IMG/VR virus record: IMGVR_UViG_3300006854_000011
Span: 1-46,859 of that record
DNA: 46,859 bases
Strand: one strand, 5' to 3'
Origin: a virus
Shown: piece after piece, positions 1 through 46,859 of the stretch
How positions within the stretch are numbered: the first letter of the stretch is position 1
How the letters are laid out: each line of letters begins with the position of its first letter
Made by a program: the position numbers and the translations under genes
The notes under the pieces: model-generated
Seen by the model: only the letters and a program-made list of their open reading frames with translations
Told to the model about the DNA's origin: nothing
The model's database searches: none

Positions 1-90
1 ACTCCTCCTCTCCGAGTTTAATTCTACTGGCTGGAAGCAAGAGACAGAGAAGCTACTTAAGCAAACTGGAAACGCGGCTGATTGGTCGCC
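1..90. repeat. Terminal direct repeat, left copy (contig closure)
   Basis: These 90 bases are identical to positions 46770-46859. The exonuclease reading frame that leaves the right end continues in frame here and stops at 190. This is most simply an assembly overlap of a circular or circularly permuted genome, not a biological terminal repeat. A true short terminal repeat cannot be excluded from sequence alone. Confidence 0.9.
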
Positions 91-190
91 TGAACAAAGA
101 ACAAGTCGCTGTAGACTTGACGCATGGGCAACCGCAGTTCTGGCTGAATACTTCGAGCAACGACTTCAACGACCTAAGAAAGAAGGCTAG
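2..190 (+). CDS. DnaQ-like 3'-5' exonuclease, C-terminal part (continues from right end)
   Basis: This is the 3' portion of a 228-residue protein whose ATG is at 46273; codon phase is preserved across the 90-base overlap. The fragment carries the last exonuclease motif, an aspartate in RCRLDAWAT (about residue 206), followed by a short basic tail and TAG. It belongs to the proofreading exonuclease family normally fused to family A DNA polymerases, and the polymerase domain is encoded separately at 830-2308. The fold and order are clear from motifs; that the two proteins form one holoenzyme is inference. Confidence 0.85.
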   Translation, partial: LLLSEFNSTGWKQETEKLLKQTGNAADWSPEQRTSRCRLDAWATAVLAEYFEQRLQRPKKEG

Positions 191-197
191 CTACTAA

Positions 198-356
198 ATG
201 GAAAGACAGCTTGACCTTTTTGAGGGCTATTTGTTGGACGTGAAGCTCGACAGCAAGCTTGCGGAGCGATTGGTGACGAATCCTGTAGATGAGTGGCACC
301 GCGCAGATGAAGACGAACTTGTTGCAGCTATCGAGAAGGCATTACATGATGCGTGA
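198..356 (+). CDS. Small acidic hypothetical protein (52 aa)
   Basis: An ATG frame of 52 codons begins seven bases after the exonuclease stop, and its end overlaps the ATG pair of the next gene. The product begins MERQLDLFEGYLLD and is acidic and probably helical. No family was recognised. The tight spacing between the exonuclease and polymerase genes makes it a likely real member of the replication operon. No ribosome-binding site is obvious, so translation may be coupled. Confidence 0.6.
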   Translation: MERQLDLFEGYLLDVKLDSKLAERLVTNPVDEWHRADEDELVAAIEKALHDA

Positions 357-618
357 CTTCAAGAACTTTACGCCGCAAAGCCTAGTGGCTTGGGAGCCAG
401 AGCAGCGCACGCTTTTGGAAATGAAAACGTGCGAGCTAGTAGCAGCTGTGGTGATGAAGTATCGAGAGACGCATAACTTCTTGCACTCGCCTTGCTGGAT
501 GGACGAGTGGGCCTTGGGCTACTTCTGTGCGCTGCGTGACAACGGAATATTGAATGGTTGGCAGTGGCATCTGTTATGTTCCGCTTTCCAGCCCGAGGAA
601 TTGAATGATCATCGTTAA
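346..618 (+). CDS. Hypothetical protein (90 aa)
   Basis: The start is placed at the tandem ATGs at 346/349, which have a GAGAAGG-like ribosome-binding site upstream and overlap the stop of the preceding gene; an in-frame upstream start at 289 would overlap that gene heavily. The protein is rich in Trp, Met and Cys and begins MMRDFKNFTPQSLVAWEP. No domain was recognised. It lies in the run of small genes between the exonuclease and the polymerase. Confidence 0.6.
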   Translation: MMRDFKNFTPQSLVAWEPEQRTLLEMKTCELVAAVVMKYRETHNFLHSPCWMDEWALGYFCALRDNGILNGWQWHLLCSAFQPEELNDHR

Positions 619-709
619 GGCTATCGGAGTGATGGCGTGGGCTCTGCTTGTGTTCTACACGGCAACACTAGTCTATTCGCTGCTTGTGCCTCTTGACGTG
701 GTGTTTTGA
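605..709 (+). CDS. 34-aa single-pass membrane peptide
   Basis: A short ATG frame overlaps the preceding stop and is followed by TGATG coupling to the next gene. Nearly the whole peptide is hydrophobic (AIGVMAWALLVFYTATLVYS), so one transmembrane helix is predicted. Tiny membrane peptides in phage early operons are common and mostly uncharacterised. The chain of overlapping start and stop codons is the main support for it. Confidence 0.5.
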   Translation: MIIVKAIGVMAWALLVFYTATLVYSLLVPLDVVF

Positions 710-1092
710 TGAGCTGGATGCTGTGGTCACCAGATACAGGATGGGATTCGAACATTCCTCTCGTCTGCCCGCGCTGTGGCAGTGCCAATTGTGGCCGAGA
801 CGGACTGGAGGATGCGTGGTGTGTAGACTGTGGAAACAAGACGGACTGGTATGAAGCATTCAAAGCAGGCAACTCTCGACTTAATCACCTTCACTCATCA
901 GGTCGCCATGTCCTTGCACCGCGTGGGGCTTGCTGGTGCGGGAGTGGACATCAAGACGTTTCACAAGCTCGGCAAGAAGTGGCAGCAGGAAGCAATGCAG
1001 CTGAACGACAAGCTGACCAAGTTTGCCTTGCGTCACAAGATGCGGGAGTTCAGTGCAACAAACGACGACCACGTAAGGGAGCTGCTCTATGA
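709..1092 (+). CDS. Zinc-ribbon protein with long overlap into the polymerase frame
   Basis: The ATG overlaps the preceding stop as TGATG. Residues 20-44 form a compact zinc ribbon (CPRCGS...CGRD...WCVDCG). After about residue 50 the sequence looks like an out-of-frame reading of the polymerase N-terminus, and the frame overlaps that gene by more than 240 bases. Either the gene is real with a non-functional tail, or a frameshift (programmed, evolved or a sequencing error) joins the ribbon to the polymerase. The zinc ribbon itself is convincing; the annotated end is not. Confidence 0.5.
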   Translation: MSWMLWSPDTGWDSNIPLVCPRCGSANCGRDGLEDAWCVDCGNKTDWYEAFKAGNSRLNHLHSSGRHVLAPRGACWCGSGHQDVSQARQEVAAGSNAAERQADQVCLASQDAGVQCNKRRPRKGAAL

Positions 1093-2308
1093 AACGCTCG
1101 ACTATCCCATACTCGTACGCACAAGAAATGATGGGCTTGCAGCGGTCAATAAACCGACACTTGAGCGCCTCATTGAAGAAGCTCCAGAAAACAAAGAAGG
1201 CAAAGCTTTCATCAACGACTTCATTGCGTTCAACAAAGCGGACAAGCTCGCGAGTACGTGGTACGGGAAATCCGACGAAACGAAAAAGCATAAGCCCTCG
1301 GTGGGTGATCTTATCAAGCCGATCGATGGCAGAGTGGATTTGGGCTTGCTTCATTTCTGGATCTTCCCCCTCAGAGCTAGAACGGGCAGAAGAGCGTCTG
1401 GAGGCGGGGAAGAAGGTGATCCTGACAGCCGAAATTCACAGAATTGGCCCAAGCCTGCACGCAAGATTATCGTATCGAGATGGCGACGTGGGCAAATTGC
1501 TATCTGTGATTTTAGTAAACTTGAAGTCGTCATCATGGCTTGGCGGGCACAAGACGAAAAGCTCCTCGACTTCTTCACCAAAGGCGAAGGATACATTGGC
1601 GTAGCAAAAGAGTTTTGGGGGCAAGATGTTAAAGACGGCACTCCGCTTTACAAGGCAACTAAGAGCTTCGTGCTCGGCCTCAATTATGGCATGGGCACTT
1701 ACAAGCTGGCTGAAGACCTTTGGTATAAAGCTAGGCTCCGCTTCAGCGAAGACTATGATGAGCATGTTGCCCGTACTGATAAAGAACGGAAGCGTTATTT
1801 GCGCACCTTCGACGGCCTTCGACGTTACATCAAGGCGAGACATCGAGAAGTTATTGACACGCAGCAGGTTCTTTCTCCTACCGGACGTACACGGCACTTA
1901 CCGCATCACGGTGAGCCCGCACGCGGTGATGGTTCTAAAGCTTACTTCCACTGGAAGCACACTCTAAACAGCGCAATCAACTATCCCATTCAGTCGTTCG
2001 CCAGCGAGGTAACAGGGAGCGCGATCGTAGACTATGAAGAAGCATTGCTCAAAGAACATAAGATCAGCTATCGAGACTGGCATATGGCCTTGCTGGACCA
2101 TCCTCATGCTCCTCCTTGCTCTCCTGTATTCAATGAGGTTCACGATGAGTTGGATCTTGATCTGCATCCACGATCTGGTAAGCGGGATCTCGAAATTCTT
2201 GTGGACTGCATGCGGAGTGGCCGTACCTTGAAGAAGATGGTGCCTGACTTCGACCTTAAGCTGAAAGTGGACGTGCAGATAGTAAAATCATGGGGAGATG
2301 CAAACTGA
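830..2308 (+). CDS. Family A DNA polymerase, polymerase domain only
   Basis: Template-directed DNA synthesis enzyme of the PolA family, 492 aa from GTG 830; ATG 851 is an equally possible start and neither has a good ribosome-binding site. Visible motifs are TGR (185-187) with a downstream QN-P, motif A DFSKLE (227-232), motif B K278-x3-L282-x3-Y286-G, NYPIQS (384-389) and motif C HDE (438-440). The 3'-5' exonuclease is absent here and sits in a separate gene just upstream (46273 through 190). The residue aligned with E. coli Phe762 is Leu282. The invariant O-helix arginine four residues before Lys278 appears to be Tyr274, next to Lys275. Confidence 0.95.
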   Translation: METRRTGMKHSKQATLDLITFTHQVAMSLHRVGLAGAGVDIKTFHKLGKKWQQEAMQLNDKLTKFALRHKMREFSATNDDHVRELLYETLDYPILVRTRNDGLAAVNKPTLERLIEEAPENKEGKAFINDFIAFNKADKLASTWYGKSDETKKHKPSVGDLIKPIDGRVDLGLLHFWIFPLRARTGRRASGGGEEGDPDSRNSQNWPKPARKIIVSRWRRGQIAICDFSKLEVVIMAWRAQDEKLLDFFTKGEGYIGVAKEFWGQDVKDGTPLYKATKSFVLGLNYGMGTYKLAEDLWYKARLRFSEDYDEHVARTDKERKRYLRTFDGLRRYIKARHREVIDTQQVLSPTGRTRHLPHHGEPARGDGSKAYFHWKHTLNSAINYPIQSFASEVTGSAIVDYEEALLKEHKISYRDWHMALLDHPHAPPCSPVFNEVHDELDLDLHPRSGKRDLEILVDCMRSGRTLKKMVPDFDLKLKVDVQIVKSWGDAN

Positions 2309-2481
2309 TGGAACAAACAAAGGTCAGCTCTAATCCTATCGGAAGGGAGGAAACGAAGCTTGAGACATACCGCACAGCCGTGAAGGACGCTCGACACATT
2401 TTCAACACGTACAAACTCGCGCACCCGGATGAGGCCTGGGAAACTATTCGGAAGATCATTTTCAATCCAAACCTTAAGTAA
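2308..2481 (+). CDS. Small hypothetical protein (57 aa)
   Basis: The ATG shares a base with the polymerase stop (TGATGG), which indicates translational coupling. The product is short, charged and probably helical. It begins MEQTKVSSNPIGREETK and ends with an HPDEAWETIRKII segment. No family was recognised. It is followed closely by a strong AAGGAG site serving the lipoprotein gene. Confidence 0.65.
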   Translation: MEQTKVSSNPIGREETKLETYRTAVKDARHIFNTYKLAHPDEAWETIRKIIFNPNLK

Positions 2482-2493
2482 GAAAGGAGCCCT

Positions 2494-3009
2494 GTGAGAA
2501 GAAAAACTTTTCTATCCGCAGTCGCGTTGATGTTCTTTGTCACCGGCTGTGCAGCCACGTCTCAGAACGTGAAGACTGTTGTGTTGCCCACCTCGAACAA
2601 GAGCATTGATGTTGTGCAACATCGCAGTGACGTGAAGTTCCTCGATTGCGGCACCCTCGTTGTGCTTCAGACGTACGACAGTGCTGGCAAACTTATCGAT
2701 TCTAAAGATGCCCATGGTGCTGCTTTGCATTGCGGAGCCCTCAATGCAGCCATCGCTGCTGGCGGTCGCGTAGGAGCTGCAGCTGCGGCACAAGCAGCCC
2801 GTAGCACTACCAGTAATGTTTTGAGCCAAGGACAGGTGCAGGGGCAGGCCGCTGTGTCAGTGTCCGAAGCCAACGCGCAAGGCGGGGCCGGGGGCAATGG
2901 TGGGGCTGGCGGTGCTGGAGGCCATGGCAACAACGGTGGCGGTAATGGCTCTGGCGACGGCACGAATCCCGGCACTGATCATCACCACGACAACGGCGAC
3001 AACAACTAA
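2494..3009 (+). CDS. Secreted lipoprotein with glycine-rich tail
   Basis: The GTG start follows a strong AAGGAG site. Residues 1-19 form a lipoprotein signal peptide: basic RRK, hydrophobic core, then the lipobox VTGC with Cys19. After a domain of about 80 residues with two cysteines, an Ala-rich stretch leads into a tail of Gly/Asn/Ser repeats (GGAGG type) ending in His/Asp/Asn. The product should be lipidated and exported, which is odd between polymerase and ligase genes. Phage lipoproteins of this kind can act in superinfection exclusion or envelope remodelling, but no specific family was recognised and function is unknown. Confidence 0.8.
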   Translation: MRRKTFLSAVALMFFVTGCAATSQNVKTVVLPTSNKSIDVVQHRSDVKFLDCGTLVVLQTYDSAGKLIDSKDAHGAALHCGALNAAIAAGGRVGAAAAAQAARSTTSNVLSQGQVQGQAAVSVSEANAQGGAGGNGGAGGAGGHGNNGGGNGSGDGTNPGTDHHHDNGDNN

Positions 3010-3039
3010 GTAATCCCAAACACAGTAGGAGGTTTTCAT

Positions 3040-3468
3040 ATGGCGTTCAAACGCGGGGGCCATTCTCGCCCTCAATTCAGTATCAGCACGAGCGTGTTCA
3101 TTCGAAAGGGCAAGTATGCCAAGGGTCCAAGCTTCGGCTTGTGGACTGCTGATAGCGGGCCGGTGGCTCGTGGCTCGGTGAAAGAAGAGTATCTCGACGA
3201 CCTGATCGAGTTTCTGCGGAAAGCGCAGAAGAACGAGATGGGCGTGTCGTTCGCTCTGTTCAAAAACAAGAGCAAGGGCGAGGACGATGACGGTGAATAT
3301 CGGAGCAAGCGCAGAGACAGAGACGAGGACGAGGATGGGGATAAGGAAGAGAAGCGCAGCTCTAGGCGTGGTCGCAAAGAAGAGGATGAAGACGAAGACA
3401 AAGAAGAGCGCAGCAGCAAGCGCGGCAAGAAAGGCAAGAAGGACGATTGGGACTTCGATAATGACTAA
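3040..3468 (+). CDS. Replication-operon protein with charged, acidic-tipped C-terminus (ssDNA-binding candidate)
   Basis: The ATG has a consensus TAGGAGG site. Residues 1-80 look like a compact beta-rich domain (GPSFGLWTADSGPVARG). Residues 80-142 are low complexity, with alternating Lys/Arg and Asp/Glu runs, ending DDWDFDND. Many single-stranded DNA-binding proteins, such as T7 gp2.5 and bacterial SSB, carry a flexible tail with an acidic-aromatic tip. With the position between polymerase and ligase, an SSB role is a reasonable inference, but no OB-fold signature is evident by eye. Confidence 0.75.
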   Translation: MAFKRGGHSRPQFSISTSVFIRKGKYAKGPSFGLWTADSGPVARGSVKEEYLDDLIEFLRKAQKNEMGVSFALFKNKSKGEDDDGEYRSKRRDRDEDEDGDKEEKRSSRRGRKEEDEDEDKEERSSKRGKKGKKDDWDFDND

Positions 3469-4351
3469 ACAGTTTCGTCCCATGTTGGCAGTGGAGGCGG
3501 ATGTTAACAGCATCCGCTTCCCTGTCTTCGTGAGCCCAAAGCTGGACGGTATCCGGCTTGTGTGGAAAGACCACAACCTTCGCACGCGGAGCCTTAAAAA
3601 GCTGCCCAACATCTACTTGAGAGAAAAGCTTGCAGAGATTCTTCACTACACCCCTGACCTCGATGGCGAGGTAATTGTTGGGGAGCCCACGGGGGAAGGA
3701 GTGTTTCGGCGCACGGAAAGCGCTGTGATGCGCAAGGAAGGTGCGCCTGATTACACCTACCACGTTTTCGACACCATCAATAAGCACGGGTTTGTGCATC
3801 GAATGTACGAGTATAAAGCCTTGGTGAAATTGATTGACCGTCAACGCGTGAAGATTGTGCCCCAAAGCCACTGCCTCGATAGACACGAGCTTGACACTGT
3901 AGAACGAGACTACCTCGCTCTTGGCTATGAAGGTGTGATGATTCGATCGGTGGATGGCCCCTACAAGTGTGGACGGAGCACGTTGAAGGAAGGCTACTTG
4001 CTAAAGCTCAAGCGCTTTAAAGACGCGGAAGCAATGATCATCGGCTACTACCCCAAGATGCATAACGGCAATGAAGCCACCGAAGATGAACGTGGCTACA
4101 CTAAGCGTTCGTCGCACAAGGCGAACAAGGTGGAGATGGGTACGCTCGGGAAGCTGCTTGTGGTGTCCGATGATTTCAAAGAGCCCTTCTGCATTGGCAC
4201 AGGATTCGATGATGGGATGCGCTATCACATCTGGCATTCCCAAGAGGAATGTCTCGGGCAGCTGGTGAAATTCAAATACCAAGACTACGGCATCAAAGAC
4301 AAGCCTCGGTCGCCTGTGTTTCTTGGCTTCCGAGACGAAAGGGATCTGTGA
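3461..4351 (+). CDS. ATP-dependent DNA ligase
   Basis: The protein seals nicks using ATP through a covalent lysine-AMP intermediate. The nucleotidyltransferase motif I is SPKLDGIRLV (KxDG, residues 23-26), motif III is DLDGEV, motif IV is EGVMIR and motif V is LLKLKRFKDAEAMI. A C-terminal OB-like domain contains TLGKLLVV and GTGFDDGMR. The 296-residue length fits compact phage ligases. The chosen ATG at 3461 overlaps the end of the preceding gene by 8 bases; an in-frame upstream extension only reads through that gene's charged tail. Confidence 0.93.
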   Translation: MTKQFRPMLAVEADVNSIRFPVFVSPKLDGIRLVWKDHNLRTRSLKKLPNIYLREKLAEILHYTPDLDGEVIVGEPTGEGVFRRTESAVMRKEGAPDYTYHVFDTINKHGFVHRMYEYKALVKLIDRQRVKIVPQSHCLDRHELDTVERDYLALGYEGVMIRSVDGPYKCGRSTLKEGYLLKLKRFKDAEAMIIGYYPKMHNGNEATEDERGYTKRSSHKANKVEMGTLGKLLVVSDDFKEPFCIGTGFDDGMRYHIWHSQEECLGQLVKFKYQDYGIKDKPRSPVFLGFRDERDL

Positions 4352-5058
4352 AAATCGAACGCAGTGAAAAGATGGAGCGCAAGATACTCGACAAGATGAA
4401 GGCCTACCTGTCTCGTGCTCCTCGAAGCCAGGACAAGTGGCATGTGTCTGATCTCTTGTATCCACGGAAAGCCGTGCTGCAAAGGGTGGACCCACAGCCA
4501 ATGACGGACCTGCAAGCAATGTACTTCATCGCGGGAAGAGCGCACCACGGCATCCTCGAAGCATGTCTTGGGCCAAGGAAGAAGCCTGGGGAAAAGAGAG
4601 CTGATGCCGGGGAATACACGAAGCACAACATCTACTACTCCCCTGACCTGCGCATGCCTTACCCGTGGGAAATCAAAACGAGCCGCAGCGAGTATACGCC
4701 TCGGGCGGACAACCTAGCGAAGGGCTTCGAGGGCTACCTTAAGCAGCTAAGCCAATACCAAGCGTGCATGGAAGACGACCGTGGTGGGCTGCTGGTGTTC
4801 TATCTCGGGCTCAAGAATGGCCGATGGAAGAAGCCTGCGATTCGTTTCTACAAGGTGCTGATGAATGCCAAGGAGCGGGCAGCCAAGATTCTGTGGATGA
4901 AGAAGGTAGCCGCTTTGATGACGAAAGCACAGAAAACAAAGAACGTGTCGAAGCTGGAGCTGTGTCCAAAGTTCATGTGTTACGAGTGCCCTTGGTATAA
5001 AGAGAAATGCCAGCCGTGGAAGACGGATGCTGACCGGAGAGGGATGCAAGAGGAATGA
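4348..5058 (+). CDS. PD-(D/E)XK nuclease, RecB/Cas4-like, with cysteine cluster
   Basis: The GTG overlaps the ligase stop (GTGA) and has an AAAGGG site; it encodes 236 aa. The nuclease core shows PYPWEIKTSRSEY, a typical ExK catalytic strand, followed by a helix with QLSQYQACM. Near the C-terminus, CPKFMCYECPWYKEKC gives four closely spaced cysteines like the iron-sulfur site of Cas4/AddB-type nucleases. It is likely an exonuclease for replication, recombination or host DNA processing. No CRISPR locus is present, so a Cas role is not suggested. Confidence 0.85.
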   Translation: MKIERSEKMERKILDKMKAYLSRAPRSQDKWHVSDLLYPRKAVLQRVDPQPMTDLQAMYFIAGRAHHGILEACLGPRKKPGEKRADAGEYTKHNIYYSPDLRMPYPWEIKTSRSEYTPRADNLAKGFEGYLKQLSQYQACMEDDRGGLLVFYLGLKNGRWKKPAIRFYKVLMNAKERAAKILWMKKVAALMTKAQKTKNVSKLELCPKFMCYECPWYKEKCQPWKTDADRRGMQEE

Positions 5059-6200
5059 AGATCAAACTAGCAGCTGATCTTGAGAAAGCGCTGCTACTGT
5101 CGATCGCCAAAGGGGTGTCCAAACCGGACGTTGTTGAAGCAGAGGAGCTATCGAAGATTGCGAGACAAACATATGAAAGCATCTGTCACCTACTTAAGCG
5201 AAGGGTGCAGCCTCCCCTCAAGCCCGACAGTATCCTGCTTACGGCGCAGTCGTTGTTCGGTGTAGATAAGGAAGAGTTTAAGACTTATCTCCGCACCTTC
5301 AAGGATCTGGATGTTGGATCTGAAATATCGGAGATCGCCCGCGCAGCTCGTGAGAAGCAGCTACTTGTACGCCTAATAAACGAAGCAGGTCAGCAGCTGT
5401 CTAAGGGGCACTTGGACCCTCGGGAGCTAGCGAGGCTAATGGAGGCAAACGGTGCGTCACCATCGTCCATCAAAGCATTGGCCTTGTCGGTGCAAGATAA
5501 GTTTCCGACAACTCCAACTGGAATCCCCGTGGAGTCTCTCCCCATTATTAGTGAGGTTGCCAACGGACTCATCGGTGTGTGGATTGTCGGGGGTGAGCCA
5601 GGTCTTGGGAAGAGCACACTTGCTTTCCAGCTTGCCCTTGATGCTGCGCGATACATCCCGGTTATCTACTACGATCTCGATGGTACTGGACACGTCTGGT
5701 TGCTCGATCGTGTTAGGAGCATCTGCCTCGGAGATATTAAAACATTTCGAAAACTTACTCGCCAATTTTACCTACGAGAGACTATCCACTCCCTGGACGA
5801 TGACATCGCGACGATTCGTAAAGAACATGACGGAGAAATCCTCGTCGTCATCGATTCGCTCCAAACTCTTCCGACGAGCATCAAGTACAAAAAGGAAAGT
5901 CTTGACTCGTGGATCAACAGGTTCAAGCAGCTCACGAAGCAGAACATTGTCATCATAGCCGTGTCAGAACAAAACAGAGCGAACTATGGGGAAGCTCGCA
6001 TGGCCGGGTTCAAAGGGAGTGGCGACATAGAGTATGCGGGGAGCCTCTGCATACAGCTGCTGCAGGACGATGATGCGGATGAACAAGATCCTGTTCATTT
6101 GTGGGTGGTGAAGAATAGACACGGGAAACGCAAGGGTCACATTTGTGACCTTGTGCGAAACAAGAGGAAAGTTTTTTGGTTCGACGAAGAGGAAGCATGA
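5055..6200 (+). CDS. DnaB-like replicative helicase (RecA-fold ATPase)
   Basis: 381 aa, ATG overlapping the previous stop (ATGA). The N-terminal 150 residues are helical. The ATPase domain has Walker A GEPGLGKST, Walker B ILVVIDSLQ and a downstream AVSEQNRANYGEARMAGFKGSGDIEYA segment resembling DnaB H3/H4. The C-terminus shows KNRHGKRKG, as in DnaB-family arginine-finger regions. It probably unwinds the fork together with the TOPRIM primase at 44921. The length is shorter than bacterial DnaB but normal for phage versions. Confidence 0.88.
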   Translation: MKIKLAADLEKALLLSIAKGVSKPDVVEAEELSKIARQTYESICHLLKRRVQPPLKPDSILLTAQSLFGVDKEEFKTYLRTFKDLDVGSEISEIARAAREKQLLVRLINEAGQQLSKGHLDPRELARLMEANGASPSSIKALALSVQDKFPTTPTGIPVESLPIISEVANGLIGVWIVGGEPGLGKSTLAFQLALDAARYIPVIYYDLDGTGHVWLLDRVRSICLGDIKTFRKLTRQFYLRETIHSLDDDIATIRKEHDGEILVVIDSLQTLPTSIKYKKESLDSWINRFKQLTKQNIVIIAVSEQNRANYGEARMAGFKGSGDIEYAGSLCIQLLQDDDADEQDPVHLWVVKNRHGKRKGHICDLVRNKRKVFWFDEEEA

Positions 6201-6598
6201 AACGCGGTTGGAACATTGGACAAGTGGTGAACACTGCAACGTGGGCAGGAAATCGAGAAGAAAGGAAACAATCTATGGGTTACGACATACCGAAAGATCA
6301 TCACACGGGAGGCGCAAGCCTCCATCATTCTCAACAGTCGATAGACAGATTCACTGGCCCAAAGGATACCCGCTTTGAGAGAGCATTTGCTGAAGTGCGG
6401 GATGAGCTACAGCTAGCCACAATGAAGTTTGGAAGTTTCGCCTCGGCTCATGAGGGCTACGCCGTGCTGCTCGAAGAAGTGGACGAGCTGTGGGACGAAG
6501 TGAAGAAGAACCAAAACATCCGTTCCATTGAACATCTTCGGCAGGAAGCTAAGCAAGTGGCCGCTATGGCTCTGCGCTTTATGATCGATCTTACGTGA
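6197..6598 (+). CDS. MazG-like nucleotide pyrophosphohydrolase
   Basis: All-alpha NTP pyrophosphatase-type protein: the segment AVLLEEVDELWDEVKKN carries the EExxE metal-binding motif, followed by a second helix with QEAKQVAAMALRFMIDL. The ATG at 6197 overlaps the helicase stop. A second in-frame ATG at 6275 has a better-spaced AAAGGA site and may be the true start, which would leave 107 aa. It is probably involved in nucleotide-pool control together with the genes at 8270 and 9403. Confidence 0.8.
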   Translation: MKRGWNIGQVVNTATWAGNREERKQSMGYDIPKDHHTGGASLHHSQQSIDRFTGPKDTRFERAFAEVRDELQLATMKFGSFASAHEGYAVLLEEVDELWDEVKKNQNIRSIEHLRQEAKQVAAMALRFMIDLT

Positions 6599-6978
6599 AG
6601 GTAGGCCTCAAGACGTGGGTGATTTGGGCTCTCCGCAAAGCATCCTACCGCTGGCCCCCACGACAGCAAGCCCTGAGAGATGCCGCAGCCACGAAGGAAG
6701 ATTTCAAGAAGTATGGCTGTGAGAAAGTATCCAAGCTCGTTCGCAATTTCTATTGGTGCAAAAAGTGCCAAGGAGTGTTCAGCAGGAAAGGAGTGTCCAT
6801 AGATCATGTGCAGCCTGTCGTAGACCCACGAGAGGGCTGGCAAGGGTTCGATGAATTTATCCGGCGAATGTTCTGTGACGCAAGTGGGTTCCAAATTCTT
6901 TGTGGCAGTTGTCACGACACGAAGACACAGCAAGAGAACAAGGTGCGAAGAGAATACCGGAAAAGGAGAACTGCGTGA
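6595..6978 (+). CDS. HNH endonuclease-like protein
   Basis: The GTG overlaps the preceding stop (GTGA). The C-terminal half has a zinc-bound HNH layout: WCKKCQGVF, then SIDHVQPVVDP with the catalytic histidine, then ILCGSCHDTKTQQEN. It resembles small phage HNH nucleases of the McrA type. It is embedded in the operon with start/stop overlaps, so it may be a domesticated replication or recombination nuclease rather than a mobile element. Confidence 0.8.
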   Translation: MKVGLKTWVIWALRKASYRWPPRQQALRDAAATKEDFKKYGCEKVSKLVRNFYWCKKCQGVFSRKGVSIDHVQPVVDPREGWQGFDEFIRRMFCDASGFQILCGSCHDTKTQQENKVRREYRKRRTA

Positions 6979-7094
6979 GACAAGCAAATCAGGAGAAGCC
7001 TCGCCAGTGTGAACATTGCGGGGAAAAAATACACACCACAGCGAAAGGAATTAAAGAGCACGCGGAGAAGTGCAAGGTGAAAAAGAATGGCTAA
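6975..7094 (+). CDS. 39-aa C2H2/C2HC zinc-finger peptide
   Basis: The GTG has an AAAGGAG site and overlaps the previous stop. The peptide contains one zinc finger, CEHCG...HAEKC, preceded by a basic, glutamine-rich segment. Small zinc fingers of this sort recur in this genome (also 709, 7832 and 39665). Function is unknown; nucleic-acid or protein binding is the usual role of the fold. Confidence 0.65.
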   Translation: MRQANQEKPRQCEHCGEKIHTTAKGIKEHAEKCKVKKNG

Positions 7095-7788
7095 ACCGCG
7101 AATCCTCTTCTTCGACTTAGAGACAGCAGGCGTGAATGCGCTGAAGGCAGACTTAGGCTTCATTCTCATGGTGGGCTACAAGTGGGCTGGCCAGAAAGAT
7201 GCCCATGTACTCACCATCAAGAAGAAGCACCTAAAGCACTTCGATGACGGTCCTCTGTGTACACAGTTCTCTAAGATGTATGCAAAGGCCGACTTGGTGG
7301 TGGCTCACTTCGGCTCCGTCTTCGACCGGCGCATGTTTCAGGGAAGGCTCCTCATTCACCAGCTGCCTCCCATACCGCCTACGATCATGCGAGACACATG
7401 CATGATCACCCGCAGCGTAGCCAACTTTAGCAGCAACAGGTTGAAGAACCTGGGCGATACTCTGCAGCTGAAGAACAGGAAGATTGACAAGGGGGATGGC
7501 TGGCCTCGGTGGTGGTTCAAAGCGATGCAGGGAGACATGAAAGAGCTGCGAGCTATGGCCGACTACTGCAAGGGTGACGTGCTTGCCTTGGAAGAACTGT
7601 ACTACCGGCTCCGTCCCTTCGATCAGTCGCATCCCCGCCTCCATAGCGACCGCACGCTATGTGGCAGCTGTGGTGCGGCCACCATCCGGCAAGGTTATCG
7701 CCACACGAAGGAACGTCGTTACGTTCGCTATCAGTGTGCTAATGCCCTTTGCGGAAAGTGGGGGCAGAAAGGATTGAACGCAGCATGA
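7087..7788 (+). CDS. RNase H-like 3'-5' exonuclease (DnaQ superfamily) with C-terminal zinc ribbon
   Basis: 233 aa. Exonuclease motifs are ILFFDLETAG (DxE, residues about 10-12), VVAHFGSVFDRRM (exo II) and YCKGDVLALEELY (exo III YxxxD type). Residues from about 195 add a zinc ribbon, LCGSCG...CANALCGKWG. The arrangement resembles YprB-like ribonuclease H-fold exonucleases. It differs from the polymerase-associated exonuclease at the contig junction, so the phage has two DnaQ-fold proteins. Substrate is unknown. Confidence 0.85.
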   Translation: MAKPRILFFDLETAGVNALKADLGFILMVGYKWAGQKDAHVLTIKKKHLKHFDDGPLCTQFSKMYAKADLVVAHFGSVFDRRMFQGRLLIHQLPPIPPTIMRDTCMITRSVANFSSNRLKNLGDTLQLKNRKIDKGDGWPRWWFKAMQGDMKELRAMADYCKGDVLALEELYYRLRPFDQSHPRLHSDRTLCGSCGAATIRQGYRHTKERRYVRYQCANALCGKWGQKGLNAA

Positions 7789-7831
7789 AGGTTTATTCTG
7801 GAGCCAATTTAACAACAATAGGTTGTTTATT

Positions 7832-8065
7832 ATGAACCCCGTGTCTTGGCATACCTGCTCCCATTGTGCATTCCAAAGCTTCTGCAGCAACGAGAAGTGG
7901 CGTGAGCATGAGGAAGATTGTCCTAAGCGGCCCTCTCTTAAGAGAGCGACGACAAAACCTTGCCCTAAGTGTGGAGAGCCGTTGGTGGTGCTGAAGGATA
8001 GAAGCGGGGTGATTTGTTCGAACACCACTTGCCCTTACGGGCTTGGGCTGTTGAGGGATGCATGA
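7832..8065 (+). CDS. Double zinc-finger protein (77 aa)
   Basis: ATG at 7832. An N-terminal C2H2-like finger (CSHCAFQSFCSNEKWREHEEDC) is followed by a zinc ribbon (CPKCGEPL...CSNTTCPYG). The start has only a weak ribosome-binding site. The end is four bases from the next ATG overlap. No family name can be given; a nucleic-acid binding role is inferred only from the fold. Confidence 0.65.
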   Translation: MNPVSWHTCSHCAFQSFCSNEKWREHEEDCPKRPSLKRATTKPCPKCGEPLVVLKDRSGVICSNTTCPYGLGLLRDA

Positions 8066-8202
8066 ACGACTTCGTGCCTCTTCTCCTCGCGGTGGAATCC
8101 ATGGTGGGAATGGTGATTGATCTCTACAACAACAACTATAGTCGCGCTGTTTATTGGTTTGGCGCGGCTATCATCAACGCATCGTTGACGAGGTTACATT
8201 GA
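8062..8202 (+). CDS. Small membrane-associated protein (46 aa)
   Basis: The ATG overlaps the stop of the zinc-finger gene (ATGCATGA). The peptide MNDFVPLLLAVESMVGMVID is followed by a second hydrophobic stretch, VYWFGAAIINASL. It looks like a membrane hairpin or amphipathic peptide. Its role is unknown. Confidence 0.55.
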   Translation: MNDFVPLLLAVESMVGMVIDLYNNNYSRAVYWFGAAIINASLTRLH

Positions 8203-8273
8203 AGACCAAATCTGAAACAAGAAAGGGCGACAGCATAAAGACCTTAAAGAAGAAAGGAACAAAGAAGAAGTGA
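8199..8273 (+). CDS. Lysine-rich 24-aa peptide
   Basis: A TTG start overlaps the previous stop and the frame ends by overlapping the GTG of the HAD gene. The product ends KTLKKKGTKKK. It is supported only by the exact fit between two overlapping genes and a GAGG element upstream. It may instead be a spacer containing the A-rich ribosome-binding site of the next gene. Confidence 0.3.
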   Translation: MKTKSETRKGDSIKTLKKKGTKKK

Positions 8274-8845
8274 AGACGATTTTATTTGATGTGGACGGTG
8301 TGCTGGCTGACTTTGTGCTTGGATTCACAAAGCTACTTACGCCGAATCCCTTTGGCACTAGAGAGAACACGTGCGCTTGGAATTTCAAAGACACATTCTC
8401 CATTATCGATATAGAAAGTGCTTGGCGTATTGTCGAGAAGAGCATTGATTGGTGGACGACTCTCAATCGACTTACTTCACTTGACACGTTTGAACGTATC
8501 AACCGTCTGCATGATTATCACACGGTTGTATTTGGAACTCACCGCAAAGGCACTCCTTCGGCGCAAGGACAGACACATGTGTGGCTCCAAGCTCAGGGTA
8601 TCGAGAATCCCAATGTAATCTGCACTAAGTATAAAGGGGAAGCCGCGAAGGTGATTCAGGCACACTACGCCATTGATGACAAGCCTGAGAATTGCATGGC
8701 GATAAAATGGATGACTGACGACACGAAGGTGCCGACGAAGACCTACATCCTTGACTCTCTCACCAATCGTGTGACTCTTCCCAAGGCGATACGCCGAGTG
8801 CAGACAGTGGACGAGTTTTTAGATGACGTGGAGGCAGGCCGGTGA
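8270..8845 (+). CDS. HAD-superfamily 5'(3')-nucleotidase
   Basis: 191 aa, GTG start with an AAAGGA site. HAD motif I is ILFDVDGVLADF at the N-terminus. Motif II lies in VVFGTHRKG and motif III/IV in YAIDDKPEN. The family dephosphorylates deoxyribonucleotides or acts on related phosphates. With the MazG-like and dATP/dGTP diphosphohydrolase genes nearby it forms a nucleotide-pool group. Confidence 0.85.
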   Translation: MKTILFDVDGVLADFVLGFTKLLTPNPFGTRENTCAWNFKDTFSIIDIESAWRIVEKSIDWWTTLNRLTSLDTFERINRLHDYHTVVFGTHRKGTPSAQGQTHVWLQAQGIENPNVICTKYKGEAAKVIQAHYAIDDKPENCMAIKWMTDDTKVPTKTYILDSLTNRVTLPKAIRRVQTVDEFLDDVEAGR

Positions 8846-8928
8846 TGCAAAAGATCATTATCGGCCCCCTACCTATCGCCATTGTGTTATCTGCAATTGC
8901 TATCATCGCGATACTTTTCTGGTTGTGA
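8845..8928 (+). CDS. 27-aa single-pass membrane peptide
   Basis: The ATG overlaps the HAD stop (TGATG). The peptide MQKIIIGPLPIAIVLSAIAI continues into AILFWL, a single hydrophobic helix. Support comes from the coupling and the clear hydrophobic pattern. Function is unknown. Confidence 0.5.
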   Translation: MQKIIIGPLPIAIVLSAIAIIAILFWL

Positions 8929-8989
8929 CTTGAAGTGGAGAATATGCGGGAGTTTGTGAATAGACTACTTCCAAGAAAGGGGAAACAAA

Positions 8990-9403
8990 TTGAAGTATCG
9001 AGAGCTGTTAGAAAAGCTTGATGCTGCCCGAGTGTACCTTACTGAGGTAGCGGGCACAGTGAAAGAAGATCCGGCCCTCTTGGATCAGCTCAACGAAGCA
9101 CGCACGGAGCTGAGAGCGTCATATGGCAAGACGTTGGACGCCGTGGTGGGCGAGGATAATGAGTTTGCAAAGGAGCTGCTAGAGTGGATTGCTTTGGTGC
9201 CCGTGCCTGCAACGATCGAAGACCTTGCGGCCTGTGTGCCCCAAGAGGCCGAGGACGTACGGCCTCCTCTTCCCTCGGGTTCACGCACGATAGAAAGAGC
9301 TGACGGCGAGGGACGCATGGTGGTGTTTCCACGCGAAGAGCCGTTTGTGGTAAAGGCTCCTGTGCTGGAGGAGGCAGATGAAGACACAGTGGGGAAGGAT
9401 TAA
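8990..9403 (+). CDS. Hypothetical acidic protein (137 aa)
   Basis: A TTG start follows an AAAGGGGAAA site at good spacing. The N-terminal 70 residues are helical (LLEKLDAARVYL, LLDQLNEARTELRASYGK). The C-terminal half is Pro/Glu-rich and acidic. The stop overlaps the ATG of the next gene (TAATG), implying co-expression with the diphosphohydrolase. No family was recognised. Confidence 0.75.
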   Translation: MKYRELLEKLDAARVYLTEVAGTVKEDPALLDQLNEARTELRASYGKTLDAVVGEDNEFAKELLEWIALVPVPATIEDLAACVPQEAEDVRPPLPSGSRTIERADGEGRMVVFPREEPFVVKAPVLEEADEDTVGKD

Positions 9404-9945
9404 TGAGCACAATAAGAACACATCCCTTTTTGTCCCAAATAGATCATCCCCACGATTGCCAAGTGTGTGGATATGAGGAACACGAACATGCGTTGTCGGT
9501 TAGCTCTAGCGTGGTGAAGGAGTCGAATCCGAAAGACGCCGTGGGTATTGAGAAGACGCCCTTCAGCACACTCCCCTTCCCGGTGATAGCGGAGCTAGGT
9601 GTGGCCTTGCTTGAAGGTGCGTTGAAATATGGCCGACACAACTACAGAGCTATCGGGGTGCGGGCTAGCGTGTATGTCGATGCCACGCTCCGGCATGTGG
9701 GCAGCTTTTGGGAAGGCGAGAATGTAGACCCTGACAGCGGCCTCTCTCATGTTACAAAAGCCATCGCCTCTCTTGTTGTGCTCCGCGACGCAATGATTCG
9801 AAACAAGATGGTGGACGATAGGCCAGTTGGCACCATGGGGTTCTTTGCCAAGCTGAACGTGAAGGTGAAGGAGCTGCTGGCACGGTATCCAGAGCCCAAG
9901 GCCCCGTTCTTAGCCGACAGGGAGCCCGATCAGTACACAGAATAG
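9403..9945 (+). CDS. dATP/dGTP diphosphohydrolase-like protein (DUF5664 type)
   Basis: 180 aa. The core SNPKDAVGIEKTPFSTLP, then ELGVALLEGALKYGRHNYR, then YVDATLRHVGSFWEGE and LSHVTKAIAS matches the phage dATP/dGTP diphosphohydrolase family, which hydrolyses purine dNTPs to monophosphates. An N-terminal CQVCGYEEHEH adds a possible zinc site. Relatives (MazZ) occur in phages with 2-aminoadenine DNA, but no PurZ-like synthetase is present here, so that chemistry is not supported. Confidence 0.8.
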   Translation: MSTIRTHPFLSQIDHPHDCQVCGYEEHEHALSVSSSVVKESNPKDAVGIEKTPFSTLPFPVIAELGVALLEGALKYGRHNYRAIGVRASVYVDATLRHVGSFWEGENVDPDSGLSHVTKAIASLVVLRDAMIRNKMVDDRPVGTMGFFAKLNVKVKELLARYPEPKAPFLADREPDQYTE

Positions 9946-10051
9946 GCCGGGCGCAGGCTACGCGCCTGGGGGTAGGCAGCACGATCTACAAGGGGCCATG
10001 GCCTTGGGTAGGGTGGTATTTGTAAGTGGTTGAAAAGAAAGGAAATTGGGA

Positions 10052-10483
10052 ATGACGATCGCACACGAGAAAACGAAGGAAAAACACAGGGTTGGCTTAC
10101 TGGAGCAGTTAGGAGAGGATCAGCGGGGAGTGCAAGTTCACCCTCGGGTCACCACGCGGGAGTGGTTAAAGCGCTACCGGGCTCAAGGGCTACCTGGAGC
10201 CAAGCTGTTTCGAAGGAAGCAGCGCATTGCACAGCTCGAAGGAGAACGAGATTTCTTTTTCCGTATGGTGCAGAACTCAGCGAAGAACTTAGTGCAGGCG
10301 AACAACATCATCAAGGATCTGATCAACGAATCGAACTTTGCTGGTCACTACACCGGAGAGGCCGAAGAAGCCAAACTTGAGATGGTTGAGTGGGTAGCGG
10401 ACGATGACGTGCTTGAGAAAGGCCGGAAATGGCTGAAACAGTTTGCCGGACAGCAGCCTCAGTCTTCATCATCCTCCAGCTGA
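10052..10483 (+). CDS. Hypothetical protein, last gene of the rightward arm
   Basis: ATG 10052 has an AAAGGAAA site; 143 aa. The protein is basic at the N-terminus (RVTTREWLKRYRAQG), helical in the middle (RKQRIAQLEGERDFFFRM, likely coiled coil) and ends in a poly-serine tail. A 106-base leader with short GC-rich inverted repeats precedes it. Its end overlaps the end of the leftward arm by 25 bases, making this the convergent boundary of the two arms. Confidence 0.75.
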   Translation: MTIAHEKTKEKHRVGLLEQLGEDQRGVQVHPRVTTREWLKRYRAQGLPGAKLFRRKQRIAQLEGERDFFFRMVQNSAKNLVQANNIIKDLINESNFAGHYTGEAEEAKLEMVEWVADDDVLEKGRKWLKQFAGQQPQSSSSSS

Positions 10484-10704
10484 TCTGCAATATTTAACAC
10501 TACTCCCGCCTCCTGCTCCAGTCGTCTGAGTCGCTTCTTTAGGTGACTCAGGTGATTGGAGCGCATCGTTTTCATCTCCTCTTTAAACTCTGCTCGAAGC
10601 GTGCGGTAGACCCAGGCTGTGAAGCCTATTGCAGTCGCCCACATTGTTCCTACAACGCCTATCAGAAATTGCATCGAGACGTTGATGATTGTTATTTCCT
10701 GCAT
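10459..10704 (-). CDS. Small membrane protein with cytoplasmic coiled coil (holin-like candidate)
   Basis: The last gene of the late operon, with ATG or GTG coupled to the stop of the ejection-protein gene. Residues about 12-34 form one transmembrane helix (FLIGVVGTMWATAIGFTAWVY), followed by a basic helix (SHLKKRLRRLEQEAG) and an acidic end. One-helix phage proteins of this layout are sometimes holins or accessory lysis proteins, but a better holin candidate lies at 30301-30462. Function is not assigned. Confidence 0.65.
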   Translation of the reverse strand: MQEITIINVSMQFLIGVVGTMWATAIGFTAWVYRTLRAEFKEEMKTMRSNHLSHLKKRLRRLEQEAGVVLNIADQLEDDED

Positions 10705-12863
10705 CACTCCCCCGGCTGTACGTTCCTCATAAAATTTTGCACTTGCCTCGCTGTGGCTGCGGCCTGAGATGTTCCCGGCGTGCCTCGTAGAATGGCTTTA
10801 AAGAGGCTACGCCCGCGAGCTGTCTCAAGCAAAGCCCCTACTCCCTTGGCGCTGAGTGCAATGACAGCACCTGTGAGAGTAGTGGCTGGATTCATTCGCA
10901 ACGAGCCCGAAACAAACACGCCCGAGCCAATGCTCTCAAGCCTACTTGCTATCCGTCCTGACGAGCCCGCTACTTCTTTAATCTGCTTCTCCAGCTGCTG
11001 CGCCAATAACTTCTGTGCAGCTGTGGCGCTGGTGATCTTCTCTCCGATAGCCTTCTCTTCAGCTTTCACCCCACTCTTCACTCCAGCAATAGCCGTGTCC
11101 GCATTACCCTTGAACCCTTTTGTAAGCTGTGCAGCAACATCTTCCAAGCTCTGCCTCTTGGCTCCTTGCATCTGCCTCACCACACTCTTCATCTCGTCGT
11201 AGCCATCGCCAAACACTGTACGCAGCACCTTGTCGTTTGTGCCAGCTCTGTCGCTGTAGCGTTCCCACCATTTCGTAAACTTGCTCGGGTCGAAAGCTCC
11301 GTCTGTGAAAGCTTCTTCAATGCCCTTATTCGTGAAGGCCTTGGTGATTGCCTCTCGCTGCGCAGGCTCTTTCACCAGCTCGAAAGCACGTTGCACCTTC
11401 TCCACACTGTTCTTATCTGTAGCCGGACGCACGATGCTGTCCACAACACTCTGTGGAGCACCTTCTGCGATAGCCCGCGTCACGCTCTTCCTGCCGAAGA
11501 AAGGCACAAACTCTGTGCGATACAAATCATTCACGCCTTGCAGATTGTCCAATACGCTCTGCGGAATAGTGCTTTGCACACCATCAATAAGGGTGTTGAA
11601 CTGGCGAGTGAGGTTGTCGTTCTTTGCAAGCTGAGCAGCTCGCTGTCCTTGCTTCAAACGCTGCAGCTCTTTCACCATATCGTTCACAGTGGGCTCCGCA
11701 GGTATTTCTCCAGCTGCCATGAACTCATGCATGGCGTCTTCAAGCATCTTCTTTGAATTAGGATCTGCAGCACGCTGAATGTCTCGCTTAAAGGTGGCCA
11801 TTTGGTCGGCAGCTTCCTCACCCACGTCTAAGATGCCTTTTGCTTTGTTGGCCACAGCCTCGGCTTGCGTGGGAAGAGGACGTGTCACGCCTTTCTCTCC
11901 CAACACAGCGTTGATGCTTTCTTGATATGCCGTGGGGTCCACCTTCACATCCTTCGTGCCCTGCAAAGCATCTTCATACAAAGTGTTGAAGCGTTGTTTC
12001 TCGGAAGCCAGCTCGCCCTTATACGTGCCTTTGAAGCTGGTGCCTACGTCTTCCCCGAGGGGAGCGTTCTTAGCGAAGCGTTCGCGGAGCTGAGCTGCAG
12101 AAGGAATAGCATCTCTCTCGGCCTGCGCGATGCTCTCCACGCTCTCCTTAGCCGACTTGAGGTTGCCCCTTATGTTGCCAATTTGCTCTGCCGCTGTCGG
12201 AGCCACAGCGGCCTTCTCAGCATTGAGAGCAGCAACCTCGGCTTCGCTCTTTGCTGCGCTAGAAGCCAGATCGCCTTTCAGAGCTGTCTCTTTCATCCGA
12301 TTCGACATGAGAGATTTGGAAGTGAGATTTATCTTGCCAAAAGTTTGGGCTGCGCGGATAGGAGCAAGTACATCTAACGCCGATTGCACGCCCGCTGCTC
12401 CAACGTCAGCTCCTGTCTCCAGGCCGAGATTAGTGAGGAGCTTGTGTGTGATTTGTCCTGCTTCGCTGGCTATATCAGTGAGGGGAGCAAGGGGAGAGGC
12501 GGCAGCTCGTGTAATACCTAGGGCAACATCTCGCACAGGAGTAAGCACCTTCTCAGGCGTGCTCATCTCTGGCGTAATGTTTGCTCCAGTAACGCCAGAG
12601 AAAATATCCTTCACACCTCCAGCTGCCTCACTTAGTATGCCCTTAAGTGAGTTTAGAACTGCTTCACCAGGATTATTGGCCGTGAGGATGTTACCGCCAA
12701 GACGTTCCCTTGCCACATTCTCAGAAGGGGCATTGAGGTCTTGGGCAGCGAACACCTTCTCGAGCCCGGCCACGTCGCCAGGACGCACGGCTGTCTTCGT
12801 CTCTTCCAGAGGCTGGAAGTCGATGCCGCTTTTGCTTTCTAGTGGCTGAAAATCGATAGCCAT
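10704..12863 (-). CDS. Large internal virion / ejection protein candidate (719 aa)
   Basis: The longest protein at the end of the structural operon. It is Ala/Lys/Glu-rich with long helices and hydrophobic patches (ITRAAASPLAPLTDIA; TTLTGAVIALSAKGVGALL), typical of short-tailed phage proteins ejected with DNA (the P22 gp7/gp20/gp16 position). The N-terminus carries a tandem peptide repeat, DFQPLE, at residues 4-9 and 15-20. No enzymatic motif was seen. The role is inferred from size, composition and position after the fibre and adaptor genes. Confidence 0.8.
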   Translation of the reverse strand: MAIDFQPLESKSGIDFQPLEETKTAVRPGDVAGLEKVFAAQDLNAPSENVARERLGGNILTANNPGEAVLNSLKGILSEAAGGVKDIFSGVTGANITPEMSTPEKVLTPVRDVALGITRAAASPLAPLTDIASEAGQITHKLLTNLGLETGADVGAAGVQSALDVLAPIRAAQTFGKINLTSKSLMSNRMKETALKGDLASSAAKSEAEVAALNAEKAAVAPTAAEQIGNIRGNLKSAKESVESIAQAERDAIPSAAQLRERFAKNAPLGEDVGTSFKGTYKGELASEKQRFNTLYEDALQGTKDVKVDPTAYQESINAVLGEKGVTRPLPTQAEAVANKAKGILDVGEEAADQMATFKRDIQRAADPNSKKMLEDAMHEFMAAGEIPAEPTVNDMVKELQRLKQGQRAAQLAKNDNLTRQFNTLIDGVQSTIPQSVLDNLQGVNDLYRTEFVPFFGRKSVTRAIAEGAPQSVVDSIVRPATDKNSVEKVQRAFELVKEPAQREAITKAFTNKGIEEAFTDGAFDPSKFTKWWERYSDRAGTNDKVLRTVFGDGYDEMKSVVRQMQGAKRQSLEDVAAQLTKGFKGNADTAIAGVKSGVKAEEKAIGEKITSATAAQKLLAQQLEKQIKEVAGSSGRIASRLESIGSGVFVSGSLRMNPATTLTGAVIALSAKGVGALLETARGRSLFKAILRGTPGTSQAAATARQVQNFMRNVQPGE

Positions 12864-14306
12864 TTACTTCCTCTTGTAGCCTTGCTTCTCTGCCTCTGCC
12901 AGCTGCGATGCCGGTATGTGCCCTACCCTGCCGTCAGGCCCTATCACTTCCACGCGACCTGTGGGGATGCTAGAGGCGGCAGCTGCTTTCTGCTTATAGC
13001 GCGTGAAGCCGCTGGTGTCTTTCTTCGCTTGATTTAGAGCATCGATGAAAGTGTCATGCCTAGTTTGTAGATTCTCTTTGGCAGCTCCAAGCTGAGACAG
13101 ATACTGATCCTTGCCGACAAGAGGATTGCCGACAGCATCTATCACTTTCTGTGCATCAAAGTTGCTGAAGCGGCTATCTTCCGACACACGCCGCAAGTTC
13201 ATGCCGAACACGTTGAATTGGGAAATGAAGTCGCGTTCGTCTTGGGTGAGCTTGCTCCATAAAGGTAAAGCTTCCACTGCCACGTTGCCCTTTGAGGACG
13301 CAGCCAAAGCAAGCTTCACGTTATCTGATATTTTTCCTGTCTTGTACGCTTCGGTTTTCTTGTAAGCGTCCTCTATCTTCTGCAGCTGGTCTGCCGAGGT
13401 GCGGATGCTGGCTGCTGTGGTGGTGCTTTTTACATCAGGCGTGGCTTGCTTGATGCGGCTGTCATGCAGACGCTCAAGAGCCAGCTGCTGCTGCGCATTT
13501 ATGCTTCCGTCAGCCGAGGCTTTTGCCATCTTCTCTTCAAAGCTGCTCGTGCCCGCAGACTTTAACAGATCATTAGGAAGCTCACTGTTCTTTCCTCCAG
13601 CCTTCTCCCCTGCCGCCTTACCCGCAGCTGCATTGAAATTCTTTGCGAATGTGGTTTCACCTATGCCGAGGCCTTCGAGGATGTTCTTGACAATGTCCTT
13701 CGAGCTGCCGAGCTTGGCTTCATAGTCTTTGCTCTTCTGCTGGTAGACAGCCATGTCCTTTGCGGCCTGTGCGGGGTCTGTACTGACATAAGGATTCATG
13801 GTAGGAGCTTCGCCTTGAAGCAGCTTGATGAAGCGTGAGGCACTTTCTGCCTTTGCTGCTTCTTGTCCGGCCTTCTGCACAGCGGCCACAGCAGCCGGGT
13901 CGTTAGGATTGTAGCTGCCGGGGCCGTGTGGATTCGGGAGTAGCGTGCTAGTGATAGGAGCACCGGAAGCATGAGGAGATCCAAGGCTACCGGCGATCTG
14001 ATCAGCGGTGTCAAGCACACTCTTCAAGTTGCTATTCACCGGCACTGGAGCCGGATTCGATTTCGTTTGGTTTACAGGGAGTGGCATTGGCTTACCGTTC
14101 ACGTCGAATAACGTGCCGGGGCCAAGCTGCAGCTCTGCAGCAAGATCATTGTTCACCGGCTGGCCGAACAGCTGTGTGCCGCCGATCGCCGCGCTGCCGC
14201 CTCCCATAATCAGCTGAGAGAGAGCCCTAGCGTCGTCATAGCCAGGACCGCCGCCAAGATCCGTATTCCCTTTGTTGAGCATATTGAGAATGTCTTGTTC
14301 GAGCAT
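12864..14306 (-). CDS. Internal virion / ejection protein candidate (480 aa)
   Basis: The ATG at 14306 lies just past the stop of the upstream gene (TAA at 14308); a longer in-frame reading overlaps that gene and is unlikely. The protein is Gly/Asn/Ala-rich at the N-terminus and helical later, ending near VEVIGPDGRVGHIPASQL, a short motif seen at the ends of phage proteins (GPDG..G.VP). It sits among three consecutive large helical proteins in the place where P22-like phages encode DNA-ejection proteins. No catalytic residues are evident. Confidence 0.8.
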   Translation of the reverse strand: MLEQDILNMLNKGNTDLGGGPGYDDARALSQLIMGGGSAAIGGTQLFGQPVNNDLAAELQLGPGTLFDVNGKPMPLPVNQTKSNPAPVPVNSNLKSVLDTADQIAGSLGSPHASGAPITSTLLPNPHGPGSYNPNDPAAVAAVQKAGQEAAKAESASRFIKLLQGEAPTMNPYVSTDPAQAAKDMAVYQQKSKDYEAKLGSSKDIVKNILEGLGIGETTFAKNFNAAAGKAAGEKAGGKNSELPNDLLKSAGTSSFEEKMAKASADGSINAQQQLALERLHDSRIKQATPDVKSTTTAASIRTSADQLQKIEDAYKKTEAYKTGKISDNVKLALAASSKGNVAVEALPLWSKLTQDERDFISQFNVFGMNLRRVSEDSRFSNFDAQKVIDAVGNPLVGKDQYLSQLGAAKENLQTRHDTFIDALNQAKKDTSGFTRYKQKAAAASSIPTGRVEVIGPDGRVGHIPASQLAEAEKQGYKRK

Positions 14307-14307
14307 C

Positions 14308-14976
14308 TTAGTAGCCACTCCATTGTCCTGGCGTCCATCCGGCAGGTGCAGGAGGTGGGGTAGGAGGGGTGAGCCAAGGTGAATAGTATTGACTTCCGCT
14401 TCCGCCGCCATTGGCGAGGTTCGTGTCTGCGCCAACACGATTCGTTGTGGTGCTGGTGGGATTGCCGAAGGCATTGAGGATGCCGGACAGGGAGCCCATG
14501 TTCGCTTGGGGCACCTTCACGCCAGCATCTATACCTTGCTGCACGTTCTGATTGATTTGATTCAAGAGGGGCACATAGTTCGAAGCAAGCACTTGGTTGC
14601 GTCTGTTGCCCTGATTCTCCAGCAGCCTGCTTGTCTCGTAAGCCGAGGCTCCGCTTTGCAGGGCTCCGTTCTTGCGAAAGATATCCCGCAAGCTGTTCTG
14701 CTCCTGCTTGAACCCCGGCTCCAACGACTGAATGAGAGGATTGGCCACTTGCTGAAAAGCCTGCCCCGCTACATTCGCTGTCTCACCAGGATTTTGAATC
14801 AGACCTTTGATGCCCTCTAGCACGTAGTCGGGGATAGCCCCTTGGTTACTGCCGTATAAGCGCGTGATCTGATTCGCAAGAAACTGGCGAAGAGGATCAT
14901 ACGTGTTGTTGGTGGTTTGTTCTACGGCGCTGGTGCCGACAGTGCCACTGCCGTTTAGGTTAGCGGTAATCGCCAT
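14308..14976 (-). CDS. Internal virion / ejection protein candidate (222 aa)
   Basis: The N-terminus is Ser/Thr/Asn-rich. A helical core (FLANQITRLYGSNQGAIPDY; FKQEQNSLRDIFRKNGALQS) is followed by a Gly-rich, proline-rich tail (LTPPTPPPAPAGW). The core resembles a phage virion family in which a short scaffold-like helix bundle precedes disordered ends. It is probably co-translated with the two larger ejection-protein candidates downstream. The assignment rests on order and composition. Confidence 0.7.
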   Translation of the reverse strand: MAITANLNGSGTVGTSAVEQTTNNTYDPLRQFLANQITRLYGSNQGAIPDYVLEGIKGLIQNPGETANVAGQAFQQVANPLIQSLEPGFKQEQNSLRDIFRKNGALQSGASAYETSRLLENQGNRRNQVLASNYVPLLNQINQNVQQGIDAGVKVPQANMGSLSGILNAFGNPTSTTTNRVGADTNLANGGGSGSQYYSPWLTPPTPPPAPAGWTPGQWSGY

Positions 14977-14978
14977 CG

Positions 14979-15182
14979 TTAACTCCTTAAGTCTTTTATA
15001 TCTGAAACCCTGCCCGCAGGCTTTGCTCTTTCATTGTCTTTCGGGTCTTTCGGAATCTGTGCCTTCAGTTTTGCATTCTCTTCCCTTAGCGTTTCAATCA
15101 CTGAATCCTTTAAAGCACACTGCACTGTAAGGGCACCGATTTGACTTGAAAGTTTTGAAAGCACACTCTCTGTAATGTCCAT
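14979..15182 (-). CDS. Short coiled-coil protein (67 aa)
   Basis: ATG at 15182, three bases past the fibre stop. The peptide MDITESVLSKLSSQIGAL continues into VIETLREENAKLKAQ, a predicted coiled coil with a leucine heptad, and a charged tail. A small coiled coil directly after a fibre gene could be a trimerisation partner or assembly chaperone; this is inference. Confidence 0.65.
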   Translation of the reverse strand: MDITESVLSKLSSQIGALTVQCALKDSVIETLREENAKLKAQIPKDPKDNERAKPAGRVSDIKDLRS

Positions 15183-15184
15183 TT

Positions 15185-16663
15185 TTATTCTCCAACGTAA
15201 ACCATCCAAAATCGAGTGATATGCGCACCACCAGCAGTGCTTGTGGCCCATGTTCCACTAGCTCCAGAGGTGTAACCAAAGAGTTCAACATAATCACCGG
15301 CTGTTAGACTAATCAACGAACTGGTTGAGGTTCCAGGGTCTGTTGGATCAGTCGACACAATGGGGAAATCCATATAGCCATAGATGTTGCCGCCAAACGT
15401 ACCAGCTTGGTTAACATTTATAGCCATTGCAACCTTGGTGATCGTAACTACACCAGAAACATCTCGATATATACTTCCGCCTACGAGGTATTTTCCGGTC
15501 AAGCCAGCAACAAGACGTGATGTGTTTGAAACAGTGCTATGGATTGAGTCTGTGTCAAACTCCTCAGCATTAAAGGTAATTGCGGTCCAAGTATTTACTG
15601 CGATCCCTGTTTGTGCCGAGGACTGGTAAACTGCTGCTTCACTGTTTAGATAACGAAAGCGATTCTGCCCCGACATGCGGGCACGAATACTGGAGCCAAG
15701 AAGAAAGTCTGTGCCGTCGAAGGCTAGGTCCGCGCTTTCTCCCCACGCATTGCTTCCGGTAGCATATAGAATGCGATTTGCTGTGGCCGCGTTCGGGAGG
15801 GTGGGCGTGCTTAACACTATGTTTGTGCCATCGCCCCTCAGAAACTTGCCAGCGCCTGCCAGGCTGTTCACGCGAAAACCAGTAAGGGCATCCAAGATGG
15901 TGTTCACTGTCACCAGCCCCGCTGTGCTGATGGAGATGTCATTTGTTGCCGCGCCACGGCGAATGACAAACTCTTCCACGCCGGAGTTGGTCATCCCTAA
16001 AAACCATTTCTCCGCAGAGGCTCGATCGATGCGGTAGCCGCTGAACGTGCTTGCTGCCGAATCAACGATATAGGAAAGCTGTCCAGCTCCCGCGCCTAGC
16101 GTGGCGCTTCCGCCTTCCACCACTTTCCACAGCAGCGTGCCCCCGTTAGAGGCGCTGTCTTTATAGATGCCAAATTCACGATTGGTTTGATCATTGTTTG
16201 AATCGATGTTAAAGCGCATCGACTCAGGCGTGTTAACTACGCCGTTTGTTTGTCCAGCTGCGCCAAGAGTGATTAGGATTTGGCTGTTGACCGTATTCTC
16301 CGATATGGTCACCATGCTGTTGCTGCTTCCTGTCACCTGCAGCACAGTGCCGGTGCCAGCTCCTTGCACCGTCAGCTTTTTGTTTGTGGCGTCCCAAAGA
16401 AAATTAACGTCACTAGTTATGGTGTTGGCAGAATCCCAATAGGTGACGCGACCTGCCGCACCTGTGCCCGTAACAAACGACCCTGACACGGGAAGACCAA
16501 TCTCTGTGCCAGCGTCGTTCTTGTAAAAGAGCTGCGACACGCCAGAGCCGTTATCCTTAGCGTACAGCTTAAGCTTGTCCGCTTTAGGAGTGGCCGGGGT
16601 GCTGATTTCTTTGAATTGAATGGCGTCATCAATGACAACCCACTCAAGGCCGATCTCTTTCAT
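15185..16663 (-). CDS. Tail fibre with C1q/TNF-like C-terminal domain
   Basis: 492 aa. Residues 1-60 are a mixed N-terminal attachment region. The middle has beta-rich repeats with motifs such as AAGRVTYWDSANTIT and LRGDGTN common in phage fibres. The last 135 residues form a jelly-roll-like pattern (AGLTGKYLVGGSIYRD, GDYVELFGYTSG, HITRFWMVYVG) resembling C1q-type trimeric heads. It is the best receptor-binding candidate in the genome. No lyase or endosialidase active site was recognised. Confidence 0.8.
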   Translation of the reverse strand: MKEIGLEWVVIDDAIQFKEISTPATPKADKLKLYAKDNGSGVSQLFYKNDAGTEIGLPVSGSFVTGTGAAGRVTYWDSANTITSDVNFLWDATNKKLTVQGAGTGTVLQVTGSSNSMVTISENTVNSQILITLGAAGQTNGVVNTPESMRFNIDSNNDQTNREFGIYKDSASNGGTLLWKVVEGGSATLGAGAGQLSYIVDSAASTFSGYRIDRASAEKWFLGMTNSGVEEFVIRRGAATNDISISTAGLVTVNTILDALTGFRVNSLAGAGKFLRGDGTNIVLSTPTLPNAATANRILYATGSNAWGESADLAFDGTDFLLGSSIRARMSGQNRFRYLNSEAAVYQSSAQTGIAVNTWTAITFNAEEFDTDSIHSTVSNTSRLVAGLTGKYLVGGSIYRDVSGVVTITKVAMAINVNQAGTFGGNIYGYMDFPIVSTDPTDPGTSTSSLISLTAGDYVELFGYTSGASGTWATSTAGGAHITRFWMVYVGE

Positions 16664-16971
16664 TCCTTCACCGCTAGCACTTGCTTTATCGTCTCCAGCA
16701 CACCAAGCTCACGCACCCTATTCATCACTTGCTTACGCTTCTCACATGCGCTGCAGTGCTTAGGGCGTATAGCTTCTGGAATCAACTTGATTGCTGCTTC
16801 GACAAACTCTCCAAGGGGCACTTGCCGCACGGACAGCTCTTGAGCTAGCTCTCGTTCTGTTTCGTCCTGCGCGGACCCAATCACTTGTTCGCCAGGCTGC
16901 ATACGATAGGGCACGCCTTCTTGCACTTTCCTTACATCGCCATTTTCGTTTCGAAGTAAAATCCACATCAT
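16660..16971 (-). CDS. Hypothetical protein with CxxC motif (103 aa)
   Basis: Starts at ATG 16971 overlapping the stop of the upstream gene (ATGATG) and ends overlapping the fibre start (ATGA). It begins MMWILLRNENGDVRKVQEGV, has basic and acidic helices, and carries CSACEKRKQ as a possible half zinc site. It may assist fibre assembly, but no family is recognised. Confidence 0.7.
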   Translation of the reverse strand: MMWILLRNENGDVRKVQEGVPYRMQPGEQVIGSAQDETERELAQELSVRQVPLGEFVEAAIKLIPEAIRPKHCSACEKRKQVMNRVRELGVLETIKQVLAVKE

Positions 16972-18434
16972 GCCCTCAATGTTATTGACACGGAGACACC
17001 AGAAGCATCCGTGACAGTGATTACGATACCTGCCGTGCTAAGGCCGCAGGGGCTGCAGCTAGCAGCAATCATAGGAGCTGTGCGCTTATCGCAGGCCGTG
17101 CCTCCAGACACTGGAGCAAGAGCAGCTAAAGCTGCGGCTGCGGAGCCGTAGCAAATCGTGCTGCCAGAACATGCTCCTCCAGAGGCTATGCAAGAAGAGC
17201 AGCCTCCACACGTGCCGTTTATACAGGGGCCGTCTGTGGCTCCGGCATTACAACCTGGGGGGTTGCCTATTAGATCAGCTTCGTTATTGTCGATAAGCTG
17301 GTCGTTACAGCCATAGTTGGACCACACTTGAGCGTTAAAAGGCCCGCAGACAGGTCCACAGTTTGGGCTGCTGTTGAAGCAGTAGCAAAAGTTCTTGATG
17401 GCCGCGTAAGCTGTGCCCAACACGCCGCTTCCGCTGTTTGTTGGAGGCACCACATTCACTACTGGATTGCGATTCAGCCGATTAGTGGTGATCGTGTCGT
17501 GAGTGGCCCCTCCGGCAGCATCCTCAAACTTCACGGAGCCTGTGTGTGAAAACACATAAGGCCCCACCCCACCACACACTTTAATCTGCAGACGCTTGCT
17601 TGTCTTACAGGACATTGAGCAATCAGTGCTGCAACATTTAAGGGTGAGCTGGTTGTTCTCTCCCGGCACGCACTCGCAAGCTGTGCCTCCGGCTCCTGCT
17701 CCAGAGCCACGTCCGGCCTGCAGCTTATTCTTCGGCAAACCACGCTCGCTGCTCCCGCTGCCGAGGGCTCCTCCCCCATTTCCCAAATGCATTGTCTTGC
17801 CCTTTGTGCCTCCAGAGATGGGAGCCTCGTTGCACTCATCACCAGTGAATCCCCATCCGGCAGGAAAGCCACATATCTGTCGTGTCTGAGAAGGAGGCAC
17901 GAAGATAGCAATAATGGGATCTGCATCGCCGCAGTGGTTTATGCTAAAAGTGTTGATGTCTTGATCTGCCACGACAAGGAAGCTATTGCAGCTGTCTCGG
18001 CAATCTATCGTCACCCGGCCAGCATCAGGACACACCACACACACTTCCGGCAATTGCACATCTCCAAGGGCAGCTTCTACCCTGTCAGCCATCTCATTTA
18101 GCTTAGAGGTCGGATCTTCCATGCCGCTGTCAAAGCGAGGCAAGGCGAAGGTCTTCTGATTGCTGCCGTCCGCGCAAGCCATTGTGTATGCCTGCACCAC
18201 GGAAGAAAACGTGCTGCCGTTGTCATCTGACAGCTTGTAGTAGTAGAGGGTATTGGCAGCAAGCCCTGTGTCCGTGTATGACGTGGTGGTGCCGATGAAT
18301 GACGCAATCTTTGTGTAACTAGAGTTGTCCGTGCTTCTGTAGATGCCAAGAGTGCTGGAGCCAGCATAGGTCCAATAGATGATTATGCTGGTCATGCTCT
18401 GCGCTTCGCAGCGCACGCTTGTAGGGGCTGCCAT
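16968..18434 (-). CDS. Cysteine-rich virion protein with N-terminal fibronectin type III domain
   Basis: 488 aa with about 31 cysteines, far above its neighbours. Residues 1-95 form an FN3-like domain (SIIIYWTYAGSSTLGIYRS, TSYTDTGLAANTLYYYKLS). The rest is Gly/Ser/Asn/Cys-rich, with clusters such as CCSTDCSMSC, CYCFNSSPNCGPVCG and CGGCSSCIASGGAC. FN3 modules occur in phage tail and adhesion proteins. Disulfide-rich folds need oxidation, so the protein may mature after lysis or bind metals. It lies between the gp10-like protein and the fibre, so a tail-tip role is inferred. Confidence 0.8.
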   Translation of the reverse strand: MAAPTSVRCEAQSMTSIIIYWTYAGSSTLGIYRSTDNSSYTKIASFIGTTTSYTDTGLAANTLYYYKLSDDNGSTFSSVVQAYTMACADGSNQKTFALPRFDSGMEDPTSKLNEMADRVEAALGDVQLPEVCVVCPDAGRVTIDCRDSCNSFLVVADQDINTFSINHCGDADPIIAIFVPPSQTRQICGFPAGWGFTGDECNEAPISGGTKGKTMHLGNGGGALGSGSSERGLPKNKLQAGRGSGAGAGGTACECVPGENNQLTLKCCSTDCSMSCKTSKRLQIKVCGGVGPYVFSHTGSVKFEDAAGGATHDTITTNRLNRNPVVNVVPPTNSGSGVLGTAYAAIKNFCYCFNSSPNCGPVCGPFNAQVWSNYGCNDQLIDNNEADLIGNPPGCNAGATDGPCINGTCGGCSSCIASGGACSGSTICYGSAAAALAALAPVSGGTACDKRTAPMIAASCSPCGLSTAGIVITVTDASGVSVSITLRA

Positions 18435-19972
18435 TATGCCTCCGTGGTAGCCGGTGACCTGTTCACGTCTCTCTTGGTTTCTTCAGGAAGGAAGTGCATC
18501 CAGCCCGCGTGCAACGTAGGATTCTCAGTGGTGCTAGGAAAGAACTCGATGCGAAGATTGAACCACTCTCCTTCCATCATGGGCACATCGTAACGGATAG
18601 CTACAAATTCATCATTCGGCTTTTGAGACTGCAGCTTGTATATCTTACGGAAGCGAAACTCATTCCTGTTGTCCACAGCAATGCTTATGCCTACGTGGGC
18701 ATAGCTGCTCTTCTTAAATAGCAGCGTGGCTCCTGTAAACTTGCTGGCCACCTGCACTTGCCTGCCCTCGTTGCTGTTCGTATACTGCTGCCAGTCGGTG
18801 TCGTAGTAGCGGCTCACAGATGTACTTGCTGAGGCTGATGTTTCGTCGTTCTTTACGCTGTTGCTGTCCAACGTGAAAGGCTTTGTGGTGGTGTGACCAA
18901 TGATGCTTTCTGTTGCCGTCTTCGTGTGCTTGATTGTCTCCACAGCAGAGAAGGCGTGAGAAGCATACGTGCTATATGAAAACTCTCCCGTGCGAAAATT
19001 GTATTGGACGCGGCCTGTATTCCCTGAACTGTCCAATGGAAAGAATAAGTTGTATTGTTCCTGGCTCGGCACCACACAGCTGCGGCAGTTTGCCACGGAA
19101 GCTTTGTACAGATTGTTCTGAAGAATGTCGCTTACGTTTGGCGGAAGCGGCAGCACATCATTAGGTGTGGCAATCCAGAGCTGAAAGTCTGTGGCCAGAT
19201 AAATGAAGCCCTTCTCGCCAAGTCCCTGACCTGAGAGAGGAGCTATTGTGCCAGGAGCCCCTTTTGCTAGCTCCTGAGAAAAACGTGTGGGTCCACCTAC
19301 CCAACGTAAGTACACGATGCCATCTTCTTTCACTATCACAGCTGTGCGGCCAAACTGCCCGCCCACCATGATGGCCCCTGTTGTCTCGTTGAAATTCAGT
19401 TCGTTGCCTTCGCAGAGTGTCCAGTCGTTTTGAGGATCTTCGCTGTACCGGCCTTGTCGAGCACTGAAAGTGATGCCATCGTCGGAAACATTCAGGAGAA
19501 TGAGAAAGCCGTAAAAGCTAAGGATGCCCTTGGCCCACGGAGCTGTGCTAATCACGGTGGTGTTGCCACTTCCTGCCCACCAACGCGGACGGTCGTGCCC
19601 TTCGTTCGTGAAGTACAATACATCTCGATAGCTCGCCCATTGAGGCTTATCGCTGCTGGTGCCCGTAAGCACTGTGCCGGTGATATCGCTCCAGGCACCG
19701 AGGTTTGTGCTCTTCTCCACCTTCGTGCTGCCGATACGGAGGAGCGTGGCCGCTAACGTGCTCGGGTCTACATACACGGCCATGCCGGTGACATTCTCCG
19801 AGAGAGCTGTGCTGAAGGTGCTGTCGAAGTCCACCCCTCCTCTGCTCGTCACCTTCCCTTGCCGCACATATACGTTCTTAAGTGAACGAGTGTAGCCGGG
19901 AATAGAGAGAGGCGAGGATTTGTCTAGCCCCTTGAAGCCTTTGATGGGAAGAGCCTGCTCGTTCGAGAGCAT
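18434..19972 (-). CDS. P22 gp10-like packaged-DNA stabilisation / tail hub protein
   Basis: 512 aa, overlapping the next gene by one base. The N-terminal half shows beta-propeller-like repeats (GYTRSLKNVYVRQGKVTSRG, SGNTTVISTAPWAKGILSF, GQFGRTAVIVKEDGIVYL), as in the gp10 family that plugs the portal after packaging. The C-terminal third (VASKFTGATLLFKK, GEWFNLRIEFFP) resembles a lectin-like beta sandwich. Together with the P22-like portal and adaptor this supports a podovirus tail. The propeller assignment is by pattern only. Confidence 0.75.
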   Translation of the reverse strand: MLSNEQALPIKGFKGLDKSSPLSIPGYTRSLKNVYVRQGKVTSRGGVDFDSTFSTALSENVTGMAVYVDPSTLAATLLRIGSTKVEKSTNLGAWSDITGTVLTGTSSDKPQWASYRDVLYFTNEGHDRPRWWAGSGNTTVISTAPWAKGILSFYGFLILLNVSDDGITFSARQGRYSEDPQNDWTLCEGNELNFNETTGAIMVGGQFGRTAVIVKEDGIVYLRWVGGPTRFSQELAKGAPGTIAPLSGQGLGEKGFIYLATDFQLWIATPNDVLPLPPNVSDILQNNLYKASVANCRSCVVPSQEQYNLFFPLDSSGNTGRVQYNFRTGEFSYSTYASHAFSAVETIKHTKTATESIIGHTTTKPFTLDSNSVKNDETSASASTSVSRYYDTDWQQYTNSNEGRQVQVASKFTGATLLFKKSSYAHVGISIAVDNRNEFRFRKIYKLQSQKPNDEFVAIRYDVPMMEGEWFNLRIEFFPSTTENPTLHAGWMHFLPEETKRDVNRSPATTEA

Positions 19973-19973
19973 G

Positions 19974-20294
19974 TTATCTGTACACTCCAGCCGCTGTGAC
20001 GTTCAAAAGTTTCACCATCCTTTGAGGCGTGGTATCCGAAGCGGCCACTGTCACCTGCACAATGTAAGATGCTTCCGTTGTTCCGGTGTAGAGCGTAACT
20101 GTGACGGTCGTGCTGGAGATGCTCTTCGCCTTGAACACTGTGGCTGTAGCATCCGTGCCATCCGCCTTTGTAACAAGCACAGATGCAGTCGTAACAGTCG
20201 TGTTCTCGGGGATGACACCATCAAAGTTAAAAGCTTCATTGAATTGTTCCCCCGTAAACTTCTCAAGGACGCTTTGATAAAGTAGATCAGCCAT
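19974..20294 (-). CDS. Small beta-rich structural protein (106 aa)
   Basis: Begins MADLLYQSVLEKFTGEQFNE and contains Ser/Thr/Val-rich strands (STTVTVTLYTGTTEASYIVQ). It is probably an all-beta virion protein. It sits between the adaptor and the gp10-like protein, where small tail components or decoration proteins occur. No family was recognised. Confidence 0.7.
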   Translation of the reverse strand: MADLLYQSVLEKFTGEQFNEAFNFDGVIPENTTVTTASVLVTKADGTDATATVFKAKSISSTTVTVTLYTGTTEASYIVQVTVAASDTTPQRMVKLLNVTAAGVYR

Positions 20295-20303
20295 GTTAAT
20301 GCC

Positions 20304-21188
20304 TTAAAAAAACTTGCCCTTGTTGTGGAATGTGTTCGTGTTAGGCCGCGTGCTTGGAAAGATGTCCGCAGTGATTGTAGCCAAATCGTTCTTCAGCTCT
20401 TGTCGCCTGTCCATGCCGAGGTCGTATTCGGGGGCGAGACGAATCGCCAGCTTGTAGATGAAATAGTCTTCCCACCCGAGAGGAAAGTCTGGATTGTCAT
20501 ACTGGCTGTCGAAGTCGTACAGAGGTCTGCGAAAGTGCACAACGAGAAGATCGCCGTTTGTGTATGCCGTGGCCGTTACCCAAGTGTCCGCTTGCTCTGG
20601 AGCCGAGGTGCCTGCCCGCCAAAAGATTTTCCAGCTGGCTCCGCTTCCCGGCTTGTTCTCGGAGCTACTTGTGTGCTTCAGCACACACGTGTACAGCACG
20701 CCGCCTTGGTAGACAGTGCTGCCGGATGTGACAGAAGCTGGAGCAGGCCAAATGTATAGAGTTTGATCGCTGAGCAGACGAGAACGCTTGAGATACACAC
20801 GCTCGGGAGAGCCAGTGTCAGCTTTAATGACCAGCTGGTTATACTCCTCAGACTTAATGATGCGGAGAGGGTCGCTGTCGTCGCCATTCAGATTGCGAAC
20901 GACAACAGTGACAAGTTCGCGGATTGCAGGAAGGTTTTGACTCTCGCCAAAGATGTACCGCTTCGCCACAAGAGGAAGGTACACAACGTCCAGAGCCCAC
21001 AAACTCTTTGCCAAGTCTGTTTGCTTTAGATCCTCTGTGCGGACGATGTTGTTCAGAGCCCTTATGGCGTCACGAAGCCGGTGTATTGGGGGATTGCCGT
21101 CTTCCGGCCACGCTCGGCATTTACGGAGAGCCGAAGCGATTATTTCGTTCCGCGTTAAGGCATGATCAGCAGTGCTGCCAACGCTCAT
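20304..21188 (-). CDS. P22 gp4-like head-tail adaptor with carbohydrate-binding-like insert
   Basis: 294 aa. The N-terminus (ALRKCRAWPEDGNPPIHRLRDAIRALN) and C-terminus (FRRPLYDFDSQYDNPDFPLGWEDY) match the P22 gp4/T7 gp11 type adaptor that docks below the portal. Residues about 157-212 interrupt the fold after LYIWPAP with a segment (GGVLYTCVLKHTSSS...PGSGASWKIFWRAG) like a small CBM5/12-type module. Adaptors usually lack it, so it may project from the virion and bind glycans. Confidence 0.8.
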   Translation of the reverse strand: MSVGSTADHALTRNEIIASALRKCRAWPEDGNPPIHRLRDAIRALNNIVRTEDLKQTDLAKSLWALDVVYLPLVAKRYIFGESQNLPAIRELVTVVVRNLNGDDSDPLRIIKSEEYNQLVIKADTGSPERVYLKRSRLLSDQTLYIWPAPASVTSGSTVYQGGVLYTCVLKHTSSSENKPGSGASWKIFWRAGTSAPEQADTWVTATAYTNGDLLVVHFRRPLYDFDSQYDNPDFPLGWEDYFIYKLAIRLAPEYDLGMDRRQELKNDLATITADIFPSTRPNTNTFHNKGKFF

Positions 21189-21197
21189 TGTGGTTCC

Positions 21198-21566
21198 TTA
21201 TGTGTAGAGAAGGGTGAGAACAACGCTCGAGGACGGATTGCTCGTTCCAGCCGTACCGCCTGCCGTCACTGTGGCCTCAGTGAGTCCTGTGTCGAACGCG
21301 ATTGTCTCAGGCAGGATGATCGTCAGCTTGGTGCTCGCAGGCACCTTGAAGATCCAATCGGGAGCTGTAGTACCCACTGTGACGGAGCCAGAAGCCGCGT
21401 CGTAGAGCTTCACAAAGGAAGCTGCCACGTTCGCGCTGTTATCTATAATGAGGGCGTACAGATTACCCGAGCTGCCCTTCACGCCACTCTTTGTGGCATT
21501 GCTGGCGGTGTTCTTATAACGAAGCAGCCCACTAGGGGCATCAAAATCTACTTGTGATATTGCCAT
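21198..21566 (-). CDS. Hypothetical beta-rich virion protein
   Basis: The ATG at 21566 overlaps the endolysin stop (TAATG) with an AGGAG site about 11 bases upstream; 122 aa. The sequence is Ser/Thr/Ala-rich (YDAASGSVTVGTTAPDWIFK, TEATVTAGGTAGTSNPSSS) and beta-rich, typical of a decoration or tail-associated protein. No named family. Confidence 0.7.
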   Translation of the reverse strand: MAISQVDFDAPSGLLRYKNTASNATKSGVKGSSGNLYALIIDNSANVAASFVKLYDAASGSVTVGTTAPDWIFKVPASTKLTIILPETIAFDTGLTEATVTAGGTAGTSNPSSSVVLTLLYT

Positions 21567-21997
21567 TACTGCCATTCTCCTGTTTCGATTTGCTTTGATA
21601 TTCTTCGGGCTCGAGCACCAACTTGAGAATGCCAAAGACCAATAAGCACTTCTTGTGATGCCTCAACAAATTTCCCTTCGGCCATAAGCGCAAGAGTTTT
21701 GGGATTCTTTATAAGCAGCCGGGGCACTCCCATGTTATAAGCCATGTTCATCAGGGCTCCCAAACGCGCTTCGTCTAATCGGCTCGCCCACGGACAACGC
21801 TGCAACAGCTCCTTCAGGTAATTGTTCCACCGAAGATTAAAGATAAGTTCTATCTCTTCTAAGGAGAACCCTTCCTTCAGATTGAAACCAATTCCGATCG
21901 TGGGGATGTTAAGCGTGTCATAATAGATCGTCAGCTTCACATCCTCATCGCGCTTAAGCTGCTTCTCGGATTCGGCGTAGAGGTTTTTAATTTCCAT
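21566..21997 (-). CDS. T4-type lysozyme endolysin (glycoside hydrolase family 24)
   Basis: Peptidoglycan muramidase. The catalytic E...D...T triad lies in DEDVKLTIYYDTLNIPTIGI, followed by a GFNL segment. MNMAYNMGVPRL and the C-terminal WHSQVGARARRISKQI are also characteristic of phage lysozymes. 143 aa from ATG 21997; a GTG nine bases earlier is less likely. No signal or anchor is visible, so a holin is needed to release it. The gene lies among tail genes and is well separated from the spanin cassette at 29.7-30.5 kb. Confidence 0.93.
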   Translation of the reverse strand: MEIKNLYAESEKQLKRDEDVKLTIYYDTLNIPTIGIGFNLKEGFSLEEIELIFNLRWNNYLKELLQRCPWASRLDEARLGALMNMAYNMGVPRLLIKNPKTLALMAEGKFVEASQEVLIGLWHSQVGARARRISKQIETGEWQ

Positions 21998-21998
21998 G

Positions 21999-22334
21999 TT
22001 ACGCACTCGCAGGAATCACGGTGGCCTTCTGGTCGCAGTAGACGTATATCTTGCCGTGCGTGAGAGTGCTGATGATCAAACCCTTCACTTGGAACGAGGG
22101 CACGAAATCAGTGTAGTCTTGTGGATACGTAGGCACTCCCGTGCCGGTGGCCGTGATGCGTGCTTCCCAAATCACCTTTCCCGCCGAGTCTTTCACTACA
22201 GCTTGGTCGCCGTCTGCAATGTCGTTGTTATAGTCCACCCATCGAATGTTGGTGATGGTGAGGTAGGAACTGACGGCCACTGTAGCAGCTGCGGTGTCGA
22301 AGATGAGAGGATTCTGGTCAATTAAGTTGGACAT
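21999..22334 (-). CDS. Hypothetical beta-rich protein after the sugar cassette (111 aa)
   Basis: The start overlaps the cytidylyltransferase gene by 17 bases. Begins MSNLIDQNPLIFDTAAATVA. Beta strands are inferred (SSYLTITNIRWVDYNNDIAD, SAGKVIWEARITATGTG) and it ends in PASA. It could be a small virion or head-decoration protein. It is not obviously part of sugar synthesis. Confidence 0.7.
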   Translation of the reverse strand: MSNLIDQNPLIFDTAAATVAVSSYLTITNIRWVDYNNDIADGDQAVVKDSAGKVIWEARITATGTGVPTYPQDYTDFVPSFQVKGLIISTLTHGKIYVYCDQKATVIPASA

Positions 22335-23028
22335 TTCGTTCTCCTAAATATTTGATAACGTCTCTTGCGTTGAAGTTGGGATGCAGAGTTTCGTAAATTT
22401 CTTTCGTGAGAGCAAAGTCTTCAGCAGTGTCTACCGATAAGCTTAGCCCAGGGGCTCGAATATCTTCAGGACACTGCAGGGTCCGCACTCTCGCATTCTC
22501 AAAGGCCCACTTGTGGGGATGCTCTCGTAGATCCTTGCGGGTGAGGCTTCTATCAAGCCACTGCAGAAACCTCACATCATAAACCTCAGCACCAAAGCCT
22601 GCCGGATAACCATTTCCCAAAACGTCACGATCAAGGTTAGTGGTGAGAAAGTTCCAAACCCCAGGATCATAACTGTGATAAGAAACGATTCGCTCAACTT
22701 CATCACGATCGGTGAACGTGTTATCCCCAGGAATCCGCACCACAACATCAGCGTCCATAATGTCAGCCCCAATGCTAAATCTGTGTACGACATCTTCAGG
22801 ATCGCCTCGGTAGTCTAAAGTTTCGATGCCCAAGTCTCGGGCTGCGCCAAGCTGAATGCCGCCGTTGCTTTCGTGCGGGATGGCCAGGAGAATGTCGTGG
22901 AAGCAACGCATTTTCTTGATGCGGGAGAGCACGTGCCAAATCTGCGGCTTTCCGAGGATGAGCATCCCGTTCTTGCCAGGGAGCCGACAGTTGCCCATTC
23001 GGGCTTGGACAATGCACACCGTCCTCAT
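22318..23028 (-). CDS. SpsF/NeuA-like cytidylyltransferase (nucleotide-sugar activation)
   Basis: 236 aa. The N-terminal signature IVQARMGNCRLPGKN is the CTP-binding loop of the acylneuraminate/SpsF cytidylyltransferase superfamily, with the usual STRLPGK read as NCRLPGK. VVRIPGDNTFTDRDEV matches the conserved GDxPF.D metal site. Such enzymes activate a nonulosonic acid or related sugar with CTP. The ATG overlaps the NeuB stop (ATGA), so the two are coupled, supporting one pathway. The exact sugar is not determined. Confidence 0.85.
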   Translation of the reverse strand: MRTVCIVQARMGNCRLPGKNGMLILGKPQIWHVLSRIKKMRCFHDILLAIPHESNGGIQLGAARDLGIETLDYRGDPEDVVHRFSIGADIMDADVVVRIPGDNTFTDRDEVERIVSYHSYDPGVWNFLTTNLDRDVLGNGYPAGFGAEVYDVRFLQWLDRSLTRKDLREHPHKWAFENARVRTLQCPEDIRAPGLSLSVDTAEDFALTKEIYETLHPNFNARDVIKYLGERNVQLN

Positions 23029-23918
23029 TTTAGGGGCTCCTGCTGTGCGCCGGTTAGGTTATTCTGTTTGCCCCGTAGCCTCTCTATGTCTTTCTTCTCG
23101 CACTCCTGCACTCGTATCTCGTCAGATCCTCTGGCCTGCTCGAAGGCGCGGATCTCGCGCACAAGGAGCTGGAGGCCGTGAGGTTCCACACTGGCCGCTT
23201 GATCAGAACCTTTCATGCTCCGGTCCAAGGTGATGTGCCTCTCGACAACCCTAGCCCCCATAGCCACAGCACAGAGAGTAGTCCACAATCCTGATTCATG
23301 TCCGCTGTAGCCGATCGCGGCTTCAGGGAAATTGTAGTGGAGCGTGTGAAGTCTCCGTAGATGCAAATCTTCGATCTTCGCGGGATATGTGCTCGTGCAG
23401 ACGAGCATGGCTATCTCGTCTGTGCCTCGGCTGAGAATGCTGTACGCCTGGTGAATCTCTTTCAACGTGCTCATGCCGGTGCTCATCACCACTGGCTTCT
23501 TAAAGCTGGCAATGCATCTAAGCAGCTCGGGGTTCGTCACAGAGGCCGAAGCCACTTTGATGAACGGAGCACCGAGAGCGTCTAGCTTGTGAGAAGCGTT
23601 GATGTCCCAAGGAGAGGCCGAAAAGAGGATGTTCCGCTTCTCGCAATGCGCAACTATCTCCTGGTAATCTTGCGGAGACAGCTCGATGCGCTGTCTATAT
23701 GCAAGATAGGTCATTCTCTCTCCCCAGGGCGTGTCGCGCTCCACGTCCCATAGCTCGGGCGGAAGGCTCATGTGTGGTGTGCGGATCTGAAACTTAGCTG
23801 CGTCACAGCCTGCACCAGCGGCCACATCAATCAGCTGCTTGGCAATGTCTACGCTGCCGTTGTGGTTTATGCCGATCTCCGCGATGATGAAGGTGTGGTT
23901 TTTAGGAAACTGAAACAT
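23025..23918 (-). CDS. neuB: NeuB-like nonulosonic acid synthase lacking the SAF domain
   Basis: Condenses phosphoenolpyruvate with a hexose derivative (ManNAc type) to a nine-carbon sialic-type acid. TIM-barrel motifs are clear: IIAEIGINHNGS (11-22), KFQ (42-44), STGMST (146-151), IGYSGHESG (202-210), VVERHITLD (224-232) and KGSDQAASVEP (236-246). At 297 aa it stops about where the C-terminal antifreeze-like (SAF) domain should begin; family members are usually near 340-350 aa. In known NeuB dimers the SAF domain closes over the partner's active site, so its loss is notable. The preceding methyltransferase/DUF115 gene overlaps it by 17 bases. Confidence 0.9.
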   Translation of the reverse strand: MFQFPKNHTFIIAEIGINHNGSVDIAKQLIDVAAGAGCDAAKFQIRTPHMSLPPELWDVERDTPWGERMTYLAYRQRIELSPQDYQEIVAHCEKRNILFSASPWDINASHKLDALGAPFIKVASASVTNPELLRCIASFKKPVVMSTGMSTLKEIHQAYSILSRGTDEIAMLVCTSTYPAKIEDLHLRRLHTLHYNFPEAAIGYSGHESGLWTTLCAVAMGARVVERHITLDRSMKGSDQAASVEPHGLQLLVREIRAFEQARGSDEIRVQECEKKDIERLRGKQNNLTGAQQEPLK

Positions 23919-25626
23919 CTTCAGCCTCCTCGTGGAACTGACAATCCCACATGTGTTTGATCAAGCTGTCTCCGTAAAATTCAATGCTCTTCAAGCAGCC
24001 CATGCTGTGCCCAACAGAAATCATATCGAGCGTTTGATTTGCGAAGTCGATGAAGGAAGGCGTGGTGAGCACTGTTTCGCCTTTGATCTCCACTTCACAA
24101 AAGTTCTGCGGCAATGATGGGCCGGCGATGCCATCTGCATGTGTCTGCTTCTCGCTAGAGAACATCAGGTCGAGCCCGAAGACATGAAAGTTGTTGAAGC
24201 CAAGAGACATACCCACAGGAATGGTGCTGATCGCCACACTACCCCCACTATTGATAACCCCGTCAGTGGTGTAGCCATGCTTTTGGCGCAGCTCTTTCGT
24301 CTTAATGTTGTCCTGGCTGCTAAAAACGTAGCACTTATGGTCTTTAAGCTTCTCGAAGATGCTTGGCCGCGAGACAAGAGCCAAAATGTGTGTGGTGAGA
24401 GGGTGCGGCTTTTCAAAACACACTTCTTGCTCCACAGAGCAGTCCAAGCTGATCACGTATTCCGGCACGATGCCGTGCGACAGGAGGAATGGGTACATGC
24501 GGGCAATGCAGATGATTGGCACCTTCGTGTTGTGCAGCTCTCGAATTGCCTCAAGCTGTCCATCCACGCTTGGTCCACCCCCCACGCAAATCACATCGCC
24601 GCTACTCTTGCCCCACAGCTCTGAAAGATCGGGATACTTCATCGACAAATTCTTATCGATGTTCTCGAATAGGAGCCGGCGAGGGAATTTGCACACGCCT
24701 CGGAAACGAGGCATCTTGCGTGCTTCATCCCCACGCTTGAACAAATGGTCCGTGATGTACTCCACCCACTCTTTCGGCTTGTCCACCTGAAAGTATTCAA
24801 ACTTGTTGAGCGTCCAGAACGAATCGCATTCCTCATCTGAATAGTTTTCAGTGAAGCCTAGCTCTGTCATCACATACTCCAGCGTGCGCTGGCAAAACTG
24901 GTAGGTGTGGGCGATCTGAAAATACCAATCTATGTTGTTCCGAAAGAAACCTGGTGTATAGACGTACAGATGTGCATCAGGAGCCATAATCTCCTTAATG
25001 CGCTTCACTTCATTGAGGTCAGTGAAGTGTTCGATCACGTCCTTCAGGATGATGAAATCGGCCTTCACGCCTTTCGCAATCAGCTCGTCAATGCTGTTGA
25101 CAATCGTATGACCCTGCGCACTGCCATAGAGGGCCGCATCCACATCCCACTCCACGCCATACGTCTCAGCCCCTGCTTCCTTGAAGGGCTCAAGCATGCC
25201 GCCGACAAAGCAGCCGTAGTCCACCACCACCTTTGGTGTGGGAATGTCGAAATCGGCAAGCTGCTGCTGCAGCCTTCGTCCGTTGTGGCTCTGAATCCGG
25301 TAATGCGTGAAGAAATCGCCAGTCTCATCAGCCGTGGCCCAACTAGGGGCATAGTTGATGTAGCGGTATTCGTTATTATAAAACTTTTCGTACGATTCTT
25401 TGGTCATGCGCGGATTCGCACGCATGAGAGCGCACTCATTGCAAATGACATAGCGATGCGGAATGCCATTACGCTCCAAGAGCATTAGCTCTCGGTCATC
25501 ATCTGCTCCACAGAAGCACTGCGTCTCTTCCATCGGGTACTCACCCGATTGAAGCTTGTTCGTTACCGATTGAATATACGAAAGGGCAAGATGGGCTCGC
25601 CCTTTCGCATCTTTTTTGTACTTCAT
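23902..25626 (-). CDS. Fusion of SAM methyltransferase and DUF115 (Maf/MptE-like) domain
   Basis: 574 aa, two domains. Residues 37-66 hold a zinc-like CFCG...CNEC site, followed by a class I methyltransferase: VVVDYGCFVGGML (133-145, SAM motif I) and ILKDVIEHF (193-201). Residues 345-560 form a DUF115 domain: VICVGGGPSVDGQLEAI, then YVISLD and a later NSGGSVAISTIPVGMSLGF. DUF115 proteins include Maf enzymes linked to transferring nonulosonic acids onto flagellin. It directly precedes NeuB and a cytidylyltransferase, so it may methylate and/or transfer the sugar. Glycosyltransferase activity is inferred. Confidence 0.85.
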   Translation of the reverse strand: MKYKKDAKGRAHLALSYIQSVTNKLQSGEYPMEETQCFCGADDDRELMLLERNGIPHRYVICNECALMRANPRMTKESYEKFYNNEYRYINYAPSWATADETGDFFTHYRIQSHNGRRLQQQLADFDIPTPKVVVDYGCFVGGMLEPFKEAGAETYGVEWDVDAALYGSAQGHTIVNSIDELIAKGVKADFIILKDVIEHFTDLNEVKRIKEIMAPDAHLYVYTPGFFRNNIDWYFQIAHTYQFCQRTLEYVMTELGFTENYSDEECDSFWTLNKFEYFQVDKPKEWVEYITDHLFKRGDEARKMPRFRGVCKFPRRLLFENIDKNLSMKYPDLSELWGKSSGDVICVGGGPSVDGQLEAIRELHNTKVPIICIARMYPFLLSHGIVPEYVISLDCSVEQEVCFEKPHPLTTHILALVSRPSIFEKLKDHKCYVFSSQDNIKTKELRQKHGYTTDGVINSGGSVAISTIPVGMSLGFNNFHVFGLDLMFSSEKQTHADGIAGPSLPQNFCEVEIKGETVLTTPSFIDFANQTLDMISVGHSMGCLKSIEFYGDSLIKHMWDCQFHEEAEDVSVS

Positions 25627-25644
25627 AACTCTCCGGTGTTATGT

Positions 25645-26463
25645 TTACAGGGCCGTGGTGACGGTGGGGTCCAAGAGGTAGGCTACGAACAGATATCCTT
25701 TGCCTCTCGCGTTGGTGCCGGTCATCGAAGCAGTGAGAGCAACAGCTCTTGCTACGGTGAGCACGGTGGCTGTCGGAGTGAAATACTTTTTCCTGGTAAA
25801 CCATCCCATGACGGTTTGCGCAGAACTGGTATCCCAATCCGCCAACTGCACACCAGCAAACTGCGTGGCAAAGATTTTGCCCGTGGTGCTGTGCACTTTG
25901 ATCTGCTTGTACCCAACAGACGACACGTTCAACAGCCGCGCAAAAGCGTCGCTGTCACCCGCGATGCCGATGTTGAGCACGTTGTTATTTGTCGCAGCGC
26001 CGACGAAGGCCGTGGTGGTTTTCACCCACACGTCTTCAACGATCATCCCCTTACGGAGAGTGAAGCCTGTGCTTCTTTGCGCAGTGCTGGAGGCGCTATC
26101 GTTGATGCCAACGATAAGCGTGTAGCGATGCTCTTCGGGGTCAACGTCCACTCGCTTTTGAGACTGAGGAACGCCTTTCAAGAAGAATGCGCGTCCGCCG
26201 TTCGTGAGAACAGAGATGTCAACGCTCGTGACGGTTTGCTGCGTGAAGAAATTGATGACTCCATCGGTCATAGTGCGAGAGACGTAATCACCAAACTGCA
26301 CCGCTTGGGTGAGAGCTGTAGCCGCCGCATTGTAGATGGTCTGTCGAGTGGGCGACCCGGGCTGATACACCTGATACGAACCGGCATCGTCGTCGATGGC
26401 TTTCTTCGTACGGGTGTTGACGAGCTGAAGATAAAATTCCTTCAGCGAAACATTAGCTGCCAT
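25645..26463 (-). CDS. Structural protein downstream of coat (272 aa), possible head protein
   Basis: Begins MAANVSLKEFYLQLVNTRTK. The C-terminal two thirds are Ser/Thr/Val/Gly-rich and beta-like (GGRAFFLKGVPQSQ, VWVKTTTAFVGAATNNN, GKGYLFVAYLLDPTVTTAL). It lies between the coat group and the sugar cassette. It could be a head fibre, head decoration or tail protein and is the nearest large virion protein to the glycosylation genes. No family was recognised. Confidence 0.75.
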   Translation of the reverse strand: MAANVSLKEFYLQLVNTRTKKAIDDDAGSYQVYQPGSPTRQTIYNAAATALTQAVQFGDYVSRTMTDGVINFFTQQTVTSVDISVLTNGGRAFFLKGVPQSQKRVDVDPEEHRYTLIVGINDSASSTAQRSTGFTLRKGMIVEDVWVKTTTAFVGAATNNNVLNIGIAGDSDAFARLLNVSSVGYKQIKVHSTTGKIFATQFAGVQLADWDTSSAQTVMGWFTRKKYFTPTATVLTVARAVALTASMTGTNARGKGYLFVAYLLDPTVTTAL

Positions 26464-26538
26464 TATGAAATTCCTTTTCCCTGAGCTTGCTTACACAGCA
26501 GCCGGAAATAAATTCTCGGCCCTCTCAGCAAGGATATG

Positions 26539-26585
26539 GTGGGACGTTTAGCTTTTAACTTGCTGCCGGAGAACAGCCGTCCCAC
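26539..26585 (-). promoter_or_regulatory. Inverted repeat in the gap before the 272-aa gene
   Basis: In the 138-base gap 26464-26601 two arms, GTGGGACG (26539-26546) and CGTCCCAC (26578-26585), can pair around a 31-base loop that contains a small GCTG...CAGC helix. On the transcribed minus strand it follows the coat and 88-aa genes. It could act as an RNA hairpin that processes or attenuates transcripts. There is no T-tract, so it is not a clear terminator. Confidence 0.35.
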
Positions 26586-26601
26586 AAGACACTATCTCCG
26601 T

Positions 26602-26868
26602 TTACTTTTGCACCAAAGCGAGCCACATAATCACTTTATTGCTGCCGCCAGTGATCGTGAAGGTTGAACCTGATGTGGCAGAAATGTAGGTAGCTGTGGC
26701 GTCGTTCTGTGCAGTGACGAAAGCAGCAACGATCTTCTTAGCACCAGGGATGCTCACATCCTTGGTGGTGCCGGAGAGTGTCACAATACCCGTGTAGATG
26801 TCATAGGCATGTTGAGTGCCCACGTTCTCTACATGAGTGGCTGCAAGAGAAGAAATATCGAAAGCCAT
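26602..26868 (-). CDS. Small head-associated protein (88 aa)
   Basis: Follows the coat gene immediately. The protein is beta-rich and Thr/Ser/Ala-rich (IYTGIVTLSGTTKDVSIP, YISATSGSTFTITGG), ending MWLALVQK. Its position suggests a capsid decoration or cement protein. No family could be named. Confidence 0.7.
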   Translation of the reverse strand: MAFDISSLAATHVENVGTQHAYDIYTGIVTLSGTTKDVSIPGAKKIVAAFVTAQNDATATYISATSGSTFTITGGSNKVIMWLALVQK

Positions 26869-26892
26869 CTTAGTCTCCTTTCAAGCTACGGC

Positions 26893-27936
26893 TTAGTCCG
26901 CCACAGCTGATGCGAAGACGTGGACGACGCCGTTATCCTCTTGGGTGCTACGGTTGAACACGAGCTTCTGGATGCCTCTGATTTCGTGCAGTTCGTAAGA
27001 CACGTCATGCCCGAAGTCCGAAGGCTCTTCGTTGAACTTGGTGCGCTGGCCCCAACACACTGCAAGAGCCTGCGCTCCAAACAGCAAGTTGTGGGAAACT
27101 TGAATCGTGCTGGAGATAAGCGGGAGCCGCTCATTCTCATAAATCAGCACGCCATCCCACGCTCCCTTGAAGGCAGAGCCCGAGAAGTACACAGAGCTGG
27201 TGCCAAGAGGAGTGAGGTTCAGCTCGCGGTTTTTGAAGGCCGCGTCTTTCTCAACGAGGTCGCGAGTGCTGTAGGTTTGAGCCCAAAGCACATACCATTG
27301 CTCATACTCTTTGCCGTTGACGATGCGGGTAGGACGGATCTTCGCAGTGGCGTTCACGGGGATGATCGCTTTGCGCTTGGCAATGCTGATCATGGCACCG
27401 GAAAGCATGTCGTTGGTCGCGTCTACGTTCGTGAGAGCAGTGGCGTGCGTGGCATTGTAGTTCGAATCTGCGATGCCGTACAAATACCGGCCTTGCACAC
27501 GTCCGCTGGACACGTCGCAAGCCGCAGTGATGACATCGTTGTCGAAGTCCACTGCAAACTCATCTTCCAACGCGCTCTTGCCTTCAGTGAGGACATTGAA
27601 CATAACGCGTTTCTGCGTCATGGGAACGTCTTCGAACTTGATGGCTCGGCGCACGTTGTCGATGACGATGCGCTGGTTGTAGAAGGACAGTGCACCTTCG
27701 TTGCCGATCGCCTTTGCGTTTCCTGTCACCAATCCGCCCACCACACGACCACGCATACCGATCGTGACGGCGTCACCGGCTTTCTTCACGAGATCCTCTT
27801 TCACCTGGATTATCGCGTTGGTGTCAGTGCCCATGAATTTCTTGCACTGCAACATGCCGATGTATTCTTTGTAGATACTGTCTTCCCACTGCTCGGCGGT
27901 GAGACCGTTATCAGTGAGAACTTCGATGTAAGACAT
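26893..27936 (-). CDS. Major capsid protein, N4-gp56-like
   Basis: 347 aa. The pattern GDAVTIGMRGRVVGGLVTG, then GALSFYNQRIVIDNVRRAIK and later NTRDLVEKDA/LIYENERLPL-type segments resembles the phage N4 gp56 / DUF4043 coat family (HK97 fold). It directly follows the scaffold gene and precedes a small head protein, the usual order for coat proteins. Coupling this coat type with a P22-like portal indicates mosaic ancestry. Coat function is well supported by position; family naming is by pattern. Confidence 0.85.
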   Translation of the reverse strand: MSYIEVLTDNGLTAEQWEDSIYKEYIGMLQCKKFMGTDTNAIIQVKEDLVKKAGDAVTIGMRGRVVGGLVTGNAKAIGNEGALSFYNQRIVIDNVRRAIKFEDVPMTQKRVMFNVLTEGKSALEDEFAVDFDNDVITAACDVSSGRVQGRYLYGIADSNYNATHATALTNVDATNDMLSGAMISIAKRKAIIPVNATAKIRPTRIVNGKEYEQWYVLWAQTYSTRDLVEKDAAFKNRELNLTPLGTSSVYFSGSAFKGAWDGVLIYENERLPLISSTIQVSHNLLFGAQALAVCWGQRTKFNEEPSDFGHDVSYELHEIRGIQKLVFNRSTQEDNGVVHVFASAVAD

Positions 27937-27948
27937 TGAAAATTCCTC

Positions 27949-28914
27949 TTATCTGCCGAAAACCTCTTTCAGCGGAGTGGGTCCAGTGCCCTTGGGTTTT
28001 GCACCTTTCTCAGATCCGTTGCTCCCACGTGAGGAAGAAAACGTGGGGTGTGCTTTCTTCTTGTCCACCCTTCCCATGATTTCGTCAGTGACTTCCTTTC
28101 GGATAGTCTCGCGCAGCTCCTTTTCCGCTTCCGCCCTGATGTTCTTGTGAATCTCAGAGGGTGTGTCACCGTATTTCTGCTCGAACTTGTATCGATCCAT
28201 GATACGGAACACTTCGTGAACTGGAGACTCGGCCTTAGTGACTAATGCATTGATGTCCGCGTTGTGCTCGAACGCCTGATTGAACTCGCCAATCGTGGCA
28301 TTCACCTTCTCAAGTCCGAACTGCGACACTGCAGCGTTCTTGGAGGCCAACACTTTGCCGACAGCTAAGGCCCTGCTCGCAACTTCCTCGTGAGTGACTT
28401 CCTTGGGGCCGTCCTTCTCGGGGTCGTAGGTGCCGTCTGCCATCTTCTGCAGCCGCACTACGTCTTGTTGCATATGCGCCACAGTCTGCCGGAGCTGCAG
28501 GTTTTCCTGATGCTCCTTGTTCCAATTTGCAGCTGTGTCCTGAAAGCGTTTTTTGTAAGGGTTGTCGTCAACCTCCCACTCCTTCGCTTTGTCATCGGAA
28601 GGCTTTACTTCCTTCTTGTCACCAGGTTTCGCGTCATCCTTTTTCGCGTCCGGTGACGGTTTTTCAGAAGATTTGTCGTCGGGCTTATCGTCCTTTTGAT
28701 CGGATGCTTTTTTGTCATCCTTCTCATCAGGAGAAGACTCACCTACCGGAAACTTCTGATCACCCTTCTCTTCTTTGTCAGTCTCTTCCTCATGCTCAGA
28801 AGCAGATTGCTCTGCGTGAGACTCAGATTTGTTACTGAACACTTCCGATAAGGGTGTGCGCTCGAACGACGAAGACGAAGCTTCGCCAGAGGAGCCGTTT
28901 TGCTCTTCTGCCAT
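27949..28914 (-). CDS. Scaffolding protein
   Basis: 321 aa, highly charged and Ser/Asp/Glu/Lys-rich in residues 15-120, with repeated DDKPDDKSSEKPS-like patterns. A coiled-coil segment (HQENLQLRQTVAHMQQDVVR) and a helical C-terminal half end at TPLKEVFGR. This composition and the position directly before the coat gene are typical of a capsid assembly scaffold. No protease domain is fused. Confidence 0.85.
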   Translation of the reverse strand: MAEEQNGSSGEASSSSFERTPLSEVFSNKSESHAEQSASEHEEETDKEEKGDQKFPVGESSPDEKDDKKASDQKDDKPDDKSSEKPSPDAKKDDAKPGDKKEVKPSDDKAKEWEVDDNPYKKRFQDTAANWNKEHQENLQLRQTVAHMQQDVVRLQKMADGTYDPEKDGPKEVTHEEVASRALAVGKVLASKNAAVSQFGLEKVNATIGEFNQAFEHNADINALVTKAESPVHEVFRIMDRYKFEQKYGDTPSEIHKNIRAEAEKELRETIRKEVTDEIMGRVDKKKAHPTFSSSRGSNGSEKGAKPKGTGPTPLKEVFGR

Positions 28915-28994
28915 ATACTCTCCTTCAGCTGTGGTTTAGATTTGCGGGGAAGCGTTTGCGCCCGCTAGGCACAGATGAGACGGAAATCTCCGCT

Positions 28995-29282
28995 TTACTG
29001 CCAGTTTTTATAGACGTGGGTACGAATTAAATGACAATTCGCACAAACTATTTCGCATTTCGCAGCTTCCTCAAGAATCCTGCTGATACTACGGGCTTGG
29101 TGGGCCATGTCGGATAAGTGATTTTTCTTAACTCCCCGAACATGGTCGAACTGCATCACGCAAGCAGGATACTGGATGCCACAATCTGCACATGGAACAG
29201 CCTTAAGACTATCTATGAACTTACGGTTCACTACCCGCCGTTGTTTAAGATAATCTCTACGTGGCGACACTTGTTGGCGCAT
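28995..29282 (-). CDS. HNH homing-type endonuclease (95 aa)
   Basis: ATG 29282 overlaps the preceding stop (TAATG). PCADCGIQYPACVMQFDHVRG supplies the zinc CxxC and catalytic histidine, and EIVCANCHLIRTH completes the HNH fold. It is located between the lysis cassette and the scaffold gene. Small HNH genes in phage structural regions often behave as homing endonucleases. An 80-base gap separates it from the scaffold. Confidence 0.85.
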   Translation of the reverse strand: MRQQVSPRRDYLKQRRVVNRKFIDSLKAVPCADCGIQYPACVMQFDHVRGVKKNHLSDMAHQARSISRILEEAAKCEIVCANCHLIRTHVYKNWQ

Positions 29283-29410
29283 TACAAACGACCGATGCAA
29301 TCAACGATAAATCGAAGCAGGCTTGCCACCAAAGCTCCGACGAAAAACGAAACTACCACCACGATGATAAAATCGTCTGTGGTGATTAGGAGAACGTGAG
29401 GATCACCCAC
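29282..29410 (-). CDS. 42-aa transmembrane peptide
   Basis: A GTG start overlaps the end of the preceding gene by eight bases, and its TAA overlaps the HNH start. The peptide has a strong hydrophobic helix (FIIVVVVSFFVGALVASLLR) after a short N-terminus. Possibly an additional lysis or membrane factor close to the spanin genes. Function is unknown. Confidence 0.55.
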   Translation of the reverse strand: MGDPHVLLITTDDFIIVVVVSFFVGALVASLLRFIVDCIGRL

Positions 29411-29609
29411 GATGCGACCACGGCCCAAAGTATTTGCGGGGCCGCACTCTCAAGATCCGCACCTTCCGGTCAGGATCATCTTCGATCTTGTCCACTTCGA
29501 GGGTGTGGATATTCTCGCCATGTTTCTCGAACTCTTGCACGTTGCGCTGTGTCACCTTTTGAGGATCTTTGATCTCCTCGTGGGGTATCGTCCATTCTTT
29601 CGACGCCAT
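29403..29609 (-). CDS. Charged hypothetical protein (68 aa)
   Basis: The ATG overlaps the previous TAA (TAATGG). The protein is highly charged (HGENIHTLEVDKIEDDPDRK) and ends PRKYFGPWSHRG, a basic aromatic tail. It sits in the cluster of small genes around the lysis cassette. No family recognised. Confidence 0.65.
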   Translation of the reverse strand: MASKEWTIPHEEIKDPQKVTQRNVQEFEKHGENIHTLEVDKIEDDPDRKVRILRVRPRKYFGPWSHRG

Positions 29610-29752
29610 TATTTCCTCGAAAGAACACTCTGGATGTCGCCTAGAATCACAGAGACGACAGACTGGTGATACTGCCGGGCACGAAGATAAGAATAGCCGT
29701 AATAGAGCCCACCACAGATACCGACAATTAGAGCAAGGGTGATAAGGGTCAT
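29609..29752 (-). CDS. 47-aa single-pass membrane protein
   Basis: ATG 29752 overlaps the o-spanin stop (ATGA). MTLITLALIVGICGGLYYGY forms one transmembrane helix, then a basic segment (SYLRARQYHQ). It is a possible extra holin or antiholin by position next to the spanins, but there is no sequence proof. Confidence 0.6.
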   Translation of the reverse strand: MTLITLALIVGICGGLYYGYSYLRARQYHQSVVSVILGDIQSVLSRK

Positions 29753-30108
29753 TGCACCGCCTTTAGTCTGTTTTCTAGCTTCTCGATGTGCGCTCTCAGA
29801 AGAATTTCATTTGATTTGGCACACACGATTTCGTCAGTAATCCACTTCCTCAATACATCCGCATCTTCGATGGGAACGAGAACATATCGCTTGCCATCAA
29901 TCGTTCTTACGGTGCCGGAGACAGCAGGCCGCTTCGAACAGTCCGCCGTGGCCGGGGCAACGGGGATCTGAACTGCCACTTTCGCAGGAGCGAAATCGAG
30001 TAGGGAGCACCCGTTAAAACTTAAACACGTCGCCGTCACTAAAAGTGCTAGGAGGCTCTTGTTCAATCTTTTTAATCTGCTCAATTTGCTCACTCGCTTT
30101 CTTATCAA
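29749..30108 (-). CDS. Outer-membrane spanin lipoprotein (Rz1-like)
   Basis: 119 aa. A basic N-terminus and hydrophobic segment lead to a lipobox, SFNGC (Cys34). The mature part contains proline-rich PVAPATAD and ends in a coiled coil (HIEKLENRLKAVQ). The gene overlaps the i-spanin by 95 bases in another frame, the nested Rz/Rz1 arrangement. The start could lie further downstream at a TTG before NKSLLALLV. It should be lipidated to the outer membrane and bridge to the inner-membrane partner. It implies a Gram-negative host. Confidence 0.75.
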   Translation of the reverse strand: MIRKRVSKLSRLKRLNKSLLALLVTATCLSFNGCSLLDFAPAKVAVQIPVAPATADCSKRPAVSGTVRTIDGKRYVLVPIEDADVLRKWITDEIVCAKSNEILLRAHIEKLENRLKAVQ

Positions 30109-30301
30109 TCACCGTGTCCTTGGACACAGCAACAACCACTTTCTTCTCGACTGCGGCCTTTTCAGCAGCTTGCTTCTTTTCAATCTTTGCCGTGGCTTCC
30201 ACAGCACCTTTGTGCTTGATGGAGAAGTAGCCGATCACTCCCGCGATCAGAAACATGATGTACGGAAGCAGCGGACCTAAGATACCAAGTAGTGCGCCCA
30301 T
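30014..30301 (-). CDS. Inner-membrane spanin (Rz-like)
   Basis: ATG 30301 is coupled to the holin-like stop (TGATG). An N-terminal transmembrane segment (LLGILGPLLPYIMFLIAGVI) is followed by a long Lys/Ala/Glu coiled coil (EKKQAAEKAAVEKKVVV, KASEQIEQIKKIEQ). Overlap with the Rz1-like lipoprotein gene identifies it as an i-spanin. Together they fuse inner and outer membranes in the last step of lysis. Confidence 0.78.
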   Translation of the reverse strand: MGALLGILGPLLPYIMFLIAGVIGYFSIKHKGAVEATAKIEKKQAAEKAAVEKKVVVAVSKDTVIDKKASEQIEQIKKIEQEPPSTFSDGDVFKF

Positions 30302-30462
30302 CAATGGCTCCCATCCCGCGCTGCGATAAGAGTTATGCCCGCAATTAGCATCGCAACGTCGTTCAGCTCGGGGAGCTGACCAGCGAGGAGCTTTCCTCCG
30401 ATGGACATGATGACGCCAAGCACCATCAGATAGCCGCCAACAGTGGTTTTCGGATTCTTCAT
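30301..30462 (-). CDS. Holin-like protein (53 aa)
   Basis: ATG overlaps the preceding stop (ATGA). The protein begins MKNPKTTVGGYLMVLGVIMS and has a second hydrophobic segment, VAMLIAGITLIAARDGSH. The pattern KTT-x2-G...GI.LIAA+D is common in small two-helix holin-like phage proteins. It directly precedes the spanin pair, completing a plausible lysis cassette apart from the endolysin. Confidence 0.65.
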   Translation of the reverse strand: MKNPKTTVGGYLMVLGVIMSIGGKLLAGQLPELNDVAMLIAGITLIAARDGSH

Positions 30463-30641
30463 ATGCCTTCTGCCTTCACAGGAGCACAGCCGATTGCAAT
30501 AAAGTCTTTATGTTCGTCAAGATCAATGGCGTCCTTCCGCTCCAGCGCGTCTAGCAGGCACTTCTCCATCGTGTCGTAATGTTTTTGCTCCAACACAGGC
30601 TTGCCATTCAGGAGATAGAGTAAAATAAATAGAAATTTCAT
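30459..30641 (-). CDS. Small protein with N-terminal hydrophobic helix (60 aa)
   Basis: The ATG overlaps the portal stop. MKFLFILLYLLNGKPVLEQK looks like a signal anchor or uncleaved signal peptide; the rest is charged (CLLDALERKDAIDLDEHKDF) with two cysteines, one in CAPVK. It could be secreted or inner-membrane anchored. No family recognised. Confidence 0.65.
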   Translation of the reverse strand: MKFLFILLYLLNGKPVLEQKHYDTMEKCLLDALERKDAIDLDEHKDFIAIGCAPVKAEGI

Positions 30642-32842
30642 TTGCTTGCTCCAGACTGAGGATTTTGTGCTTTCTCTCGCTGCACAGCAGCCTGCATAGC
30701 CTGTTTTTCCATCCCCATCTGATGCTTTTGAATGTCGAGGCTGTGCTTCACATTCATTTCACGCATCTTCATGTCGTGTTCAGCAGATTTCTGCTGCATT
30801 TCGAGCTGCGTCTCGTGCTCCTTGGCTTGTGCATCGTACGGATCTGGCTGTTTGTTGATGCGTGCCTTGGAAATCTCACCCGTGAGCTTCATCTCGTTGC
30901 TCGGCATGGGGTTTTCAGCCCGCACTTGGTCCGCAATGTCTTTGCGGCCCATGATCTCCCACACGCCTGCGCGTTCCGTGGCAGCTAACGCGTCAAGATT
31001 AGCCTGCAAGTTCACCTTCGGCTGCACAGGAGGAGGACCGGACATCGCCTTCATCTCCGCGATCATCTCGTCCTTCTGCCGGAGCGTGGACAGCTGCAGC
31101 ACCTTCTGCACCCAATAAGGCCCAAGAGGGATGATCTGAGGCAGGATCTGAAGAATCTCGGATACCTGCTGTGCTTGAGCCGTTTCAGTGTCTTCCAGCT
31201 CGTCGACAATCACGTCATACTGGCTCATGCGGATCTTATCGAGAGCGTCCGCAGTGATGCCCACCTGTCGTCCGTCACCATCCTGCCCATCAGTGATGAG
31301 CATTGTGGTGTTTGGGGTGTAATACAGGCCCACTCGATCTAAGATGACGTGCGCGAGGATCTTTCTGGTGCGCCGGAGATTGTCGAATAACGTGGCTACA
31401 GGCTTGGATGCTTCCGCATACTTGCGCTGCAAGCCCGCACCGGAACGAATCTCGCCGGTTTGCTGGCCTTGCCTTGGGTCCACTCCAACAATCTTGTATA
31501 AATCTTCAGTGGCGCGTTGGTGCATGGCAAACTGGCTCTGAGCTAGCTCAAGGTTTTTGTGGATTTGGAAGCGCTCGTTAGCGAGAGCCCCATCCCGCAC
31601 CTCCACATACCCATCCGCTTTGGCTACTTCCACCTGCACGGCGTCCTTATCGTCCACAGCTCCCTTCTCGGCCACCACTTGGTTCATGGTGAGAAGGTGC
31701 AATGCCTTGCTCTCTCGCTTGTTGATAGCGTCCTGCATGGACAGCGCGAGTGTGACAAGGCTATAGGGCACTCCAGTTTTGCGCCGGTAGGCAAAGTAGG
31801 GCACCAAGGAGAAGAACTTTTGATCTGTTTCCTTGTGCTCAAGAAGAATGCCGCCAGCGTATACCCCGACACATATGCGATGCGTGAGACGATCGATGAT
31901 GCGATATTCAATGCTGTTCTGCTTTGCTTCTTTGAGGAGAGGCAGGATCTCTTTTTTGTCAGTGAACTTTTGGCTCCGTCCATCTTTCATCAGGATGAGC
32001 TGCTCACGTTCTTTCTTTTTGTACTGGATTTGGATAACGCGCACGCGCTCGTTGTCCTTATCCACATACTTCTCACCCTTGAACTGATCCACAGTGGCCA
32101 ATTGGCCGGAGCCCGAGTCTTCACCCAATGCCTGAGCTGCGCCCATGACATTCTTCAGGCCCATCTCAGCCTGCGGGTACTGCTCGATGACATCTTCGAG
32201 CTTCTGCCAATTTGCCCTTGCTACAAACTTTCCGTCTTCGTTCCAATCGTAAGTGCGGGCATCGGGATCAGGAAAAATGACAAGCGGGTCCTCGTGACGG
32301 ATCTTAATGAAGGGCTGCGCGAGGTCGTCGAACGTCACGTCAACATCAAGCACGCCCATGCCACACGTGAAGCCGTCATCCGCCATGTCACGTTCTTCAA
32401 ACTCAAGAGAGTTGCTCTGGCGGATAAAAAGGAAAATGTCAGAGAGGAGGTTTGCTTCCTCTTCATCAATCTTCTGATTGCGTCCTCGGTAGCCAATGCG
32501 GACGCGTTGGTTTACAACATCGCCCACGAGCTTGTTAACGACAACAGCGATTTGGTTGTTCACTGTGTCCGGCTGGCCACGCTCTTCCAGCTCAGCTAGC
32601 TCCGCTGCTGTCCACTGATCTCCCTCTCGATACTCAAAACACTTCACCATCTTCTCGCGGCCTTTAATCCAACTCTGATGGTTCAAAGCATACGAGAACA
32701 TTTTGTCGAGCTTCGTCACGAGGGCGAACTGCTCTGTGTCGCTTAGATCATTCTCACTGGTAAACTCTTTATAGTCCTCTTCGTCTCCCGGCTTATCGGG
32801 TGTGTCGCTTGGATATGTGGGAGACTGAGTGTAATCTGCCAT
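30638..32842 (-). CDS. Portal protein, P22 gp1-like
   Basis: 734 aa, close to P22 portal (725 aa). Conserved features include YREGDQWTAAELAELEERGQ, then VNNQIAVVVNKLVGDVVNQR, MADDGFTCGMGVLDVDV and FPDPDARTYDW. The C-terminal 120 residues are coiled and Gln/Lys/Glu-rich, like the P22 barrel. It forms the dodecameric DNA channel and contacts the terminase (directly upstream) and adaptor. This is the strongest evidence for a P22-like short-tailed virion. Confidence 0.92.
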   Translation of the reverse strand: MADYTQSPTYPSDTPDKPGDEEDYKEFTSENDLSDTEQFALVTKLDKMFSYALNHQSWIKGREKMVKCFEYREGDQWTAAELAELEERGQPDTVNNQIAVVVNKLVGDVVNQRVRIGYRGRNQKIDEEEANLLSDIFLFIRQSNSLEFEERDMADDGFTCGMGVLDVDVTFDDLAQPFIKIRHEDPLVIFPDPDARTYDWNEDGKFVARANWQKLEDVIEQYPQAEMGLKNVMGAAQALGEDSGSGQLATVDQFKGEKYVDKDNERVRVIQIQYKKKEREQLILMKDGRSQKFTDKKEILPLLKEAKQNSIEYRIIDRLTHRICVGVYAGGILLEHKETDQKFFSLVPYFAYRRKTGVPYSLVTLALSMQDAINKRESKALHLLTMNQVVAEKGAVDDKDAVQVEVAKADGYVEVRDGALANERFQIHKNLELAQSQFAMHQRATEDLYKIVGVDPRQGQQTGEIRSGAGLQRKYAEASKPVATLFDNLRRTRKILAHVILDRVGLYYTPNTTMLITDGQDGDGRQVGITADALDKIRMSQYDVIVDELEDTETAQAQQVSEILQILPQIIPLGPYWVQKVLQLSTLRQKDEMIAEMKAMSGPPPVQPKVNLQANLDALAATERAGVWEIMGRKDIADQVRAENPMPSNEMKLTGEISKARINKQPDPYDAQAKEHETQLEMQQKSAEHDMKMREMNVKHSLDIQKHQMGMEKQAMQAAVQREKAQNPQSGASK

Positions 32843-32850
32843 TGGTCATC

Positions 32851-34338
32851 CTAAAGAGTTTTCCAGCTGCGTGTGCTACGACGTTTGCTAGAAGAAGATC
32901 GATTCGAGTAAAGCTGGCGCACCATGCGCTCGTCCTGCAGGAACGTCATCATCAAAGCGTCGGCTCTGTTTGGGCTGTCCACCCCGCGCTTCTTCATTTT
33001 GTCTTTGCTCTCGATAATAATGCGGCCCGAGCTATCATCGTATCGAGGCGCGTTGAGATCGCCTTTGAGAATAGGATCATCAGGGATGCTGATGTTTCCC
33101 TTTTCAAATGTCTCTCGCATGCGCCACCACAGCTCGTCGCGGAGAAGCACAAATCTTTCTTGATCGTAAGCTTTCTCCGACACTTTAACGGGGATTGTAT
33201 CGGTGCCGATGCCTTTAACGCGTCGTTCAATCTCACCCACTACGCCCCATCCCCATCCGATGGTGTCGCCATAAAGAATTGACGGAGTGTCCGCGAGCAC
33301 ATCTCTCACCACCCAATCAACAACTTTGGTAGGCTCGTTATAACCGCGTGCTTCAATTGGAGACAGCACCTTCGGGCCAAGACGCTTAAGCAGCACCGAA
33401 TCATCGCCGCCAGCTCCCACGTCGAGAGAATAGACAAGCTTATCGTCAGGGAACGGCTCAAGCTCTCTGTCCACCGCGTCTTCAATGTAATCCCAAGGAA
33501 TGACTTCGTTATCGCCGGAGAGAGGAGGTAGACCGAGAACCCTGATGCGGAACGCGTTGCTCTCTCGCCCATATTTCCTCTCCAGTCGTTCTATGGATTC
33601 CCGAGAAACAAGTTCACTCTCTTCACTGTTCCAACGGAACGTCACCCATTGGTTGCGTTCCTTGAACTGTGTGTCGTAGGCGAAGCCTTTCCCGCGAGTC
33701 GGGTTAAAAGTGAGGAGACATAGATTGCATTTGCGAGTGAGTGTAGCTTCAAGAGGCCGGTACACCGGATCAGGCACGCCTGTGGCTTCGTCACCGACGA
33801 TAAGTACAAAGTCCTCGTGTAATCCGGCGAGCGTTTCAGCTTGCTCCTCAGCACTATTCCTCGGATTCGCCGTACGTGCCGATATGAACCACTGCTGGCC
33901 ATCGCATTCCTTCAAAAAGAACTTGTCACTCTGCCACACGAACCAATCTTTGATCTTGCTCTTCTGATGCCATTTGGCTAGCTCGGACCAGAGGTTGTCA
34001 CGCAACTGCCGCGCACTAGGCGACACGGCAACACATTTGGGGTATGGGAAAACAGAAAGGAACCAGAGCACGAGGAAAGAAGCCAAGGCTCCTTTGCCAG
34101 TGCCGACACCGGACATGATGCTAAGGCCGAACTTACGCGATAGGTCGCGGAGCTTCTCGGAGTGATTCCCATTCGGGTTACCATTCACTTCGAGCTTGGC
34201 CCACACGAGCTGCACGAATGCCTCAGCTGCTTTTTTCTGTTGTGAAGTGAAAACGAAATCCGGCAACGTATCCCGGCGATACTTGTCGATGTCTTTAGAC
34301 CATCCCAGGATTATGTCGGATTCTTGTGAACGTGGCAT
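32851..34338 (-). CDS. terL: Terminase large subunit
   Basis: Packaging motor, 495 aa. ATPase Walker A SGVGTGKGA (76-84) and Walker B VLIVGDEA (178-185), with a C-motif-like LLTFNPT. The nuclease domain shows VYSLDVGAGGDDS (302-314) and SPNRADALMMTF near the C-terminus, the acidic residues of an RNase H fold. A Ser/Arg-rich tail (SNRSSSSKRRSTRSWKTL) ends the protein. It most resembles headful-type terminases that accompany P22-like portals. Follows a 63-base gap after the 67-aa gene. Confidence 0.93.
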   Translation of the reverse strand: MPRSQESDIILGWSKDIDKYRRDTLPDFVFTSQQKKAAEAFVQLVWAKLEVNGNPNGNHSEKLRDLSRKFGLSIMSGVGTGKGALASFLVLWFLSVFPYPKCVAVSPSARQLRDNLWSELAKWHQKSKIKDWFVWQSDKFFLKECDGQQWFISARTANPRNSAEEQAETLAGLHEDFVLIVGDEATGVPDPVYRPLEATLTRKCNLCLLTFNPTRGKGFAYDTQFKERNQWVTFRWNSEESELVSRESIERLERKYGRESNAFRIRVLGLPPLSGDNEVIPWDYIEDAVDRELEPFPDDKLVYSLDVGAGGDDSVLLKRLGPKVLSPIEARGYNEPTKVVDWVVRDVLADTPSILYGDTIGWGWGVVGEIERRVKGIGTDTIPVKVSEKAYDQERFVLLRDELWWRMRETFEKGNISIPDDPILKGDLNAPRYDDSSGRIIIESKDKMKKRGVDSPNRADALMMTFLQDERMVRQLYSNRSSSSKRRSTRSWKTL

Positions 34339-34401
34339 TCGTCTCCGGCTTCTTTAGCCTCCGGCGACGACGCACCATCAGGGGCAGGAAATTGTTAGCG
34401 G

Positions 34402-34605
34402 CTACTCGAAATCATATGCGCTCCAGTCTACAGGAGGAGGCTGGTGCTCTTCACACAACCACTTCTCATTCCAGAGGCGCATGGCTTCTCCGTATGCTTT
34501 AGGAGGAAGCTCAGTGATATTTTCTTTCGTACAAAGCACTGTCGCGCACCGCTGCACGAGAACAAGCTTCACAGGGGCATCAGGATCGCAGGCAACAGGC
34601 GTCAT
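34402..34605 (-). CDS. Hypothetical protein (67 aa)
   Basis: ATG overlaps the preceding stop. The protein has three cysteines (VACDP, QRCATVLC, WLCEEHQ) that could bind zinc, and ends PPPVDWSAYDF. It sits between small head-region genes and the large terminase. Function unknown. Confidence 0.6.
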   Translation of the reverse strand: MTPVACDPDAPVKLVLVQRCATVLCTKENITELPPKAYGEAMRLWNEKWLCEEHQPPPVDWSAYDFE

Positions 34606-34862
34606 GCTGTGGGGTAGCCCATCAAACTCTTCTCGTCGTCGTTGGGCTTCAACTTGTGCACAGTGACAGTGACGTGGTGCTGAGTCTTCGGCTTCTTGTG
34701 TTTTCGCTGATCTTCTCCCACCACACTGCTTAGCTCATCGTGAGAAGACATGTCGCTGATGCGGCCATGAACATGAAGCTGCACAGAGTCTCCATGCTTC
34801 TTCCCTTTCATCAGCTTCCTGGCTTCATCGCCGTGTATGTGCAAACTACCGTGATCTTTCAT
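34602..34862 (-). CDS. Small His-rich head-region protein (86 aa)
   Basis: ATG 34862 overlaps the previous stop (ATGA), favouring it over an upstream TTG. HGSLHIHGDEARKLMKGKKH is followed by VQLHVHGRISDMSSHD and HHVTVTVHKLKPNDDE. The short beta-strand and Lys/His pattern resembles small capsid-associated phage proteins (staple or decoration types), but this is only suggestive. Confidence 0.6.
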   Translation of the reverse strand: MKDHGSLHIHGDEARKLMKGKKHGDSVQLHVHGRISDMSSHDELSSVVGEDQRKHKKPKTQHHVTVTVHKLKPNDDEKSLMGYPTA

Positions 34863-35005
34863 GTTATCTTCCAAAGATTTGTTTGAGACTTGAGCGACGC
34901 GTGCGCTTCTTTCCCATGCTCGGATACTTGCGAGCCACTGCGGCCAGGAAGAGCGAACGACCCGCTAGGGATTTTCTTTCTTGCTCGGGCGGTGAGTTTG
35001 GCCAT
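34859..35005 (-). CDS. Shortened MAKLT-type phage protein with out-of-frame conserved tail
   Basis: ATG 35005 to TGA 34859, 48 aa: MAKLTARARKKIPSGSFALP is the N-terminus of a widespread small phage protein family. The rest of the frame is unlike the family. In another frame the DNA encodes ARKYPSMGKK, typical of the family's C-terminus, then RRSSLKQIFGR. So the gene appears to have lost its middle and shifted frame. The stop overlaps the next ATG, so the short product is probably translated. Confidence 0.5.
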   Translation of the reverse strand: MAKLTARARKKIPSGSFALPGRSGSQVSEHGKEAHASLKSQTNLWKIT

Positions 35006-35039
35006 TGACTGCTTGCTCCTACTATGTCATTCTGCACAG

Positions 35040-35342
35040 ATGGCAGAATCAGAATACGATGTAACAATGCATCCGCTGGAGAAAGTGAAATGTGCTGAGT
35101 GCAAAACAGAGGTGACGCTATCGGTGATGCTGAAACGCGGCACGACGATGGAGCGAAAGCTAATTCATATTGGCCGCTATGTGCACCTGCTGGCCGCTAG
35201 CCTCTACGACCTGGGCGATCTGGTTAAGTTTGCCCCTGCGCTTATTGCCGCCAGCTTGATGTCATTGTATGTCTTCGACGACATACCGGAGCTGTTTGGC
35301 TACGTGGACCTCAGCATCCGCAAAGCTCTCTTCTTCGGCTAA
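35040..35342 (+). CDS. Opposite-strand gene in the late operon (100 aa, CxxC and membrane segment)
   Basis: ATG 35040, ending by a 4-base overlap with the convergent minus-strand gene. It fills the only gene-free gap on the minus strand here. The protein has KCAECKT near residue 17, basic helices and a hydrophobic helix (KFAPALIAASLMSLYVFDDI). A TTGACT (35005-35010) lies upstream but no good -10 or ribosome-binding site was found. It looks like an inserted moron gene; function unknown. Confidence 0.55.
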   Translation: MAESEYDVTMHPLEKVKCAECKTEVTLSVMLKRGTTMERKLIHIGRYVHLLAASLYDLGDLVKFAPALIAASLMSLYVFDDIPELFGYVDLSIRKALFFG

Positions 35343-35509
35343 CGACCAAAAATAGATTTAAGAGACGATCTCCGCTTCCGCTTCTTATTACTACGTCCGG
35401 CTTTACTCAGCGCGATTGCAACAGCTTGCCGCTGCGGCTTGCCTGCGGCTATCTCCGTGCGAATGTTGCTGCTGACGGTAGCGTTGCTTCTTCCTGATCT
35501 AAGCGGCAT
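35339..35509 (-). CDS. Small phage protein (SNIR...IAIALSKAG type, 56 aa)
   Basis: ATG 35509. MPLRSGRSNATVSSNIRTEI continues to KPQRQAVAIALSKAG, a pattern common in short phage/prophage proteins near head genes. The tail KRRSSLKSIFGR nearly matches the out-of-frame tail of the 34859-35005 region, suggesting duplicated or exchanged 3' ends. Overlaps the HNH gene by 11 bases. Function unknown. Confidence 0.65.
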   Translation of the reverse strand: MPLRSGRSNATVSSNIRTEIAAGKPQRQAVAIALSKAGRSNKKRKRRSSLKSIFGR

Positions 35510-35927
35510 AGGATTGTCTCCTGTTCGCATATTGTTCTTTCGGTGTAGCCCAACGAACATTCCCAGGCTCATAATTGCCGTCATTGTCAGGATACCGATC
35601 TAAAGTTTTTCCCTCGGGCCGCTCTCCCATGTCCGCTAGGAAGTTTTCGAACTGCATCCAGCGCTCGCACACTGTGATGCCTCGCCCGCCGTAGTCGTCA
35701 AAATTTATTGCCTCGAAATTTAAGCAACGCTCTTTCATCTTGCGCCACGAGTTGTACGTGCGAGTGAGAATACCGTTAGAAGAATGGCCATGCTTGGTAA
35801 AGCGCTGAATCGTCTGCTCACGCTTTTCACAACCACAAGATCCGTACCCACGATGCTCAATCGCTATCAGGTATGACATCCGCAACCACTTCTGCGTCTT
35901 GCACTGGCATATTGCTTCCCAAAACAT
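35499..35927 (-). CDS. HNH homing endonuclease beside the small terminase
   Basis: Best start ATG 35927; homologous-looking sequence (TTGRFQVRQG) continues upstream, so the true start may be near 36008. N-terminal half: CQCKTQKW...YGSCGC zinc region; then TYNSWRKMKERCLNFEAINF, DYGGRGITVCERWMQFENFL and TLDRYPDNDGNYEPGNVRWA, the AP2/HNH-type homing nuclease pattern with KEQYANRR at the end. It overlaps the small terminase gene in another frame by 71 bases or more, so it probably invaded its 3' end. Confidence 0.85.
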   Translation of the reverse strand: MFWEAICQCKTQKWLRMSYLIAIEHRGYGSCGCEKREQTIQRFTKHGHSSNGILTRTYNSWRKMKERCLNFEAINFDDYGGRGITVCERWMQFENFLADMGERPEGKTLDRYPDNDGNYEPGNVRWATPKEQYANRRQSYAA

Positions 35928-36429
35928 TATCCCTTGACGGACCTGGAATCTGCCGGTTGTCGTCCACCGGCCTAGCTTTGTCTGCTGCGGAATCTGTCTT
36001 CGGATCATGTGCCTCCGCGATAATCGCCCTAAGAGAGAAGATATTTTCTGTACTGCGGCCCTCAAGTAGTCGGCGTTGTTGAAAACTTTTGTCCATCAGC
36101 GCGATGGCTTCGATCGGCGTCATGCTCGACACTAAGTCGTGAAGTCTTGCGCGGCTCTCGATGTTCAAAGCAGTGAGGTCGATGAGTTCTTTGCTCTTGT
36201 AATCTTCTACCAGCTCTCGAAACTTGGGGTCCGTGAACATGGGGCTCTGCACATACTTGCGGATCGTGTGCGGAGAGCGTGACATGATTGCCCCGATCTC
36301 ATACGTGCCCAGGTTCAGCTCGGACAAAGCTAGCATTTGAGCCTGCTCTCTTTTTGACGGCTTCTTGCCTTTTTTCTTTGGGCGTCGTTCCGTGAGAGCT
36401 GAGGCTCGTTTTGCTGCGTGCTTGGCCAA
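35857..36429 (-). CDS. Terminase small subunit-like HTH protein
   Basis: TTG start with an AAAGGAAA site, 190 aa. The basic N-terminus (RRPKKKGKKPSKREQAQML) precedes a helix-turn-helix (NLGTYEIGAIMSRSPHTIRK) and a helical oligomerisation region. Position as first gene of the leftward operon before the large terminase supports the small terminase role. The last about 50 residues overlap the HNH gene and may be acquired sequence. Confidence 0.72.
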   Translation of the reverse strand: MAKHAAKRASALTERRPKKKGKKPSKREQAQMLALSELNLGTYEIGAIMSRSPHTIRKYVQSPMFTDPKFRELVEDYKSKELIDLTALNIESRARLHDLVSSMTPIEAIALMDKSFQQRRLLEGRSTENIFSLRAIIAEAHDPKTDSAADKARPVDDNRQIPGPSRDNVLGSNMPVQDAEVVADVIPDSD

Positions 36430-36946
36430 GACTGTTTCCTTTCGGGCTTACATAAATCACCAGCCTGTCGCCCCTCGTGGGGGCGTATCTCGTGTCTATA
36501 CCCCTCAAGGTAATGGTCCCAAAATACGAGTCTGTGGCCAATGCTCTAGGGCGCGAGCCAAGGTAAGTGTGCGGACAAGCAGAAGTTCTTTTTGTTTCCA
36601 CACGTGAGAAAAGTGGAACTAATATAGACCTCTCCATCCCCTTCCCCCTGGGGCCGGGGGTAGGCGTCGCCTTTGGTTCGACATGATCGTCAACCCAAGC
36701 GCGGTCATTGTCAACCTTACCTCCATATTCACTAACAATAACAATAACTTAACTACTAATCCGGTATGTCCTAACAGCTGCGCAGGCAATCGGCCACGTT
36801 CCGGATAGGTCTATCAGGAACACAAAAGATCAATGTTTTTGCAGTGGCAGTAGCACGTTCGCACCTAATCGTGTTACTCCGCGTGTGTTTGCCTTTTAGT
36901 GTAGCGCGAGCAGTCAAGCATTCAGCTCCTCTAGCTTGCCTGATTT

Positions 36947-36959
36947 TGTCACTATGACA
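36947..36959. promoter_or_regulatory. Candidate operator TGTCA-CTA-TGACA
   Basis: Perfect 5-base arms around a 3-base centre. It shares the pattern with 37030-37042 and, with one mismatch, with 41197-41209 in the XRE gene promoter. Half-sites TGTCAC continue at 36963 and 37063. The likely ligand is the XRE protein encoded at 41289. Confidence 0.5.
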
Positions 36960-37029
36960 CAATGTCACGTCACTCTGCCCGTTGCTGCAAAGCAAATCAA
37001 AACACTTTCACATAATCGCTAAGACTTAA

Positions 37030-37042
37030 TGTCACACTGACA
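37030..37042. promoter_or_regulatory. Candidate operator TGTCA-CAC-TGACA
   Basis: Perfect inverted repeat 33 bases before the ATG of the first rightward gene and 13 bases after a CATAAT box (37011-37016). Binding here could block the start of the rightward arm. No convincing -35 accompanies the CATAAT. Confidence 0.5.
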
Positions 37043-37074
37043 TAGTGGCACGCTGAATGCATTGTCACTAGGTC

Positions 37075-37767
37075 ATGAAGCACAAAGAGTTAATCGGGTT
37101 CAAGCCTATCAACGCACGTGACCGCAACGAGAAGCTCGGGAATATCCCATACACAACGTCAAGCGCCGAGACTTGCCCGTCAGCATGTCCACTCAAAGCA
37201 AAAGGATGCTACGCAAAGCAAGGACCCTTGTATTGGCATTGGCGCAAAGTGACTGAAGGCAAGCGTGGAATCACGTGGCAAGCGTTCTTAGATAACATCA
37301 AAGCGTTACCGGACGGCCAAGTGTGGAGGCACAATCAAGCAGGGGATTTGCCCGGTGTCGACAATGACATTGACACACACAAGCTTGACGAAATTGTGAA
37401 AGCCAACACTGGCAAGCGTGGCTTCACATACACACACAAGCCAGTATCCAGCGCAAAGAATCGTAAAGCAATTGCTAGAGCTAATCACCTAGGCTTCACT
37501 ATCAATCTCTCTGCCGACAATCTCCGCGAAGCAGACACACTGAAAGCTTTAAACATTACGCCTGTTGCTGTGGTGCTGCCTCTTGGCACGGAGAAGAAAA
37601 TCAGCACACCCGCAGGCAACACAGTGATTCTATGTCCTGCGCAGTACAAAGAGAATCTCACATGCGGCAACTGCAAACTGTGTGCAATCCGCGATCGTAA
37701 AGTGATTATTGGATTTGAAGCACACGGAGCAAGCAAAAAACACGTCAGCAACCTTGTAGGAGAATAA
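37075..37767 (+). CDS. Conserved phage protein with cysteine clusters (DUF7227-like)
   Basis: 230 aa, first gene of the rightward arm. Signature segments: TCPSACPLKAKGCYAKQGPL, then WRHNQAGDLPGVDNDID, FTYTHKPVSSAKNR, GFTINLSADNLREAD and a second cysteine group (CPAQYKENLTCGNCKLC). Such proteins recur in phages and plasmids, with cysteines that could bind metal; biochemical role is not known to me. An operator-like palindrome lies directly upstream. Family naming is from memory of the pattern. Confidence 0.75.
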   Translation: MKHKELIGFKPINARDRNEKLGNIPYTTSSAETCPSACPLKAKGCYAKQGPLYWHWRKVTEGKRGITWQAFLDNIKALPDGQVWRHNQAGDLPGVDNDIDTHKLDEIVKANTGKRGFTYTHKPVSSAKNRKAIARANHLGFTINLSADNLREADTLKALNITPVAVVLPLGTEKKISTPAGNTVILCPAQYKENLTCGNCKLCAIRDRKVIIGFEAHGASKKHVSNLVGE

Positions 37768-37771
37768 TGCC

Positions 37772-38002
37772 ATGACACGAAAGTACACACTCACGTTGAA
37801 AGAATATTCCGAAGCGTTAAAGCACGCGGTGCCTAGTAGCTACACGGAACTTGTCAACTCTGCACACGGAGATGATCATCACGTCCGTATCACTTTGCAC
37901 ACGGCAGAACTGCCGCAATGCGTCATTCTTGACGCGGACACGGGCAAGAATGGCACGCTCCAAGGCCTATGTGGAACAATCAGGTTTAATGATCTTCGCT
38001 AG
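37772..38002 (+). CDS. Early hypothetical protein (76 aa)
   Basis: ATG after an AGGAG site nine bases upstream. Begins MTRKYTLTLKEYSEALKHAV and has a short beta-rich end (HVRITLHTAELPQCVILDAD). No family known. It is followed by a 73-base gap with CATAAT and GGTCACC/TGTCA half-sites, perhaps another regulated start. Confidence 0.7.
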   Translation: MTRKYTLTLKEYSEALKHAVPSSYTELVNSAHGDDHHVRITLHTAELPQCVILDADTGKNGTLQGLCGTIRFNDLR

Positions 38003-38075
38003 TTGCCTCTTGGCATAATCATTGCGACACAAGGTCACCATGTCAACACGTCACCTATCAGAAACAGAGGAAAAT

Positions 38076-38300
38076 ATGAACATAAAAACAATTACAGCAA
38101 TGCGCGACAAACTCGCCAGCGCACGCAATGATTTGAACATTGCCATTGAATTTCTGGATTGCCTTGTAACGAATCCCACGGACAAAAATACAACTATGTT
38201 GCTCGGCCAGGCCTGTGCAGCTCTTGAGCCTATACGCGTTGACGTTAGCAAGGCAGAAGCAACCTTATGCGACATTCACCGAGGCAACCTTAAGAAATAA
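38076..38300 (+). CDS. Early hypothetical helical protein (74 aa)
   Basis: ATG 38076 has a GAGGAAAA site; an in-frame ATG at 38040 has none. The protein is helical (MRDKLASARNDLNIAIEFLD) with cysteines, probably a small coiled-coil. Function unknown. Confidence 0.65.
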   Translation: MNIKTITAMRDKLASARNDLNIAIEFLDCLVTNPTDKNTTMLLGQACAALEPIRVDVSKAEATLCDIHRGNLKK

Positions 38301-38317
38301 ACAAAGGAAAGAAGAAA

Positions 38318-38458
38318 ATGGACAAAACAATCCGAGTTATCCGCCTTATGCAATTAATTGCGCAAGTGAGAAAAACTTACTCATGGAACCCAGCCGCAAG
38401 CGATTGTCTCGACATGCTGGTTGCCTACATTGAAAAGGACATGGAGAGCAAATCATGA
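38318..38458 (+). CDS. 46-aa early peptide
   Basis: ATG with an AAAGGAAAG site. MDKTIRVIRLMQLIAQVRKT is followed by DCLDMLVAYIEKDMESKS. Overlaps the next ATG (ATGA), supporting it. Unknown function. Confidence 0.65.
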   Translation: MDKTIRVIRLMQLIAQVRKTYSWNPAASDCLDMLVAYIEKDMESKS

Positions 38459-38724
38459 ACTGGCAAAAGCACGCAAGCGTAAGAAAAGGCGGAAAGCCCT
38501 ACTTCTACCGAGCACAAGGCAAAACCGGATTCTATTCAATCGTCTGGAATCGCTGGAGCCATACTTATCACGCAACATGGCCGACATGTGTAAATGCCAT
38601 TGAATTTGATTCGGTGCCAAAAGCAAAGCGATACCTAGACAAGCTTGAAAAAATAACCGGGAATCAAGCCCGACCTAAACACGAAGGAGAAAAATATGTC
38701 GAACAGCACACTGTCAGCACATAG
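38455..38724 (+). CDS. Early hypothetical protein (89 aa)
   Basis: Coupled to the previous stop. Aromatic and basic: KPYFYRAQGKTGFYSIVWNR, then AKRYLDKLEKITG. Its 3' end overlaps the next gene by 29 bases. Unknown function; a small nucleic-acid-binding role is possible but unsupported. Confidence 0.65.
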   Translation: MNWQKHASVRKGGKPYFYRAQGKTGFYSIVWNRWSHTYHATWPTCVNAIEFDSVPKAKRYLDKLEKITGNQARPKHEGEKYVEQHTVST

Positions 38725-39430
38725 AGATAGCCATAAGGTGAGCTATGAACAGCTCGCCGCAATCGTACCGCCTGAGTCTACTCGATACTGGCGTCCTGTG
38801 TCCCACGTGGAGCTAGTGGACACGTTAAAAAACGAATTGGTTGCACGCAATGCAGTCATCACGCGTGAAGAGTTTGCCGTGAATCCTTCCGGTACAAAAC
38901 TCTTCGGCACGCTTGACATAGACTTCGATGTTATCCCCGGAAGCGTGGGAGCAGCTCTTGGCTTTCGTCATTCCAATGACAAACACATGGCCTTGCACAC
39001 TGTGGCGGGTGGTCGCGTGTTTGTGTGTGACAACATGATGCTATCAGGCGACATCACAATCCTGAAGCAAAAGCACAATTGGAGATACAATCTCCGGAAC
39101 CTCATCCAGCAGGGCCTTGACGCATGGCAGCGTAAACGCGTGAACCTGGCGAATAGCATCGAACGAATGATGGACACTCCCATCACCGACACTACTGCGC
39201 AAGCCCTGCTAGGCAAAGCTCTGTACGATGGCATCACCACACTGCAAACTTTCAAGCTTGCCTATGAGCTTTATTTCACGCGTGCCGTAGCACAGCCCGA
39301 AGCCTATCCCGATTGTGCACCTCGTAGCGCGTGGGGCCTCCACAACGCGTATACGCGAGCGCTGAAAGAGTCTCAGCCTAACGTGGCTTTTCAGACAAAC
39401 ATTGACCTTGGGCAGCTCTTCAGACTGTAA
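38696..39430 (+). CDS. DUF932-like protein
   Basis: 244 aa, ATG with a GAAGGAGA site. GAALGFRHSNDKHMALHTVA and GRVFVCDNMMLSGDI are the diagnostic strand pairs of the phage/plasmid DUF932 family. These proteins are abundant near replication or anti-restriction loci of mobile elements, with function still unclear. Good coding signal and spacing. Confidence 0.8.
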   Translation: MSNSTLSAHRDSHKVSYEQLAAIVPPESTRYWRPVSHVELVDTLKNELVARNAVITREEFAVNPSGTKLFGTLDIDFDVIPGSVGAALGFRHSNDKHMALHTVAGGRVFVCDNMMLSGDITILKQKHNWRYNLRNLIQQGLDAWQRKRVNLANSIERMMDTPITDTTAQALLGKALYDGITTLQTFKLAYELYFTRAVAQPEAYPDCAPRSAWGLHNAYTRALKESQPNVAFQTNIDLGQLFRL

Positions 39431-39486
39431 AGCACCGTAAGTCTTGCTTAGGGGCTGGAGATTATCCAGCCCTTTGTGGAGGATTT

Positions 39487-39675
39487 ATGCGAATGAAAAG
39501 ACTTTGTGAGTGTACTGACAGCGGTTGCCCTGTACATGAAGGCAAAGAGGACTGTGGAAGGCGAGGAAATGGCACTGTCTACCGCGTAGACATGGAAGAC
39601 AACACTGGCACAGTAATGTGCGCAGCGTGTGCCGACGATGCAATGCAATCAGGAGTGTTTCGCTATGGCAAGTAG
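39487..39675 (+). CDS. Zinc-binding small protein (62 aa)
   Basis: ATG with a TGGAGG site seven bases upstream. Cysteines in LCECTDSGCPVHEGKEDCG and MCAACADDAM suggest zinc binding. Unknown function. Confidence 0.65.
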   Translation: MRMKRLCECTDSGCPVHEGKEDCGRRGNGTVYRVDMEDNTGTVMCAACADDAMQSGVFRYGK

Positions 39676-39823
39676 TGTGAACAGCGACAGGAAAGAATAC
39701 AAGCGTAAGCTTGCCTTGCGAGGCAAGATAAAATGCGGGCTCTGCCGTTATCATCGCGGAGAGAATGCCACATGGCATAAGCCACGAAGCAACAAACACA
39801 AGAACCACAGGAGAGCAAAATGA
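39665..39823 (+). CDS. Basic 52-aa zinc-finger-like peptide
   Basis: ATG overlaps the previous gene. Lys/Arg-rich with KCGLCRYHRGENATWHKPRS, a C2H2-like knuckle, and basic ends. Likely nucleic-acid binding by composition; unknown family. Confidence 0.65.
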   Translation: MASSVNSDRKEYKRKLALRGKIKCGLCRYHRGENATWHKPRSNKHKNHRRAK

Positions 39824-40011
39824 ACATACCACGCAAAGGCGAACAGATCACAGTGTTACCCTTTGGCCTTGGCATCATAGACAAGGTGCTGCCTGATGGC
39901 AAGCTACAAGTGACAGTAGACAGAATGCTTAAGCTACCGAATGGCACAATCACAAACCAAGTGGTAGTGGCACAGCACAGCATCTGGATAGCAGAGGCAA
40001 CACATGGCTAA
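39820..40011 (+). CDS. Small beta-barrel-like protein (63 aa)
   Basis: ATG coupled to the previous stop with an AGGAG site. Strands MNIPRKGEQITVLPFGLGII and GKLQVTVDRMLKLPNG suggest an SH3-like or KOW-like fold. Unknown function. Confidence 0.65.
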   Translation: MNIPRKGEQITVLPFGLGIIDKVLPDGKLQVTVDRMLKLPNGTITNQVVVAQHSIWIAEATHG

Positions 40012-40207
40012 GTGGACGGGCAGACATCGTGAAGTGAAAGAACACGACTATCTGTACACTCTCCGTCTTCGAGTAAAGGGAGAATGGCAAGCAGAGTATG
40101 TACAGATCGAAGCTTGCAACCTTGAGCAAGCACAATACAAAGCAGAACTACTACACAAAGTGAAAAGTGATGACTGCGGATATATCACAAAGCAGATCAT
40201 CAAATAA
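40004..40207 (+). CDS. Small early protein (67 aa)
   Basis: ATG overlaps the previous gene by 8 bases. Begins MAKWTGRHREVKEHDYLYTL; continues EYVQIEACNLEQAQYKAELL. Unknown function. Confidence 0.65.
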   Translation: MAKWTGRHREVKEHDYLYTLRLRVKGEWQAEYVQIEACNLEQAQYKAELLHKVKSDDCGYITKQIIK

Positions 40208-40215
40208 GGTGAACG

Positions 40216-40449
40216 ATGCTAACGATACCGGACGTAAATCTTGACGCAATGGAAGAGTCAGAGCTTCGAGAGTATGCAGCACAGATGCAAATCATTTTAA
40301 TTGAAGCTCGAAAGCTCATGAGCTACGCAGTCACGAAGAGTCATGCAATACAATCTCGGAAAACGGGAAACATAGTCAATGCACAGCTCTTTGAAGCAGC
40401 GTGTAATGCCCTCTACAGTCAATTGAGACCAGAGTCACGGACATGGTGA
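40216..40449 (+). CDS. Small early helical protein (77 aa)
   Basis: ATG after an AAGGTG site. Helices EESELREYAAQMQIILIEAR and AQLFEAACNALYSQL. Precedes a 171-base gap that contains RNA hairpins. Unknown function. Confidence 0.65.
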   Translation: MLTIPDVNLDAMEESELREYAAQMQIILIEARKLMSYAVTKSHAIQSRKTGNIVNAQLFEAACNALYSQLRPESRTW

Positions 40450-40523
40450 CTACATACCTCCCGCCTCCCTCATATCAGAAGATGACCGGCGGAATAAAGT
40501 ATGATGGCAGGCGTTAAGGATGG

Positions 40524-40599
40524 GCCGACCTTGGTCGGCAAGTAAATTGCTTCTTAAGTATGAAGAGAACCTAAAGGTTCTCATGTATGTACGAAGCAA
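40524..40599 (+). ncRNA. Structured intergenic element with nested hairpins
   Basis: First hairpin GCCGACC-TT-GGTCGGC (40524-40539). Then TTGCTTC (40547-40553) pairs with GAAGCAA (40593-40599) around an inner hairpin GAGAACC-TAAA-GGTTCTC (40565-40582). All stems are perfect over 7 bases. It lies in the 171-base gap before the 40621 gene. It could be a small phage RNA, a cis leader for the next gene, or a processing site; no terminal U-tract follows. Confidence 0.55.
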
Positions 40600-40620
40600 G
40601 TAAGACAGAGATAAAGATGT

Positions 40621-40914
40621 ATGTTAACTAAGAAGAGAAATGTATATACAGGGCAGGTTTTGATGCTCCAAGAGTGGAGCAAGCGCGCGGGCAAGAAGTG
40701 GCACGCGTGGAAGGTGGTTGGAGTGGGGCTTAATGGCTGGTATGCAATGGCTGATCTTTTCTGCGTGAAGCACAAAGTGCGCAGACGTTACGCCATAGGG
40801 ATGCTGAAGCAAGAGGATAGGCCAAAACAATGCAGGGAGTGCTATTATGAAGCTTGTAAGAATCACAAAGAAAAAGTATCAGAAGAAAGTGTTAGCTCTA
40901 AGCAGTGGCCGTGA
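40621..40914 (+). CDS. Hypothetical basic protein (97 aa)
   Basis: ATG with a weak ribosome-binding site directly after the structured element. Trp/Lys-rich (EWSKRAGKKWHAWKVVGVGL) with CRECYYEACKN as a possible zinc site. Overlaps the next gene by 68 bases; the boundary between them is less certain. Confidence 0.55.
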   Translation: MLTKKRNVYTGQVLMLQEWSKRAGKKWHAWKVVGVGLNGWYAMADLFCVKHKVRRRYAIGMLKQEDRPKQCRECYYEACKNHKEKVSEESVSSKQWP

Positions 40915-41191
40915 TGTTGGCTACAGCTGGAGCAGCTATGAGGGCAACGAGCAGGGCGACTACAGCGTCATGCTCTGCCTCGGGGAGCACGGGCCGGAGA
41001 TGTTCCGCCTGGACATGACGCACGAAGAGCTAGGGCATCTTGTGCGCTATTGGAATGAGACAGAAAGCGGGAGCAGGGAGAAGTGGTGCACAGGGCATGC
41101 TGTGCTCGGGTCGGAAGTGAAGACTCTGCGGCAGGCTGATAATGAGTGGAGACAAAAAGTAGAGCTGATAGCAGCGGACCATAAAGCTTGA
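40847..41191 (+). CDS. Hypothetical protein (114 aa)
   Basis: ATG inside the previous gene. Begins MKLVRITKKKYQKKVLALSS; an internal segment GEHGPEMFRLDMTHEELGHL is a folded-looking core. Ends at 41191 where the regulator promoter begins. Unknown function. Confidence 0.65.
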   Translation: MKLVRITKKKYQKKVLALSSGRDVGYSWSSYEGNEQGDYSVMLCLGEHGPEMFRLDMTHEELGHLVRYWNETESGSREKWCTGHAVLGSEVKTLRQADNEWRQKVELIAADHKA

Positions 41192-41216
41192 CAAAGAGTC
41201 ACGGTGACATTATCCT
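41188..41216 (+). promoter_or_regulatory. Sigma-70 promoter with operator in its spacer, upstream of the XRE gene
   Basis: -35 TTGACA (41188-41193), exactly 17-base spacer, -10 TATCCT (41211-41216). The spacer contains AGTCA-CGG-TGACA (41197-41209), one base from the perfect palindromes at 36947 and 37030. The site would occlude RNA polymerase if bound, so autoregulation by the XRE protein is likely. Confidence 0.65.
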
Positions 41217-41288
41217 TGGGAGGCAGCTATGGACGGTCAGCAAATTTATAGGCGTATCTTAACACCTTTAGCGCGGAGAGTGCCGACG

Positions 41289-41483
41289 ATGAAAGCAAAA
41301 GACATGCAGAAATGGCGCGAGGAGCACGGCCATAGTCAGGCGTCGTTAGCTGCCGCCCTGGAGATTAGCTCACGTCAGATCATGCGCTATGAGATGGGGG
41401 AGCAAGTGATACCGAAAGCTATCGAGCTGGCAATGCGTTCCGTGCCGGATAGAAAGGGAGGCGGAAGATGGCCGGGAAAATGA
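41289..41483 (+). CDS. XRE/Cro-type helix-turn-helix regulator
   Basis: 64 aa from ATG 41289 with a GGAGAG site; an in-frame ATG at 41229 lies only about six bases after the expected transcription start and is less likely. The fold MQKWREEHGHSQASLAAALE, then SSRQIMRYEMGEQVIP is a classic XRE HTH. A palindrome fits in its own promoter. Likely a Cro- or repressor-like switch protein; which of these is unknown. Confidence 0.8.
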   Translation: MKAKDMQKWREEHGHSQASLAAALEISSRQIMRYEMGEQVIPKAIELAMRSVPDRKGGGRWPGK

Positions 41484-41584
41484 AGACAAGACGACTCGCA
41501 GCGAAAGATTTGAAGTGGATTGAGCTAGTGCTTGGTAGGCCATCAAAAAAGAAGTCACGCAAACGGCGAGAGCGTGTGAAATGA
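41468..41584 (+). CDS. Basic 38-aa peptide
   Basis: ATG 41468 with a strong GGGAGG site; overlaps the regulator end. Ends RPSKKKSRKRRERVK, strongly basic. Overlaps the next ATG. Possibly nucleic-acid or membrane interacting; unknown. Confidence 0.5.
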   Translation: MAGKMKTRRLAAKDLKWIELVLGRPSKKKSRKRRERVK

Positions 41585-41736
41585 TGCATTTATTTTTAGA
41601 AGTGGTTGGGGTGGTGGGTCTCGTTGTTTTGTTTCTTATGGCCGTGGGTATTGTGTCTCTACTACGCGGTGGCAAGAGTGACAGCGACAGTGACACGGCA
41701 GGCGCAAGTGACACAGAAAGGAAAGACAAAGGTTAG
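41581..41736 (+). CDS. 51-aa single-pass membrane protein
   Basis: Start coupled to the previous stop (ATGATG). One hydrophobic helix (VVGVVGLVVLFLMAVGIVSL) followed by a Ser/Asp-rich tail (GKSDSDSDTAGASDTERKDK). Looks like an inner-membrane protein. About 134 bases of unassigned sequence follow before 41871. Confidence 0.6.
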   Translation: MMHLFLEVVGVVGLVVLFLMAVGIVSLLRGGKSDSDSDTAGASDTERKDKG

Positions 41737-41870
41737 TCACCGAAGGTCAGAGGCAGCAGCCCTGCCTTGGCACAAGTGCTGCAATAGTGCATCGTCAAGT
41801 CGCTACCTGAATCCCTACACGAGAATCATCTTCTGCGTGAACCAGTGGCGGCCCATTTACGGAGGAACAC

Positions 41871-42380
41871 ATGGGTCACTTGCATTCTGGATTAACGTAC
41901 GATAAAAGCCCCTTTCAGCGTAAGGTGCTGTATTTCCAGGGAATGAAAGTTGACATAAGTCAACTCAGTATATTTTATCAGACGTTCCTGGCAGGCATGG
42001 CCCTTGCGCTGGAAGGCAGGTGCAATATGCCCAAGCGCAAAGAGCTGGAGGTGCTTCCTGTCAGTAACGCCCCCGAGTTATCCTCCGAAGATATTTTCAG
42101 CAGCGAGAATTGGGAGATTGCCAATCTTCGCCGTCGCCTAGCAGCTGCCCACGCGGACAAGAAAACGCTCAATGACAAGCTCACGCTGTCTCTCGACTTG
42201 CTAGTATCCGAGTTGCGTATGTGGCGCTTAGGTCTGCGCGAGGGCCAATGGGAAACGATGGGACAGATACAAGCGCGGGTGGCGAAGCTTGAGGGTATGG
42301 TGAAAATGTTGCTGGAGAGTGCTCCTGGTCGGCACACGATGGTGGAAGAGCATGCGCGTCTCTTTGGAGGTGGTCGATGA
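41871..42380 (+). CDS. Hypothetical coiled-coil protein (169 aa)
   Basis: ATG has a GGAGGAAC site. Helical C-terminal half (IANLRRRLAAAHADKKTLND, IQARVAKLEGMVKMLLESAP). An in-frame ATG at 42030 (MPKRKELEV) follows the palindrome at 41948-41965, so a shorter product is possible. Its end overlaps the recombinase start (ATGA), so it may be regulated with it. Confidence 0.6.
   Translation: MGHLHSGLTYDKSPFQRKVLYFQGMKVDISQLSIFYQTFLAGMALALEGRCNMPKRKELEVLPVSNAPELSSEDIFSSENWEIANLRRRLAAAHADKKTLNDKLTLSLDLLVSELRMWRLGLREGQWETMGQIQARVAKLEGMVKMLLESAPGRHTMVEEHARLFGGGR
41948..41965. promoter_or_regulatory. Palindrome AGTTGAC-ATAA-GTCAACT with promoter-like overlap
   Basis: Perfect 7-base arms. The left arm includes TTGACA (41950-41955); TATTTT (spacer 15) or TTTTAT (spacer 17) lies downstream as a weak -10. 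It falls inside the frame starting 41871. It could serve a promoter for the 42030 start and the serine recombinase, with a second type of operator. Confidence 0.35.
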
Positions 42381-43069
42381 TTGCAATCGCCTATCTCCGA
42401 CGCTCGGCAAAGTCAGACGATCGCACTGTGTCTCTGCAGGAGCAACAGCGGCAAGTGGAAAACTATTGTGAGCGCGAAAGCCTCATGCTTGTCTACTCTC
42501 TCGTGCACGATGGCATCAGCGGAGGAAAACGACAGCGCTTCGCGGAAATCTTTCACGCGGTGAAATGCACTGGAGCGAAGGCCTTAGTCATCTACAACCA
42601 AGATCGCTTTGCCCGTGACGCAGAGGGCTTTATGGGAGCCATGCGGACCCTAATCAGTGCAGGAGTGGCCGTGCATGAAACGGCGTCCGGCGTCATCGAC
42701 TTCTCGGACCCTACGAAGAAGTTTGGCCATGGCATGCGTGCCGTGATGGATGAATACCTACGTGAGGTGGTGGGCAAGAAAACAAAAGATGCTCTCGAAT
42801 ACAAGAGACTGAATCTTCAGCAGTACAGTCACATTCCGCCATTTGGCTTCGAGTATGTGAACGGCGAAATGAGAGAACACGCAGCAGAGCAAGCTGCCTT
42901 AAGCAACATCATCATCAAGTGTGCGGCTAGGGGTCTTGGAGCACGACGCACATGCAATGAGCTGTACGCATCCGGCTATCGTGGACGCATGGGAATCGCA
43001 ACGATTCACCGACTACTTCACAGCATCAAAGAGAAGCTCCCCGCTTCCTACTTCGCTCCGAACGAGTGA
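42377..43069 (+). CDS. Serine recombinase (resolvase/integrase family)
   Basis: 230 aa. Catalytic domain: IAYLRRSAKSDDRTVSLQEQ with the active-site serine in RRS, then GISGGKRQRF and VIYNQDRFARDAEGF. The second domain, PPFGFEYVNGEMREHAAEQA through RMGIATIHRLL, is the short recombinase domain. It lacks the zinc ribbon and coiled coil of large serine integrases. It likely catalyses site-specific DNA exchange, either integration or resolution of genome multimers. Confidence 0.88.
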   Translation: MIAIAYLRRSAKSDDRTVSLQEQQRQVENYCERESLMLVYSLVHDGISGGKRQRFAEIFHAVKCTGAKALVIYNQDRFARDAEGFMGAMRTLISAGVAVHETASGVIDFSDPTKKFGHGMRAVMDEYLREVVGKKTKDALEYKRLNLQQYSHIPPFGFEYVNGEMREHAAEQAALSNIIIKCAARGLGARRTCNELYASGYRGRMGIATIHRLLHSIKEKLPASYFAPNE

Positions 43070-43114
43070 CCAAATAGCTTAGGATCGCCCGCGACTGCCA
43101 AGCGGCCCTTGTGA

Positions 43115-43163
43115 GGGGTATGAAGGGATACCCCAAGGGGAAGTGTGTCACCACTCCCCCTTG
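43115..43163. repeat. Tandem hairpins downstream of the recombinase
   Basis: GGGGTAT-GAAGGG-ATACCCC (43115-43134) is followed by a stem whose arms are CAAGGGG-a-AGTG and CACT-c-CCCCTTG around TGTCAC (43134-43163). Together they form a double inverted repeat in the 165-base gap after the recombinase. This is a plausible attP or resolution site, or an mRNA element. No U-tract follows, so termination is doubtful. Confidence 0.4.
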
Positions 43164-43234
43164 AGCAAAGATCGTGCCACCAGTTTTCCGCCTGCGGCGC
43201 GACCCGTAACCACGCGGAACTAAAGGAGAATCGC

Positions 43235-43912
43235 ATGGCTACCGTACATTATTTGTCCCTTAATTCGTCGGTTGGGACCATTACAGTAGGAGGAAGTAAA
43301 CGCAAGATGAACGCCGACGAATACAACAATCTTCGCCCCCGCTTACGCAACCGCGTCACTAGCAAGCGCGAGGATCTCGTTCTATTCGACCCGCAGTCAG
43401 AAGCAAATGAATACCTCCTTGCTTCCGATTTCAACATCGAGCTGAAGACTGATCTCACTCGGGCTCTCAGCAGCTTCTCTCCCATTCAACAGCGTACCAT
43501 CATCCGCGTGCTGCTACAAGGGCAGTCGGTGCGTGAAGCCACCAAGAAGATGAGGCAGTCAACTAGGACGTGGGCACGCTGGCTCCACGCTGAGGCTCTT
43601 CCGCGTCTTCGCAGCTTCCTTGACAACTACAAAGAAGAGCTGACTTGCAAGGGCAACTACAACCCCAAGTACATTGATGCCGTGGGGAGTATGTGCGCTG
43701 AAAAGCACACGGTGAAGTGCAAATTCTGTCCACACTTTGTCACCACCAGAGATCCCGAACAGTCTTTCAACACGCTTAAGAAACACATCAAGAAAGAGCA
43801 TCCTGCTGAGTTCAAGCCCGTGGCACAATATGTTCACGAGAAAGACTACGAGATTCATATGCTTGAATCGCGCATCGTTGAAGTGCCCGTGGCCGAGGAA
43901 GAGGAGCTATGA
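43235..43912 (+). CDS. Sigma-region-4-like HTH protein with C2H2 zinc finger
   Basis: 226 aa from ATG 43235 with a strong AAAGGAG site. Residues about 70-135 match a sigma region 4 helix set (LSSFSPIQQRTIIRVLLQGQ, SVREATKKMRQSTRTWARWL). Residues about 165-200 carry a C2H2 finger (VKCKFCPHF...LKKHIKKEHP). The pair suggests a DNA-binding transcription factor, perhaps acting on the late genes. No region 2 is seen, so it is not a complete sigma factor. Confidence 0.75.
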   Translation: MATVHYLSLNSSVGTITVGGSKRKMNADEYNNLRPRLRNRVTSKREDLVLFDPQSEANEYLLASDFNIELKTDLTRALSSFSPIQQRTIIRVLLQGQSVREATKKMRQSTRTWARWLHAEALPRLRSFLDNYKEELTCKGNYNPKYIDAVGSMCAEKHTVKCKFCPHFVTTRDPEQSFNTLKKHIKKEHPAEFKPVAQYVHEKDYEIHMLESRIVEVPVAEEEEL

Positions 43913-44106
43913 CCTTGTTCGATCTTGTGCAGGGCATGGTGGATCAGCGTCTCCCACAGTTTGAAGGAGCTGGCATCAAGCGAGAGGGAGCGCAGGTGTC
44001 CTTTGGACGAGGGAGAGGCAAGTTCTTTCTCTGCCAAGCCCTGTACGTGGAGAAGAGAAAAAACAAAGTGGTAATCAAAAACACACCAACCGCAGGAGGA
44101 TTATGA
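43909..44106 (+). CDS. Small hypothetical protein (65 aa)
   Basis: ATG overlaps the preceding stop (ATGA). Begins MTLFDLVQGMVDQRLPQFEG and has a basic beta segment (GRGRGKFFLCQALYVEKRKN). Ends in overlap with the next gene. Unknown function. Confidence 0.65.
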   Translation: MTLFDLVQGMVDQRLPQFEGAGIKREGAQVSFGRGRGKFFLCQALYVEKRKNKVVIKNTPTAGGL

Positions 44107-44546
44107 TCATGGGTACAAAATTTGAAAACGCGTTCAGTCACAACAGCAGCGCCAACGTGATTATGAAAGCTCTGGCCGTGGTGGAGGAGTTTCCGTACCG
44201 CACGACAGCGGAGATGGCTTCGAAGATCAACGCCAACCAGCTCACCGGCGAACAGCTGCATAAAGCTCTCTCGCGTTTAGTGAAGGCAAACAAGATTCAT
44301 AAAGTGAAAGCTCGTCGCTGCACTATCACTGGCAAGCTAGCCACAACCTGGGCTCCTATTTACACGGTGTTGCTTCTCCTTTGTTTCGCCTTCCCTGCCT
44401 TTGCCAATGAGGGGCATAGCGATCACTTCGACTGTGGGCATGTTGGCCGCGACTGCCGCACATCTGTGTCCGTACCGGAGCCGTCTGGAGCAGCTCTCCT
44501 TGGCCTTGGCCTGGTTGCAGTTGGGCGTTTTCTTCGCAGGCGATAA
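44103..44546 (+). CDS. Winged-HTH protein with internal signal segment and PEP-CTERM tail
   Basis: 147 aa; start ATG 44103 or 44109, the latter better spaced from AGGAGG. Residues about 15-80 form a winged-HTH-like region (TTAEMASKINANQLTGEQLH, ALSRLVKANKIHKVKARR). Residues 86-102 are a hydrophobic signal-like segment ending FAFPAFANEG. Residues 124-147 are a PEP-CTERM sorting signal: VPEPSGAALLGLGLVAVGRF followed by LRRR. Such tails are recognised by exosortase, cleaved and retained in the membrane. The combination in a phage is unusual. The alternative is a false match to hydrophobic sequence, but the VPEP, hydrophobic stretch and RRR order are all correct. Confidence 0.8.
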   Translation: MIMGTKFENAFSHNSSANVIMKALAVVEEFPYRTTAEMASKINANQLTGEQLHKALSRLVKANKIHKVKARRCTITGKLATTWAPIYTVLLLLCFAFPAFANEGHSDHFDCGHVGRDCRTSVSVPEPSGAALLGLGLVAVGRFLRRR

Positions 44547-44707
44547 TGGCTAAAGACTCGCCTCGGCAGATACCGATGGGAACCTGCGGCTGCAAGATCA
44601 CTCGCATCAAGCGCGGACGCAAGTTCCATTGGTACTGCCAAGACACACACGGATACGAAACCAAGCTGGAGAGGATTGCTCTAGCTGTAAGGGGAAAAGC
44701 GAAATGA
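44546..44707 (+). CDS. Basic 53-aa protein with cysteines
   Basis: ATG overlaps the previous TAA (TAATG). IPMGTCGCKITRIKRGRKFH continues to a third cysteine (WYCQDTHG); mixed basic. Overlaps the next ATG. Possibly a small zinc-binding protein; unknown. Confidence 0.6.
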   Translation: MAKDSPRQIPMGTCGCKITRIKRGRKFHWYCQDTHGYETKLERIALAVRGKAK

Positions 44708-44919
44708 GGGACTATACAGAGCTACAAAAAAGAGTGTACCACACCTTCCTGAAAAACGGATGGATTACAGCAGACGAAGCGGCAACCTATCTCGGCCTAA
44801 GCGTGCTCGCCGTTCGTCCTCGTGTCACCGAGTTGAAGAACCAAGGCAAGCTGGTGCTCACGGGGTTGCGCCGACGCAATGCCAGCGGCATCTATGCCCG
44901 CGTGTTGAGGGCTGCATAA
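44704..44919 (+). CDS. Small winged-HTH protein (71 aa)
   Basis: ATG coupled to the previous stop. LQKRVYHTFLKNGWITADEA and TYLGLSVLAVRPRVTELKNQ form a DNA-binding wHTH with a wing (GKLVLTGLRRRNASGIYARV). Immediately before the primase gene, so it could be a replication or transcription factor. Confidence 0.75.
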   Translation: MRDYTELQKRVYHTFLKNGWITADEAATYLGLSVLAVRPRVTELKNQGKLVLTGLRRRNASGIYARVLRAA

Positions 44920-44920
44920 A

Positions 44921-45553
44921 GTGATTTATCGCCACGAGGAACAAGAGAAGCACTTGAAGCTGAAGTGGGACGGCTACCGTCCCTCTCTGCCCACCTGCAG
45001 GCCAGAGCTGTGGGAAGACTTCGCTGAGTATCTTGTGGCGAGGAATTTGAATCCCGAGCTGGCAAGATACAACGGATGGTATCCGACGAAGTACAAGGGC
45101 TGCGATCGTATTCTCATTCCCTGCTCCAATCGCGAGGGCGTGCCCTACTTCCAAGCGCGAGCCATGACCGATGACGTGCAGCTTCGCTATGCCTCCCCTG
45201 CTGCTCCTCGTGACGATAGCATTGTCATCGTGTGGCCGGAGAGCAAGCTGAAAGTCAAAGGCTGTGTGGTGATTGAGGGGCCGATGGACGCTCTGGCTGC
45301 GGCAGAGTTTGATTATGTGGGCATTGCCTTGATGGGCAATCAGCCCACGGACGCAGTGATCGAGCATCTTTCGGGCTTCGTGCGCAGCTTTCAGCCAGTG
45401 TGGATTGTGCCGGATGCTGACTCCCTGCACATGGGGCCTAATGTGCTGTGTGCTCTCGTGCAGCATTCCCTGAGTGGCATGATCCTAACCCCGCCCAAGA
45501 AAGACTTGGCGGCTATGAGTCGCAAGGAAAGAAGGAGTTTTTTATATGCGTGA
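44921..45553 (+). CDS. TOPRIM-domain primase-like protein
   Basis: 210 aa, GTG start. TOPRIM motifs: CVVIEGPMDALAAAEFDYVG (glutamate and the following aspartate) and VWIVPDADS (DxD). The N-terminal region (GCDRILIPCSNREGVPYFQA, RAMTDDVQLRYASP) resembles the RNA-polymerase core of DnaG/phage primases. Smaller than DnaG and lacking an obvious zinc-finger domain, it likely makes primers for the DnaB-like helicase complex at 5055. Confidence 0.85.
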   Translation: MIYRHEEQEKHLKLKWDGYRPSLPTCRPELWEDFAEYLVARNLNPELARYNGWYPTKYKGCDRILIPCSNREGVPYFQARAMTDDVQLRYASPAAPRDDSIVIVWPESKLKVKGCVVIEGPMDALAAAEFDYVGIALMGNQPTDAVIEHLSGFVRSFQPVWIVPDADSLHMGPNVLCALVQHSLSGMILTPPKKDLAAMSRKERRSFLYA

Positions 45554-45809
45554 AACATTCCATGTGCGCAAGTCGTACTTTAAGAACAAGTGTCGAGGAA
45601 TGGGCAGCAGCTGCCCGGTGGCACGGGCAATCCTCGCCAACGGCTACACGAACGTCTTTGTGGCGGACGGTGCCGCCTTTGAGACTTTCGACGGTAGGAA
45701 GTTCTGGTTCGATCTTCCGAAAAGGGTGAGGGCTTTCATTGGTCGCTTCGACAACAAGAGCATTCCCTTGAACACGTTCAAACCATTCTCCTTCACGCTC
45801 AATGTGTGA
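45546..45809 (+). CDS. Conserved-looking hypothetical protein (87 aa)
   Basis: ATG overlaps the primase end. Begins MRETFHVRKSYFKNKCRGMG, then SSCPVARAILANGYTNVFVA and ends with a beta segment (FKPFSFTL). Pattern RCRG.SSCP.A seems recurrent in phage proteins. Function unknown; a replication-operon member. Confidence 0.7.
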   Translation: MRETFHVRKSYFKNKCRGMGSSCPVARAILANGYTNVFVADGAAFETFDGRKFWFDLPKRVRAFIGRFDNKSIPLNTFKPFSFTLNV

Positions 45810-45848
45810 TGACTTCTTCCCCAACGCACCGGAAACAAAGAGGCGTGA

Positions 45849-46331
45849 GTGGTGGCTAAAACTAAAGAACCTCCAAAGCTCAATCTTAAGAAGCTGTCCA
45901 AGACAAGGGAGCCACTTAAAAATGCCGGACCAGAACGAGAAGCATGCATCGCGTGTGGTTTGTGTAAGCAAGGAAGAGCTGAAGGAGCGTTCGCCAGACC
46001 AAGCATACCTGATGAGTGGACTGGTTTACTCCTTGTTGTCTCCGAGGGAAATGAAACGCCCAAAGAGCAAAGCTTCGTGCGACGTATGTGGAAGAAGGCC
46101 GGGTGGAATGACAATGACGTGTCTGTGGTGCCTGCTGTGCGGTGTGCTTCTCGGCGTAATGCTTCGATGGTGCATATTCGTGCTTGTCGTCCCTTTCTTC
46201 TCCAAGTGATAGCTAAGTTGCACCCCAAGCACATCATCGGCATCGGAGCCACGGCAATGAGGGCATTGAATAATGCGGGCGAAACGAACATCACCAAAAA
46301 AAGAGGAAAAGAAATTCTCGTTCAAGGCTAA
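45849..46331 (+). CDS. Uracil-DNA glycosylase-fold protein (first part of split polymerase)
   Basis: 160 aa, GTG 45849 or 45852. ACIACGLCKQGRAEG supplies a CxxCxxC iron-sulfur-type cluster. LLLVVSEGNETPKEQSFVRR, VSVVPAVRCASRRNA and LHPKHIIGIGATAMRALN parallel the UDG superfamily fold, but the catalytic GExPG loop is altered to SEGNE. In SPO1-type phage polymerases a UDG-like domain precedes exonuclease and polymerase domains; here the three are separate in the same order. It overlaps the exonuclease gene by 59 bases. Confidence 0.8.
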   Translation: MVAKTKEPPKLNLKKLSKTREPLKNAGPEREACIACGLCKQGRAEGAFARPSIPDEWTGLLLVVSEGNETPKEQSFVRRMWKKAGWNDNDVSVVPAVRCASRRNASMVHIRACRPFLLQVIAKLHPKHIIGIGATAMRALNNAGETNITKKRGKEILVQG

Positions 46332-46859
46332 AGCGTTTGGCACATATCATCCGCGAGCCGTGCTGCTTGGAGGATTCGAGCTTGAAGACAAAATCATTGC
46401 CGACTTTGCACGATTTAATAAGAAGCAACTACAACGAGCAAGAGTTGGCCTACCTGCGCCGGGCAGTAAGCGCATTGGGTACGATACAGAATACCTGCCA
46501 GATGGCGGATTACTTACGATCGGAGTTGGCACACCTAATGAAGCCGCAGCCTTCGAAGTGTCAGACAAGGCCGGTATCCAGAAAGCGAAGAGGGTAATCA
46601 AGCATGCTCAAACTCTTATCGGGCACAGTGTCACGGGTGACCTTGATCAGCTCGTTAAATTGGGCCTTGCGAAGGAAACATGGCTCAAAGGCATTGAAGT
46701 GCGAGATTCTTTTCTTCTTGCTCGAATGGTGGATGAGAACCGGGGGAAGGGTGGCTATGGACTCGAAGCACTCCTCCTCTCCGAGTTTAATTCTACTGGC
46801 TGGAAGCAAGAGACAGAGAAGCTACTTAAGCAAACTGGAAACGCGGCTGATTGGTCGCC
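46273..46859 (+). CDS. DnaQ-like 3'-5' exonuclease, N-terminal part (continues at position 2)
   Basis: ATG 46273, overlapping the UDG-like gene. With the 3' part (2-190) it encodes 228 aa. Exo I motif D71-T-E73 in IGYDTEYLPDGG, exo II HSVTGDLDQL (118-127), then VRDSFLLARMVDE and, beyond the junction, D206. This is the proofreading exonuclease type of PolA but as its own gene. Four or five small genes separate it from the polymerase at 830. Confidence 0.85.
   Translation, partial: MRAKRTSPKKEEKKFSFKAKAFGTYHPRAVLLGGFELEDKIIADFARFNKKQLQRARVGLPAPGSKRIGYDTEYLPDGGLLTIGVGTPNEAAAFEVSDKAGIQKAKRVIKHAQTLIGHSVTGDLDQLVKLGLAKETWLKGIEVRDSFLLARMVDENRGKGGYGLEALLLSEFNSTGWKQETEKLLKQTGNAADWS
46770..46859. repeat. 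Terminal direct repeat, right copy
   Basis: Identical to positions 1-90. The coding phase of the exonuclease gene continues unbroken from this copy into the start of the window. It marks circular closure of the contig. Confidence 0.9.

Follow-up and report, generated by a model that had tools for sequence, protein, structure and literature searches.

A phage winged-helix gene that appears to run in frame into a PEP-CTERM sorting signal

How does a DNA-binding type of domain come to share one reading frame with a signal for the bacterial exosortase, and can such a frame in a phage be taken at face value? The question is raised by an open frame at 44103–44546 (plus strand, 147 aa) in IMGVR_UViG_3300006854_000011, a metagenome contig from environmental DNA, whose full 46,859 bases are the window analysed here. 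The frame is open and reads as a sequence-only reading had first described it, with a winged helix-turn-helix (wHTH) at its start and a PEP-CTERM signal at its end. A 90-base direct repeat occupies the two termini of the window (1–90 and 46770–46859), and an exonuclease-like frame continues through the joined ends, so that the genome is probably complete, at about 46.8 kb as a circle. These ends give the record the look of a whole genome that is circularly permuted; among its genes, those of terminase, portal and major head protein can be recognised. In the virion gene region, at 22318–25626, genes resembling NeuB, a CMP-sugar transferase, a methyltransferase and DUF115 were noticed by eye, which suggests a phage-carried sugar cassette of nonulosonate type; a PHROGs search with these genes gave no match at E 0.001. 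Assigning a host through relatives of the terminase and polymerase was tried and set aside, as identities were below 40% among the relatives listed and their hosts were mixed, and the phage genome holds no tRNA genes as a host clue.

The gene in question lies in the rightward early region. Upstream of it are a resolvase (PF00239), a sigma/HTH-like protein and a 65-aa ORF; downstream follow a small ORF, a second wHTH, a Toprim/primase-like protein, a UDG-family (uracil-DNA-glycosylase-like) protein and the exonuclease-like frame, with a polymerase gene also in the neighbourhood. Its parts and nearest neighbours are as follows.

44103–44546, plus strand: fused gene, consisting of wHTH, hydrophobic/signal-like segment, short predicted periplasmic stretch and PEP-CTERM tail; start probably at 44109, giving 145 aa.
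44109–44357, plus strand: winged-helix domain, orthologue of a stand-alone wHTH of 81–87 aa in related phages; weak phrog_1123 match.
44349–44405, plus strand: hydrophobic segment WAPIYTVLLLLCFAFPAFA, a putative signal or anchor by hydropathy, with an A-X-A site between AFA and NEG where cleavage is predicted from sequence alone.
44361–44363, plus strand: TAC codon (Tyr87), at the alignment position where the homologous wHTH genes have their stop.
44406–44471, plus strand: short stretch of 22 residues with two Cys, NEGHSDHFDCGHVGRDCRTSVS, predicted to be periplasmic; no relatives of it were found.
44472–44543, plus strand: PEP-CTERM tail, VPEPS-hydrophobic-RRR, recognised with TIGR02595, PF07589 and an independent model.
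44546–44707, plus strand: small Cys-containing ORF of 53 aa, its start overlapping the fusion stop; absent from the syntenic relative and without a match within the loci retrieved from relatives.
44704–44919, plus strand: another small wHTH, assigned to the phrog_1123 family and separated from the fused gene by the 53-aa ORF; the related phages lack it at this position, and five other viral contigs hold relatives of it.
44921–45553, plus strand: Toprim/primase-like protein, right border of a variable slot; 65% identity to a relative.

The tail comprises residues 124–147, VPEPSGAALLGLGLVAVGRFLRRR, and the profile searches indicate that these last 24 residues are indeed a PEP-CTERM signal, as had been proposed. 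The earlier reading had named a missing score against the PEP-CTERM model as the result that would speak against it; TIGR02595 scores the protein at 18.0 bits (cutoff 16) and the genome, in a six-frame search, at 21.9 bits, and PF07589 reaches 20.6 bits, marginally below its cutoff of 20.7. An independent model was built from 29 non-redundant viral PEP-CTERM tails, none of them from the window, and scored on the C-termini of 2,054 ORFs of the window and its relatives, with 20,000 shuffles of the window tail as control. The window protein obtained 35.9 bits, the next-best ORF 10.1 and the best shuffle 15.9, and the match is therefore not due to chance. The near-invariant PEP motif opens the domain (VPEPS, residues 124–128), and the hydrophobic stretch, about 14 residues long in this class, and the basic cluster stand at the extreme C-terminus (GAALLGLGLVAVGRFL-RRR-stop). 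An N-terminal signal peptide is found in about 97% of PEP-CTERM members (PMC1569441); here none precedes the wHTH, and the signal-like segment is internal and lies behind it. Since an N-terminal signal is usual but not absolute, the claim made is that this protein carries a PEP-CTERM tail, not that it is a standard PEP-CTERM protein. The hydrophobic segment, earlier located at residues 86–102, is present but is better placed at about 83–101; its hydropathy rises to 1.89, and it ends in AFPAFA followed by NEG, a signal-peptidase-like site read by eye rather than with a trained predictor.

The other end of the protein is, in the predicted structure, a winged-helix fold. With the tail removed, the AlphaFold model shows helix-helix-helix-strand-strand at a mean pLDDT of 80, in line with the winged-HTH-like N-terminus first suggested and with the stand-alone wHTH orthologues; the full-length model including the tail is poor (pLDDT 45), and no structure is claimed for the fusion. 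The top PDB matches are mostly wHTH proteins of PadR, MarR and Fur type (best E 0.014, none below E 0.001), and DNA binding by this domain is putative, a reading of the fold only.

The related phages offer a framework for understanding how the two parts may have met. Four related viral contigs from two lineages carry the wHTH orthologue as a separate gene at the same place, flanked by the same genes as in the window and with 51, 44 and 43% identity. One of them, L014 (IMGVR_UViG_3300043406_000091), is 85% identical to the window phage in TerL and 65% in Toprim, and has a stand-alone 81-aa wHTH with Toprim directly next to it; the other three (L094, L095 and L096) have an 87-aa wHTH, and this gene is nearly the same in all three. 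Because the relatives end in WATW-stop or WAVL-stop where the window continues with WAPIY, their stop aligns with TAC at 44361–44363, a single base change from a stop codon, and their wHTH ends exactly where the hydrophobic segment of the window begins. The suggestion that two functions were merged into one frame is thus well supported by the relatives, and no frameshift separates the parts.

What follows the wHTH differs between these phages. The space before Toprim is empty in L014, holds an exported lipoprotein in L094–L096, whose gene starts within the wHTH stop (ATAATG), and holds the PEP-CTERM part, the 53-aa ORF and the second wHTH in the window; given these differing contents, it is a variable slot, and the lipoprotein overlapping the wHTH stop indicates that the slot carries envelope cargo there too. 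A lipoprotein-like homologue is encoded in the window at 2494–3009 (FFVTGCAA, glycine-rich tail), and this gene follows the polymerase both in the window and in another contig, L020, but comes directly after the wHTH in L094–L096. Separately, a small protein at 45546–45809 is single-copy in the window, and translations viewed by eye show three tandem, diverged copies of it at L014:2373–3199. Searches with the wHTH family returned just the four viral contigs, none of the four fused, and nothing in bacterial genomes; the full fusion protein had no relative in viral contigs, genome contigs or phage records, the tail alone as query found none either, and a PEP-CTERM scan of the relatives' records, several of which are fragments, gave no match. 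With no other phage turning up that shares the fusion, conservation offers no support for it.

The start signals bear on whether the tail could be made by itself. Pairing with the 16S tail is predicted at −9.7 and −10.3 kcal/mol for 44103 and 44109, respectively, whereas none of the internal starts in frame, GTG 44367 among them, pairs more strongly than −2.4 kcal/mol; with a strong Shine-Dalgarno solely at the first two positions, the wHTH protein is most likely the only product that contains the tail. The separate start near 44367 that had been suggested is thus not borne out, as it lacks a Shine-Dalgarno. The AGGAGG motif precedes ATG 44109 by about 9 nt and 44103 by only 3 nt, and the homologues begin at the position equivalent to M3; on these two grounds the start is probably M3 at 44109 and not the originally read 44103. 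The fusion stop shares bases with the next ATG (TAATG), in the manner of a coupled operon. For synonymous codons, the tail half scores 0.116 and resembles the genes of the phage, whose blocks average 0.106 ± 0.085; the plain codon score of this half is −0.02, a low value that membrane composition or a recent acquisition could account for.

These data also bear on the possibility that an assembly or sequencing error, such as a wrong base or an indel at TAC 44361–44363, joined a wHTH gene to a separate small secreted PEP-CTERM gene. The relatives' stop falls at exactly this codon, L094–L096 have two overlapping genes at these positions, and the source is a metagenome contig. Against this, a separate downstream gene would have neither an ATG nor a Shine-Dalgarno, a start at GTG 44367 would leave a 13-residue signal without a basic start, and a second contig, L002, is in 99.99% agreement with 11 kb of the window away from the junction, so that the assembly quality looks good. 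Fragments from other samples include none that spans the fusion region. On balance, an error of this kind is unlikely, and since related phages keep the wHTH as a separate gene, what the window holds seems to be a genuine, unusual fusion of genes.

The available data are most compatible with a model, which we consider somewhat better than even, in which a conserved phage wHTH was fused in frame, by loss of its stop, to a short exported PEP-CTERM cargo, an envelope-directed accessory that an inner-membrane anchor would offer to the host exosortase. Specifically, the stop codon of the early-region wHTH gene would have been lost, letting the frame run into the exported segment, and the product would be made from the wHTH start only. 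By positive-inside reasoning and the published PEP-CTERM model (PMC1569441), residues 83–101 would insert in the inner membrane with the wHTH in the cytoplasm, the 22-residue, two-Cys stretch would lie outside, and the PEP motif would be placed at the outer (periplasmic) face of the inner membrane, followed by the second hydrophobic stretch and RRR. The host exosortase would act at the PEP motif; the phage itself encodes no exosortase gene. Should signal peptidase cut after AFA, the wHTH would stay behind as a membrane protein and a PEP-CTERM peptide of fewer than 50 residues would be freed and sorted. Given the lipoprotein neighbour in the relatives, the likeliest role is that of a moron-like, envelope-directed accessory product riding on expression of the wHTH gene; products of this kind would typically act in superinfection exclusion or in altering the envelope.

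The membrane-tethered DNA-binding protein, anchored by the host's exosortase system, that the sequence-only reading envisaged could also be the functional form. Its outer end would then be handled by the exosortase, coupling the wHTH to surface sorting, or a short phage peptide would be released into the host envelope or matrix; we regard this as unlikely. Less probable again is that the tail serves as a membrane anchor only, tethering phage DNA near the replication genes, with the PEP motif incidental. Two hydrophobic segments would give a hairpin, and the genes around it do include those for Toprim, uracil-DNA-glycosylase-like, exonuclease and polymerase proteins. The specificity of the PEP-CTERM match goes beyond hydrophobicity, however, and tethering is not a conserved need, as the wHTH of the relatives is soluble; membrane tethering of phage DNA, should it occur, would be new to this lineage. 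We judge internal initiation highly improbable: a secreted short form would start at GTG 44304 or 44280 beside the full-length form, with basic residues of the wing as n-region, and MKARRCTITGKLATTWAPIYTVLLLLCFAFPAFA does resemble a long signal peptide by eye, but Shine-Dalgarno pairing is weak at both (−2.0 and −0.1 kcal/mol, respectively). Finally, it is scarcely credible that an out-of-gene hydrophobic sequence, read through after stop loss, mimics PEP-CTERM by chance, as a single occurrence and the low plain codon score might suggest, when the best of 20,000 shuffles stays at 15.9 bits against 35.9, the stop codon follows the motif directly, as a PEP-CTERM signal demands, and the AFA signal-like site accompanies it.

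If the exosortase-directed fusion preferred here is real, it would mean that a phage borrows the exosortase pathway by joining a DNA-binding domain to a surface-sorting signal, and it predicts an exosortase-carrying host. It would further indicate that a phage regulator can acquire an envelope signal through loss of a stop codon, and the exosortase reaction, so far poorly tested, would gain a substrate that is small and defined. The locus also points to a variable slot for envelope-protein cargo beside the primase gene of these phages.

Among known systems, the protein resembles the substrates of PEP-CTERM/exosortase (EpsH) sorting (Haft et al. 2006, PMC1569441; TIGR02595/PF07589) in its VPEP, its hydrophobic stretch and its C-terminal basic cluster, and in having a signal-like segment ahead of the tail with no other transmembrane segment between. 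It differs from them in the roughly 82-residue, cytoplasmic-type wHTH that precedes this segment, in being phage-encoded and in the shortness of its exported part. The stand-alone wHTH of phrog_1123 type in L014 and L094–L096 is orthologous and has the same neighbours, and stops after the wHTH without a PEP-CTERM tail. A membrane-anchored DNA-binding protein has a precedent in p16.7 of phi29, which acts in replication; the likeness lies in the possible membrane tethering of a DNA-binding domain, the order of domains is different, and p16.7 is not known to carry a PEP-CTERM.

The remark that PEP-CTERM proteins are rarely reported in phages holds for the open-access literature, in which no paper discussing the two together was found, yet such tails are present in viral sequence. 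A scan of IMG/VR viral contigs with one strict DNA pattern, VPEPxxxxLLGLG, gave 71 stretches, and in 48 contigs the pattern lies in the last 22–34 residues of an ORF; some of these ORFs adjoin terminase and portal genes, and these tails, too, are phage-borne. Many of the roughly 48 contigs hold one recurrent exported family of GQTSGTNTVTATDNGT type, which looks like common phage cargo. The complete viral proteins inspected are of the ordinary exported type with their own N-terminal signal, unlike the fusion in the window, and no wHTH fusion was seen among the viral-contig ORFs inspected. Taken together, PEP-CTERM on viral contigs already exists, and it is the fusion to a wHTH, in one genome, that is new.
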